Of a stretch of 64,000 nucleotides of DNA, positions 1 through 64,000 are shown one piece after another. The notes beneath the pieces are model-generated. The model worked only from the letters and a program-made list of their open reading frames with translations, did no database searches and had not been told where the DNA came from. The position numbers and the translations under genes are program-made. The DNA comes from Candidatus Hydrogenedentota bacterium (GTDB lineage Bacteria; Hydrogenedentota; Hydrogenedentia; Hydrogenedentales; CAITNO01): the NCBI GenBank assembly GCA_903893795.1, contig CAITNO010000082.1, positions 1-64,000 of the forward strand, in the 5' to 3' direction. How positions within the stretch are numbered: position 1 is the first letter of the stretch; every line of letters begins with the position of its first letter.

Positions 1-3000
1 CCAGTCGTCGTTACTGTCCGGTTGCCCACACAGGCATCCGTGGCCGTTGCGCCCGCATCGGTGTAGGTTGCCTTGCACTGTACCGTGACTGCGGCAGAAC
101 CGGTGAGCGTGATGACCGGCGGGGTCGTATCTGTGACCGTCACCACGCGTGTGACCACGGCTGCGCTGTTGCCGTTACCGTCTGACGCGTTGTAGGCCAA
201 CGTGTAGGTCCCGAGTGCGGATGTGTTGACTGTGCCAGCCGTCGTCACCGTCCGGCTGCCCGCGCAGGTATAGGTGGCCGTTGCGCCCGCATCGGTGTAG
301 GTTGCCTTGCACTGCACCGTGACTGCGGCAGAACCGGTGAGCGTGATGATGGGCGGGGTCGTGTCCGCCACCGTCACCGTGCGCGTGAGCTGTGCCGCAT
401 AGCTTCCATTGCCGTCGTTTGCGCTGTAGGTCAGCATATAGGTTCCGAGTAGGGCCGTGTCCACCGCGCCAGTCGTCGTCACCGCAACACTGCCCATGCA
501 GGCATCCGTCGCCGTCGCGCCCGCATCCGTGTAGGTTGCCTTGCACTGCACCGTGACTGCGGCAGAACCGGTGAGCGTGATGATGGGCGGGGTCGTGTCC
601 ACCACCGTCACCGCGCGCGCAACCTGTACCGCACTGTATCCATTGCCGTCATTCGCATTGTAGCTCAGCGTATAGGTTCCAAGTATGGCCGTGTTCACAG
701 AACCACTCACCGTCACCGGCACGCTCCCCACGCAGGCATCCGTGGCCGTGGCGCCCGCATCTGTGTAGGTGGCCTTGCACTCCACCGTGACCAAGGCAGC
801 ACCGGTGAGCGTGATCACCGGCGCGGTTGTGTCCGCAACCGTCACCCGGCGTGTGGCCTGAAGGGCCGCATTCACCCCGTTGGTGGCGTTGTAGGTCAGC
901 GTGTAGACGCCCGGAACGGCGGTGTTCACCGTGCCGTCCGTTGTCGCCGCCACCTCGCCGGTGCATATATCCATGGCCAGGGCGCCGTTGTCGTAGTAGT
1001 CGCTGCCGCACTCGACGCTGACCGAGGGGTCGCCGAGCACCGTGATGACCGGCGGCGTGGTGTCCGCCACGGTCACCGCGCGCGTCACGGTTGCCGCGCT
1101 GTTACCATGGCCGTCGCTGGCGCTGTAGGTCACCGTATAGGTTCCGGGTGCGGCCGCGTTCACCGTCCCCGTGGCGGTTACGGGCACACTGCCAGCGCAG
1201 CTGTCAGCCGCCGTTGCGCCTGCATCGGCATAGGCATCGCCACATGCCACCGTGACCGCGGCGGAACCGCTGCGTGTGATGACCGGTGCGGTGCTGTCCG
1301 CCACGGTCACCACGCGCGTCACGGTTGCCGCGCTGTTGCCGTGGCCGTCGTTGGCGTTGTAGCCCAGCGTATAGGTTCCAAGTGCGGCCGTGTTCACCGT
1401 TCCCGTGGCCGTCACGGGCACGCTGCCGACGCAGATATCCGTCGCCGTTGCCCCGGCGTCGGTGTAGGGCGTGCCGCATTCGACGGTCACCGTGGCAGCG
1501 CCGTTCAGTGTGATGACCGGCGCGGTGGTGTCTGACACGGTCACGCTGCGGGTGAGTTCGGCGGCACTGTTGCCATGGCCGTCGCTGACGTTGTAGCGAA
1601 CGGTGTAGGTGCCGGGCAGGTTTACGTTGACCGGGTTGATGACGGTGATACCGGCCGTGAGGACGCCCGCGCAGAGGTCGCTGGCGGTGGCGCCCGCGTC
1701 GGTGTAGGGCATGCCGCATTCGGCGGCCGTCTCGGACGGGCCGAGCAATGCCAGCACCGGTACGTCGGTGTCGGTAACATGGACCGTGCGGGTCAGCGGC
1801 GCGGCACTGTTGCCGTGACCGTCGCTGACGCTGTAGCGGACGGTGTAAGTGCCGGGTGTGCCGGTGTCCACCGGGTTGATGACGGTGATGCTGGCCGTCA
1901 GGCTGCCCGCGCAACTGTCGGTGGCCGTCGCGCCCGATTCGGTGTAGCTGTCTTTGCACGCGACGCTGGTTTCGGCAGCGCCGACGAGCGCGAGCACAGG
2001 CGGCGTGGTGTCCACGACCTGAACGGTCCGCGTGACTTCCACGGCATTGTTCCCGTTGCCGTCGCCCACGTTGTAGCGGACGGTGTAGTTGCCGGGCACG
2101 GCCGGGTTCACCGTGTCGCCGCCCACGACGATGCCGGCCGTCAGGCTGCCCGCGCAGGCGTCGGTGGCCGTCGCGCCCGATTCGGTGTAGCTGCCGCCGC
2201 ATTCCACGGTCACCAGGGCCGAACCGTTCAGCGTGATGACCGGGGCCGTCACATCCTGCACCAGCAGCGTGGCCGTGGCAACGCCCTGATAATTGGTGTC
2301 GGCAACCGTGGCCGAAACGGCATAACTGCCCAAGGCGCTGGGCGGGGTGGCCGAGCCGTCATAGGCAATGCCCACCGTCAGCCCGGCGGGAAGGGTGGTC
2401 ACGGTAACCGCTTTGGCCGTGCCGTCGCAGTTTTGAACAAGGTTACCCAGCGTCACCGTGGCTGTCGCCTTGGAAATCGTCAGGCTCGCGCCGAGGTAGG
2501 TGACGGTGTATTTCGCCGGAGCGGTCAGCGTGCCCCGCGTGATGGCGTAGGCACCCACCGTTTCGCCCGCATCGCGGGCCAGCGCTCCGCCCAGCGTGTC
2601 GCCCGGTTCCAGCGCACCGGAAGTAATCTGCCAGGTCAGGGCCGGGTCGGCGCTTCCATAAAGCTTGGTCTGGGCGTCCGCCGTAACCGTAATCAGTACG
2701 GCCGTAAACCACTTGGCGTACAGCGTATGGTCGGCCGGGTTGGTCACCGTCGTTGCGTCCGTCACTTCCGTGCCCGTGCCGCCGGGGCCGGTCCACCATC
2801 CGCCGAAGTTGCTGCCCGCCAGCGCGGGCGTGGGAAGGGTGCCGTAGGGCGTGTTGTAGGCCGCGCTCAGGCTGGCCGGGGACACGGTGCCGCCCTGGGC
2901 GTCCAGGGTCACGGTGCAACTGTCCGGCGCGAAGACCGCCTGGAGGGCGTGGCCGTTGCGGTCCAGGGTCAGGCTCTGGTTGTCGTTCTTCAGGCCCGCG

Positions 3001-4031
3001 TTGAAGGTGCAGGTCGCATTGGTGGCCCCGGCAAGGTCGGCAAAACTGTCCGGGCTCGTGCCCTGAGCGCCAGTCTTGGCCTGCCATTTGACGAAGTGAT
3101 AGCCCGAATCCGCCACGGCCGTGAGATTGACGGCCGCGTTGCGGTCATAGTTGCCGTCGGTCCAGGCGGGACTCTCCGCCGTGGTCCCGTTCTTGAGGGT
3201 TCCGCCCGTGCCCGCCGTTGCGCTTACGCGGTACAACGGTTTGTACGCAGCCGCGCAGATATTCCACCGCCCGGAGATGGACAGGGTGTAGGCCATGGCC
3301 TTGCTGGCCGACGATGCCACATAGAAGACGCCGGTGGAGTATCGCCGGTTGGCCACGCTAATCGAGGTGAAGACGTTCGTCTGGCTGGCGCTGGGCGCCA
3401 GGGTGAGGGTGCCATTGCCGCCGGTGCAGCCGTCCACGACGATGAAGTCGGCGGGGATGGGACCGTTTGAAAGTGTGCCGGTGGACGCGGCCGTGCCCGT
3501 GCCCGCGCCGCTGTTGGCGTTCGCCCCGTAGAGCGTGGCGGAACGCGGGCTGGCCTGGTCAATGTTGCCCAGACAGGTGATGGCCCCCTGTTTCCGGTCG
3601 ATGGCGCTTTGAAAGGTCACCGAAAGCGTGGCGGTTTGGGATACATCTGAATCGCCAATCGCCGCGTAGAACTGTTCCACGCCCAGCCCGTTGGTCGTGC
3701 CGATGGCCAGCAGGGCGCCCTCGGCCTTGGTGAAGGTGATGCCGTTCCAGGTGGGCAGCGTGGTGGTGGACACCAGGGCCAGATTGTAGGTGCCCCCCGA
3801 CGCCTTGTAGGTGGAGGTGGTCAGCACCAGGACCCGGTTGGTTCCGGCCGGCGCCGTGTAGGACCCGGTTTCCGTGGTCCGGGCCGAGTTGCTGGCAAAA
3901 ACCTCCACCGCCGTGCTGGAAAGGGACGGCAGCACCTGCGGCGCCGCATAGGCGGGTGCGGCGGCAAGGGTCAGGAGGCAAATTGCAAAAAACACCCCCG
4001 CCCACACCCTGCCAATCCTTCGCTGTGACAT
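1..4031 (-). CDS. Giant secreted Ig-repeat protein, partial (C-terminus beyond left edge)
   Basis: The visible 1343 codons run from an ATG at 4031 to the window edge in one frame. A good Shine-Dalgarno (AGGAGG) lies about 8 nt upstream of the ATG. Residues 1-30 are a signal peptide (basic start, hydrophobic core, cleavage near AYA/APQ). Next come an unrecognised secreted domain to about residue 265, a Listeria-Bacteroides-type (InlB/Flg_new) repeat region, an MBG-like domain and a YDG-like domain to about residue 600. Ten tandem DUF5011/Cry22-type Ig-like repeats of about 80 residues follow, the last one cut by the edge; each carries a Cys in VTVEC and another in TDxCxG. The first ~600 residues match the neighbouring 7593-aa protein almost segment for segment, so the two are tandem paralogs. 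It probably works on or outside the cell surface; ligand and role are unknown. Confidence 0.85.
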   Translation of the reverse strand, partial: MSQRRIGRVWAGVFFAICLLTLAAAPAYAAPQVLPSLSSTAVEVFASNSARTTETGSYTAPAGTNRVLVLTTSTYKASGGTYNLALVSTTTLPTWNGITFTKAEGALLAIGTTNGLGVEQFYAAIGDSDVSQTATLSVTFQSAIDRKQGAITCLGNIDQASPRSATLYGANANSGAGTGTAASTGTLSNGPIPADFIVVDGCTGGNGTLTLAPSASQTNVFTSISVANRRYSTGVFYVASSASKAMAYTLSISGRWNICAAAYKPLYRVSATAGTGGTLKNGTTAESPAWTDGNYDRNAAVNLTAVADSGYHFVKWQAKTGAQGTSPDSFADLAGATNATCTFNAGLKNDNQSLTLDRNGHALQAVFAPDSCTVTLDAQGGTVSPASLSAAYNTPYGTLPTPALAGSNFGGWWTGPGGTGTEVTDATTVTNPADHTLYAKWFTAVLITVTADAQTKLYGSADPALTWQITSGALEPGDTLGGALARDAGETVGAYAITRGTLTAPAKYTVTYLGASLTISKATATVTLGNLVQNCDGTAKAVTVTTLPAGLTVGIAYDGSATPPSALGSYAVSATVADTNYQGVATATLLVQDVTAPVITLNGSALVTVECGGSYTESGATATDACAGSLTAGIVVGGDTVNPAVPGNYTVRYNVGDGNGNNAVEVTRTVQVVDTTPPVLALVGAAETSVACKDSYTESGATATDSCAGSLTASITVINPVDTGTPGTYTVRYSVSDGHGNSAAPLTRTVHVTDTDVPVLALLGPSETAAECGMPYTDAGATASDLCAGVLTAGITVINPVNVNLPGTYTVRYNVSDGHGNSAAELTRSVTVSDTTAPVITLNGAATVTVECGTPYTDAGATATDICVGSVPVTATGTVNTAALGTYTLGYNANDGHGNSAATVTRVVTVADSTAPVITRSGSAAVTVACGDAYADAGATAADSCAGSVPVTATGTVNAAAPGTYTVTYSASDGHGNSAATVTRAVTVADTTPPVITVLGDPSVSVECGSDYYDNGALAMDICTGEVAATTDGTVNTAVPGVYTLTYNATNGVNAALQATRRVTVADTTAPVITLTGAALVTVECKATYTDAGATATDACVGSVPVTVSGSVNTAILGTYTLSYNANDGNGYSAVQVARAVTVVDTTPPIITLTGSAAVTVQCKATYTDAGATATDACMGSVAVTTTGAVDTALLGTYMLTYSANDGNGSYAAQLTRTVTVADTTPPIITLTGSAAVTVQCKATYTDAGATATYTCAGSRTVTTAGTVNTSALGTYTLAYNASDGNGNSAAVVTRVVTVTDTTPPVITLTGSAAVTVQCKATYTDAGATATDACVGNRTVTTT

Positions 4032-4059
4032 AACCTCGCCCTCCTGTCCGGACAGCCCC

Positions 4060-4078
4060 GCCGGGAGCAACTCCCGGC
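4060..4078 (-). promoter_or_regulatory. Leader hairpin of the left giant gene
   Basis: GCCGGGAG and CTCCCGGC form a perfect 8-bp inverted repeat around a 3-nt loop, between the proposed promoter and the ribosome binding site. A short palindrome TGTCCGGACA follows toward the start codon. The paralogous giant gene has a hairpin of different sequence in the same place, which suggests that structure rather than sequence is kept. It may stabilise the mRNA 5' end; that role is inferred. Confidence 0.5.
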
Positions 4079-4123
4079 TAACAGACCCACACCGCGCGCA
4101 ATAGCACCTAGTCCTATGTATAA

Positions 4124-4152
4124 AGTCTACAAAAGAACTGGGCTTTTGTCAA
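4124..4152 (-). promoter_or_regulatory. Sigma70-type promoter of the left giant gene
   Basis: On the minus strand there is a consensus -35 TTGACA (4147-4152), a 17-bp spacer and a -10 TAGACT (4124-4129). Initiation near 4117 would give a leader of about 85 nt. The upstream giant paralog has the same hexamers with the same spacing, which supports the call. Confidence 0.6.
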
Positions 4153-4250
4153 TGAATTCGTTGCATCGCTCAGGTTCCGGTTCCCCTCGTTGCCAGGCTG
4201 CACTTGGCAATGCCGGTGTTCCTGAAGCGGTGCTTCGTCCCCGGCACGGT

Positions 4251-4301
4251 GTGGCTCGGGCGTTCCGCCCGTGAGGACCATGGGCAGGATGCCCATGCCA
4301 C
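4251..4301. repeat. Compact double-hairpin palindromic element
   Basis: An outer GTGG/CCAC pairing encloses two hairpins: CGGGCG-ttc-CGCCCG (4257-4271) and CATGGGCA-gga-TGCCCATG (4279-4297). This has the form of a small three-way junction on either strand. It lies between the two giant genes with no plausible coding sequence, and looks like a dispersed REP-type intergenic element. No transposase is visible nearby. Confidence 0.5.
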
Positions 4302-4374
4302 GGGAAAAGCAGCGGCATGGCCACCGCAGTCAAGAAGGGATTTCCCGGAGCGAAGCGCAGCTTCGAAGACAATT

Positions 4375-4490
4375 GCGTCCCCAAGTTCAACTTGGGAACG
4401 AGGAGGAGAAGACAGGTGCGTTCCCAAGTCCAACTTGGGAACGAGGAGGAGAAGACAAGTGCGTCCCCAAGTACAACTTGGGAACGAGGG
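4375..4490. repeat. Three tandem 43-bp units with a 17-bp palindrome
   Basis: The palindrome core CCCAAGTTCAACTTGGG occurs at 4380-4396, with centre variants at 4423-4439 (TCC) and 4466-4482 (TAC); the starts are exactly 43 bp apart. Each core is followed by GAACGAGG and purine-rich sequence; copies 1 and 2 share the longer GAACGAGGAGGAGAAGACA. Only the centre of the palindrome varies while both arms are kept. This is a REP-like intergenic repeat, not a gene. Three copies at this period, with the palindrome in every unit, do not fit a CRISPR. Confidence 0.7.
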
Positions 4491-4511
4491 GGAACGGGGG
4501 GAAAGAAAGAG

Positions 4512-4548
4512 CGACCGGATGTCCTGCCGGGGGCAGGGCATCCGGTCG
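4512..4548 (-). terminator. Hairpin terminator after the 7593-aa gene
   Basis: A 17-bp stem (arms 4512-4528 and 4532-4548, one G-T wobble) with a 3-nt loop starts 21 bp past the stop codon. On the minus strand it is followed by CTCTTTCTTTCC, a broken T-rich tract. It should end transcription of the giant gene before its paralog. The T tract is weak, so it could instead be another REP-like palindrome. Confidence 0.6.
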
Positions 4549-4569
4549 GAAGGAAGACTGATGCGGTTG

Positions 4570-27351
<22,782 letters not shown>

Positions 27352-27390
27352 GGACGCGCCCTCCTACCAAGACCGTTTCAATACAGCCGC

Positions 27391-27408
27391 GCGGGGAAAG
27401 TTCCCCGC
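27391..27408 (-). promoter_or_regulatory. Leader hairpin of the 7593-aa gene
   Basis: GCGGGGAA and TTCCCCGC face each other across two bases between the promoter and the ribosome binding site. It occupies the same place as the 4060-4078 hairpin of the paralog, and both are followed on the minus strand by a G/C-rich step ending GGCTGT. Confidence 0.5.
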
Positions 27409-27458
27409 AATAAAATGAAGAATAGAGCAAGCTCCCTGCTTGTCTAACAGCCAGTGAC

Positions 27459-27487
27459 AGTCTATAACCAACAAAGCTGTGTGTCAA
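27459..27487 (-). promoter_or_regulatory. Sigma70-type promoter of the 7593-aa gene
   Basis: Minus strand: -35 TTGACA (27482-27487), 17-bp spacer, -10 TAGACT (27459-27464). This would give a leader of about 100 nt before the ATG at 27351. Hexamers and spacing equal those of the downstream paralog although the spacers differ. Confidence 0.6.
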
Positions 27488-27854
27488 GACAAAAGAACAC
27501 TCGTGTCATAAGATATTGCATTCAGAAAGAGTGATAGACTTCAGGTTGGTAAATACCCGGAATATCTACCGGAATTCTACACAGAACGATGGATGGGACG
27601 GCGGGCGAAGGACCTTATACATAGTTATGACAGTGCTATTTGGAACAAGGCTTGCGCGTTGGGCATAATTGGTTGTGTGATATAGTAGGGGGGCAAGTTG
27701 TTGCTTGAGTAAGATAATGCTTGTATGGAAGAAGATAAAATTGTGGCGAACAATTTGGTGAAAGAATTTCATAAGGGTAAGCCCCAGAGCACCGCTGCTG
27801 CGCGTTGAGTCCAGTTGTCGGAGCGTGCAAAAGTGGGGTCCGTTCAGATATTTG
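27488..27854. other. AT-richer intergenic stretch without a supported gene
   Basis: This stretch is visibly richer in A/T than its surroundings. Short minus-strand frames exist (for example 27566-27772) but have no ribosome binding site I can see, no family resemblance and codon use unlike the neighbours. I see no tRNA, repeat or mobile-element end in it. Confidence 0.5.
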
Positions 27855-27883
27855 TTGACAAATTGTGCGCCGCATGCTATGAA
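27855..27883 (+). promoter_or_regulatory. Strong sigma70 promoter of the small-protein unit
   Basis: TTGACA (27855-27860), 17-bp spacer, TATGAA (27878-27883). Initiation near 27890 would leave a leader of about 90 nt before the first small ORF. A terminator 560 bp downstream closes the unit. Confidence 0.7.
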
Positions 27884-27981
27884 TATGTTGGCGTTACGCA
27901 GTCCTGCGGTGACGTAGTGGGTTAGAAACAGGGCGTTGGTTCCTGCGAAGCGAGCGGTTCGCGGGAAGGAGAACAGCAGAG

Positions 27982-28122
27982 ATGAAGCATAACCGGCTTA
28001 TTACGCGAAAGCCTGAAATGGCCCAAACAACAACGACATTGTCGAATTTCCAGGCGTTCAAGGACTTCCTTGAACGGTTGGTGAGTCAGGCGATTGAGTT
28101 TATTTTCCAGATGACCATGTAA
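27982..28122 (+). CDS. Unknown small protein, 46 aa
   Basis: ATG at 27982 follows a purine-rich GGAAGGAGAA element; TAA at 28120. The N-terminal 20 residues are basic and Thr-rich. Residues 22-44 (NFQAFKDFLERLVSQAIEFI) read as an amphipathic helix with aromatics on one face and end in a short hydrophobic tail. It lacks a classic signal peptide or a clear membrane span. It is first in a two-gene unit with its own promoter and terminator. I do not recognise it; membrane-active peptide, RNA-linked leader peptide or regulator are all possible. Confidence 0.55.
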   Translation: MKHNRLITRKPEMAQTTTTLSNFQAFKDFLERLVSQAIEFIFQMTM

Positions 28123-28147
28123 ATACAAGCAAGAGGGAGTTCCCCGC

Positions 28148-28372
28148 ATGAAACGGCTTCGACACATGACGGCAGTTAGCCGCGTGCCTGCCACAGCGCA
28201 GATCAGCAATTACCAGATCAAGTTGGAAAGCACGACGGCAATTATCGACCGGCTTTTGCTGGTTCCGCGCCAGCAGCCTTGGAAGGCCACCGGCCCCAGC
28301 GGCACAACATCCAGCACGAGCACCAGCACGAGCAGTTCGACGGGCACGGGGCTGACCGGCCTGGGGCTCTGA
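28148..28372 (+). CDS. Unknown small protein, 74 aa, with Ser/Thr/Gly tail
   Basis: ATG at 28148 with AGAGGGAG 8 nt upstream, 25 nt after the preceding small gene. A basic N-terminus and a mixed middle (ISNYQIKLESTTAIIDRLLL) are followed after PRQQPW by a low-complexity tail of Ser, Thr and Gly to residue 74. GC-rich third positions fit coding use in this genome. No family is recognised. The pairing with the 46-aa gene, the strong promoter and the terminator argue that the transcript is real; whether this frame is the functional product is less certain. Confidence 0.5.
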   Translation: MKRLRHMTAVSRVPATAQISNYQIKLESTTAIIDRLLLVPRQQPWKATGPSGTTSSTSTSTSSSTGTGLTGLGL

Positions 28373-28407
28373 GTCTCGTCTGAAGTAACACAGCAAACGC
28401 AAGATTC

Positions 28408-28446
28408 CATGCGTTGGCCCTCATGCAGGGTCAACGCATGTGTTTT
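28408..28446 (+). terminator. Rho-independent terminator of the small-protein unit
   Basis: Stem of 14 bp (arms CATGCGTTGGCCCT and AGGGTCAACGCATG, one G-T pair), 5-nt loop, then TGTTTTTATT. It lies 35 bp after the 74-aa stop codon and just overlaps the end of the convergent TPR gene. Confidence 0.85.
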
Positions 28447-29192
28447 TATTGGGGAGTGTTCGATGGGGGCGGGAGGGCTCGGCAGAGTTCGCGGGCTTTT
28501 GACGCCTCGTCGCCCGAGGCCCCGCCCAGCAGAAACAGTTGCAGGTGCCGCCGCGCTTCCGCGAAGTCTCCCGCATTCGCGCACAGCGTGGCTATGCGGT
28601 ATTCGGCAAGCCCTCCCGGAACGAGTGCCGTGCATTCATCGTAGGCCTCCCGCGCGCCCTCCACATCCCCCCGATACTGCGCAACGCGCCCGGTGCTGTA
28701 CAGCATGTCCGCCTGCTTGAGCGGGTCAGTCGTTACTTCTGGCGCTTCACGCCAATGCCGCACCACCGAAGCCGCCTCATCCCCGCGCCGCAGGTGCAGC
28801 AACGCCTCCACCAGCACGCCCGCCCCCTTGAAGCGGGGGGTGCTTCCCGAGACCGACGCGGACAGTGTTTCCACGGCGTCCTTCATTTGGCCCTGCTCCC
28901 ACAGCAGCAGGCCCTTTGCGGCCAGGGTTCGGCTTTTGTCCGGCGGATAATCGAAACCGGCGTCCAGCGCCCGGTTGTACAGGGCCAGCGCCTTTTCCGC
29001 TTCCCCGGCCCGGCTCATCCATTCCGCCTCGATGACGAACAGGCGCGACACCGCATTGTCCACCTGTTGTAGCAGGATACCGCCATGCCGCCCATAAGCC
29101 ACCGCGGCGGCGGTGATGAAAAGCACGCCCGCAAGGGCAAGAAGGCTGGCCCAAAGGCACAGGCCGCGCATCATGCTGTTTTCGCCGTTCAT
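28446..29192 (-). CDS. Membrane-anchored TPR protein
   Basis: 248 aa from an ATG at 29192 that overlaps the TGA of the upstream gene by 4 nt (ATGA), so translation is probably coupled. Residues 9-30 form one membrane segment. The rest is helical with TPR-like units (AEKALALYNRALDAG, GDVEGAREAYDECTALVPGG, GDFAEARRHLQLFLLGG). A longer frame starting at 29363 lies inside the upstream gene and is unlikely. It probably assists the partner O-antigen-ligase-type protein on the periplasmic side; this is inferred from linkage. Confidence 0.75.
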   Translation of the reverse strand: MNGENSMMRGLCLWASLLALAGVLFITAAAVAYGRHGGILLQQVDNAVSRLFVIEAEWMSRAGEAEKALALYNRALDAGFDYPPDKSRTLAAKGLLLWEQGQMKDAVETLSASVSGSTPRFKGAGVLVEALLHLRRGDEAASVVRHWREAPEVTTDPLKQADMLYSTGRVAQYRGDVEGAREAYDECTALVPGGLAEYRIATLCANAGDFAEARRHLQLFLLGGASGDEASKARELCRALPPPSNTPQ

Positions 29193-32131
29193 GGCGCGGC
29201 CTCCGGTGGGGAAGCCTGCATCCTCCGCAGCACGCGGGCATACTCCTCGCCGACCCGCGCATACTCGGGCCGGTTCTTCGGAATCTGCTGAAGCAGCATC
29301 TTGTACACGAACTGGGCCTCCCGGTCCATGCCCGCATCGGCCAGTTGCCGGGCGAGATTCCATTGCACATCGGCCCGGCCCGGCGCGGTTTGCACCGCCG
29401 CACGTGCTGCGGCAAGCGCCTCATCCCTCCGGGAGAGCTGGCTCAGCGCCTGGGACCGAAGCACCTGAAGCGACGCCTGGGCATCCGGTTCCAGGGCGGG
29501 CAATGCCTCCGCACAGGCGGTTTCCGTTTCGGACCACAGTTCCGCCGCGCTGTACACGCGCGCGCATGCCGCCAGAACCCCCGCCGTATCGCCCGCTGTC
29601 GCGCCGGACCGGACAGCCAGTTCCTTCAGCAGCGGCAGCGCCCAGACGAATTCGCGACCAACACGGTCTTTCGGGCTGGTCCCGCCCAGATTGCCTGCCT
29701 TGTCGGCGAACATCCCGGCAATCTGCAGCACGACGGACGCACCGAGTGGCGGGTCGGAACAAAGCGCATCCACCAGGGCCGGGGCAAAGACTTCAGGCTT
29801 TCCGCCAATCAACTGGGCCCGTTCGGAACAAATCAACGCAGACAATCCCGTTCCGCCTTCGGGGGTTTCCGCAAGCAACCCCCATGCGCCGGGCTCACCC
29901 GGAGCGATTTGGATGACCTCCCGCGCCACGGCCAGCGGCATGCCCGGACAATCAGCATACAGGCGTGTCAGCCACCATCCCGCCAACAGGAAGGCCGGAT
30001 GGCCGGCTTGGTCTTTCTTAAGCGTTCCATAGGCGCGGGAAACCGCATCCAGCAAGGACGGGTACTGTTGCGCGTCCTGCCGGAATGAATCCAGGAGCGT
30101 CCAGGTCTCCGGGGCCGAAGGGGCCTGGTCCAGCGCGCGGCCGAGATAACCGGCCGCATCGTTCCGTTCTTCACATCGCAACGCCGTGCGCGCCAGGGTG
30201 CGATACGCCGGGGCCGCATCGGCCACGCCGCATTCGAGCGCCCTGTGGGCCTCCTCCACGGCCTGCCTTTCCTGCGGCTTGTCATCCGACCCCGTCTGCC
30301 GCGCCATTTCGGCGCGCAGGTCCGCAATGCGCCACAGGGCGTCATGGGGCGCGGCCAATTGTGGACAGAATGCGCGGGACCGATCCGCGGCGACCTCGGC
30401 CCGTTTCAACAGGAAAGCCGCACCCGGCCAATCACCTTTCCCGGCCCGTTCAGCGGCCAGGCCGTGCAGTGCCCGGGCCAAATAGGCATAGAGGTTCGGA
30501 TTGGCCGGACATTTCGCCAGCGCCCCCTGAAAAGCCTCTTCCGCCGCCGCGAAATGTCCTGCGGCCAGACAGGCGCGTCCCAGAAACTCGGGGAAACGCG
30601 GGTCGAGGGGGAAGTTCCTGCGGTCCGTCAGGGCATGCTGCAGCAGGGTGTTCTTCAGTGCATAAAACTTTGCGTTGCCCGGCGATGGTGAGCCCATTTC
30701 GGTCTGCATGCCCTGGTCTTCCAGGGCCGCCGTGTCGGCGCGAAAACGCATCAGTGTTGCGGCCAGCAAGACAACGGTCAGCAGCAGCACGCACAGTCTC
30801 CCGGCGAACAGGGCAGAGGGCCTGCGTTCCGGAGCGGGGGGGAGGGTGCGCCCGATCAGCCCGTCGAGCATACCAAGGAGCACAAAGAAGAAACAGGCAG
30901 ACACGGGCACGTGCAGGTTAAATCCGAAGAGTCCGTCCACGCCCATGGCAAACACGCACAGGGCGGTCACCAAGCCGAAGCGTTTCAGGTCCGGCGTGGC
31001 CCCGTCCCGCGCAAGCCGCAGGCCTGCCAGCAGCGCCCAGGAGAAGAGCAGCAGATGCAGCAGCATCCCCGGAAGACCGCCCTCGGCCCCCGCCTCCAGG
31101 GGTTCGCAGTGCACATGGTCATTTCTCAGCCCGCGCTGCGCATACCAGCGCGCCTCAAAGGGGTTCCAACTTCCGGCCACCAGACGCTCGTAGTTGCCCG
31201 GTCCTATTCCTGTCAGCGGGTGTTCGAGCAGCATGTGCGAGGCACCGTAGGCGCTGTTGTAGCGCAGTCCCAGCGAACTGTCGGTGATGGGCAGCCAGGT
31301 GCCATGGGTGCGGTGGTAGGCTGAAAGGCCCAAACCCAGCGCCGCGCTCCCCGCCATCAGGGTGAGCAGCAGCGCAACGGGAATTCTCCCCGGACGGGAA
31401 CCCAGCATGCGCCCAGAAAGACGCCAGGCGCAATAAAGGGTTGCCGCCGCCGCCAGGGCCAGGGGCCCGCCGCGCATGCCGGTGTACCACAGGTGAACCG
31501 CCATGATGAGCACGGCGGCAAGGGTCAGCATGCGGTGACGGGGCCGCGTGGCCAGTGCAAGCCCGAGCAGGATGCCCGGTACGAGCGCATGGCCCGCGAA
31601 ATTGGGATTTCCAAAGGTGGACGGCAGGCCCAGATATTCCACAGTCGTCGTCGAGGACCAGGGGAAGGGGTCCAGGCCCAGATGCTGCGCGAGCCCGTAG
31701 AGGCTGGCCGCGCACAATGCGCCCACCATCACCGCCGCCAGCCGCCAGGCCTGTTCGGCCTGCACAAAAGTCCGGCGCGCCGCCAGCGCGGCCAGCACCC
31801 ACAGGGCAGGCAGGGCAAGCGACCAAAGGCTGTTTTCAGGGAGCGAAGAGTTCAACGCGCAGAAAAGCTGCCAGCCCAGCCACAACGCAAACAGCGTGCG
31901 CAGCCCTGCGCCTCTGCCAATACAGCCGGCAGGAATGCCGGCGCTCCCAGTGCGGCCAAAGAAGGCCAGCACCGCGCAACACAGGACCAGCACGGCCGTG
32001 ACCACCAGTTTGGGCGGTTCGCAGGGATTGAGCGTGTAGGGCCACAGTGCCAGCACAAAGAGCGGCACCCAGCCGTAGAACAAGGCGCGCTCAAGCATCC
32101 GCGCCCGATTGTCTGCAAAGCTTTCCATCAC
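29189..32131 (-). CDS. O-antigen ligase family protein with C-terminal TPR domain
   Basis: 980 aa. The first ~440 residues are polytopic (about ten to twelve hydrophobic segments) and include a Wzy_C-like region: SAYGASHMLLEHPLTGIGPGN, then a loop with NDHVHCEPLEAGAEGG resembling the H-N-E loop of WaaL/Wzy-type ligases. Residues ~450-980 are TPR repeats (CLAAGHFAAAEEAFQGALAKCP and others). The family transfers or polymerises polysaccharide on lipid carriers, or glycosylates proteins, at the periplasmic face. The start is GTG at 32131 or ATG at 32128, with no clear Shine-Dalgarno. It is divergent from the TerB-like gene. No other polysaccharide genes are adjacent. Confidence 0.8.
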   Translation of the reverse strand: MMESFADNRARMLERALFYGWVPLFVLALWPYTLNPCEPPKLVVTAVLVLCCAVLAFFGRTGSAGIPAGCIGRGAGLRTLFALWLGWQLFCALNSSLPENSLWSLALPALWVLAALAARRTFVQAEQAWRLAAVMVGALCAASLYGLAQHLGLDPFPWSSTTTVEYLGLPSTFGNPNFAGHALVPGILLGLALATRPRHRMLTLAAVLIMAVHLWYTGMRGGPLALAAAATLYCAWRLSGRMLGSRPGRIPVALLLTLMAGSAALGLGLSAYHRTHGTWLPITDSSLGLRYNSAYGASHMLLEHPLTGIGPGNYERLVAGSWNPFEARWYAQRGLRNDHVHCEPLEAGAEGGLPGMLLHLLLFSWALLAGLRLARDGATPDLKRFGLVTALCVFAMGVDGLFGFNLHVPVSACFFFVLLGMLDGLIGRTLPPAPERRPSALFAGRLCVLLLTVVLLAATLMRFRADTAALEDQGMQTEMGSPSPGNAKFYALKNTLLQHALTDRRNFPLDPRFPEFLGRACLAAGHFAAAEEAFQGALAKCPANPNLYAYLARALHGLAAERAGKGDWPGAAFLLKRAEVAADRSRAFCPQLAAPHDALWRIADLRAEMARQTGSDDKPQERQAVEEAHRALECGVADAAPAYRTLARTALRCEERNDAAGYLGRALDQAPSAPETWTLLDSFRQDAQQYPSLLDAVSRAYGTLKKDQAGHPAFLLAGWWLTRLYADCPGMPLAVAREVIQIAPGEPGAWGLLAETPEGGTGLSALICSERAQLIGGKPEVFAPALVDALCSDPPLGASVVLQIAGMFADKAGNLGGTSPKDRVGREFVWALPLLKELAVRSGATAGDTAGVLAACARVYSAAELWSETETACAEALPALEPDAQASLQVLRSQALSQLSRRDEALAAARAAVQTAPGRADVQWNLARQLADAGMDREAQFVYKMLLQQIPKNRPEYARVGEEYARVLRRMQASPPEAAP

Positions 32132-32308
32132 GCCGGTGATTGTCGCATTACTGTCACCGCGCCCTCAAGCCTCGGAAAGAAAACAGCCCATGCCGCATGA
32201 ATCGCCCCGCCCTGGAATGGTATGATCGCACCACAAGCCGAGAAAAGTGGTGGGGCGCGACGTCTTTCACCGCGGCACGCAGCAACCGAAGAGAAGGCAA
32301 CAAAGAAC

Positions 32309-32728
32309 ATGATTGACCGCCTGAACCGCGACGAACGCCTGGCCATGATGGAACTGCTGTGGTACCTTGCCAAGACCGACGGCAAGGTGCCCGAAGTTTA
32401 TAATGAACTGCTTCGAGAGTATGCCGAACTGCTGGAAGTGGACCCATCGGATATCGACGGCGAACTTACCCCCGAAGAGCTAGTTCCGCAATTCCAGAAT
32501 CCCGCCAGCCGCGTGGTCGTGCTGCAGGAAGTCTTCCGCTTGGCCCAGTTGGACGGCATCTTCACCATTGGCGAGGAATCGGTTATTCTGGACATCGCCT
32601 CGCTCATGGGTTTCCCCATGGAATTTGTCCAGCGCGTCGAGCAATGGGTGATCGACGGCATCGAATGGACGCTGAACGGCGAAAAACTCATCGACGAGAG
32701 CACACACCTCGTGCTGCGCAAGCACTAA
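32309..32728 (+). CDS. TerB-like helical protein
   Basis: 139 aa from the ATG at 32309, which begins the conserved part (MIDRLNRDERLAMMELLWYLAKTDGKV); an upstream in-frame ATG would add 29 residues with no family look. Two related helical halves carry AKTDGKV and AQLDGIFTIGEE, the acidic turn pattern of TerB/DjlA-type domains. Such domains are small, cytoplasmic and of unclear biochemistry, often linked to stress or membrane processes. It stands alone upstream of murC. Confidence 0.7.
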   Translation: MIDRLNRDERLAMMELLWYLAKTDGKVPEVYNELLREYAELLEVDPSDIDGELTPEELVPQFQNPASRVVVLQEVFRLAQLDGIFTIGEESVILDIASLMGFPMEFVQRVEQWVIDGIEWTLNGEKLIDESTHLVLRKH

Positions 32729-32840
32729 CAAAGCTGTCCCACCTTTCCGTTATGTCTTTCCACTGCCAATCGCGGTTCTGGATGCTCTGAATCGGTCGAA
32801 AACGGGCTGTTTTGCATGCTTTTTTCCCGTCCAGATCCGC

Positions 32841-32869
32841 TTTTTATTGTGGCCCGGTTGTGGTATACT
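32841..32869 (+). promoter_or_regulatory. Probable extended -10 promoter for murC-ftsQ-ftsZ
   Basis: TATACT at 32864-32869 is preceded by TGG, giving an extended -10. The -35 region (TTTTTA, 17 bp upstream) is poor. Start of transcription near 32876 would leave a leader of about 30 nt before the TTG start codon. Confidence 0.45.
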
Positions 32870-32907
32870 CTTCCCCATACACAAGATGTTGCGTTTGGAG
32901 GTGTGTT

Positions 32908-34347
32908 TTGAACGGGCTGAAGCGCAAGGTACACTTCGTCGGCGTGGGCGGTATCGGCATGAGCGGTCTGGCCGAAATCCTGCTCAATCTCGGCTATGAC
33001 GTTTCCGGTTCCGATGCCAAGGCATCGGACATTACGGAGCGGCTGGAGAGCTGTGGACTGCGTTTCCACGAGGGGCACGAGGCGGCGAACATTGGCGAAG
33101 CCGACATTCTCGTGGTCAGCGCCGCCATCCCGCAGGACAATCCTGAAGCCGAGGCGGCCCGGCACCGCGGCACGCCGGTCATCCACCGCAGCGACCTGCT
33201 GGCCGACCTGATGCGGCTCAAGCCGCACGCGGTGGCGGTGGGGGGGACTCACGGAAAAACCACCACCACGTCGATGATCAGCGCGATCATGGACGTGGCC
33301 AACATCGGCGCAACGAGCATTGTCGGCGGCATCCTGCACCGCAGCGGCACCAACGCGCGATGGGGCACGGGCGACTACCTGGTGGCCGAGGCCGACGAGC
33401 ACGACGGCTCTTTCCTGCGGCTCCATCCGAGCATTGCGGTGGTCACCAACATCGATGCGGAGCATCTCGAATACTACGGGACGGTGGACCGCATCAAGCG
33501 CGCCTTCACCGACTTTTGCAACGGCATTCCCTTCTACGGCTACAGCATCGTCTGCGGCGATGATCCGAACACGCTGGACATCGTCAAGGATATCGAAAGC
33601 GTCTGCATCACCTACGGACTCGGAGAGGGCAGGTCCATCCAGGGCCGGAACATCAGCATCGTTCCCGGTGTGTCGGGCGGTTCCAGATCGGCCCAATTGG
33701 CATCGATGCGCACCCGCTTCGAGGTGGTTTGTCATGACGAGCGGTTGCACACTTCGGGCCTGCTGGGCACCGCCGAAATCAACGCGGTGGGCGCGCACAA
33801 CGTGCTGAACGCGCTGGCGGCCTGCGCGGTGGGTCTGTGCCTGGGCATGCGCTTCAGCCGCATCACCGATGGCCTGCGCCTTTTTGACGGTGTGCGCAGG
33901 CGGTTGCAGGTGTGCGGCGAGGTGCGCGGCGCGCTGGTTATCGAGGACTACGCCCACCATCCCACCGAAATCGCGAGCACGCTCGAGGCGATACGCTGGA
34001 TTCAGCCGCGCCGCGTGATTGGCGTGTTCCAGCCCCACCTCTACAGCCGGACCAAGTTCTTCTGCGATGATTTCGCGCGGGTCCTGGCGGGCATGGACCG
34101 GGCCATTGTGACGGATATTTACCCCTCGCGCGAGGCGCCCATGCCCGGCGTGGACTCGGGAATCATTGTTGACGCCGCGCGCCGCGCGGGCGCGGCCCAG
34201 GTGGAACTGGTGGGCGACATGGACGCCGTGCCCGCCTATCTTGCCCCCTCTCTGGAGCCGGGCGACGTGGTGCTTATTCTGGGTGCAGGCAATATCAACC
34301 GCATTGCGGGGCCTCTGCTGGCACAGATGGAGGCGCTGGGGTCATGA
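32908..34347 (+). CDS. murC: UDP-N-acetylmuramate--L-alanine ligase
   Basis: 479 aa. Adds L-Ala to UDP-MurNAc in the cytoplasm, the first peptide step of peptidoglycan synthesis. Seen: N-terminal Rossmann motif VHFVGVGGIGMSGLAEIL, ATP loop GGTHGKTTTT at about residues 111-120, EADEHDGSF, a YAHHPTEI motif in the C-terminal domain and a LGAGNI end. The start is TTG at 32908 with GGAGG 6 nt upstream; the next in-frame ATG upstream lies before the proposed promoter and adds non-homologous residues. The stop TGA overlaps the ftsQ start (ATGA). It heads a murC-ftsQ-ftsZ division cluster. Confidence 0.95.
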   Translation: MNGLKRKVHFVGVGGIGMSGLAEILLNLGYDVSGSDAKASDITERLESCGLRFHEGHEAANIGEADILVVSAAIPQDNPEAEAARHRGTPVIHRSDLLADLMRLKPHAVAVGGTHGKTTTTSMISAIMDVANIGATSIVGGILHRSGTNARWGTGDYLVAEADEHDGSFLRLHPSIAVVTNIDAEHLEYYGTVDRIKRAFTDFCNGIPFYGYSIVCGDDPNTLDIVKDIESVCITYGLGEGRSIQGRNISIVPGVSGGSRSAQLASMRTRFEVVCHDERLHTSGLLGTAEINAVGAHNVLNALAACAVGLCLGMRFSRITDGLRLFDGVRRRLQVCGEVRGALVIEDYAHHPTEIASTLEAIRWIQPRRVIGVFQPHLYSRTKFFCDDFARVLAGMDRAIVTDIYPSREAPMPGVDSGIIVDAARRAGAAQVELVGDMDAVPAYLAPSLEPGDVVLILGAGNINRIAGPLLAQMEALGS

Positions 34348-35138
34348 TGGCGTCAGACCGGGCCACAGACACAAAGGGCAAGCCGCGCACGTTGAAACGG
34401 AAGCCGGGCAAGGCTTTCTGGGGCGGTTGGACCGAGTGGACCATCAGCGTGGCCGTTATACTTGTTCTGGCTTTCGGAACGTACAAGTATGTCATATGGC
34501 CCAACACGCTGCAGGTAAAGCGGGTGCTTTTCCAGGGCAACAAAGTGCTTACGGATCAGCAGATTCTGGAAGCCGCGCAAATCACCGAGTCCGACACCAT
34601 TTTTTCCGTAAAGCGGGAAGTTGTGCGTCAGCGCGTGCTGGAGCTGCCCTATGTGAGGGAATGCACGGTTTCCATTGCCTCCTCCGCCATCATTATCCAG
34701 GTTGTCGAGCGCGTTCCCGTGGCGGCGCTGATGGTCAACAATCGTCTGTACGAGGTCGATCGGGGAGGCATGGTGCTGCGCTTGGTGCCGCCGCTTGCAC
34801 AGCCCAATGGTCCCATGGTGACCAATCTGCCCGATTTGAGCGCGGTCACGCCGGGGCAGCGGGTCGACAATCCGACGCTGGAGCAGGCCTTTCTCCTTTG
34901 GGACGCTTTTTCCGCCGACCTGGTGTCGAAGGAACTCACCCTGTCCGAGATTTCTGCCCAGAGTGAGAACACGCTCTACATGTTCTTTGAAGAACTGCCC
35001 TTCGACACGCGATGGGGTCGCTCCGATTTTCCCACGCAGGTGCACCGCTTCAACCTGCTTTGGCGTGAAAAAGGCGGAAAACTTCCCTGCACCGAATTTA
35101 TCGACATGCGTTTTAACAACAACATCGTCTGCAAATAG
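34344..35138 (+). CDS. ftsQ: Cell division protein FtsQ/DivIB
   Basis: 264 aa, single-pass inner-membrane division protein that links early and late divisome parts. There is a short basic cytoplasmic N-terminus, a membrane segment at about residues 31-52, a POTRA-type region (LQVKRVLFQGNKVLTDQQILEAAQI) and the FtsQ beta domain with VVERVPVAALMVNNRLYEVDRGG. The C-terminus is well diverged. The start overlaps the murC stop; TGGAGG sits 10 nt upstream. The place between murC and ftsZ supports the assignment. Confidence 0.88.
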   Translation: MMASDRATDTKGKPRTLKRKPGKAFWGGWTEWTISVAVILVLAFGTYKYVIWPNTLQVKRVLFQGNKVLTDQQILEAAQITESDTIFSVKREVVRQRVLELPYVRECTVSIASSAIIIQVVERVPVAALMVNNRLYEVDRGGMVLRLVPPLAQPNGPMVTNLPDLSAVTPGQRVDNPTLEQAFLLWDAFSADLVSKELTLSEISAQSENTLYMFFEELPFDTRWGRSDFPTQVHRFNLLWREKGGKLPCTEFIDMRFNNNIVCK

Positions 35139-35206
35139 GCGCAAACCACGAGCAGGAACGGGGCGCGGCCGACCGCGGCGCGACGCACGTTCCAAGGAGA
35201 CGCAGC

Positions 35207-36541
35207 ATGACACCGACTGACGGCCAGGACCAGGAATTCTCGACTTTTGACCAAAAAGCCGTGTTGAAAGTCTGCGGCGTGGGCGGCGGCGGCGGCAACG
35301 CCGTGGACCGGATGATCGAGGCCCAGATGGGCGGCGTGCAGTTTATCGCCATCAACACGGACGCGCAGGCGCTCAAGAAATCCAAGGCGGAGATCCGTCT
35401 CCAGATAGGCTCCAGTCTCAGCAACGGCCTGGGTGCGGGCGCGCGGCCTGAAGTCGGCTGCCAGGCCTGCGAGGAGGACCGCGACAAGGTGCGCGAAGTG
35501 CTTCGCGGCGCCAATCTCGTTTTCCTGACCGCCGGCCTCGGCGGCGGCACCGGCACCGGTGCGGCCCCGATTGTCGCGGAAGAAGCGGGCGCGGGCGGCG
35601 CGCTCACGGTCGCCATCGTTACGCTCCCCTTCAGTTTCGAGGGTCAGGAGCGCATGGAGAACGCGTTGCGGGGGCTGGATGAACTGCGCAAACATGTGGA
35701 CACGCTCATTGTCGTGCCCAATGACCGCATCGCCGAACTGGCCCACACCAACACCTCGCTGCTGGACGCCTTCCGCCACGGAGACGAGGTGCTGCACAAC
35801 GGTGTGCGCGCCATTTCCGAACTGATCACGCTGCCCGGCCTGATTAATGTGGACTTTGCGGACGTTAAAACGATCATGCAGTCCAAGGGACGCGCGTTGA
35901 TGGGCATCGGCATCGCCCAGGGCGAAGACCGCGCCGTGCGTGCCGCGCGCGAGGCCATCGACTGCCCGCTTCTGGAACAGTCCGACATCCACGGCGCCAG
36001 GGGCGTCATCGTCAATGTGCGCGGTGGGTCGGACATCCGCATGCGCGAAGTGCAGGACGCCATCAACTATGTCAAGCGCAACGCCAGCCCGGACGCCAAC
36101 ATCATTTGGGGCGTCGCGCCTGAGACTGAGGTGCGCGACGATTTCCAGGTCACCGTCATTGCCGCCGGCTTCCCGAACCGCGATGTGGAAGAGTACAGAA
36201 ACAAATCGCAGTCCGCGGCGCTCGATGATCTGCTCGATGCAGAACAATCCTCCGCCCCTGTTCCGGCCGCGCCCGTCCCGGCCCCGGCAAGGGTCGAAGC
36301 CGCGCCGCCCAAGCAGGAAGTCCCGGTGGCAGCCGCGCCAAGGCAGCCCGAAGCGGCTCCCGCGCCTGCCCCCCCAAAACCGGCCCCAAAAGCGCCGCAG
36401 CCGCCTGTCAAGGCACCGCAGCAGTTGGACCTGCCCAACGGCAAGGGCGGTTTTACCACGGTCTTTTCCTCAGGGGCCACCCCGGAGGAAGATGACATGC
36501 GCATCCCGGCCTACATGCGGCAGCAGCCCAAGAAGCAGTAG
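35207..36541 (+). CDS. ftsZ: Cell division protein FtsZ
   Basis: 444 aa tubulin homolog that forms the division ring. Seen: GVGGGGGNAVDRM, the tubulin signature GGGTGTG at about residues 111-117, the T7 loop (GLINVDFADVKTIM), a Pro/Ala-rich linker of about 90 residues (350-435) and a conserved-type C-terminal peptide DDMRIPAYMRQQ. AAGGAG lies 7 nt before the ATG, 68 nt after ftsQ. No ftsA lies between ftsQ and ftsZ, so membrane attachment of the ring must use FtsA from elsewhere or another anchor. Confidence 0.97.
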   Translation: MTPTDGQDQEFSTFDQKAVLKVCGVGGGGGNAVDRMIEAQMGGVQFIAINTDAQALKKSKAEIRLQIGSSLSNGLGAGARPEVGCQACEEDRDKVREVLRGANLVFLTAGLGGGTGTGAAPIVAEEAGAGGALTVAIVTLPFSFEGQERMENALRGLDELRKHVDTLIVVPNDRIAELAHTNTSLLDAFRHGDEVLHNGVRAISELITLPGLINVDFADVKTIMQSKGRALMGIGIAQGEDRAVRAAREAIDCPLLEQSDIHGARGVIVNVRGGSDIRMREVQDAINYVKRNASPDANIIWGVAPETEVRDDFQVTVIAAGFPNRDVEEYRNKSQSAALDDLLDAEQSSAPVPAAPVPAPARVEAAPPKQEVPVAAAPRQPEAAPAPAPPKPAPKAPQPPVKAPQQLDLPNGKGGFTTVFSSGATPEEDDMRIPAYMRQQPKKQ

Positions 36542-36849
36542 CCAAACTGGGCACGTAAGGTGCCTTGCGGCCCATCCTATTTTGCCCCGTTCCAGGTCAT
36601 GTAAGCGTCACGGCATGGAGCGCTATCTTTGCTTAATCGTCGTGGACGATTTGCCAAGAGTGGCCAGCGGCGTGCAGGGATACCGATGTGAAACTTGACT
36701 CGACCCCATTGGCATTGGGTAACATAGTGAAATTAAACGACTTGCTGGCTGGTTTTAATTGATGTTCAAGTCCCCGCGCGCGGAGTTGCGGGGCGGCGGC
36801 TCAATCAAGTGCAGGGATGCGTGTTCGCCAAGCATGGAGGGCTAAGCCC
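36542..36849 (+). other. Intergenic region between ftsZ and the HU gene
   Basis: Just after ftsZ a small inverted repeat (GGCAC/GTGCC within TGGG...CCCA) could be a weak terminator, but no clean T tract follows. A possible promoter lies at 36695-36725: TTGACT, a long 19-bp spacer, TAACAT. Nothing else is recognised. Confidence 0.35.
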
Positions 36850-37188
36850 GTGACGATGACCAAGAGAGAGTTGGTAATGCTGGTGGCCAACAGGCTGGGC
36901 ATGACGCAGAGCGACGTGTCCCGAATCGTTGAAGGCGCTTTCGAGACCATCACGAAATCGCTTTCCGAGGGACACCGTTGGGAACTGCGCGATTTCGGCG
37001 TCTTCGAGGTGAAGAGCCGGGCATCGCGCATCGGGCGCAATCCGCGCACCGGCGAACAGGTGCCCGTGTCTGAGCGACGGGTGGTTACCTTTCGTCCCGG
37101 CAAGCGGATGAAGGAAATGGTTTCTGGAACCGAGGCCGCGCCGGATGCCGGTTCGGACGCCGGTGAATCCACGGGAAACCCTGACTGA
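36850..37188 (+). CDS. HU/IHF-family DNA-binding protein
   Basis: 112 aa. Small dimeric nucleoid protein that binds and bends DNA. TKRELVMLVANRLGMTQSDVSRIVEGAFETI is the helical dimer part; WELRDFGVFEVKSRASRIGRNPRTGEQVPV is the beta arm with the usual RxGRNPxTGE; then RRVVTFRPGKRMKEMV. An acidic tail of about 18 residues is extra to classic HU. GTG at 36850 is chosen because GGAGG sits 9 nt upstream; ATG at 36856 is the alternative. The upstream ATG at 36817 lies before that site. HU versus IHF cannot be decided from sequence alone. Confidence 0.93.
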   Translation: MTMTKRELVMLVANRLGMTQSDVSRIVEGAFETITKSLSEGHRWELRDFGVFEVKSRASRIGRNPRTGEQVPVSERRVVTFRPGKRMKEMVSGTEAAPDAGSDAGESTGNPD

Positions 37189-37228
37189 ACCTGGCCCGAC
37201 TGAATTTCCGAGCCTGGGGTTTTCAGAC

Positions 37229-38008
37229 ATGCCTTCCGCGCCCGCCAGTGACAAGAACATCCTGCTCGCCGCAGACACCAGCACCCGCTATTGCACCGTG
37301 GCCGTGTGCCGCATGGGTGCGGATTTCCAGGAACCCCTCCGGCTTCTGGCCGAAACCGCGGTGGACCGCCACCGCCTCCATTCCGAACGCCTCATTGCCA
37401 CGGTGGACTGGGCGCTCAAGGAAGCCGACACCACACTGCATCAACTGGGCATGCTCGCCATTTCCAATGGTCCCGGCTCTTTCACCGGCCTGCGCATAGG
37501 GAGCGCTGCATGGAAAGGCCTTGCGCTGGCCTGCGGTCTTCCCCTCGTGGCCGTGCCCACCCTCGATGCGATGAGCCGGCTGGTTGCCCCTGCGGACGCG
37601 CTGGTCGTTCCCATGCTGGACGCCCGAATGAATGAGGTCTTTGGCGCGGTATACCGCTATGAAGCGGGGGTGCGCCACAGACTGACGCAGGACCTGGTCT
37701 GTCCCGTGGAAACGCTGCTGGCCGCCATTCCGCAAGACTTGGCTTTGCCCCTGATCGTGATTGGCGATGGGGCTGAGCGTTTCGCCGAGACAATTCAGCA
37801 ACTGCGCCCGGAAGCGGTCTTCATGCCTCCGGCACTTTCCATGCCCCGCGCATCCACCGTCGCGCTGGAGGCGCTGTCCATGCTGTCGGCCGGTGCATGC
37901 ACCGATCCCGGCGCGGTGTCGCCCGTGTACCTGCGCAAATCCCAGCCCGAGATGATCCGCGACGTCAAGAACGCCGATGGGGGCGGCGGCGGAAAGGGGC
38001 ATGTATGA
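37229..38008 (+). CDS. tsaB: tRNA threonylcarbamoyladenosine biosynthesis protein TsaB
   Basis: 259 aa from the ATG at 37229; an earlier in-frame ATG at 37145 would overlap the HU gene and adds no homologous residues. ILLAADTSTRYCTVAV is the N-terminal ASKHA strand-turn and ISNGPGSFTGLRIG the family signature. TsaB is the scaffold partner of TsaD in making the t6A37 modification of ANN-decoding tRNAs. The stop overlaps rimI (ATGA), a common pairing. tsaD and tsaE are not in the window. Confidence 0.93.
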   Translation: MPSAPASDKNILLAADTSTRYCTVAVCRMGADFQEPLRLLAETAVDRHRLHSERLIATVDWALKEADTTLHQLGMLAISNGPGSFTGLRIGSAAWKGLALACGLPLVAVPTLDAMSRLVAPADALVVPMLDARMNEVFGAVYRYEAGVRHRLTQDLVCPVETLLAAIPQDLALPLIVIGDGAERFAETIQQLRPEAVFMPPALSMPRASTVALEALSMLSAGACTDPGAVSPVYLRKSQPEMIRDVKNADGGGGGKGHV

Positions 38009-38478
38009 ACGACACAAAAGAGGGGCTCTCGTTCAAGCGTTTCACCATTGAATACCTGCCCAATGTGCTCTTCATTGAAAGCGAGTCCTATCCCGAGCCC
38101 TGGACCCACGGCATGTTCCGCCAGGAACTGACCAATCCCTGCTCCTATGTCTGGATTGCCCTGCGGGGAGACTGCCTTATTGGTTATGCGGGATTCTGGC
38201 TGATCCTCGACGAGGCCCATGTTACCCGCGTGACCGTGGCCGAAAAATATCGCGGTCTGGGGTACGGGCGCATCATCACCGAGCACATGCTGGAAAACGC
38301 CGCCGAACTGGGCGCCGTGCTAGCCCGCCTTGAAGTGCGCGAGACCAATCTGCCCGCCCGCGCGCTGTATGACCGGTTGGGCTTTGAGGTGGAGGGCAAG
38401 CGGATTGGCTATTACCAGCGCACCAACGAAAACGCGGTGCTCATGGTCAAGCACTTCGAGGCGAAGCAACCGGACTGA
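38005..38478 (+). CDS. rimI: Ribosomal-protein S18 alanine N-acetyltransferase (GNAT)
   Basis: 157 aa GNAT fold. The acetyl-CoA loop is seen as RGLGYG within VTVAEKYRGLGYGRIITEHML, followed by LEVRETNLPARALYDRLGFEVEGKRIGYY, the usual RimI C-terminal pattern. Probable substrate is the N-terminus of ribosomal protein S18, by family. Translation is coupled to tsaB by a 4-nt overlap. A longer frame from 37897 lies inside tsaB and is rejected. Confidence 0.9.
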   Translation: MNDTKEGLSFKRFTIEYLPNVLFIESESYPEPWTHGMFRQELTNPCSYVWIALRGDCLIGYAGFWLILDEAHVTRVTVAEKYRGLGYGRIITEHMLENAAELGAVLARLEVRETNLPARALYDRLGFEVEGKRIGYYQRTNENAVLMVKHFEAKQPD

Positions 38479-38483
38479 CCCGG

Positions 38484-39095
38484 TCAGGCCTCTGCGAAGA
38501 CCTCCGCGCTGAAGCGGGACAGCCGGAATTCGGGGGCCTTCCAGGAACCGCGCGGTACGCCCGCCTTGCGGCACAGCGCATCGAGAAAGCTGTGGATGTC
38601 CCAGCCGTATTCAAGCGGCACCTGCGGCAAGAGAATGCCGCTGGCCACACCGCCGCTGTGCTCCAGATAGAGTCCGTCCCTTCCCACCGCCACCTCGCTG
38701 ATCTCGTTCACCCGGATGAAGGGTGAACCCGGCGTTTCCCCCTCGCGCAATGCGGAAATCTCAATCGTCAGGTTGGACAACTCGTCAGGGCAGACGGAAT
38801 TGAAGCGGGGGTCGCGGAAGCCTGCGTTGACCGCGTTGTCCCGAACGGTCTCGGCCAGCATGCCCTCGGCGCGAATATAGCCGATGCAGCCCCTGAGGTC
38901 CTCCCCGCGATGCAGCGTGACAAAGGCGCCCCGGGGGGTGCGCACCGAATCGGGCAAATCAAACCCGTTCAGCGAAAGGGTCTTCCTCGTCTCACAATAG
39001 TGCGTGAGGCTTTGTCTCGCTATCTTCAACAGAAGCTCGCGTTCGCCCGGGGACAGGTCCGGTGACGGCCCATTGCTCAGGGATTCGGTTTCCAT
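38484..39095 (-). CDS. amrA: AmmeMemoRadiSam system protein A (AMMECR1 domain)
   Basis: 203 aa AMMECR1-fold protein. Seen: GAFVTLHRGEDLRGCIGYIRAE (the LRGCIG core), AVNAGFRDPRFNSV, LTIEISAL and the C-terminal LLPQVPLEYGWDIHSFLDALCRKAG. In bacteria this family occurs with Memo (protein B) and a radical SAM enzyme; biochemical role unknown. Its start overlaps the upstream Memo-like gene by 19 nt. It converges with rimI, 5 bp away. The radical SAM member is not in the window. Confidence 0.88.
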   Translation of the reverse strand: METESLSNGPSPDLSPGERELLLKIARQSLTHYCETRKTLSLNGFDLPDSVRTPRGAFVTLHRGEDLRGCIGYIRAEGMLAETVRDNAVNAGFRDPRFNSVCPDELSNLTIEISALREGETPGSPFIRVNEISEVAVGRDGLYLEHSGGVASGILLPQVPLEYGWDIHSFLDALCRKAGVPRGSWKAPEFRLSRFSAEVFAEA

Positions 39096-40315
39096 GGATT
39101 ATTTCGCTTCTTCTTTTGGGTAGCGGCCTTGGTGTCGGAGGAAGGCTTGCCAACGCCCTTCGCATTGCTGTCCGCCGCTTTGTCGGCGGGTTTGGCCCCG
39201 GTCTCCTCCGCCGGGGCTGTCTGTTTTTCGGTGGGCGTTGTTTCCGCCCCCTGCGCGGCGGGCACAGGCCGCAGGAGCAGCGGGCGGACCTTGTCGGGGC
39301 GCGCTTCCAGCGGTGGACGGCTCGGGTCGTGGAACGTGAGGGCGGCATAGCTCACGGAACGGTTCAGGTCGCCTGTTTTCGAGGCAGACACCTGATAGTC
39401 CAGAATCCGGGGGCGCACCTGCGGAGGCATGAGCTTCAGGAGAATCTCGATGGGGTGCCGGCCGTCAATGACATTCTTCGTCGCGTCCAGATATTTGACG
39501 AAACATTTCATGTCCATGGCCATCAGGCAGTCAAAGGCCTCCCGGTCCAAATGCTCAATGTTGGCGATGATGTTGTCGTTGAACGGGCGGTTGCTGAAAT
39601 CATTGCCGAAACTCGTGAAACTGCTGCTGGCCACAATCAGGGTGCGCTCGTTGACGATGGGGCGCAACACCCGCGCGATGGCATCCACGGCAGCCGGATT
39701 GAACTTGCCGCCCGCATCGGTCAGGCGCCCGACAACGATGGGAACCAGTTTGAACTCGTGCAGGCGCTCCTGAAGATAGGGGAGAAGCGCCTCCACACCG
39801 TATTCGTATTCATGCACCTGCGGTCGCTGGGCCTTCTGTTCATAATAAAGTGACCGGGCGGTGAAGAGGGGCGAGAACAGAATCTGGCGCATGGCATCCT
39901 CATCCAGCGCCACCGGACCCAGGGGGGTCACAAAGGCATCCACCGCCTCGACGGAGCAGTTCTCAATGTCCGCCATGTGCGCCGCCGAGAGAATGATCAC
40001 CCGGTCATACTGGCCGGGCTTGATGTTCTTAAAGGCTTGGGCCGTCACCGAACCCGCCAGGCCGTAGGGGCCGGGGGAGGCGATGCAGCCGACCATCGGT
40101 TCCGGAATGTCCGGCGCATCCGCCGCCGCAAACAGGTCCTGAACCTCCTTCAGCAGTGTTTCGGGAGCTTCGGGATAATAGGTGCCCATGACGGCCGGTG
40201 CCCGCACGATAAGCCTGTGGGGTGCCGCCAGCGCGGCGGGGATGCACAGCAGCATGGCAACAGCCAAGAACACAAGAGCAGTGTTGCCCGGTCGTATCTG
40301 GATGGGGTTCTTCAT
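39077..40315 (-). CDS. amrB: Secreted Memo-like protein (AmmeMemoRadiSam B) with altered metal-site motifs
   Basis: 412 aa. Residues 1-30 are a signal peptide (AALAAPH), so it is exported. The Memo fold is recognisable from APAVMGTYYPEAPETLL, VIILSAAHM, VTPLGPVALDEDAM, YGVEALLPYLQERL, KLVPIVVG and SSSFTSFGNDF. In Memo and bacterial relatives the corresponding segments usually read GPSHH, EHSxExxLPFL and SSDxxH. Here only one His of the first motif remains, EH is EY and SSDxxH is SSSFTS, so metal binding or catalysis may be lost. A Pro/Ala/Lys-rich tail of about 80 residues follows the domain. Confidence 0.82.
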   Translation of the reverse strand: MKNPIQIRPGNTALVFLAVAMLLCIPAALAAPHRLIVRAPAVMGTYYPEAPETLLKEVQDLFAAADAPDIPEPMVGCIASPGPYGLAGSVTAQAFKNIKPGQYDRVIILSAAHMADIENCSVEAVDAFVTPLGPVALDEDAMRQILFSPLFTARSLYYEQKAQRPQVHEYEYGVEALLPYLQERLHEFKLVPIVVGRLTDAGGKFNPAAVDAIARVLRPIVNERTLIVASSSFTSFGNDFSNRPFNDNIIANIEHLDREAFDCLMAMDMKCFVKYLDATKNVIDGRHPIEILLKLMPPQVRPRILDYQVSASKTGDLNRSVSYAALTFHDPSRPPLEARPDKVRPLLLRPVPAAQGAETTPTEKQTAPAEETGAKPADKAADSNAKGVGKPSSDTKAATQKKKRNNPWKPNP

Positions 40316-40418
40316 GGGGATATTCTGTCACAACTCCCCGAAACGATCAATGGGGGAAGAGTTTCCCGCTTGGGAGCAAGCGGTGTACCCGCCAAGAGAC
40401 TCGTCTGCCTGAACTCCG

Positions 40419-41225
40419 TCACCGGCGATGTTTGACCAGATGCTCCCGAAGTTGGTCCACTTTTCGCAGCGCCTGTTCATGGGCGGGGTCGAGTTCGAGA
40501 ACCAGTTCCATATAGCGCAGGGCGCGCTGGTAGTCGTGTTGCCGGATGTGGCAAACGGCAACATTGTACGTGGCCGTGCACAGTTTTTTCCGGATATGGG
40601 CAGTGTCCTCCTTTTCCCGGACCTCACGGTAATGGCGCAGGGCCTGCACGTAGTTGTGCTTGCCAAAATGGAAGTCGCCGAGCAGTTCTTCGCGGCTTAT
40701 GCCCGCCTTGGCATGCTGGCTGATGAAGTCTTCCACCTCCTGCTGCTGCATCTTCTTGTACTCGCCGGGGGTGAGGATCTGTTTAGTGGCGGCCCGTTCG
40801 ACGAGGATGCCGATATTGTTGGAGGTATTCTCCTCGGGGACGAAGAAAAAACGCGGTTCACGTGTCCACTGGTGGCCCAGGGCATGCCCTTTGATGGTTT
40901 CGCCGTCTTCAAAGAGCAACACGAGCGGCACTCCGTTTTCCGGCATGGAATGGTCATATTTCTCGGGATCGAACTTGCCATCATAACTTTTTACATAAAA
41001 AACGGCTTTCAGGTCTTTGAAGTGGAAATGAACCGATTTTCCTGTGGGCTGGTTGTATTTGTCCACTATCTCCAAGTGGAACCCCTCGGATTGCCTGTTC
41101 ATCACCATGCTGAAGCCGTAGCTTACTTTTCCCTCCCGGTCATGCACGGCAAGCCTTTGCCGCCGCCGTTCCCCATTGTCGCCCCCCTCTTCCGACCTCG
41201 ATCTCGAATCGGATTCGTAAAGCAT
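40419..41225 (-). CDS. DUF6982-like domain plus TPR protein
   Basis: 268 aa from the ATG at 41225, which has AGGAGG 9 nt upstream; a longer frame to 41270 lacks such a site. Residues ~75-155 (KAVFYVKSY..., VPLVLLFEDGETIKGHALGHQWTREPRFFFVPEENTSNN) resemble the small beta domain annotated as DUF6982 that occurs with type IV pilus and signalling proteins. Residues ~185-265 form TPR units (GDFHFGKHNYVQALRHYREV, HDYQRALRYMELVLELDP). No signal peptide. A cytoplasmic scaffold role is inferred. Confidence 0.6.
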   Translation of the reverse strand: MLYESDSRSRSEEGGDNGERRRQRLAVHDREGKVSYGFSMVMNRQSEGFHLEIVDKYNQPTGKSVHFHFKDLKAVFYVKSYDGKFDPEKYDHSMPENGVPLVLLFEDGETIKGHALGHQWTREPRFFFVPEENTSNNIGILVERAATKQILTPGEYKKMQQQEVEDFISQHAKAGISREELLGDFHFGKHNYVQALRHYREVREKEDTAHIRKKLCTATYNVAVCHIRQHDYQRALRYMELVLELDPAHEQALRKVDQLREHLVKHRR

Positions 41226-41364
41226 TCCTTGGGACCTCCTGTAAATCGCAACGCCACCTTGTATAAGCAATTGTATAGCACTAAGCGCAGAATGGCAAGT
41301 ATTTTCAGTTCGAAAAGCCGGATAAACACCGATGCTTCCGCCATGCGCAAACAGCGGTCCGTGA

Positions 41365-41394
41365 TTGACTTGCGCAAGTGCCAGTTGCTATACT
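41365..41394 (+). promoter_or_regulatory. Sigma70-type promoter upstream of tRNA-Gln
   Basis: TTGACT (41365-41370), 18-bp spacer, TATACT (41389-41394). Transcription from about 41401 would cross a 170-nt leader with an inverted repeat (CATGCGCCC/GGGGC...GCATG) before the tRNA at 41571, and could continue into prs. Confidence 0.6.
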
Positions 41395-41570
41395 GGTGTT
41401 GCCTGTACGTCATGCGCCCTGTGGGGCGAGCATGTTCCGCTGAGTAGAGGGGCCATGCGGCGGAAAGGACAGCGTGCGGCTTCCAAGACGCCACATTGCG
41501 GTGTTTCGGAATGCGTGAATACCCCGGCAGTGCGACACTCATGGTAGTTGCGTTCGGTTGGCGGTTTTAC

Positions 41571-41646
41571 TGGGGCGTCGCCAAGTTGGTAAGGCACCAG
41601 GTTTTGGTCCTGGCATTCGTTGGTTCGAATCCAGCCGCCCCAGCCA
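41571..41646 (+). tRNA. trnQ: tRNA-Gln (anticodon TTG)
   Basis: Cloverleaf read by eye: acceptor TGGGGCG pairs with CGCCCCA (41636-41642), discriminator G, encoded CCA at 41644-41646. Anticodon stem CCAGG/CCTGG encloses TTTTGGT, so the anticodon is TTG (reads CAA). T arm GTTGG-TTCGAAT-CCAGC is standard. It sits about 70 bp before prs on the same strand. Confidence 0.95.
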
Positions 41647-41713
41647 CTTTATTTTTTGTCTGGACGCGGCGGTTGCGGAAAGACTAATGGTTTCATTTGA
41701 CGGGACGGATGAC

Positions 41714-42649
41714 ATGAAAATCTTAAGCGGAAATGCCTCCCGGTCTTTGACCGAAGGAATCTGTCGGCACTTGGGCGTCAGCCCCGGTGAGGCGGTGGTG
41801 AGCGCATTCAGCGACGGAGAAATTCGGGTCCAGATTCAGGAACATGTCCGGGGCCGAGATCTCTTTCTAATCAACAGCACCTCTCCGCCGGTCAACCAGC
41901 ATCTCATGGAACTGCTGCTGCTTATCGATGCCGCCAAGCGCGCGTCGGCAGGCCGCATCACGGCCGTCATCCCCTATTTCGGCTATGCCCGCCAGGACCG
42001 CAAGGACAAGGCGCGCGTTCCCATCACGGCCAAACTGGTCGCCAACCTGATCGCGGCCGCAGGCGCGGACCGTGTGCTCACGGTTGACCTGCATTGCGGC
42101 CAGATTCAGGGATTCTTTGACATTCCGGTGGATCATCTGGCCGCGGACATCGTTTTCAGCGACACCGTGAAGCGTGAGGGCCACCAGGAAGACGTCACGG
42201 TGGTGGCGCCCGACATGGGCAGCGTCAAGCGCGCGCGCGAATTTGCCAACCGCCTCGGCGCGCCCCTTGCCATCGTGGACAAGCGCCGTCCCCGCGAGAA
42301 CGAATCGGAAGTGATGAACATTATCGGCAGCGTGGAGGACACCCACGCGATGCTGCTCGACGACATGATTGACACCGGGGGAACCCTGGTCAAGGCGGCC
42401 AAGGCCATTAAGGATCAGGGAGCCCTCACCGTGCGCGCATGCGCCACCCATCCCGTGTTCAGCGGCCCCGCGCTGGATCTAATCGAGAATTCCGTGCTGG
42501 AGGAGTTGCTTGTCTGCGACTCGATCCCGCTTGCGCCCCGCGCCGCGGCCAATCCGCGGATCCGGGTGCTCACGCTTGCCCCGCTCATCGGCGAGGCAAT
42601 CCGGCGCATTCACCAAAACGAATCGGTCAGCAGTCTTTTCACAGCGTAA
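41714..42649 (+). CDS. prs: Ribose-phosphate pyrophosphokinase
   Basis: 311 aa from the ATG at 41714, close to the family's usual length. Makes PRPP from ribose 5-phosphate and ATP for nucleotide, His, Trp and NAD synthesis. Seen: KILSGNASRSLTEGI, FSDGEIRVQI, IPYFGYARQDRK, the metal/flexible-loop region DLHCGQIQGFFDIPVDHL, DKRRP and the PRPP loop DDMIDTGGT. ATG at 41687 is an alternative start adding nine residues; neither start has a strong Shine-Dalgarno. It is followed by the L25 gene, a common order. Confidence 0.96.
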   Translation: MKILSGNASRSLTEGICRHLGVSPGEAVVSAFSDGEIRVQIQEHVRGRDLFLINSTSPPVNQHLMELLLLIDAAKRASAGRITAVIPYFGYARQDRKDKARVPITAKLVANLIAAAGADRVLTVDLHCGQIQGFFDIPVDHLAADIVFSDTVKREGHQEDVTVVAPDMGSVKRAREFANRLGAPLAIVDKRRPRENESEVMNIIGSVEDTHAMLLDDMIDTGGTLVKAAKAIKDQGALTVRACATHPVFSGPALDLIENSVLEELLVCDSIPLAPRAAANPRIRVLTLAPLIGEAIRRIHQNESVSSLFTA

Positions 42650-42676
42650 CTCCGGCCGTTTGGGAGACATCAAATC

Positions 42677-43315
42677 ATGGAACTGAAATCACTCAAGGCA
42701 AACACCCGCACGACAGGCACCAAGGGCGCCGCGCACGGCGTTCGCCGCGCCGGGGACATCCCGGGCGTGTTGTACGGCCAGGGTGGCGAGGCCATCTCGC
42801 TGAGCGTGCCGGGGCGCGATCTTGATCGCGTGCTGCACGGCGGCGGCGGAGCCCATGCCATTCTGCAGATCGAATTCGAGGACGTGCCCGGCAGCAACAG
42901 CCCGGCCATCGTCAAGGCGATCCAGCGCCACCCGCTCAAGGGTTCGGTGCTGCACGCCGACTTCATGCGCATCCGGCTGGACGAGTCCATTCAGACGAGC
43001 GTGAAGATAGAGCTTACCGGCCAGCCCAAGGGCGCGCTGGAAGGCGGCATCCTCGAGCACCAGCTCCGTGAGCTTGAGATCGAGTGCCTGGCCCTCGAAG
43101 TTCCGAACAGCATCGTTGTCGACGTGACCGGCATGGCCGTGGGCGATGTGCTGCACGTGGCCGATGTGGTTCCGCCGGCCGGTGTTGTCATCCTGACCGA
43201 CGGCGACCAGCCGATCGCCTCCCTGAGCCTTGCCCGCGCGGCAGTGGAGCAGGCTGACGCGGCCGCGGCGCCGGAAGCGGCTGCCAAGGAAAAGGAAGGC
43301 GGCAAGTCCGCGTAA
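42677..43315 (+). CDS. rplY: 50S ribosomal protein L25/TL5/CTC
   Basis: 212 aa, the long CTC/TL5 form: an N-terminal 5S-rRNA-binding L25 domain (residues 1-90, with RRAGDIPGVLYG and QRHPLKGSVLHADF) followed by the TL5 C-terminal beta domain (100-190) and an Ala/Glu/Lys tail. GGGAG lies upstream of the ATG, 27 nt after prs. It binds 5S rRNA in the central protuberance of the large subunit. The prs-rplY-pth order is typical. Confidence 0.95.
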   Translation: MELKSLKANTRTTGTKGAAHGVRRAGDIPGVLYGQGGEAISLSVPGRDLDRVLHGGGGAHAILQIEFEDVPGSNSPAIVKAIQRHPLKGSVLHADFMRIRLDESIQTSVKIELTGQPKGALEGGILEHQLRELEIECLALEVPNSIVVDVTGMAVGDVLHVADVVPPAGVVILTDGDQPIASLSLARAAVEQADAAAAPEAAAKEKEGGKSA

Positions 43316-43366
43316 CAGGCCCTGTGGTTGTCTCCGTCACCGTCCTGTTCCTGAAAGGCTTGCGGC

Positions 43367-43984
43367 ATGAAGATGATTGCAGGTCTCGGTAATCCGGGAC
43401 CGCGTTACAAAAACACGCGGCATAATCTCGGGTTCATGGTTCTGGACGGCGTCGCTGAAAGGTTGCGCGTTTCGCTTGACCGTGAAAAACACCAGGGTTT
43501 GGTCGTTGAAGCGGTGCATGCGGGCACGAAGGTGATGCTGGTCAAACCGTTGACCTTCATGAATCTCAGCGGCGCCTGCATCGCGGACACGGCGAGAAAC
43601 AAGGTTTTTGACCCTGCGGACCTGTTGGTGGTGGTGGACGATGTGAATCTTCCCCTGGGCCGTTTGCGGTTTCGTCCGGGCGGCAGCGCGGGCGGGCACA
43701 ACGGGCTCAAGTCCATTATCGAGAGGCTTGGATCAGATGCCTTTCACAGGTTAAGATTGGGTGTGGGAGCCAGTAAACCCGGCAATAATCTGGTGGACCA
43801 CGTGTTGAGCAAATTCGGGCCGGACGAGTGGACTGAAGTGAACAGAATGGCGGCCGCCGCAGTGGACGCGGTGCTGTGCTGGACGGCCGAGGGCATGCAG
43901 GCAGCCATGAACCGCTACAATGACCGCGGGAATTCGCCCCGGGAAGGCAGGCGCAGTGTCGACGAACAAAAAACACACGATTAG
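43367..43984 (+). CDS. pth: Peptidyl-tRNA hydrolase
   Basis: 205 aa. Releases tRNA from peptidyl-tRNA dropped by ribosomes. Seen: IAGLGNPGPRYKNTRHNLGFMVLD with the catalytic-type His in TRHN, KPLTFMNLSG, VVVDDVNLPLGRLRFRPGGSAGGHNGLKSI and FHRLRLGVG. The 3' end overlaps the proposed ilvN start by 29 nt. The C-terminal ~20 residues are variable and basic. Confidence 0.96.
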   Translation: MKMIAGLGNPGPRYKNTRHNLGFMVLDGVAERLRVSLDREKHQGLVVEAVHAGTKVMLVKPLTFMNLSGACIADTARNKVFDPADLLVVVDDVNLPLGRLRFRPGGSAGGHNGLKSIIERLGSDAFHRLRLGVGASKPGNNLVDHVLSKFGPDEWTEVNRMAAAAVDAVLCWTAEGMQAAMNRYNDRGNSPREGRRSVDEQKTHD

Positions 43985-44474
43985 CGTGCTGGTGGACAAT
44001 CAGTTCGGTGTGCTGGCGCGCGTTTCCGCCATGTTCAGCGCGCGCGGCTACAATATCATCAGCCTTTGCGTGGGTGAAACCGACAATCCGTCCATTTCGC
44101 GCATGACCGTGACGGTGCGCGGCGATGACAATGTGCTGGCCCAAATCATCCAGCAGTTGAACAAGCTGGTGGATGTCATTTCGGTGGAGGACCTGACCAG
44201 CACCTCTTTTGTGGAGCGTGAACTGGTCCTGATCAAGGTTGGTGCGGGTTGCAGGCGGCGCAGCGAAGTGTTGCAGGTGGCGGAGATTTTCCGCGCCCGC
44301 GTGGTGGATCTCGACGCTGAAACAATGACTGTTGAAGCAACAGGCTCGGGTGAAAAGGTGCGCGCCTGCATAGAGATGATGCGCCCCTTTGGAATCAGGG
44401 AACTCGTGCGGACGGGCGTGATAGCCATAGGCCGTGCCGCCGCATCAGGCGCAAATGCGCAGGAATCAGAGTGA
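43956..44474 (+). CDS. ilvN: Acetolactate synthase small (regulatory) subunit
   Basis: 172 aa. An N-terminal ACT domain (HTISVLVDNQFGVLARVSAMFSARGYNIISLCVGETD) is followed by the C-terminal ALS small-subunit domain (LVLIKVGAGCRRRSEVLQVAEIFRARVVDL). It gives valine feedback control and activates the catalytic IlvB subunit in branched-chain amino-acid synthesis. The start is GTG at 43956 with GGAAGG upstream, inside the end of pth; an ATG at 43920 is less likely. The large subunit gene is not adjacent, which is unusual. Confidence 0.9.
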   Translation: MSTNKKHTISVLVDNQFGVLARVSAMFSARGYNIISLCVGETDNPSISRMTVTVRGDDNVLAQIIQQLNKLVDVISVEDLTSTSFVERELVLIKVGAGCRRRSEVLQVAEIFRARVVDLDAETMTVEATGSGEKVRACIEMMRPFGIRELVRTGVIAIGRAAASGANAQESE

Positions 44475-44670
44475 ACCGGCGTCCGGCGTTGGCCGGACAG
44501 GGCAAGACGAGAAGAGGTAACCAGTTGAACAAGGCGATGGAAAAACAGGGAGGCTGCCTTGGTGCCGGCCTGAACGGGTGTGCCGATTGCTGCACGCCTG
44601 CTCCCCGAACGAAACGCGCCGCGTTTCTTTCGGGGCATCCCGAGTCCGCGCCGTGCGTTGGCGAATCCGC
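44475..44670 (+). other. Structured region after ilvN with a doubtful 70-codon frame
   Basis: A 70-codon frame starts with a GTG overlapping the ilvN stop (GTGA, 44471) and ends at 44683, inside the terminator. It has an internal TTG start behind AAGAGG at about 44523. The sequence holds a long near-perfect hairpin, CCCCGAACGAAACG / CGTTTCTTTCGGGG (44603-44616 and 44622-44635, one mismatch). Residues are Cys/Gly/Pro-rich with no known family. I read it as a structured leader or small RNA more readily than a protein. RNase P, SRP and tmRNA signatures were not found. Confidence 0.4.
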
Positions 44671-44705
44671 GCCGCAACCCTGAACGGGGTTGCGGCGTTT
44701 TCTTT
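44671..44705 (+). terminator. Rho-independent terminator before the zinc-ribbon gene
   Basis: GCCGCAACCC and GGGTTGCGGC form a perfect 10-bp stem around a 6-nt loop, followed by GTTTTCTTTATT. It lies 38 nt before the next coding start, so it may end the prs-ilvN transcript or act as an attenuator for the downstream gene. Confidence 0.8.
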
Positions 44706-44743
44706 ATTAATTTGACGCCTCCCCGGGCGAAAGAGGAGATGTG

Positions 44744-45484
44744 ATGTTGAGGAAACTCCTTGAGCTCCAGCAGCTCGACACGAAAATAAGTGCTCTGAAG
44801 CAGCGCGAACAGGAAATTCCCCGCCAGAAGGAAAGTTTCAGCATCCAGCGCAAGCGCCTTGAGACCGAACTCAAGGAAAGCGAGGACCGCGTCAAGAAGC
44901 TCCGCCTGGAGCAGCGTGACTGCGAGGGTGAAATCGAGCAGAAGAACGCCCATATCCTCAAGTTCGAGGGGCAGCTTCTCGTTGTAAAGAAGAACGAGGA
45001 GTACAAGGCGCTGCTGCACGAAATCGACCTTCAGAAGAAGCAGATTTCGCTCAAGGAAGAGCGCATCCTGTCCATCATGGACGACATTGAGCACGCCCAG
45101 ATGAAGCTCCAGGAGGACAAGAAGCGGATTGCCGATGAGATTCGCAAGCTGGAAGAGGAATGCGCCCGCATCGACGGGGAACTGGCGGAGGCCGTCAAGG
45201 ATCGAAAACAGCAGGAGGGCACCCGCGCCCCGCTGGCCGCCCAGGTGGAGGCTGGCCTGCTGGCCCGGTATGAGCGCGTCAGAAGGGCGCGCACCCCGGC
45301 TGTGGTTCCGCTGGTTGAAACAAACAAGCAGGCTGAGGCTTGCGGCGGCTGCTATATGACCATTCGCCCGCAGGTGGTGAATGAGATTATGGCGGCCAAG
45401 GAATACCACTCGTGCAGCCATTGCTCGCGCATCCTGTATTATCCCGGCAATATTGAAGAAGTAACCAATTTCGAGGAGTACTGA
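44744..45484 (+). CDS. C4-type zinc-ribbon coiled-coil protein (DUF164/zf-RING_7)
   Basis: 246 aa. Residues ~5-175 are a long antiparallel-type coiled coil rich in Glu, Lys and Leu, with the conserved VKKNEEYKALLHEI turn. The C-terminal zinc ribbon has CGGCYMTIRPQ and CSHCSRILYYP (four Cys). The family is widespread and possibly nucleic-acid-binding; biochemical role unclear. ATG at 44744 has AGGAG at 5 nt; GTG at 44741 is too close to it. The downstream folC starts 52 nt later. Confidence 0.9.
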   Translation: MLRKLLELQQLDTKISALKQREQEIPRQKESFSIQRKRLETELKESEDRVKKLRLEQRDCEGEIEQKNAHILKFEGQLLVVKKNEEYKALLHEIDLQKKQISLKEERILSIMDDIEHAQMKLQEDKKRIADEIRKLEEECARIDGELAEAVKDRKQQEGTRAPLAAQVEAGLLARYERVRRARTPAVVPLVETNKQAEACGGCYMTIRPQVVNEIMAAKEYHSCSHCSRILYYPGNIEEVTNFEEY

Positions 45485-45536
45485 GCAAGACCATGCCCAG
45501 CAGGCATTGCCCTGACGCCATTCCCGGTTCTCTCTC

Positions 45537-46841
45537 ATGATTTTTCAGCGGGAAGTGGACGCCGACGGCCGTCCGTGGCGGGATTATCTTGCAGGACTCA
45601 TTCTGCACGGCGTCAAGTTGGGCTTGAATAATATTCGCCAACTGTTGGATGCGGCCGGTTCTCCGCAAAACGCCCAGCCCTGTGCGCACATCGCGGGCAC
45701 CAACGGAAAGGGGAGCACCGCAGCCTTTCTGGAGGCCATGCTGCGCGCCGCAGGCTGCCGGGTGGGTCGCTTCACCAGTCCGCATCTCTTGGACATCACC
45801 GAGCGCTTCCAAATCAACGGCGTCTCCATTCCGGAATCGGAACTGCGCGAGAACATTGAATTCTTTCAAGCCTTGGGGGAGAGCATGCCCCAGCCGCCGA
45901 CCTTCTTCGAGGTGAATGCGGCTGTGGCGTTTCGTTGGTTCGCGCAGCGGGGGGTTGATGCGGCGATCATGGAAACGGGCATGGGGGGGCGCTACGACGC
46001 GACCAATGTGGTGGATTCCCCCGCCGCCTGCGCCATCACAAACATCGACTACGACCACATGCAATATTTGGGTGATACCTTGGGGAAGATAGCCTACGAG
46101 AAGGCGGGCATCCTCAAGGCCCACGTGCCCTGCGTGGTGGGGGAGCGGCAGGGCGAGGCGCTGGAGGTCATTCAGGAATGCGCCACAGCGGCGGGGACGC
46201 CGCTGATTGTTGCGGGCAGGGACTATCGTTTCACCTGCGGGGGCGACCCGTGGGACCAGCATATGGATTTTGAAATGGCCGGGCTGCGTCTTCAAGGGGC
46301 GAAGATAGGCCTTGTCGGACGGCATCAGTGCGCCAATGCCGCCTTGGCGGTGGCCCTGGCGGCAACGCTTCGTCCGCACTTTGCCCGATTGGATGAGCGC
46401 GCGATACTTCAGGGATTGCGCGATGCGCGTTGGCCCTGCCGGTTGGAGCGGGTGCTGGATGACCCGCCCGTGCTGATTGACGTGGCGCACAATCCGGCTG
46501 GGGCCGCCGCGCTTGCGGCATCACTGTCCCGGGCGGTGGTGGTGTTTGCCGTCGCATCCGACAAGGATGCCCACACCATGCTTGACCTGCTGGGTCCAGT
46601 GGCACATCCCCTCATCCTTACCGCCTTCGCCGGCGGTCGAAGCATGTCCTTTACCGACTTGGAACGCGCCGCAGGCGCACGGGGGCATGAAACCCTACCG
46701 TCCCTGCGGGAGGCCATCGCTCGGGGCATGACACTGGCCGATACAAACACCCCGCTGCTCATCGCAGGATCGGTCTATGCCGCCGGGGAGGCGCGCCGCA
46801 TCCTGATGGAACAATACGGAGCACCGCCGCTGTCCTTCTGA
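45537..46841 (+). CDS. folC: Folylpolyglutamate synthase / dihydrofolate synthase
   Basis: 434 aa Mur-ligase-fold enzyme that adds Glu to dihydropteroate or folates. Seen: LGLNNIRQLLDAAG, IAGTNGKGSTAAFLEAML (ATP loop, about residues 50-65), FTSPHLLDITERFQING, METGMGGRYDATNVV, ITNIDYDHMQYLG (metal-site His), GRHQCANAALAVA and IDVAHNPAGAAAL. The start ATG at 45537 lacks a strong Shine-Dalgarno. It converges with the glycosidase-like gene about 60 bp away. Confidence 0.95.
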   Translation: MIFQREVDADGRPWRDYLAGLILHGVKLGLNNIRQLLDAAGSPQNAQPCAHIAGTNGKGSTAAFLEAMLRAAGCRVGRFTSPHLLDITERFQINGVSIPESELRENIEFFQALGESMPQPPTFFEVNAAVAFRWFAQRGVDAAIMETGMGGRYDATNVVDSPAACAITNIDYDHMQYLGDTLGKIAYEKAGILKAHVPCVVGERQGEALEVIQECATAAGTPLIVAGRDYRFTCGGDPWDQHMDFEMAGLRLQGAKIGLVGRHQCANAALAVALAATLRPHFARLDERAILQGLRDARWPCRLERVLDDPPVLIDVAHNPAGAAALAASLSRAVVVFAVASDKDAHTMLDLLGPVAHPLILTAFAGGRSMSFTDLERAAGARGHETLPSLREAIARGMTLADTNTPLLIAGSVYAAGEARRILMEQYGAPPLSF

Positions 46842-46902
46842 GCGGGTCAGCCGCGCCCAATGTTCGTAGCGTGCCAAACTGCGTGTGGTCTTGGAAAATG
46901 AA

Positions 46903-49167
46903 TCAGCGTTGCGATTGGGACCATATGTCCGTCAGCAGGGTGTAGGCGGCCTGGCACATGGCCTCGCAGGCACCGACAATCTCAGGACCCATGCCCCGCC
47001 GGATCTTAATCCGAAGCTGTGTCATTTCACGCGCCAGCGGCAACACGCGCACCCCAAGTTCGTGGGCCTGCTCGGTGCGCCCGCGCCCATGGAGGGCGCT
47101 CAGCGCCTCGTCACAGCCGCAAATGATGGCGCTCGCCTTGATGAGCAGGCTGCGTGCTTCGGTGACGGCAGGCGTGGCGTATATAACGTTGAGCAGGTGG
47201 TCCCGGGCGGAGTGGACCCGCATGAGGTCGTCCAGAGGCTCGCCCTGGCCCGCACGCATGATGGTCCGTTCCGTGTCGGCAATGTCCAAAGCGTACTTTT
47301 GCGCGAAATCAAGGTCCACCATGACCTGGCGCCGGTCCGCCTCAAGAATGCGGTGCGCGATTACATCGCGCCACGCGCGGCAGACTTCCGGCGCCGCCAC
47401 GAACAGCACCTGTCCCTGGCCGGGGAACATTTCCAGATGGCGTTTGCGGTCCATGGGCACCCAGGCACGGGTGCGCACAAAACTGGTGATGTCGTAGGCC
47501 GTGGCCCCCCCGGGAAGTTCCTCGGGGAATTCCAAATTCACCGAAACCACCTGTTCGGCATCGTTGCACACGATGTGGCAAAGATAAAAATCCCTGCCTT
47601 CGAGCCAAAACTCACTGACGAAAGGCACGGACTTGGGCACGTGCGATTGGGGATGGGCCTTGCAGGAAAGTTCGACGGGGAAGGGTGGCTCCGAAATGGG
47701 GTGGGCATCCATGAAGAGGGCCGCGATAACCGACAGCCGCTCAACACGGTTTCCCAGTTCTGCCCAGAGGTCACTGAAGGTCAGGAAAGGGCCCGTAAGG
47801 GAGCGTTCGATGTGCCCCCCAACCCAGATGGGATCGTTGTGGTACGCATTGGAGAACCAGCCCTGGGCACCGTTGGCCATGGCCTGGTTGAGCATCATGC
47901 GCATTTGGGGGCAGGTGTTCCATTCGGGCGCGTCGCTGGCGGACACAAATGCCGGTGCCGTCACCCACAGCAGCTTGTCCATCGCCAGCGTCCGATGGGT
48001 GCGCACCACCTCGCCAATCTGCCACGGATTGGACGATTTGAAGTGATCAAACCAGGAAACGCCCAGCAAGTTCCGGTAGAACGACAACCCGCCGGGATGT
48101 CTCAAGGATGCCGTCAGGAGATGGTCGGGGTCCACTGCGTGAATGGCGTCCAGTGCGGTGCGCACGCTGTCTGCATGCTCTTCGGCCATGTCGCCGCCCA
48201 GACCCCATGCCGCGATGGCGGGTGCGCCGACCAGTGGCTGAATATGCGTGGCCACGCGCGCATCCCACTCCGCGCGGTCGACCGACGGGGGCCAGTCAAA
48301 AATGGGGATAACCCGTATGTCAAAGGTTTGCGCAAGCCCCAGCAGTTCACGGTTGGTTTTGGGGTCCATGCGTTCCGCGCCCTGAAGCGCCACGCAGTTC
48401 TGGTGGTGCCGCGCGATGTCCTCCAGCGCAAGCCGCCAGTAGTCATAGAAGTTGATGTCCATGAGGTCGGCCAGGCGCTGGGCCGATTCGGCGTGCATGA
48501 ACATACCAAAAGGGTAGAAATCCCGCAGCGAACCGGCACTGTGGCCGCCCTCATCCGTTACAGACAGGACGGAGGATGCCTCGCAGGCGGACCGTTCCTC
48601 CGCAGTCATGGGACGGAAACGAAGCGACTTGAACTCCACCGATTCCGTGTTGCGCCAGCTTGAATAGAGACGCAGCGACACCCAGTCAATACTGGGCGGA
48701 AAATCAAAGTAAGGCACGCGAAACGCCGCCGTTACCCATTCCCTAGACGCTTCGAGGGGCTGCACGATTTCGCCGCTGGGATAGTGGCAGACCACCGCGG
48801 GGCAGGCCCGCGAAGTGTTGCAGCGATATTCGATCTCCAGCATGGGCAGGCGGGCTGTGTCCACCGGGAAACGGTCGTCAGCCATTCCGCGCGAGGTTAT
48901 GGCCGCCCAGAACCCCGGCTTGGCGCGGTCCAGATTGTCGATGCGCCGGATATCCTCAAAATGTCCCACCAACAGGGTGCCTTCCTCGCCCTTGCGGACG
49001 CGGGAAGGCACAAACTGCCACTCCTTCTCGGTGGGATCATCCTGGCCCGGCCATTTCTCCAGGTCTTCTGCGCCAAAGACGATCTGTTGGTCAATCTCAC
49101 TCGAAGGAAGGACGGGCGGGAGCGGCAGCGGGAGCTTCTTGAGGTACCCGAGGTATTTGTAGGGCAT
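46903..49167 (-). CDS. Large glycosidase-like protein of unknown specificity
   Basis: 754 aa, no signal peptide. Residues ~25-200 look like a beta-sandwich/carbohydrate-binding lead-in. Residues ~225-480 read as a TIM-barrel of glycosidase type (DFYPFGMFMHAESAQRLADLMDINFYDYWRLALEDIARHHQNCVALQ, VIPIFDWPP, APAIAAWGLGGDMAEEH, ANGAQGWFSNAYHNDP), with an acidic pair after the fourth-strand-like segment. The C-terminal ~150 residues are helical. The start ATG at 49167 has AGGAG 8 nt upstream and lies inside the preceding gene (71-nt overlap). The pairing with a sugar-type binding protein suggests carbohydrate work; no exact family is named. Confidence 0.6.
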   Translation of the reverse strand: MPYKYLGYLKKLPLPLPPVLPSSEIDQQIVFGAEDLEKWPGQDDPTEKEWQFVPSRVRKGEEGTLLVGHFEDIRRIDNLDRAKPGFWAAITSRGMADDRFPVDTARLPMLEIEYRCNTSRACPAVVCHYPSGEIVQPLEASREWVTAAFRVPYFDFPPSIDWVSLRLYSSWRNTESVEFKSLRFRPMTAEERSACEASSVLSVTDEGGHSAGSLRDFYPFGMFMHAESAQRLADLMDINFYDYWRLALEDIARHHQNCVALQGAERMDPKTNRELLGLAQTFDIRVIPIFDWPPSVDRAEWDARVATHIQPLVGAPAIAAWGLGGDMAEEHADSVRTALDAIHAVDPDHLLTASLRHPGGLSFYRNLLGVSWFDHFKSSNPWQIGEVVRTHRTLAMDKLLWVTAPAFVSASDAPEWNTCPQMRMMLNQAMANGAQGWFSNAYHNDPIWVGGHIERSLTGPFLTFSDLWAELGNRVERLSVIAALFMDAHPISEPPFPVELSCKAHPQSHVPKSVPFVSEFWLEGRDFYLCHIVCNDAEQVVSVNLEFPEELPGGATAYDITSFVRTRAWVPMDRKRHLEMFPGQGQVLFVAAPEVCRAWRDVIAHRILEADRRQVMVDLDFAQKYALDIADTERTIMRAGQGEPLDDLMRVHSARDHLLNVIYATPAVTEARSLLIKASAIICGCDEALSALHGRGRTEQAHELGVRVLPLAREMTQLRIKIRRGMGPEIVGACEAMCQAAYTLLTDIWSQSQR

Positions 49168-50110
49168 CCATCTTCTCCTGGGGAGTCATCTGCTTGGCGG
49201 TTGTCTCACTGAGCGGCGCAATGCTGATCACGCCGTTCTCAGGCAGTTTGAATGCAGGGTCTTTGACGGCAAGGCCATGCAGCACTTCCAGCGCCTTTTT
49301 CGCCTGCGCCGGGGCATCGACCCGGAGCGCCCCCTGAATCTTGCCTTTCACAAAGGCTTCCTGCATGTCGGAGTTGTCAATGAATCCAATCAGGTTGACG
49401 ATCCCCACGACCTTGTGGGATGTTGCCGCGCGCAGCAGGGCGGGCAGTTGGTAGGGTTCAAAGGCGATGTAGGCGGCAAGTTCAACACGCTTGCCCATCA
49501 GGTCGTCTGCCCCTGCCCAGGCAAGGTTTCTGTCACCCTTGTCCGCCTTCACGGCATCCACGATGAATTCGCCAGAGGCAAGGCCTTCCTTGAGCCCTTC
49601 CATGCGGGTCTTCTCCGCGGCCGATTCGCCAGTCTTAACCAGTGCGGCAATCTTCATGCCCGGCGGCACCAGTTGCGCAACCAGTTCGGCCATTTTCCTG
49701 CCGGCCTCTTTGTCGTCTATGCCGATGAAACAGGCCCTGCCGCAGTCGGTGATATCCCGATTCAGCAGCACGAGCGGCGCCTTGGCCGCGATTTCCTGGA
49801 GGTCCGCCTTCTGCTGGGCCGGGTCCACCGGGCAAATGGCGAGTGCTTTCGCCCCGGCCGCAAGCATTTCGTTTGCCGTCAGGCGCTGCTGGTCGGTCGT
49901 GGACGGCGAGAGCATGCGGAAGTCCAGCGTGACCCCGGCCGTGGCGGCCTTTTTGATGGCCGCGTCGCGGAAAGCGGTCCATGTCTCGCTCGCACAGTCG
50001 GTGAGTATGCCCACGCGCAACGCGTCTGCCGGTGCCGTTCCCTGCGCGCCTGCCATGCCCGCCATCGCCAGCAGCATCGCCAAGACCACCATCACTGAAG
50101 CTCGAATCAT
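49097..50110 (-). CDS. Sugar-type periplasmic substrate-binding protein
   Basis: 337 aa from the ATG at 50110, which has GGAG 8 nt upstream. A signal peptide ends near MAGAQG. The mature part is a type-1 periplasmic-binding fold of the ribose/xylose class (Peripla_BP_4): LRVGILTDCASETWTAFRDAAIKKAATAGVTLDF, MLAAGAKALAICPVDP, VLLNRDI, FIGIDDKEAGRKMAELV, KVVGIVNLIGFIDN. A Pro/Ala-rich C-terminal tail carries the start of the next gene. No ABC permease or ATPase lies beside it, so the transporter partner is elsewhere or it serves a sensor role. Confidence 0.85.
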   Translation of the reverse strand: MIRASVMVVLAMLLAMAGMAGAQGTAPADALRVGILTDCASETWTAFRDAAIKKAATAGVTLDFRMLSPSTTDQQRLTANEMLAAGAKALAICPVDPAQQKADLQEIAAKAPLVLLNRDITDCGRACFIGIDDKEAGRKMAELVAQLVPPGMKIAALVKTGESAAEKTRMEGLKEGLASGEFIVDAVKADKGDRNLAWAGADDLMGKRVELAAYIAFEPYQLPALLRAATSHKVVGIVNLIGFIDNSDMQEAFVKGKIQGALRVDAPAQAKKALEVLHGLAVKDPAFKLPENGVISIAPLSETTAKQMTPQEKMDALQIPRVPQEAPAAAPARPSFE

Positions 50111-50197
50111 CTCCGTCTCTCCTTGTCTTTCCAAAGGGCTGGCCGATGTTTGTCGGCCCTGTGTTACGTTTCAGTCTTTAGCCTGCTTCTCTGAACG

Positions 50198-51031
50198 CTA
50201 TCCCAGCCTTTTTTCAAGCCAGTCCAGCACGCCATCCATCACTTCTTTCTTGCAACGGTCGTTCCAGAGCTCATGGTAGCCGCCCTCGAAGTATTTCAAT
50301 GTCTTGTCTTTCGAAGAGATGCCGTTGTACAGCCTCTGGCTGCCCGAAGGGGGAACTACCCAGTCCTGTCTTCCATGAAACACCAGGGCGGGCGATTTGA
50401 TTTGCCCATAGTCCCGTTCGCAAAGCTGGATAGTGCGGTGAAATTCGGCACCGGACCGCGCCGACACCCTGCCATGGAAGCTGAAGGGGTCGTTGTCGGC
50501 CTCCTTGACGACCTCCCGGTCGCGGGAAAGCCCCGAGTTGTCCACCTGGCCCACCGGCAACCAGGGGGTGATGACCGAAAGAACGCTGGCCACTTTCAGC
50601 AAGAGGGGGGACACGTTGTCATTGAGTCCCAGAAAGGGGCTGCTGAAAATGAAACCCCGCGCGGTGCTGGTTCGCGTTTCCGCGTAACGGGTCAGGACCA
50701 TGCCGCCCATGCTGTGTCCCATGAAGAACCAGGGGGCATCGGCGAGCAGGGGGCGGATGTGTTCCAGGTAGTCGTCCAAATCGTCCACCAACGTTTCAAA
50801 ACGGGCAATATAGGCCCGTCGCCCGGGAGACCGTCCATGGCCCTGCTGGTCATAGGCATGCACGGCAATGCCGGCCGCGTTTAACCGTTCTGCCACATAG
50901 CCGTACCGGCCGCTGTGGTCGCCAAAGCCGTGCAGCAGCACTACGTGCGCCTTGATTGGACCTTCCGGAAGCCATTCCTGTTCGAAAAGAGATACACCGG
51001 ACTGCGTTGAGAATGTTCCTGTCTCGTGCAT
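50198..51031 (-). CDS. Alpha/beta hydrolase, monoacylglycerol-lipase type
   Basis: 277 aa, no signal peptide. Seen: HVVLLHGFGDHSGRY, DQQGHGRSPGRRAYI, nucleophile elbow GHSMGG (Ser107), acid Asp223 in FHGRQDWVVPP, and His253 in GGYHELWND. This is the Hydrolase_4/S33 layout of monoacylglycerol lipases and lysophospholipases. Substrate is inferred as a lipid ester. It lies upstream of the substrate-binding-protein gene on the same strand with an 87-nt gap, so a shared transcript is possible but not shown. Confidence 0.85.
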   Translation of the reverse strand: MHETGTFSTQSGVSLFEQEWLPEGPIKAHVVLLHGFGDHSGRYGYVAERLNAAGIAVHAYDQQGHGRSPGRRAYIARFETLVDDLDDYLEHIRPLLADAPWFFMGHSMGGMVLTRYAETRTSTARGFIFSSPFLGLNDNVSPLLLKVASVLSVITPWLPVGQVDNSGLSRDREVVKEADNDPFSFHGRVSARSGAEFHRTIQLCERDYGQIKSPALVFHGRQDWVVPPSGSQRLYNGISSKDKTLKYFEGGYHELWNDRCKKEVMDGVLDWLEKRLG

Positions 51032-51269
51032 AAGGGTCTGCCTCTCCTAGTGTTTAATGCCCACATCATAGCAGAATTCTCCGGGGGGGCAAACATGGGC
51101 AACCACAGCGTTGCTGCTCAAGTCAGACCGGCCTTCCTCCACGGGGATGGCGTCAGTCTCCGATGCGGGGTGTGGCCATTTCCAGAACGTGAAGGAGGAA
51201 TTGGAAGCGCTCGGGCTTTTTCACAACGCGGGACCGTATGCAGGGAACACTGCGATTCATGTGCGCGAT
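51032..51269. other. Intergenic region before the riboflavin operon
   Basis: Short frames cross this stretch (for example 51111-51308, 65 codons) but they run into the promoter of the riboswitch and show no family match. It may hold a gene remnant. No structured RNA is seen here. Confidence 0.4.
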
Positions 51270-51298
51270 TTGATTATCTTGAGCGAAAGGGCTAAAAT
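51270..51298 (+). promoter_or_regulatory. Promoter of the riboflavin operon
   Basis: TTGATT (51270-51275), 17-bp spacer, TAAAAT (51293-51298). Transcription from about 51305 would begin just before the riboswitch aptamer. Confidence 0.6.
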
Positions 51299-51321
51299 GA
51301 TACGGTAATTAGACTTAAGAG

Positions 51322-51435
51322 CAACCTTCAGGGCAGGGTGAAATTCCTGACCGGCGGTGACAGCCCGCGAGCGTGAAAACGCAGATTCTGGTGGAATTCC
51401 AGGGCCGACGGTAGAGTCCGGATGAAAGAAGGTTG
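51322..51435 (+). promoter_or_regulatory. FMN riboswitch (RFN element)
   Basis: The closing helix CAACCTTC/GAAGGTTG brackets the conserved RFN core: AGGGCAGGGTGAAATTCC, GACCGGCGGTGACAGCCCGC, GGTGGAATTCCAGGGCCGAC, GGTAGAGTCCGGATGAAAG. FMN binding should favour termination of the riboflavin-biosynthesis transcript. Downstream, ACCTGCG/CGCAGGT (51446-51469) and GGTGCGGT/ACCGCACC (51467-51488) overlap and cannot both form, and a terminator follows at 51536. Confidence 0.96.
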
Positions 51436-51535
51436 AACGGTTTTGACCTGCGGCAGTGTTTTCGCAGGTGCGGTTTTGGGACCGCACCGTGGGGGAACAC
51501 GCATGAGGGAGGACCGTTCCAAATCAGTTGTTGCG

Positions 51536-51574
51536 CACGCCCTGAAGCCAAGGTTTCAGGGCGTGTTTTTGTTT
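51536..51574 (+). terminator. Terminator in the FMN riboswitch expression platform
   Basis: CACGCCCTGAA and TTCAGGGCGTG form a perfect 11-bp stem with an 8-nt loop, followed by TTTTTGTTT. It lies about 100 nt after the aptamer and 52 nt before ribD, so control is most likely by transcription termination. Confidence 0.85.
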
Positions 51575-51626
51575 GTCCGGTGTCCGTGCAGGATTGGACA
51601 CAGGTTCTTAGAAAAGGCATAAGCAG

Positions 51627-52724
51627 TTGACTGAGAGTGACACAAGAGACCGTGAATACATGGCGCGCGCCTTGCTTCTCGCCGGGCGGGGTCGGGGACG
51701 GACCAGTCCCAACCCGATGGTGGGGTGCGTCATCGTGCGTGACGGTGCGGTTATTGGCGAAGGTTGGCACGAACGGGCCGGCGAAGCTCATGCCGAGGTG
51801 AATGCCGTGTTCAATTGTCCCCGGGGCGACATTGCCGGGGCAACGGTGTATGTGACGCTGGAGCCCTGTTCACATCATGGGCGGACAGGACCCTGTGCCG
51901 AGTATCTTGCGGCGGCGCGTCCGGCGCGGGTGGTCGCGGCGATGGTGGACCCCAATCCGCAGGTGGCGGGCCGGGGGCTGGCCTTGCTTGCCGCAGCCGG
52001 CATACAGACGGAATGTGGCGTGTTGGAGACCGAGGCGCACCGCCTGAATGAAGTTTTTGTGAAGTACATTACGACAGGGCTGCCTTTCGTGGTGGCGAAA
52101 TGCGCCATGACGCTGGATGGCAAGATAGCCACCCGCACGGGACATTCACGGTGGGTGAGCGGACCGGCTGCCCGGCTTAGGACACATGAACTACGCGACA
52201 GTCTGGACGCCATTATGGTCGGCAGCCGGACGTTGTTGCTGGATGACCCCAGTCTGACCACGCGCGTGGAGGGCAGGACGGGGAAGGACCCCATCCGGAT
52301 TGTGCTGGATTCGGGGGGTGCTCTCGACCCGGGCAGGAAGGTGTTTCATCAGGAAAGCGCGTCGCCGACATGGATTGCGACAACCTCGGAAGCAGCCTAT
52401 CTGTTCGCCGATGATGTCCTCCGGTTAGCTCCCGGTCCAGGCGGAGTGGACATGCTGCGGCTCATGCAGGTGCTGGGCGAACGGGGCGTCACGTCACTCC
52501 TTATCGAGGGTGGCGGCACGACGCTGGCGTCGGCCTTTGAGGCGGGTGTGGTGGACAAGGTCTGTTTCTTTATCGCGCCCAAGATTATCGGCGGGAAGGA
52601 TGCAGTGACGGCGGTGGAAGGTGTGGGGAAGGCGAAGATGGACGAGGCCGTTATGTTGCGCGACATGCAGTGCGAGGTGGTCGGCGGGGACTTGATGGTA
52701 ACCGCATATGTGATTCGGGATTAG
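51627..52724 (+). CDS. ribD: Bifunctional riboflavin deaminase/reductase
   Basis: 365 aa. The N-terminal deaminase has zinc motifs HAEVNAV (His at about 55) and PCSHHGRTGPCAEYL; the C-terminal reductase has KCAMTLDGKIATRTGHSRWVSG, DAIMVGSRTLLLDDP and LLIEGGGTTLASAF. It does the second and third steps from the GTP ring-opening product. The start is TTG at 51627 with AAGG upstream; ATG at 51660 is an alternative that would cut close to the conserved MARALLLAGRGRG. First gene after the FMN riboswitch. Confidence 0.95.
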   Translation: MTESDTRDREYMARALLLAGRGRGRTSPNPMVGCVIVRDGAVIGEGWHERAGEAHAEVNAVFNCPRGDIAGATVYVTLEPCSHHGRTGPCAEYLAAARPARVVAAMVDPNPQVAGRGLALLAAAGIQTECGVLETEAHRLNEVFVKYITTGLPFVVAKCAMTLDGKIATRTGHSRWVSGPAARLRTHELRDSLDAIMVGSRTLLLDDPSLTTRVEGRTGKDPIRIVLDSGGALDPGRKVFHQESASPTWIATTSEAAYLFADDVLRLAPGPGGVDMLRLMQVLGERGVTSLLIEGGGTTLASAFEAGVVDKVCFFIAPKIIGGKDAVTAVEGVGKAKMDEAVMLRDMQCEVVGGDLMVTAYVIRD

Positions 52725-52989
52725 GCACGGGAATCGGGCAAGATTTCAGGTATGGCGCGCCATGGACCTGTGCCCAGTTCAGTAAAGAATCGAAACTGGA
52801 GATGCCGGTTGGGCAGTCAATTCCAGTGTGCAGGAAACAGGTCGTGATAGGCCTAAATCTTGCGGAACTGAATAAATAAATGGTCAGAAGTCGATGAGAG
52901 CGTGGGAGGCAGGCACAAATGTCTGCCTCAAATGTGCTTGTTTTCTTTAGTGGTCAAGTTGAGGCGGAGACAGGAAAGGCTTAAGGCGG
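52725..52989 (+). other. ribD-ribE spacer with a weak hairpin
   Basis: The 265-bp gap is long for this operon. GAGGCAG (52906-52912) and CTGCCTC (52923-52929) form a 7-bp stem, or GCACA and TGTGC a wider one, before the T-rich run TTGTTTTCTTT at 52938-52948. It may be a weak terminator or attenuator. No gene is supported in it. Confidence 0.4.
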
Positions 52990-53613
52990 ATGTTCACCGG
53001 TATCATTGAAGAGGTTGGCGCGGTTTCGCGGCGCTCTGGCGCTGAAATGGCCATTCTGGCGGAGGTTGTGCTGGAGGGCTTGGCTCTTGGCGACAGCGTG
53101 GCGGTGGACGGCGTTTGCCTGACCGTGGCGGCGATTACGGAGAAGGGCTTTGTGGTGCAGGTATCACCGGAAAGTTTTTCGCGGACGACCTTGGGCGGTC
53201 TGCACGTGGGGCACGCGGTCAACCTGGAGCGGGCCATGCAGCCCACGACGCGTTTCGGCGGGCATTTTGTGTTGGGGCACGTGGACGGGGTGGGGCGCAT
53301 TGAAGAGATTCGGGATCAGGGTGAGTTTTCATTGTGGCGCTTCCGCGCACCCGATGAAGTGGCGCGATACCTGGTGCCGAAGGGTTCCGTGGCGATTGAC
53401 GGGATTAGCCTGACCGTGGTGGAGCCTGTGCGGGACAGTTTTACGGTGGCGATCATTCCCACCACCATCAAGAAGACAAAACTGGCCGGAAAGACGGCCG
53501 GTGACCGAGTGAATATGGAGGCCGACATCCTCGGCAAGCACATTTACCATTACATCAACCGGGAAGACCGCGGCGTCACGGTAGACTTCCTGCAAAAACA
53601 CGGATTTGCGTAA
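52990..53613 (+). CDS. ribE: Riboflavin synthase alpha subunit
   Basis: 207 aa with two homologous lumazine-binding halves: MFTGIIEEVGAV, SVAVDGVCLTV, ESFSRTTLG, then FVLGHVDGVG, SVAIDGISLTVVE and IIPTTIKKT. It converts two molecules of 6,7-dimethyl-8-ribityllumazine to riboflavin. The conserved MFTGII fixes the start. Third-last gene of the riboflavin set, between ribD and ribBA. Confidence 0.96.
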   Translation: MFTGIIEEVGAVSRRSGAEMAILAEVVLEGLALGDSVAVDGVCLTVAAITEKGFVVQVSPESFSRTTLGGLHVGHAVNLERAMQPTTRFGGHFVLGHVDGVGRIEEIRDQGEFSLWRFRAPDEVARYLVPKGSVAIDGISLTVVEPVRDSFTVAIIPTTIKKTKLAGKTAGDRVNMEADILGKHIYHYINREDRGVTVDFLQKHGFA

Positions 53614-53714
53614 TAGGGGCGGCACCGAGGGGCACGGAAGATTACAACTGGAGTGCTGACGCCGGAACGACCGCCACAACGGCGGCGTGCGGTGAATGCG
53701 CCAAGGAGAGAAAG

Positions 53715-54944
53715 ATGTTGACACCGATACCTGAGATTCTGGAAGAACTGCGGCAGGGTCGCATGATTATTCTGGTGGACGATGAGGACCGCGAAAACGA
53801 GGGCGATATCGCCGTCGCGGCGGAATTTGTCACCCCCGAACTGATCAACTTTATGGCCATCCACGCGCGGGGCTTGATCTGCATGCCCATGGAGGAGGAC
53901 CGGATAAAACATCTCGACCTTCCGCCGATGGTCGCCGAAAACACCTCGCGTCTGAACACCGCGTTTCATGTGACCTTCGAGGCGAAGGAAGGCGTGACCA
54001 CCGGCATCAGCGCCCATGACCGGGCGCACACGATTCGTGTCGCCGCGGCGCCCGATGCGCATGCGGACCAGTTGGTGCGGCCGGGCCATGTGTTTCCGCT
54101 TTGCGCACGCAAGGGCGGCGTGCTGGTGCGGGCGGGTCAGACCGAGGGATCGGTGGATTTGGCGAAGATTGCCGGACTCACCCCATGCACGGTGATCTGC
54201 GAGATCATGAAGGACGATGGAAGCATGGCGCGCATGCCGGACCTGGAGGTGTTTGCAAAGCAGCACGACCTCAAGATATGCGCGATTTGCGATATCATTG
54301 AATACCGGCGCAAAACGGAGAAACTGGTGCGCCGTGCGGCGCAGGTTAATCTGCCAACGGAATACGGTGACTTCCGGCTTATCGCCTACGAAAACGACAT
54401 AGACGACTACCAGCACATGGCCTTGGTGAAGGGGGAGGTGGCGGGACTCGAAGACGCGCTGGTGCGGGTGCATTCGGAGTGTTTCACCGGCGACATCCTC
54501 GGCTCATTGCGTTGCGACTGCGGCAAGCAGCTTCATGCGGCGATGGCGGCTATCCAGGAAGAGGGCCGGGGCGTGGTGCTATATTTGCGCCAGGAAGGGC
54601 GCGGTATCGGGTTGATCAACAAGCTGCGCGCCTATGAATTGCAGGAGAAGGGTATGGACACGGTTGAGGCCAATCTCCACCTCGGTTTCGATCCCGACCC
54701 GCGGGAGTACGGGATCGGCGCGCAAATCCTGTATGATCTCGGCGTCAAAGGCATGCGGCTGATGACGAACAATCCTGTCAAACGCGCCGGCATTGAGGGT
54801 TACGGCCTCAAGGTCACGGGTCGTGTGCCCATCGAAATTCAGGCAAACAGGCACAACCAAGCCTATCTCCAGACGAAGAAGGACAAATTCGGACACCTCA
54901 TTGCGGATACAGAAACCGGGTTGACTAACAAGGAGGACAAGTGA
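53715..54944 (+). CDS. ribBA: DHBP synthase / GTP cyclohydrolase II fusion
   Basis: 409 aa. The N-terminal RibB half (1-200) has [22 protein letters not shown] and [13 protein letters not shown]; the C-terminal RibA half has [21 protein letters not shown] (zinc Cys) and [10 protein letters not shown]. It supplies both riboflavin precursors, dihydroxybutanone phosphate and the GTP-derived pyrimidine. One oddity: the RibB motif commonly written RxGHTE reads [12 protein letters not shown] here (codon CAG), replacing a His that binds metal in E. coli RibB. AAGGAG precedes the ATG; the stop overlaps ribH. Confidence 0.95.
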
Positions 54945-55417
54945 TGCCGAAGGTTGTTGAGGGCGGATTCACCCCCACGAAAAAACGCTATGGCATTGTG
55001 GCGAGCAGGTTCAACGAATTCATCACGTCGAAGCTGATTGGCGGCGCACTGGACACGCTTACGCGGCACGGCGTTGCCGATGACGACATCACGCTGGCCT
55101 GGGTGCCGGGCGCGTTTGAAATTCCGCTGGCCGCGAAAGCCATGGCCGGCTCGGGCAATTATGACGCAGTGATCGCGCTGGGCTGCGTGATCCGCGGTGC
55201 CACGCCCCATTTCGATTACGTTGCCGCCGAAGCGGCCAAGGGCGTGGGTCAGGTGGCGCTGCAAACCGGCGTGCCGGTGATCTTCGGCGTGCTCACCACA
55301 GACAGCATCGAGCAGGCCATTGAACGTGCCGGCACGAAGTCCGGAAACAAGGGCTCTGATGCGGCGATGGCTGCCATGGAAATGACGAGCCTGCTGGAGA
55401 AACTGGAGCAGGCATGA
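54944..55417 (+). CDS. ribH: 6,7-dimethyl-8-ribityllumazine synthase
   Basis: 157 aa. Condenses the two riboflavin precursors. Seen: [45 protein letters not shown] (catalytic-type His) and [20 protein letters not shown] at 54944 shares a base with the ribBA stop (TGATG) and has AGGAGG 7 nt upstream, preferred to the GTG at 54941. Its stop overlaps the nusB start (ATGA). Confidence 0.96.
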
Positions 55418-55968
55418 GCTTTCGCGAACGCAGTCTGGGCCGTCGGCTGGCCCTTCAGTATTTGTTTGCACTGGACTACACCGGCTACGACTGGCAGGCC
55501 GGTCTGGACTCCTTTTGGGAGATGGACCCCCTGCGCGCGTCGCGGGAGTCTTTTGAGGAAGGGGAGGAACCTGTGTTTGAGGCCAACGCGGCCAACATCA
55601 GCAAGGCAAAGGCCCGGGCTTATGCCGAACGCCTGATTGAAGGCGCATGCGCGAACGCCGAGGAGATTTCGGAGCGCATCGCCAGTGCTTTGGACAACTG
55701 GGCACCCGACCGGGTTGGAAGGGTGGAGCGGGCGGTGCTGCGGGTGGCGATGAGCGAACTGCTCTACGGCGGTGCCATGCCCGCCGCGGTGGTCATCAGC
55801 GAGGCCGTGAATCTGGCCAAGGAGTTCGGTTCCGAGGAGGCGCCGCGCTTTGTGAACGGGGTGCTGGACCGTCTGCGGAAAACAATAGAGGCGGAGGATT
55901 TCACAAGCCCGCCGCCGAGAGTCCGGGAGGAAGATGACCTTGCTGTTCCCCCGGGGGAGAATGAGTAG
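55414..55968 (+). CDS. nusB: Transcription antitermination protein NusB
   Basis: 184 aa all-helical NusB fold. [16 protein letters not shown] opens the domain; [39 protein letters not shown] and [30 protein letters not shown] are the conserved C-terminal helices. It binds boxA RNA with S10 for rRNA antitermination. An insertion of about 30 acidic residues (45-75) and a tail of about 20 make it longer than E. coli NusB. ribH-nusB coupling is a common order. Confidence 0.94.
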
Positions 55969-56860
55969 CCTGTCCAAGGGAAAAACTGCCCCCCAGAACG
56001 TTGCAGGGGAATGGGTGGACTGGCATCTCCACAGCCGTTGTTCCGATGGTTCGGACAGTCCGGCAGAGGTGGTTCGCAGGGCCTCTGTCATTGGCATGTC
56101 CGGACTCGCCCTGACGGACCATGATAGTGTTCAGGGAGTGGAAGAGGCCGCCGTGGCTGCAAGGCAGCATGGCTTGGGTTTTCTAACTGGGGTGGAAATA
56201 AGCGCTGGGTACGGCGGGGTGGAGGTGCATGTGGTCGGGCTGGGGATGCACGTGGAAAACGTGCCATTTCAGAAGACCATAGCCGGACTGGCGCAGGGGA
56301 GGGTCAGGCGCTTTCTGGACATGGCCCGGAAAATGCAGGAGGCCGGGGTGGCGGTGCTGGCCTTTGCGGAAGATTCCGTGCGTGAGGGGCTGCCTTGCGG
56401 TCGGATGAATCTGGCGGCACGTCTCAAGGAAATGGGGGTTACCCGTAGTGTTCAGGAGGGATTTGACCGATTCCTCAAACCGGGCGGGGTGGGCTATGTT
56501 CCCAAACCGCTGATCTCGGTCGAAGAGGCTGTGGAGGCGGTGCATGCGGCAGAGGGACTGGCCTTCGTCGGCCATCCTGGATTGAGCCGCAGTCTGACCC
56601 GGATTCTTCCGGACCTGTTGACGCGGCCCTTCGACGGCATTGAGGCCTATCATGTGAGTCATTCACCGGCACGAGTGGATGAGCTGCTTCACTTGGCGCG
56701 GGAACGGAACCTTTATGTGTCAGGGGGCAGCGACTGCCACGGAACCATAAAGGGACACGCCCCTGAAATGGGGCGTGTGCGCGTGCCCCTTTCTGCGGTG
56801 CGGCCCGTGCTGGAACGGCTCGGTGCGGACAGTTGGGAAAAACTCAGCCCGCAGGCGTGA
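55934..56860 (+). CDS. PHP-domain phosphoesterase (RNase AM/TrpH type)
   Basis: 308 aa. Metal ligands of a PHP domain are seen: DWHLHSRCSDGSDSPAEVVRRA, LTDHDSV, GVEISA, FVGHPGLS and GSDCHG. This is the layout of YciV/TrpH-type nucleoside 3',5'-bisphosphate phosphatases and 5'-3' RNases. The start is uncertain: ATG 55934 has GGAGG at a short 3 nt, ATG 55961 has GGGGGAG even closer; both lie within the nusB 3' end. The 3' end overlaps the convergent coiled-coil gene by 17 bp. Confidence 0.88.
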   Translation: MTLLFPRGRMSSLSKGKTAPQNVAGEWVDWHLHSRCSDGSDSPAEVVRRASVIGMSGLALTDHDSVQGVEEAAVAARQHGLGFLTGVEISAGYGGVEVHVVGLGMHVENVPFQKTIAGLAQGRVRRFLDMARKMQEAGVAVLAFAEDSVREGLPCGRMNLAARLKEMGVTRSVQEGFDRFLKPGGVGYVPKPLISVEEAVEAVHAAEGLAFVGHPGLSRSLTRILPDLLTRPFDGIEAYHVSHSPARVDELLHLARERNLYVSGGSDCHGTIKGHAPEMGRVRVPLSAVRPVLERLGADSWEKLSPQA

Positions 56861-59800
56861 TGGCGCAGGACTGCATGTCACGGGCCAGTTGCGCCAACTC
56901 TGTCGCACTGACCGCCGTGTTTGCGAGATGCAGGCGTTTCAGCGCGCGAAGCTCGCGGAAGGTTTGCAGGCCGTGTGCGGTGATGTTGGGTGCGCCGTCA
57001 ATGTAGATGCGCTCCAGCAGGGGAACCTTCTTGAGCACTTCCAGGCCCGAGTCGCCGATGCGGGTGTTGGTCAGCTTCAACTCCTGCAGGCCCGTATTGC
57101 GCGCAAGCTTCCGCATGCCGGCATCGGTTACCGCCGTGCTGCTCAGTTCCAGCACCAGCACACCGCGCAGGAAGGCCGGACCGTCCATGCTGACGTCGTT
57201 GATATCGGCCCCCGAAAGCACCAGGGTGTGGATGTCTGTAATGCCGAGCGTTTTCAGCGCGGAAAGGTCCGACACGCCGTCGGCTGTGGAAAGCTTAATT
57301 TCCATGCCTGCTGGAATGGTCACTTTCCCCTTTGCCGGACCAAACTGCTGCCACTCATCTTCGACGCGGTGCCAGGGTCGCAGGGCGATGAAGCCAAGGG
57401 ATTTCTCTTCGGGGAAGGCCAGGACCCGTTCGCCTGGCGGCGCGATGTCGCGTATCACCGCATCGGGCTGGCGGCAGGTGATGGCCTTGTTTCCACCGAG
57501 GCTTGCGCGGAGCTTCTGCAGGTCCGCATCGGGCATTTCCTGGTCAATGAATATGATGTTGGTGCTGCTCAGGTGCTTGATCGCTTCAATGTTCTTTTCG
57601 CTCATTTCAAACGAAGGGAGCCGCATGGACTGAATCACATCGGGCGGAAGGTCATTGAGGGGGCTGAGGTCGCCGACGCACTCTTTGCTGACCTCGAGGT
57701 GGAAACGGGCATTCGCCGGATATTCCACAGTGCCCTTTGCCGTGGCAAACAGCGGCCAGTCGGTGTCACTGGTGTGGGGCGCCTCGTGGTCGTAAAGATT
57801 TCCAAAAACCTTGTCTGCGGGGAAAGTGATGGTTTTCAGTTTCTGCTCATCCGACTTCTTGTCCGCCGGGGAATTGGTTTTGTTGTTTGCCCCTTCGGCG
57901 GCTGCGTCGCCCCGGTGCATCTGGACGTAATAGGCGACGGAACCCAGCGCCGCAAGCAGAATCAGGAACAGGGCGGCAAACAGAACCCGCCCCCGTCCCT
58001 TGCGCCGCACCACGGCAATAGACACGGACTGGTCGGGGAAGACAAAAGCAACGTCGCGCGGTTTGGGATAATCTTCCACAACGTCATCTTCAGGGTCATC
58101 AATGATGACCTGCGGCCGGTTTGCTCCGGCGGCCGCCGCAGCCTGCTGCTGCGTTTGCCGGCGGGAAGCCTGCTGCGCGGCGTTGAGGGCCTGCTGGGCG
58201 GTCTGGCGGGTGGAGGGCTGCTGGGCCGCGGCCGTGAGGGCAGCCCGGACAGAATCGTCCACCAGGGGGGGCTTGTCCAAACCCGCGCTCAGCGACTCAA
58301 GCTGCGACTGGCGCTGCAGCGGGCTGGCAAGGGCTTCATCCAAAGTCATCCTCGGCGGCGGGCTGGGTGGCGGCGGTGTGGCGGCAGTCGTCGCGCCGGC
58401 ACTTTGCCCCCGGGCGGAAGATTGACGCAGGGCCACATTGAGTGCGCCAAGCTGGCTCTGCCGTTTGGGGGGGCGGTGGTTGGCGGCGTTGAAGGCAGCG
58501 CCCTGTGCCTGGCGGCGGGAATCCTGCTGACCGGAAGCGCCGCGTGGTATGACGGCCATGGGGTCGGCATCTTGATGCGCCGCGGCCACCGCCTGTGCGC
58601 GCTGTTGCGAATCGCGCTGGGCTTCAAGCTGGGCTTTCTGCATTTCCCGCAGTTGCTGCAGAATCTGGCCAAGCTGCTGCGCCTGGGGCGTTTCTTCGAG
58701 CCCGGCTTCCTTTTGCACTTCACTGTGGATTTGGTCCACTTGGGCCTGCAGGACATCCTGCGATGAGGCCGTTTCGAGTTCGCGGTTGCGCAGCGCCGCC
58801 AGTTCATCTTCGAGCTGGGAGATGGTGCTGCGGCTCTGTTCCTGCTCACGGGCGGCCTTGGCGGCCGCTTCTTCACGTTCGTTCAGCGTCGCCTTAAGGG
58901 CTTCCAGTTCGAGCCGTGACCGTTCGAGGGCTTGGTTCTTTTCTTCCTCGTTCTGGCGCAGCAGGGTCAGTTCGCCCTGGAGTTGTGATTCTGCCCCCTG
59001 GGCCATGGCGGCTTTGCCCTGCACTGCGGCCAGTTCCTGCTGCAGGCGGTCCAGTTCCCTCTGCTTCTCTGCGTTTTGCTTCTCTGCGTCCTCCGCCTCT
59101 TCCTCACTCCGGGCAAGATTCTGGCGCAATTGCTCCATTTCGGCCTGCGCCGCCGCAAGAGCCGCGCTCTTGGCCGTTTCGTTCTCCCGGAGCTGGGCAA
59201 CCTCTGCGGCGAGGGCATTCTCTGAATCGGAGGCCGACTGTGCGCGGGTGCGCAGTTCCATCAGTTCTGTCTGGAGGGCATTCACCGCGGCATCGTGCTC
59301 AAGTGAGCTTTTCTCCGCCTCGACAACGGCCTTTTCCTGGCTGTCAAGCTGGTTGCGAAGAGCGTCCCTTTCAGCCCGTGTCTTTTCCAGCACACCCGAT
59401 TTGCTGGACTCACTCGTGCGCAACTGTTCCAGCTCGAGGAGGAGCAACTGTTCCGAATCGGCAATCTCGGAAGCCTTGGACTGCAACTGCTCAAGTTCTT
59501 TTTGGAGCGACTGCGCCGCTTCGGAGGTGACGGCGCTCTTGTGCGACTCTTCGCGCAGGGCGGCTTCGCGCTCATGCAGTTCGCGGGCAAGGCGCTCCAT
59601 GTCCGAACGGGTGGATTCAAGGGCTGCGGCCTTGGTCGTTTCGTTCTCGCGCAGTTGCGCCAGTTCGGCGGCCAGTTCTGCCTCGCTCAGGGCCGCCTCG
59701 TCGGCAAGGCGGCTCAGTTCGTCGAATTCGCTCTTGAGCAGGGCCATGGCCTGCTCGCCTTCGCGGGCGCGGGATTCCGCGGCCGCCACGGCGCTTTCGC

Positions 59801-60905
59801 GGTCCTGCAGGGTGGATTCCAGGTTGGACAGTTCACGGCGCGCCGTCTCCAGTGCCTCGCTCTTGTCGCGTTCATTGGTGCGCAACTGTTCAAGCTCAGT
59901 GACAAGTTCCTCTTTGGCCTGAAAAGCCTTGGTGGACTCGTCGCGCATGCTCGCCAGTTGCCCCTGCATTTGGGCAATGGCCAGTTCATGCTGGAGGGAA
60001 TTGTCGCGGGCCTCGGCCACGGCGCGCTCGCGGTCCTGAAGCATTTCCTGCAGGTGGAAAAGCTCGGTGCGTGCCGCGTTGAGCGCTTCGGTCTTCTCGT
60101 CGCCCTGGGTGCGGAGCCGTTCGAGCTCCTCGTTCAGCAGTTGCTCGGACTCCTCGGCGGAGGCGGAGCGTTTTTGCAGGGCGGCCACTTCTGTTTCCAG
60201 CAGAGCCACGCGCTCTTCGCGGGCGCTGAGCTCGCTCTCGGCCTCCTCTATTTCCGATTCGCGCTGGAGCAGCGTGTGTTTCATCTCATCGAGTTCGCTG
60301 TGCGCCTTTTCAAGCGCCTCGCTGTTCATCTGTTCCTGCTCGCGCAGGCGGTTCAGTTCCTCGGCGAGCTGCTGCTGCTCCTGCACGGCCTGCTCGCGCT
60401 GGCTCATGAAGGAGTTGAGCCGCTCCTGCAACTGCGTGACCGTGCTTTGAAGGGTTTCTTTGTCGAACGCCTCGGCCTGTTTGCGGCCCAGATCATTCTT
60501 GAGTGTGCCGGCGCGATCGGCGAGCTTGGTCAAAAGATCAGAGAGGAGGGAGGACTGGTCGATGTCGAGAAGGTGGTCCAGAACATCGCCGGCCTCGCGG
60601 ATCTGGTCGATGCGGCGCATGAGCTTGTCGCATTCATGCACCGCTTCGGTGGTCTGCCCGACTGCGGAAAGGTTTTCGACGCGCATCAGCATGAGCATGG
60701 GGCTGCTGGGCAACAGATGCCCTATCCCCTCAAGTGCTGACAGGGCGTCAGGATGGCGCGCCTGCTCAAAAAGCCTGGCGGCCGACTCTATTCTCGATTC
60801 GACTTCTCCCGGGTGCATATATGGTTTCCGTATTGGGCTGCGATCTTGATAACCTCTTATAGCATAAGACATTTGGAGGGAAGAGTCCAATTCCCGGTCA
60901 TTCAT
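56844..60905 (-). CDS. Coiled-coil membrane protein with seven 77-residue repeats and LRR-like C-terminus
   Basis: 1353 aa. Residues ~38-100 are TPR-like helices. Residues 184-722 are seven ungapped 77-residue coiled-coil repeats (11 heptads each), starting LNRLREQ, LERLRTQ, LEQLRTN, LAQLREN, LEQLRTS, VAQLREN and LTLLRQN. Residues ~795-920 are low-complexity with five RQxQ-type motifs (RRQAQ, KRQSQ, QRQSQ, TRQTAQ, RRQTQ). One membrane segment lies at 974-994 (VLFAALFLILLAALGSVAYYV); the rest is a periplasmic-side domain ending in leucine-rich-like repeats (LSALKTLGITDIHTLVLSGADI, LQELKLTNTRIGDSGLEVLKKV). No signal peptide, so the coil is probably cytoplasmic. No clear Shine-Dalgarno. It resembles polar or envelope scaffolds in layout; role unknown. 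Confidence 0.8.
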   Translation of the reverse strand: MNDRELDSSLQMSYAIRGYQDRSPIRKPYMHPGEVESRIESAARLFEQARHPDALSALEGIGHLLPSSPMLMLMRVENLSAVGQTTEAVHECDKLMRRIDQIREAGDVLDHLLDIDQSSLLSDLLTKLADRAGTLKNDLGRKQAEAFDKETLQSTVTQLQERLNSFMSQREQAVQEQQQLAEELNRLREQEQMNSEALEKAHSELDEMKHTLLQRESEIEEAESELSAREERVALLETEVAALQKRSASAEESEQLLNEELERLRTQGDEKTEALNAARTELFHLQEMLQDRERAVAEARDNSLQHELAIAQMQGQLASMRDESTKAFQAKEELVTELEQLRTNERDKSEALETARRELSNLESTLQDRESAVAAAESRAREGEQAMALLKSEFDELSRLADEAALSEAELAAELAQLRENETTKAAALESTRSDMERLARELHEREAALREESHKSAVTSEAAQSLQKELEQLQSKASEIADSEQLLLLELEQLRTSESSKSGVLEKTRAERDALRNQLDSQEKAVVEAEKSSLEHDAAVNALQTELMELRTRAQSASDSENALAAEVAQLRENETAKSAALAAAQAEMEQLRQNLARSEEEAEDAEKQNAEKQRELDRLQQELAAVQGKAAMAQGAESQLQGELTLLRQNEEEKNQALERSRLELEALKATLNEREEAAAKAAREQEQSRSTISQLEDELAALRNRELETASSQDVLQAQVDQIHSEVQKEAGLEETPQAQQLGQILQQLREMQKAQLEAQRDSQQRAQAVAAAHQDADPMAVIPRGASGQQDSRRQAQGAAFNAANHRPPKRQSQLGALNVALRQSSARGQSAGATTAATPPPPSPPPRMTLDEALASPLQRQSQLESLSAGLDKPPLVDDSVRAALTAAAQQPSTRQTAQQALNAAQQASRRQTQQQAAAAAGANRPQVIIDDPEDDVVEDYPKPRDVAFVFPDQSVSIAVVRRKGRGRVLFAALFLILLAALGSVAYYVQMHRGDAAAEGANNKTNSPADKKSDEQKLKTITFPADKVFGNLYDHEAPHTSDTDWPLFATAKGTVEYPANARFHLEVSKECVGDLSPLNDLPPDVIQSMRLPSFEMSEKNIEAIKHLSSTNIIFIDQEMPDADLQKLRASLGGNKAITCRQPDAVIRDIAPPGERVLAFPEEKSLGFIALRPWHRVEDEWQQFGPAKGKVTIPAGMEIKLSTADGVSDLSALKTLGITDIHTLVLSGADINDVSMDGPAFLRGVLVLELSSTAVTDAGMRKLARNTGLQELKLTNTRIGDSGLEVLKKVPLLERIYIDGAPNITAHGLQTFRELRALKRLHLANTAVSATELAQLARDMQSCAITPAG
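58740..60356 (-). repeat. Seven tandem 231-bp / 77-residue coiled-coil repeats
   Basis: Unit starts count to residues 184, 261, 338, 415, 492, 569 and 646, each exactly 77 residues apart, with no insertion or deletion. Each begins (L/V)xxLR, carries about 10 residues later a K/N-x-x-A/V-L step and ends in an acidic E before the next unit. 77 is 11 heptads, so the coiled-coil register stays unbroken over 539 residues. Confidence 0.85.
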
Positions 60906-61110
60906 GCGCGTGCCCGCTTTGGGGGCCGGGCAGGTGAACTTGGGGGGGCTTTTGTGTCATGCTAAAGCTGTGAACGGGCTGCCGCCGCGTATTGCGGGGG
61001 CAGCCGATGGTTTCATGCCGGATTAGAGCGGTGTGCGGTCCGGCAGCAGCGGGAAGATAGGAACGTCTTGCCAGGCCGGAAATGCCCGGCTATGAGCGGG
61101 AGATGTGCGC

Positions 61111-62628
61111 GTGCCCCCAGAGAATGCGTCACGAATAATAGCCTGTGGAAAATGCGGCCAGCGGATGCGTGTGCTGTCATCGGCCACGGCGCGGGTGTAC
61201 CAGTGCGTGAAATGCGGCGCGCTGGTGGAGGATGCCTCGGCGAAGCCCGTGGCCGAGGCGGCAGGCGAGGTGACCACATCCCAGCGCCCCCCCGAATTGA
61301 CGGATCCTTTTGCCATGCTGCTGCGCGATGCGGGTCTTGCTGACCACGACCAGATTGCTGAGGCGCTGGCAATCCGGGAGAAGGACGGTGGGAAACTCTT
61401 CGACATCCTTATCCGGGAAGGCCATCTCAAGCGCGAGGACCTGCACTCGCTCATGTCGCGCCAGGGGGGCGTGGCCTCGCTGAGCCTGTCCCATTTCACG
61501 CTGGACCGGGAACTGACCGGTATTTTGCCGCGTGATTTGGTGGTGCAGCATTTTGTGCTCCCCATAGACAAGCTGGGCCGGCTGCTTACGGTGGCCATGG
61601 TGTGCCCCATGGATGTGGAGGCCGTTGCCGCGGTCCAGCAGGCGACCAAGCTGCGGGTCAAGCCCGTGCTCTGCACCTATGACGACTTCTTGGAAATCGT
61701 CCAGAAGTTTTACGGGGTGGCGTCCGGCCCGCCGCCGGTGGAAAAAGAGGGGGATCTTCCTGTCGAGGCGGTAAAGGCTCCTCCTCCTCCTTCTCCTCCG
61801 CCGGGACCGGTGGAGCAGCAGGCGCGTGAAAACTTCGCTGCGGCCGTGAGCATGGCTCTCATGGAGCGGGTGGACAAGGTGGATCGGCTCGAGATCGGTG
61901 CGGACGTTCCGGCCCGCGTGGCGGCGCTGGTGGGGACCGGTGAGGAGGGACTGGGCAGGCTGGTTTCGGTGCTGGGAGGGTCGCCGACCCTGGCGGCCAC
62001 GGCACTGTGGATTACCAATACCTCGGCGTACGGGTTGCAGGAGGGCGTTGACAGCCTGCCCATGGCCGTCGTGCTGCTGGGCGACCAGGGCATCAACCTG
62101 CTGGCATCCAATTCGCGGCGCATGGCCCCCACTATGGAGAAACATCTGTCCATCCTGACCAAACACGCGCGGCGTGTGGGCGAGGCGGCCGGAGTGCTCG
62201 CCCAAAGAACGGGACGCGCCGTTCCCAATGTTGCCCAATGCGCCGGAGCGTTGTATCCCATCGGCTCCTTTGTTCTCGCCATGCTCGACCCGGGCGAGTA
62301 CATGAAGATTGGTCCTGAACTGCTTGGCCGCGCACGCGTGGAGGCGGAACGGGCTGTTTTCGGGGCGGGACACGACGAGGTGGGGGGAAGGTTGCTCGGC
62401 CGTTGGCACATCGCGACCACCCTCTTCGAGGCGGTGCGCTGCTACACGGACCCTTATGAGGCCGACGACCTGCAGGATCTCGCCGCCATCGTCCAGATTG
62501 CCGTTGCAAGCATCACCGCCGATGGAGTTTTTGACGGGGAAGGCTTGAAGAGCGCGGAGGAGTCCATGGAATCGCTGGGGCTGGATGCGGCCGGTGTTGA
62601 GTCTGCATTGGCGGAACTGAACAGTTAA
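61111..62628 (+). CDS. Zinc-ribbon / MshEN / HDOD signalling protein
   Basis: 505 aa from a GTG at 61111 (GGGAG 8 nt upstream); GTG 61105 is the alternative. Residues 12-35 form a zinc ribbon (CGKC ... CVKC). Residues ~65-205 resemble the GspE/MshEN N-terminal domain (LLRDAGLADHDQIAEALAIREKDGGKLFDILIREGHL, FVLPIDKLGRLLTVAMVCPMD), which in relatives can bind cyclic-di-GMP. A Pro-rich linker of about 30 residues leads to an HDOD domain (~250-495; GEEGLGRLVSVLGGSPTLAATALWITNTSAYGL). HDOD proteins act as non-catalytic signalling or regulatory scaffolds. It is divergent from the coiled-coil gene. Confidence 0.82.
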   Translation: MPPENASRIIACGKCGQRMRVLSSATARVYQCVKCGALVEDASAKPVAEAAGEVTTSQRPPELTDPFAMLLRDAGLADHDQIAEALAIREKDGGKLFDILIREGHLKREDLHSLMSRQGGVASLSLSHFTLDRELTGILPRDLVVQHFVLPIDKLGRLLTVAMVCPMDVEAVAAVQQATKLRVKPVLCTYDDFLEIVQKFYGVASGPPPVEKEGDLPVEAVKAPPPPSPPPGPVEQQARENFAAAVSMALMERVDKVDRLEIGADVPARVAALVGTGEEGLGRLVSVLGGSPTLAATALWITNTSAYGLQEGVDSLPMAVVLLGDQGINLLASNSRRMAPTMEKHLSILTKHARRVGEAAGVLAQRTGRAVPNVAQCAGALYPIGSFVLAMLDPGEYMKIGPELLGRARVEAERAVFGAGHDEVGGRLLGRWHIATTLFEAVRCYTDPYEADDLQDLAAIVQIAVASITADGVFDGEGLKSAEESMESLGLDAAGVESALAELNS

Positions 62629-62763
62629 CAGAGAGTCTGCGAATCGTTGGGGCGCCGATTCATTCAGCGAAGCCTGCAGGAATGACAGGGATGTTTCGCA
62701 AGAACAGATGAAGGGGTGGAAAGTGGCATGGAATCATGGATGATTCCTTCCGGGAGCCGTTGC

Positions 62764-63048
62764 ATGTCCGTTGAAAATGCCTTTCTTTTTCTCAAACGAG
62801 CCGAGCGTGACCGGACTTTGCGGGACGAGATCGCCCTGCTGAAGGGACGCGCCGCGATTGACGGTCTGGTCGTGCTGGGAGCGCAGCGCGGACTGGCCTT
62901 CACCGCCGACGAGTACCGGTCGGCCGTGGTCGCGATGGCCAACGGCGAACTGGACGAGGCGGCTCTCCACGCCGTTCTGGAAGAGGTGGGGTTGGCAAAG
63001 GGAAGGCTTCAGGAACCCGCGCCAGGGACTGAGAGAACTGAAAACTGA
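62764..63048 (+). CDS. Nif11-domain protein
   Basis: 94 aa from an ATG at 62764 with GGGAG 7 nt upstream; an in-frame ATG at 62716 has no such site. Residues 1-75 (MSVENAFLFLKRAERDRTLRDEI, then LGAQRGLAFTADEYRSAVV) match the Nif11 pattern of an N-terminal helix, charged DxxLRxxI step and a GxxFTxxE segment. Nif11 domains are found in nitrogen-fixation proteins of unknown role and as leader regions of RiPP precursors. Here the C-terminus has no GG or GA cleavage site and no Cys- or Ser-rich core, and no maturation enzyme lies nearby, so a non-RiPP role is likely. Confidence 0.7.
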   Translation: MSVENAFLFLKRAERDRTLRDEIALLKGRAAIDGLVVLGAQRGLAFTADEYRSAVVAMANGELDEAALHAVLEEVGLAKGRLQEPAPGTERTEN

Positions 63049-63063
63049 TCGCTGATAAATATC

Positions 63064-63095
63064 CATGCCCTGCACGCTTCGGAGTGCAGGGCATG
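63064..63095. terminator. Bidirectional hairpin between convergent genes
   Basis: CATGCCCTGCAC and GTGCAGGGCATG form a perfect 12-bp stem, with an inner C-TTCG-G loop. It lies 16 bp after the Nif11 stop and about 40 bp before the end of the convergent surface-protein gene. T tracts on both sides are weak, so a shared stop signal is likely but not certain. Confidence 0.65.
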
Positions 63096-63137
63096 ACATT
63101 GTGGCCGATCGTAAGTCTCGTACTTTTTAACCTCGTG

Positions 63138-64000
63138 CTAGCATTTTCGTCGCCGTATAAAAGATACACCGCCCAACCCAAGGGCAGCGGCGGCTGTTGC
63201 CAAAACGGCCAGGCCCGCCAGCGGCACGGGCGGGTCGGGTGTTGCCACGGTGAAGATGGGTCCGTCGATGGAGGTCACGGCGTCGGACACGGCGCACACG
63301 TACTGGCCCGCCGAGTCTGCCGTCACCGGGCCTATCACCAGCGTGGCGTCCGTGGCGCCGGGAATTGGGTTATAGACCTTCCCGCCCGGCGTGGCCCCCT
63401 CTTTCCGCCACTGGAAACTCAGTTCGCCCACCGCGCCCGTCACGGTGACGGAGAGTTCCACCTGGTCGCCCATCCTGCTGTGCACCAGCGTGTCCCCCGC
63501 GGCATCCACGGCCAGGGTGCAGTTGTCCCTCACCGTCACCGTGCGCGACACGGTGTCGGCCCGGTTGCCCGAACCGTCAACCACGTCGTAGCTTACAGTC
63601 CAGTTCCCGGGGCCGAGTGGCCCGGCCGGGGGCAGGCCGGACAGGGCAATATTGCCCGTGAGGTCCCCCGAGCAGGCGTCCAGGGCGGTTGCGCCCGCAT
63701 CGTTGTATGCCTGGCCGCAGTCCAGCACGACCGCGGACGATCCAAGCAGCGTGATGACGGGTATGACGGTGTCCACCACGGCAACCGTGCGGCTGGCAAA
63801 GCCGGTGTTGGTGCCGTCGCTGACGCTGTAGGTTGCGTGGTGCGTTCCGGGCGCGGCCGTGTCCACGTCGCCCCCAAATTGGATGCCTGCCGTCAGGTCG
63901 CCCGCGCAGGCATCCATCGCCGTTGCGCCGGGAACCGTGTAGGTTCCTCCGCACTCCACCGTCATTGAGGCTTCACCCGTCAGGGTGATGACCGGTGTGC
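63138..64000 (-). CDS. DUF5011-repeat surface protein, C-terminal part (starts beyond right edge)
   Basis: The visible 287 codons enter from the right edge in one frame and stop at 63138. At least two full DUF5011-type Ig-like repeats and the end of a third are seen (TVECGGTYTVPGATAMDACAG, AVVLDCGQAYNDAGATALDACSG), with the same two-Cys pattern as the giant proteins at the left. Then comes an Ig domain (LVHSRMGDQVELSVTVTGAVGELSFQWRK ... DSAGQYVCAVSD). The tail VPLAGLAVLATAAAALGLGG plus FIRRRKC is a PEP-CTERM-like membrane anchor: Pro motif, hydrophobic helix, basic end. No exosortase is in the window. Confidence 0.85.
   Translation of the reverse strand, partial: TPVITLTGEASMTVECGGTYTVPGATAMDACAGDLTAGIQFGGDVDTAAPGTHHATYSVSDGTNTGFASRTVAVVDTVIPVITLLGSSAVVLDCGQAYNDAGATALDACSGDLTGNIALSGLPPAGPLGPGNWTVSYDVVDGSGNRADTVSRTVTVRDNCTLAVDAAGDTLVHSRMGDQVELSVTVTGAVGELSFQWRKEGATPGGKVYNPIPGATDATLVIGPVTADSAGQYVCAVSDAVTSIDGPIFTVATPDPPVPLAGLAVLATAAAALGLGGVSFIRRRKC

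What the first reader, a model, noticed from the sequence alone, without database searches (positions are those of the whole stretch)
1..27351. Tandem paralogous giant secreted proteins with a shared N-terminal module
Two adjacent minus-strand genes share the same signal peptide/unknown-domain/InlB-MBG-YDG opening of about 600 residues and then diverge into different repeat arrays. The complete one is 7593 residues, among the largest bacterial proteins. The shared opening is unrecognised and may be the functional attachment or export module.
Basis: partly seen in the sequence, partly recalled or inferred. Interest (0 to 1): 0.7.

Follow-up and report, generated by a model that had tools for sequence, protein, structure and literature searches.

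The report
Duplicated giant modular surface protein genes
Two neighbouring bacterial genes make very large exported proteins that start with the same undescribed domain and continue as long chains of immunoglobulin-like, kelch and other repeats; they are old duplicates in a genome full of such giants, most likely surface adhesins of a known general kind with a new lineage-specific head domain.

Summary
The 7593-residue gene (4570-27351, minus) is one intact frame. Its neighbour starts at ATG 4031 and is cut by the contig end at base 1, so its length is unknown. After the signal peptides the two align without gaps for 567 residues (80% amino acid, 79% DNA identity; dN/dS about 0.11 in the head). 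They are old, selected paralogues with matching promoters and leader hairpins, not a misassembly. The opening is an unrecognised 235-residue domain, InlB-like, Flg_new, MBG_2 and MBG_3; there is no YDG. Both then enter the same kind of array (Bact_surface_Ig-like), no longer in register. The head domain hits no Pfam, PHROG or PDB profile. It recurs in the genome on a gene of at least 8238 residues and on a gene of about 1.45 thousand residues with an exosortase-type tail. It is patchy in one family (8 of 17 genomes) and absent from the other 51 genomes of the phylum. Export is explained by ordinary signal peptides, and other giants here lack the head, so 'export module' is not supported. Most likely these are Sec-exported surface or matrix adhesins with a conserved head and fast-evolving stalks. 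Structure prediction failed; head function is inferred.

The parts
4570..27351 (-). Giant gene 1 (P0001), 7593 residues
   Evidence: One open frame with coding-type third-position G+C
3..4031 (-). Giant gene 2 (P0002), start ATG 4031, cut by the contig end at base 1; at least 1343 residues
   Evidence: the contig end has no exact partner elsewhere in the genome
27202..27351 (-). Gene 1 signal peptide (residues 1-50, long n-region)
   Evidence: Hydropathy peak at residue 32; homology to gene 2 starts right after it
26497..27201 (-). Gene 1 head domain (residues 51-285), unrecognised
   Evidence: No Pfam, PHROG or PDB hit; 83% identical to gene 2; relatives in 8 of 17 family genomes
26182..26496 (-). 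Gene 1 InlB-like repeat (Flg_new_2 type)
   Evidence: Repeat model hit at residues 290-355; Pfam Flg_new_2 family hit in the half-protein
25969..26175 (-). Gene 1 Flg_new (Listeria-Bacteroides repeat)
   Evidence: Pfam PF09479, 41.9 bits
25738..25950 (-). Gene 1 MBG_2 domain
   Evidence: Pfam PF18676, 58.8 bits
25513..25719 (-). Gene 1 MBG_3 domain
   Evidence: Pfam PF18887, 71.3 bits
23593..25500 (-). Gene 1 first Ig-like array, 8 units
   Evidence: PF16403; unit model
20983..23562 (-). Gene 1 first kelch block, 12 units of about 73 residues
   Evidence: Pfam kelch families; unit model
19522..20964 (-). Gene 1 second Ig-like array with a HYR unit
18352..19254 (-). Gene 1 first glycine-rich region
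   Evidence: 100-residue windows with at least 40% Gly; approximate limits
16858..17538 (-). Gene 1 InlB-like unit and 2 Ig-like units
15538..16830 (-). Gene 1 second kelch block, 6 units
14110..15525 (-). Gene 1 third Ig-like array, 6 units
12592..13554 (-). Gene 1 second glycine-rich region
   Evidence: approximate limits
10582..11625 (-). Gene 1 late Ig-like units (3)
8929..9534 (-). Gene 1 three InlB-like units
   Evidence: PF18998
7165..7992 (-). Gene 1 three TIG domains
   Evidence: PF01833
4582..5745 (-). Gene 1 four C-terminal Kre9/KNH-like domains; the protein ends a few residues after the last
   Evidence: PF10342; unit model
3240..3944 (-). Gene 2 head domain
   Evidence: 83% identity to gene 1 head
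2256..3233 (-). Gene 2 InlB-like, Flg_new, MBG_2, MBG_3
   Evidence: Pfam
3..2243 (-). Gene 2 Ig-like array, at least 10 units, cut by the contig end; last part is a 234-base tandem DNA repeat
27459..27487 (-). Promoter-like site of gene 1, TTGACA-17-TAGACT
   Evidence: same two hexamers and spacing as gene 2
4124..4152 (-). Promoter-like site of gene 2, TTGACA-17-TAGACT
   Evidence: 0.1 such sites expected by shuffling
27390..27409 (-). 8-bp hairpin in the gene 1 untranslated leader
   Evidence: RNA fold; no Rfam match
4060..4078 (-). 8-bp hairpin in the gene 2 untranslated leader, different stem letters
   Evidence: RNA fold
4376..4486 (-). Two terminator-like hairpins between the genes, in a 43-base tandem repeat

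Best explanation
The two genes are old tandem duplicates that encode giant Sec-exported modular proteins. Each is transcribed from its own promoter. After signal-peptide cleavage (inferred) the mature N-terminus is a 235-residue head domain of an undescribed, lineage-specific family. It is carried on a short base of InlB-like and MBG domains and then on a long flexible stalk of Ig-like, kelch, glycine-rich, InlB-like and TIG modules. In gene 1 the protein ends in four Kre9/KNH-like domains. I think they act as surface or matrix adhesins: the head and the kelch propellers meet ligands (glycans, other cells or matrix), the stalk gives reach, and the C-terminal Kre9/KNH-like domains hold the protein in the matrix or envelope. 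Shorter relatives with the same head are held by an exosortase-processed C-terminal tail instead. Selection keeps the opening while the arrays turn over by unequal recombination. Shown: gene structure, homology, selection on the opening, loss of register in the arrays, the two C-terminal classes. Inferred: export, surface location, ligand binding, anchoring.
For: Intact frames and coding statistics. Opening 80% identical with dN/dS about 0.11 in the head. Array units not positionally conserved. Own promoters, and leader hairpins with different letters but the same stem length. Extracellular-type domains: Ig-like, kelch, TIG, InlB-like, HYR. 150 Ig-like units scored (a lower bound) in many large frames of this genome. 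The head recurs on a frame of at least 8238 residues and on a short tailed protein. In relatives it lies just after a signal-peptide-like start in several shorter proteins, mostly with InlB-like or Ig-like domains and the tail. An exosortase gene and about 24 tailed frames are in the genome.
Against: No structure for the head: AlphaFold2 on the two window copies gave mean pLDDT 32. No ligand-binding or enzyme family was recognised in the head. No direct evidence for the route across the outer membrane. The head was not detected in the two same-genus genomes, so it is probably dispensable. Gene 2 beyond residue 1343 is unknown.
Confidence: 0.62

Rival explanations
1. The shared opening is an export or anchoring module: it docks the protein to an unknown secretion or surface machine, which is why it is conserved while the arrays vary.
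For: Conserved N-terminal position right after the signal peptide in the window copies and in most relatives whose start could be read, with low dN/dS.
Against: Other giants of the same genome have signal-peptide-like starts without it. It is found in only 8 of 17 family genomes while many large tailed proteins exist without it. The Sec signal and the exosortase tail already supply export and anchoring signals.
Confidence: 0.12
2. The giants are secreted degradative or predatory proteins of the sort proposed for Omnitrophota giants, acting on polymers or on other bacterial cells.
For: Size and kelch, TIG and Ig-like content; giant reading frames are linked with predation in other phyla (PMC10066038, PMC12057145).
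Against: No convincing catalytic family was found in gene 1 or gene 2 in Pfam or NCBIfam, and there are no arrays of membrane helices, unlike the 42 helices of the Velamenicoccus giant.
Confidence: 0.12
3. The proteins form a structural cell coat or extracellular matrix fibre and bind no specific ligand; the head is a polymerisation or capping domain.
For: Many paralogues per genome, repetitive and low-charge composition, two glycine-rich stretches, Kre9/KNH-like ends.
Against: Kelch propellers and patchy head distribution suggest more specific roles; no S-layer domain was recognised.
Confidence: 0.12
4. The two copies are a misassembly of one gene.
For: Contig ends in this genome often fall inside these repeats, and gene 2 is cut at a contig end.
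Against: 21% DNA difference over the opening, dS 0.79 in the head, separate promoters, a complete stop and two terminator-like hairpins between the genes.
Confidence: 0.02

Closest known systems
Giant1-5 extracellular proteins of Apilactobacillus kunkeei (PMC12863079)
   Same: Consecutive genes for 3000-8000-residue extracellular proteins with a Sec signal peptide, a conserved N-terminal domain read as an adhesin head, and long internal repeats; duplication and recombination.
   Different: Gram-positive; the N-terminal domain is a beta-solenoid and the C-terminus DUF5776/SH3b-like; internal repeats of Giant1-3 are alpha-helical. Here the head is unrelated by annotation and the stalk is Ig-like, kelch and TIG.
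Bacterial surface Ig-like (PF16403; DUF5011 by recollection) and LapB-repeat proteins
   Same: The main repeat unit of both genes is PF16403, far over its cut-off; NF033932 LapB repeats also match.
   Different: Much longer; no LPXTG signal; combined with kelch, TIG, glycine-rich and Kre9/KNH-like domains.
Giant open reading frames of Omnitrophota (PMC10066038)
   Same: Giant reading frames longer than 20 kb with presumed extracellular adhesion roles.
   Different: Those often hold multiple transmembrane helices and few recognised domains; gene 1 here is largely assigned to known extracellular modules and has no helix arrays.
PEP-CTERM/IPTL-CTERM proteins with exosortase
   Same: Several relatives in the genome end in P-V-A-G-L, a hydrophobic stretch and R-R-R-K, and an XrtH-like exosortase is present.
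   Different: Gene 1 lacks the tail; the tail scores below the IPTL-CTERM cut-off (13.1 and 11.6 bits, cut-off 20.5), so it is at best an unnamed relative.

Membership tests
PF16403 Bact_surface_Ig-like proteins | Repeated Ig-like units over the Pfam cut-off | tested here: met
   813, 424 and 454 bits against cut-off 27; 25 and 10 units by own model
Exosortase substrates (PEP-CTERM or IPTL-CTERM) | C-terminal signature, hydrophobic stretch, basic end | tested here: not met
   Gene 1 ends in a Kre9/KNH-like domain, no C-terminal hydrophobic stretch; gene 2 is cut. The contig 56 paralogue has such a tail but scores below the named model
Type I secreted RTX/LapA-type adhesins | No N-terminal signal peptide; C-terminal RTX repeats | tested here: not met
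   Signal-peptide-like N-terminus and no RTX family in Pfam or NCBIfam
Autotransporters | C-terminal beta-barrel domain | tested here: not met
   No autotransporter family in the C-terminal half
Type IX secretion substrates | C-terminal T9SS sorting domain | tested here: not met
   No sorting-domain family on the C-terminal half; secretion machine not searched
Sortase-anchored LPXTG proteins | C-terminal LPXTG, hydrophobic stretch, basic end | tested here: not met
   Gene 1 C-terminus read directly; no NCBIfam hit
A. kunkeei Giant proteins | N-terminal beta-solenoid head | tested here: inconclusive
   Structure prediction of the head failed; no sequence family hit
A. kunkeei Giant proteins | C-terminal DUF5776 domains | tested here: not met
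   Not among the Pfam hits of the C-terminal half
Omnitrophota giant proteins | Predicted transmembrane helices along the chain | tested here: not met
   Only the signal peptide stands out; three marginal hydropathy peaks (1.65-1.71) in 7593 residues

The most novel reading that the evidence does not exclude
The 235-residue head is a new domain family that one bacterial lineage moves as a cassette between very different bodies: short exosortase-tailed proteins and untailed giants of 7600 to over 8200 residues. Support: the contig 37 giant and the contig 56 short protein are almost identical in the last part of the head and the first InlB-like domain (one mismatch in the first 200 bases compared) and diverge within about 330 bases, as after recent recombination. 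Giants and anchored short proteins would then display the same binding specificity at different distances from the cell.
Probability: 0.3. Interest if true: 0.5.

Novelty: new member of a known kind. Interest (0 to 1): 0.36.

Why it matters
It adds a clear case of lineage-specific gigantism outside the best-known groups. One genome carries several frames of 3000 to over 8000 residues built from the same modules, with two alternative C-terminal classes and a conserved new head domain. If the head is a binding domain, the family offers a natural set of the same head on stalks of very different length, and a test of why bacteria build giant surface proteins.

Tried and rejected
Misassembly of one gene: rejected on 21% DNA divergence and separate control regions. 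YDG domain in the opening: not found. Fold of the head by AlphaFold2 from the two window copies: no confident residue, so no fold search was run; relatives fetched by the genome search are not on that tool's list of accepted sources and were not sent. Relatives of the head in viral contigs, named genome contigs and plasmids: none convincing; the three Bacteroidales hits match only 23-35 residues of the query, in or next to its InlB-like part. The rest of gene 2 by overlap of the contig end: no exact partner. Rfam elements in the leaders: none. Conserved synteny with the G004 relative: only murC/mpl-type genes match, at 31%, so not taken as synteny. Co-occurrence of tail and exosortase over the phylum: uninformative because 60 of 68 genomes have an exosortase. 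The organism was not identified by any test; that it may be a Hydrogenedentota lineage is recollection from general features only.

Full report
What is there. The window is the first 64 kb of contig 82 (94.8 kb) of a 7.0 Mb draft genome in 159 contigs, 88% complete. The gene at 4570-27351 (minus) is one frame of 7593 residues; third-position G+C stays at 0.76-0.85 along its length and the other frames hold 42-298 stops. The neighbour is open at the contig end; its likely start is ATG 4031, after a GGAGG-type ribosome site, and not the mechanical TTG at 4070. Its last 141 bases match nothing else exactly in the genome, so its remainder is missing from the bin.

Homology of the pair. From 'APQVLP', just after each signal peptide, 567 residues align without a gap at 79.7% (DNA 78.8%); third positions are only 60% identical. 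dN and dS are 0.089 and 0.79 for the head domain and 0.117 and 0.81 for the whole opening. Identity is 35-45 of every 50 residues as far as the block starting at residue 551. Beyond about residue 617 both proteins run into Ig-like units, but equal positions are no more alike (56%) than any pair (55%) and slightly less than units of one protein (58%). The opening is under selection; the arrays have turned over. Each gene has the same promoter-like hexamers with the same spacing, TTGACA-17-TAGACT, at similar distance from its start, and an 8-bp hairpin in the leader whose letters differ but whose stem length is kept. Two terminator-like hairpins separate the genes. This excludes a misassembly of one gene for practical purposes.

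Domain map. Pfam gives, for the opening, Flg_new_2 and Flg_new (InlB-like), MBG_2 and MBG_3 and nothing for residues 51-285. Gene 1 then holds 8 Ig-like units, 12 kelch units, 6 Ig/HYR units, a glycine-rich region, an InlB-like and 2 Ig-like units, 6 kelch units, 6 Ig-like units, a second glycine-rich region, 3 Ig-like units, 3 InlB-like units, 3 TIG domains and 4 Kre9/KNH-like domains, ending a few residues after the last. YDG is absent.

The head domain. It has no hit at all for the window copy in Pfam or PHROGs, none for the profile in PDB sequences, and only scattered chance-level hits for single relatives. In the own genome it recurs at the ends of contigs 134, 56 and 37. Contigs 134 and 56 overlap by exactly 141 bases, which looks like an assembly word, so they may form one gene of about 1.45 thousand residues that ends in a sorting-type tail; the contig 37 frame is at least 8238 residues. 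Contigs 56 and 37 differ at one base in the first 200 compared, are 93.5% identical over 369 bases, then diverge: recent duplication or recombination of this part. In the phylum-level search of 68 genomes a profile finds the head in 8, all in the same family of 17 and none in the 51 others; it was not detected in the two same-genus genomes. The relatives are shorter proteins (frames of 335 to 871 residues among the best matches), several with InlB-like repeats, Ig-like units and the same tail. An AlphaFold2 run on the two window copies failed (mean pLDDT 32), so the fold is open.

A genome of giants. PF16403 alone gives 150 scored matches in the genome (the number scored, so a lower bound) in frames of 8238, 7597, 5408, 4076, 3832, 3490, 3240 and 2132 residues and smaller. 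Those whose start could be read have signal-peptide-like starts but other N-terminal sequences. C-termini fall in two classes: Kre9/KNH-like domains (gene 1, contigs 37, 20, 106) and a tail with P-V-A-G-L, a hydrophobic stretch and R-R-R-K (contigs 56, 75, 109, 12 and the 3490-residue gene at 63141-73610). A model of the tail finds about 24 frames near E 0.001 or better in this genome and matches in 29 of 68 genomes at E 1e-6. The genome has one exosortase, closest to XrtH (77.9 bits, cut-off 86; general exosortase model 59.5, cut-off 23), and two tails resemble IPTL-CTERM below its cut-off; that XrtH pairs with IPTL-CTERM is recollection. Exosortases are in 60 of 68 genomes, so co-occurrence gives no test. 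Kre9/KNH-like domains were found in no other genome of the family, although most of those assemblies are more fragmented.

Reading. The most economical account is a duplicated pair of Sec-exported giant adhesin-like proteins with a conserved head and fast-changing stalk. The export or attachment role proposed for the shared opening is not supported: signal peptides and, in relatives, C-terminal tails already provide these, and other giants lack the head. The closest published analogue by architecture is the row of Giant1-5 genes of Apilactobacillus kunkeei, with a conserved N-terminal adhesin-like domain and long repeats (PMC12863079), though their domains are different. Omnitrophota giants (PMC10066038) share the size, not the anatomy.

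Weight. The kind is known; the head domain is an undescribed family restricted, as far as searched, to one bacterial family. I rate this a new member of a known kind with moderate-to-low interest; the head cassette on both giants and short anchored proteins is the part worth following.

Noticed in passing
window 63138-64000 (continues to contig 82:73610): C-terminus of a further giant frame of 3490 residues starting outside the window, with kelch-like units near its start, Ig-like units and an exosortase-type tail.
   Followed up: partly
L058:4307-5329 (contig 11): The only exosortase found in this genome, XrtH-like; the likely processor of the unnamed PVAGL-hydrophobic-RRRK tail found on about 24 frames.
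   Followed up: partly
L021 right end against L019 right end (contigs 37 and 56): Nearly identical end of the head domain on a giant and on a short tailed protein, diverging sharply after about 330 bases: sign of recent recombination.
   Followed up: partly
L044 and L045 left ends (contigs 32 and 158): Two giant frames (at least 5408 and 3832 residues) break off at the same C-terminal peptide, so their assemblies end in one shared repeat.
   Followed up: no
window 4365-4493: Three tandem copies of a 43-base unit, each a palindromic CCCAAGTT-AACTTGGG hairpin, between the two giant genes.
   Followed up: no
window 51320-51437: FMN riboswitch (113.7 bits) upstream of a ribB/ribA gene at 53715.
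   Followed up: no
window 29189-36541: O-antigen-ligase-like/TPR protein followed by murC and ftsZ: the giant pair lies beside a division and cell-wall gene cluster.
   Followed up: no

Follow-up and report, generated by a model that had tools for sequence, protein, structure and literature searches.

Conserved small proteins P1 and P2 share a leader motif with an apparently undescribed, possibly RiPP-like superfamily in Hydrogenedentota

What could be the role of two short anonymous genes that sit between a promoter and a terminator of their own, next to a gene for a giant surface protein? The window analyzed here, i.e. the whole stretch of 64,000 nucleotides, comes from contig G000:C82 of a Candidatus Hydrogenedentes genome, and by inspection of the sequence its positions 27855-28450 were found to hold a promoter, two ORFs (P1 and P2) and a terminator, arranged as follows.

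27855-27883, plus strand: promoter, TTGACA-17 bp-TATGAA with extended -10 (TGcTATGAA), from the sequence; architecture kept in 21 of 21 orthologous loci
27855-27860, plus strand: -35 element TTGACA, from the sequence
27875-27876, plus strand: TG of the extended -10, from the sequence
27878-27883, plus strand: -10 element TATGAA, from the sequence
27884-27981, plus strand: 5' leader of the transcript, from the sequence
27966-27971, plus strand: ribosome-binding site AAGGAG of P1, from the sequence
27982-28122, plus strand: P1 (ORF1), precursor-like peptide of 46 aa, MKHNRLITRKPEMAQ...FIFQMTM, from homologs, profile matches and dN/dS
27982-28026, plus strand: leader motif of P1, residues 1-15, MKHNRLITRKPEMAQ, from the DNA motif pattern and logo
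28148-28372, plus strand: P2 (ORF2), precursor-like peptide of 74 aa, behind GAGGGAG, from homologs, dN/dS and invariant residues
28148-28201, plus strand: leader motif of P2, residues 1-18, MKRLRHMTAVSRVPATAQ, from profile-profile matches
28208-28258, plus strand: predicted central helix of P2, residues 21-37, followed by an invariant RQ.PWK segment, from AlphaFold2 and conservation
28301-28369, plus strand: Ser/Thr/Gly tail of P2, residues 52-74, from the alignment; predicted to be disordered
28408-28450, plus strand: intrinsic terminator with a 14-bp stem, a 5-nt loop and a U-run, from a scan; hairpins follow P2 in most relatives

The first-pass annotation had described this arrangement as a near-consensus promoter, two short genes with good ribosome binding sites and a strong terminator, and each of these elements was recovered in its place. 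The accompanying remark that both proteins look unfamiliar was also borne out, as neither P1 nor P2 had any match in Pfam or NCBIfam even at E<=10. Both translations are devoid of cysteines. The P1-P2 promoter was not listed by a strict promoter scan of the window, because TATGAA lacks the final T.

A search with the P2 sequence alone (E<=0.1) brought up relatives in 47 of 60 related genomes, and a P2 profile identified the gene in 49 out of 68 Hydrogenedentota genomes (E<=0.01). A P1 homolog was situated directly upstream of P2 at all of the 20 loci inspected, and a search with the P1 profile gave matches across the phylum, including these upstream homologs. The locus is single-copy and syntenically stable. 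TTGACA-N14-TGnTAtNNN, always with a spacer of 17, precedes P1-P2 in 21 out of 21 loci, where the upstream DNA and the transcript leaders are unalignable and the 5' leader varies in both length and sequence. This promoter is strong and of a housekeeping type. Terminator-like hairpins with T-tracts, unrelated in sequence, occur 3' of P2 in most loci; in three cases (the L015, L016/L018, L021 group) a clear hairpin was not seen after P2, and loci of this kind belong mainly to the AT-rich g13 genomes. Within the genus, P1 had a dN/dS of 0.04-0.17 and P2 one of 0.10-0.15, most of the mismatches falling on codon position 3, and in a set of 18 P2 genes the median P2 dN/dS of unsaturated pairs was 0.25. 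Given the conserved promoter amid diverged flanks, the homologs and the purifying selection, P1-P2 is a protein-coding unit that is conserved and has a transcript of its own.

That the ORFs are incidental and the unit encodes a regulatory or structural RNA would fit a short transcript framed by a strong promoter and terminator, and is highly improbable in view of the codon-position bias, the low dN/dS, the unalignable transcript leaders of the relatives and the lack of any Rfam match in the P1-P2 transcript region. An RNA-only unit was consequently rejected on the codon statistics together with the Rfam result. A homolog search and a test for purifying selection had been proposed along with the first-pass annotation, which would have been undermined by a lack of homologs, by a lack of synonymous bias or by conservation of RNA structure only, and the results went in its favor on all three counts.

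The alignment of P2 displays the invariant residues S20, N21, K25, I33, D34, L37, L38, R41, Q42, W45 and K46. The Ser/Thr/Gly tail pointed out at the outset is present at residues 52-74 and corresponds in relatives to a Thr/Asp/Gly/Ser-rich stretch of variable length. In the AlphaFold2 model of P2 the helix at residues 21-37 is the sole ordered element (pLDDT about 70-77), the ends being predicted as disordered, with a pLDDT of about 47-54 in the tail. The "amphipathic aromatic helix" initially ascribed to P1 holds for the window's own protein (hydrophobic moment 0.446, shuffle p 0.017); for the family as a whole amphipathicity was not supported, since the same shuffle test gave p 0.43 for the P1 homolog L014 and p 0.62 for P2. 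Neither P1 nor P2 is markedly hydrophobic (<H> 0.13-0.17).

The surroundings of the unit are dominated by a giant ORF of 7593 aa (window 4570-27351, minus strand) with, by inspection, HYR/DUF5011-like, Kelch-like and glycine-rich repeats. Its N-terminal 600 aa had no match beside the P1-P2 unit in congeners, and the downstream TPR/Wzy-like genes stay adjacent to P1-P2 there. The giant surface-protein gene, beside which the first-pass annotation places the unit, is an incidental and non-conserved neighbor, and a dependence of P1-P2 on it was rejected since no match to its N-terminus was found at this place in the congeners. A sequence TTGACA-17-TAGACT on the minus strand (27487-27459) could serve the giant ORF. 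In other genomes a kinase-like gene often adjoins P1-P2, mostly followed by RsfS-, GatB- and GatA-like genes (L015, L016, L018, L020, L021, L024, L031 and L073), and the pair in L073, although diverged, is still found at this position beside the kinase-like gene. As this adjacency is frequent, not universal, and the kinase gene is convergent, it was read as synteny, and a functional link to these neighbors was rejected. Elsewhere in the window we identified an FMN riboswitch (Rfam RF00050, 113.7 bits, 51320-51437, plus strand), a tRNA-Gln(TTG) (41571-41646, plus strand) and, by inspection of translations, an apparent division cluster of murC, ftsQ/divIB-like and ftsZ genes (32812-36541, plus strand).

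A wider family is apparent from the N-termini. P1, P2 and about 150 other ORFs have in common the motif M-K-H-x3-[IVL]-[ST]-[RK]-x-P-x-x-A-Q, and all ORFs with this leader are short (34-80 aa) and diverge in their C-terminal parts. Of the 68 Hydrogenedentota genomes, 40 had a match to a DNA pattern of the motif, as against none of 60 genomes of other phyla, and the translated matches were without exception ORFs of 36-80 aa; a reversed pattern gave essentially no matches, and a control pattern one codon shorter matched in 1 of the 68 phylum genomes. In a logo of 130 distinct ORFs of the strict form the information is high up to position 15 and then drops, a result that is circular at the positions fixed by the selection pattern, which left positions 5, 9, 12 and 15 free. 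The P1 profile also matched many other small ORFs through the N-terminal part alone. In profile-profile comparisons P1 matched P2 with 96.8% probability over 32 columns, and P2 matched subfamily (c) of the peptide arrays described below with 91.9%. Taken together, the matches P1-P2, P2-(c), P1-(c), P1-(b) and P1-(d) had probabilities of 92-97% (E 7e-7 to 2e-10), and those of P1/P2 to the three array subfamilies reach some 20 columns beyond the leader. Judged by these comparisons, P1 and P2 are paralogs and belong to a superfamily of leader-bearing small proteins that is apparently undescribed. The initial suggestion of an undescribed small system therefore stands as regards a conserved, independently transcribed pair and fails as regards its isolation, because the leader is shared with a superfamily. 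The unit had also been called self-contained, which does not hold for a system; P1 and P2 are paralogous, and a RiPP-like gene block lies elsewhere in the genome (contig C22 of G000).

The paralogy also bears on the reading of P1 and P2, on their own, as a toxin-antitoxin or two-peptide bacteriocin pair. Two short co-directional genes, the first of them for a helical peptide, would suit such a pair, which we nevertheless hold to be very unlikely. Toxin-antitoxin systems consist of two unlike proteins, the second of which neutralizes the first, with a sporadic distribution, and P1/P2 are paralogs with the same leader, single-copy and vertically conserved phylum-wide; they have no family match, and no relatives of them were found in the viral contigs searched. 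As for a bacteriocin pair, the P1/P2 leader ends in A-Q, no double-glycine leader is apparent, and in the translations inspected the varied neighbors of P1-P2 include no apparent C39 transporter or immunity gene. An isolated pair of either kind was rejected on the grounds of paralogy and vertical conservation, and a phage origin on the lack of relatives in viral contigs.

Several variants of the leader proteins can be told apart. A very conserved protein of 38-41 aa, MKHIKPISTxRADAFTDFxNAxWRAWxDFRxAKKNE, has R-A-D where the others have P-x-x-A and is usually the last in an array, adjoining the first GNAT gene (L068, L069, L074, L075, L081, L087, L142, L144, L149 and L150). Array subfamily (b) has an invariant cysteine pair (C...CF). 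Several leader proteins stand alone, with no gene block within 5-7 kb. Among the stand-alone proteins are some that contain cysteines, unlike the helical ones (L163:5456, minus strand; L166:3273, plus strand; L158:6195, plus strand), and a subfamily of ~55 aa with the sequence ...VILLLLxxxFxDWxNxxxVxxNLxKFYxKTP (L077, L101, L113 and L164), whose member in L077 adjoins a PilC/GspF-like gene. The genome of the window itself has two more stand-alone leader proteins, both conserved in the congener G002, namely a hydrophobic one of 60 aa (G000:C67, L155:6521-6703, minus strand) and a P1-like one of 42 aa (G000:C69:55135-55260, L070).

Many leader proteins are encoded in tandem, with 3-6 to an array, and these arrays adjoin a block of collinear genes in the order GNAT-GNAT-CPBP-ABC-ABC2-c4. 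The components of this block are:

c7 and c3: GNAT-type acyltransferases, matching PF13302 above the cut-off
c15: CPBP/Rce1-like membrane protease
c0: ABC ATPase
c16: ABC-2 permease
c4: protein of ~650 aa with an RRE-like domain (residues 1-90 in the window genome), a radical-SAM/SPASM body and a GNAT domain; in the window genome at G000:C22:5847-7796

With the blocks located by c4 alone, leader ORFs were present upstream in 13 out of 18 block loci with enough flank. The first genes of arrays often have a promoter similar to that of P1-P2, TTGAC(A/T)-TGnTATACT. The window genome has its own block with an array of at least 3 leader ORFs (G000:C22:487-7796, locus L072). The clustering with candidate maturation genes that is looked for in a RiPP precursor is seen for the array peptides; P1/P2 are encoded away from the block and were never beside it in the loci examined. 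In some genomes the array and c4 are on separate contigs (e.g. G031, and G008 with C117 vs C173), which makes an action of the block in trans plausible. P2 was found in 48 of the 62 genomes with c4 vs 1 of the 6 without it (Fisher p 0.005), a weak correlation since most of the negatives belong to one family (f4), and matches to the leader pattern (37 of 62 vs 3 of 6 genomes) were uninformative in this respect. In G019, which is 99% complete, a leader peptide (L103/L175) occurs and c4 does not.

The c4 protein was identified in 62 of 68 genomes of the phylum vs 0 of 146 others (E<=1e-25). Its profile matches CteB (5WGG), a maturase that forms thioethers, over 435 positions, i.e. the whole CteB chain, with an E of 2.5e-32, and a Foldseek search with c4 returned the same structure as top match (E 2e-16), followed by GNAT acetyltransferases. 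The c4 residues opposite CX3CX2C and GGEP of CteB are neither conserved nor cysteine. In an alignment of 25 c4 sequences the invariant cysteines are instead found as CxCxxC in the first (RRE) domain and as CxxC...C...C in the SPASM-like part. The NCBIfam radical-SAM/SPASM models match c4 far below their cut-offs, and the C-terminus scores just below the Pfam GNAT cut-off and matches GNAT structures in Foldseek. Because of the CteB match lacking the catalytic motifs and the matches to GNAT structures, c4 is read as a fusion of RRE, dead radical-SAM, SPASM and GNAT domains.

Compared with known systems, c4 resembles CteB and the other SCIFF/ranthipeptide maturases (RRE, radical SAM and SPASM) in whole-chain alignment, fold, N-terminal RRE and C-terminal SPASM-like cysteines, and differs in the missing CX3CX2C and GGEP, the additional invariant CxCxxC of the RRE and the C-terminal GNAT domain. 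The 25 c4 sequences have no invariant cysteine at the place of the CX3CX2C by which ranthipeptide and sactipeptide maturases are recognized, and P1/P2 are not the Cys-rich, six-cysteine precursors of ranthipeptides. A precedent for acylation of RiPP cores by GNAT enzymes is found in the selidamides, which are GNAT-acylated RiPP lipopeptides, e.g. phaeornamide with its NHLP-family precursor and lanthionine synthetase (PMC9505594). Like the selidamide pathways, the present loci encode GNAT-superfamily enzymes (c3 and c7) with leader-bearing precursors and transporters; unlike in selidamides, the leader has ~15 aa, the partner is a pseudo-radical-SAM protein and acylation is presumed. No NHLP or Nif11-type leader was detected on P1/P2 with Pfam and NCBIfam (E<=10). 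From RRE-containing RiPP systems in general, P1/P2 differ in that their genes lie apart from that of the RRE protein; a survey of such systems (PMC12710340) does not mention the c4 fusion in its main text, where the words GNAT and acetyltransferase do not occur either. Within the incomplete coverage of the literature searched, no RiPP family of Hydrogenedentota and no RRE/dead-radical-SAM/SPASM/GNAT fusion was found described. Proteins of the P1/P2 type may be present as anonymous clusters in a large catalogue of new protein families of uncultured taxa (PMC10849945), whose main text makes no mention of Hydrogenedentota.

The system works most like a RiPP pathway, yet it is neither of the ranthipeptide/sactipeptide type nor an NHLP/Nif11 selidamide. 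It combines small precursors, with a conserved N-terminal leader and a divergent C-terminal core, with a genome-encoded RRE protein, c4, and among the sampled genomes it was found only in Hydrogenedentota. We see an even chance that P1/P2 serve a new RiPP-like system as its stand-alone pair of precursors, which is conserved, transcribed constitutively and acted on in trans. The RRE of c4 would then bind the P1/P2 leader in trans as its recognition sequence, and a GNAT domain would acylate or acetylate the core, for which the invariant K25 and K46 of P2 are candidate sites, at a guess. The ABC-2 transporter might export the helical and partly hydrophobic product, and the CPBP protease might either trim the leader or confer self-protection; the product may act at membranes or surfaces. 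P1/P2 would represent the constitutive, conserved housekeeping member, and the arrays the fast-varying ones. Against a RiPP system speak the separation of P1/P2 from the block, the G019 leader peptide that occurs in the absence of c4, the several stand-alone leader proteins with no block nearby, the dependence of the P2-c4 correlation mostly on one family, the missing radical-SAM cluster motif of c4 and the strong conservation of the P2 core, which is unusual for a warfare peptide.

Some of these points lend themselves to other explanations. Phenol-soluble modulins are short helical peptides that come in families and have an ABC exporter, Pmt. By analogy, the shared N-terminus could be a signal for export or targeting, the peptides being secreted unmodified by the ABC-2 transporter and P1/P2 forming a bulk, constitutive surface-active pair. 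This appears rather unlikely to us, although the block holds an ABC-2 ATPase and permease, many cores are hydrophobic helices (two array members have a mean Eisenberg hydrophobicity of 0.49-0.60), the P1-P2 promoter is strong and c4 has no radical-SAM motif. Against it, the block also encodes three GNAT domains and an RRE-like domain, which in modification pathways typically recognizes the peptide, and P1 and P2 themselves have the low hydrophobicity given above. The likeness to phenol-soluble modulins and Pmt lies in the short helical peptides and the ABC ATPase/permease exporter; modulins are not known to have such a shared leader or RRE or GNAT partners, and they differ in phylogenetic range.

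Less probable still is that P1/P2 are structural subunits, intracellular or of the envelope, with the N-terminal segment as a docking strand for co-assembly or for a common scaffold, and with c4 as this scaffold and not a maturase. The near-invariant core residues, the stable single-copy locus, the constitutive type of promoter and the degeneracy of c4 as a radical SAM enzyme would all agree with such a role. A mostly disordered P2 with one predicted helix would not, and GNATs along with tandem arrays of sharply diverging cores are atypical of a structural complex; the leader is, moreover, confined to small proteins.

In its broader form, the RiPP-like reading supposes a class largely confined to one phylum, with many leader proteins per genome that are handled in trans by a scaffold of dead radical-SAM and GNAT domains, and with P1/P2 as a near-universal, constitutive, modified housekeeping pair; we hold this to be somewhat short of an even chance. 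The analysis has placed two anonymous ORFs in an apparently undescribed superfamily, which is widespread in its uncultured phylum and was not found in the other phyla sampled. The candidate partner c4 is an odd one, with a radical-SAM maturase fold in which the peptide-recognition domain was kept, the catalytic cluster motif was lost and an acyltransferase was added, and it offers a testable claim on how a RiPP maturase can turn into a scaffold. Lastly, the motif M-K-H-x3-h-S/T-R/K-x-P-x-x-A allows the annotation of genes that curated libraries miss.
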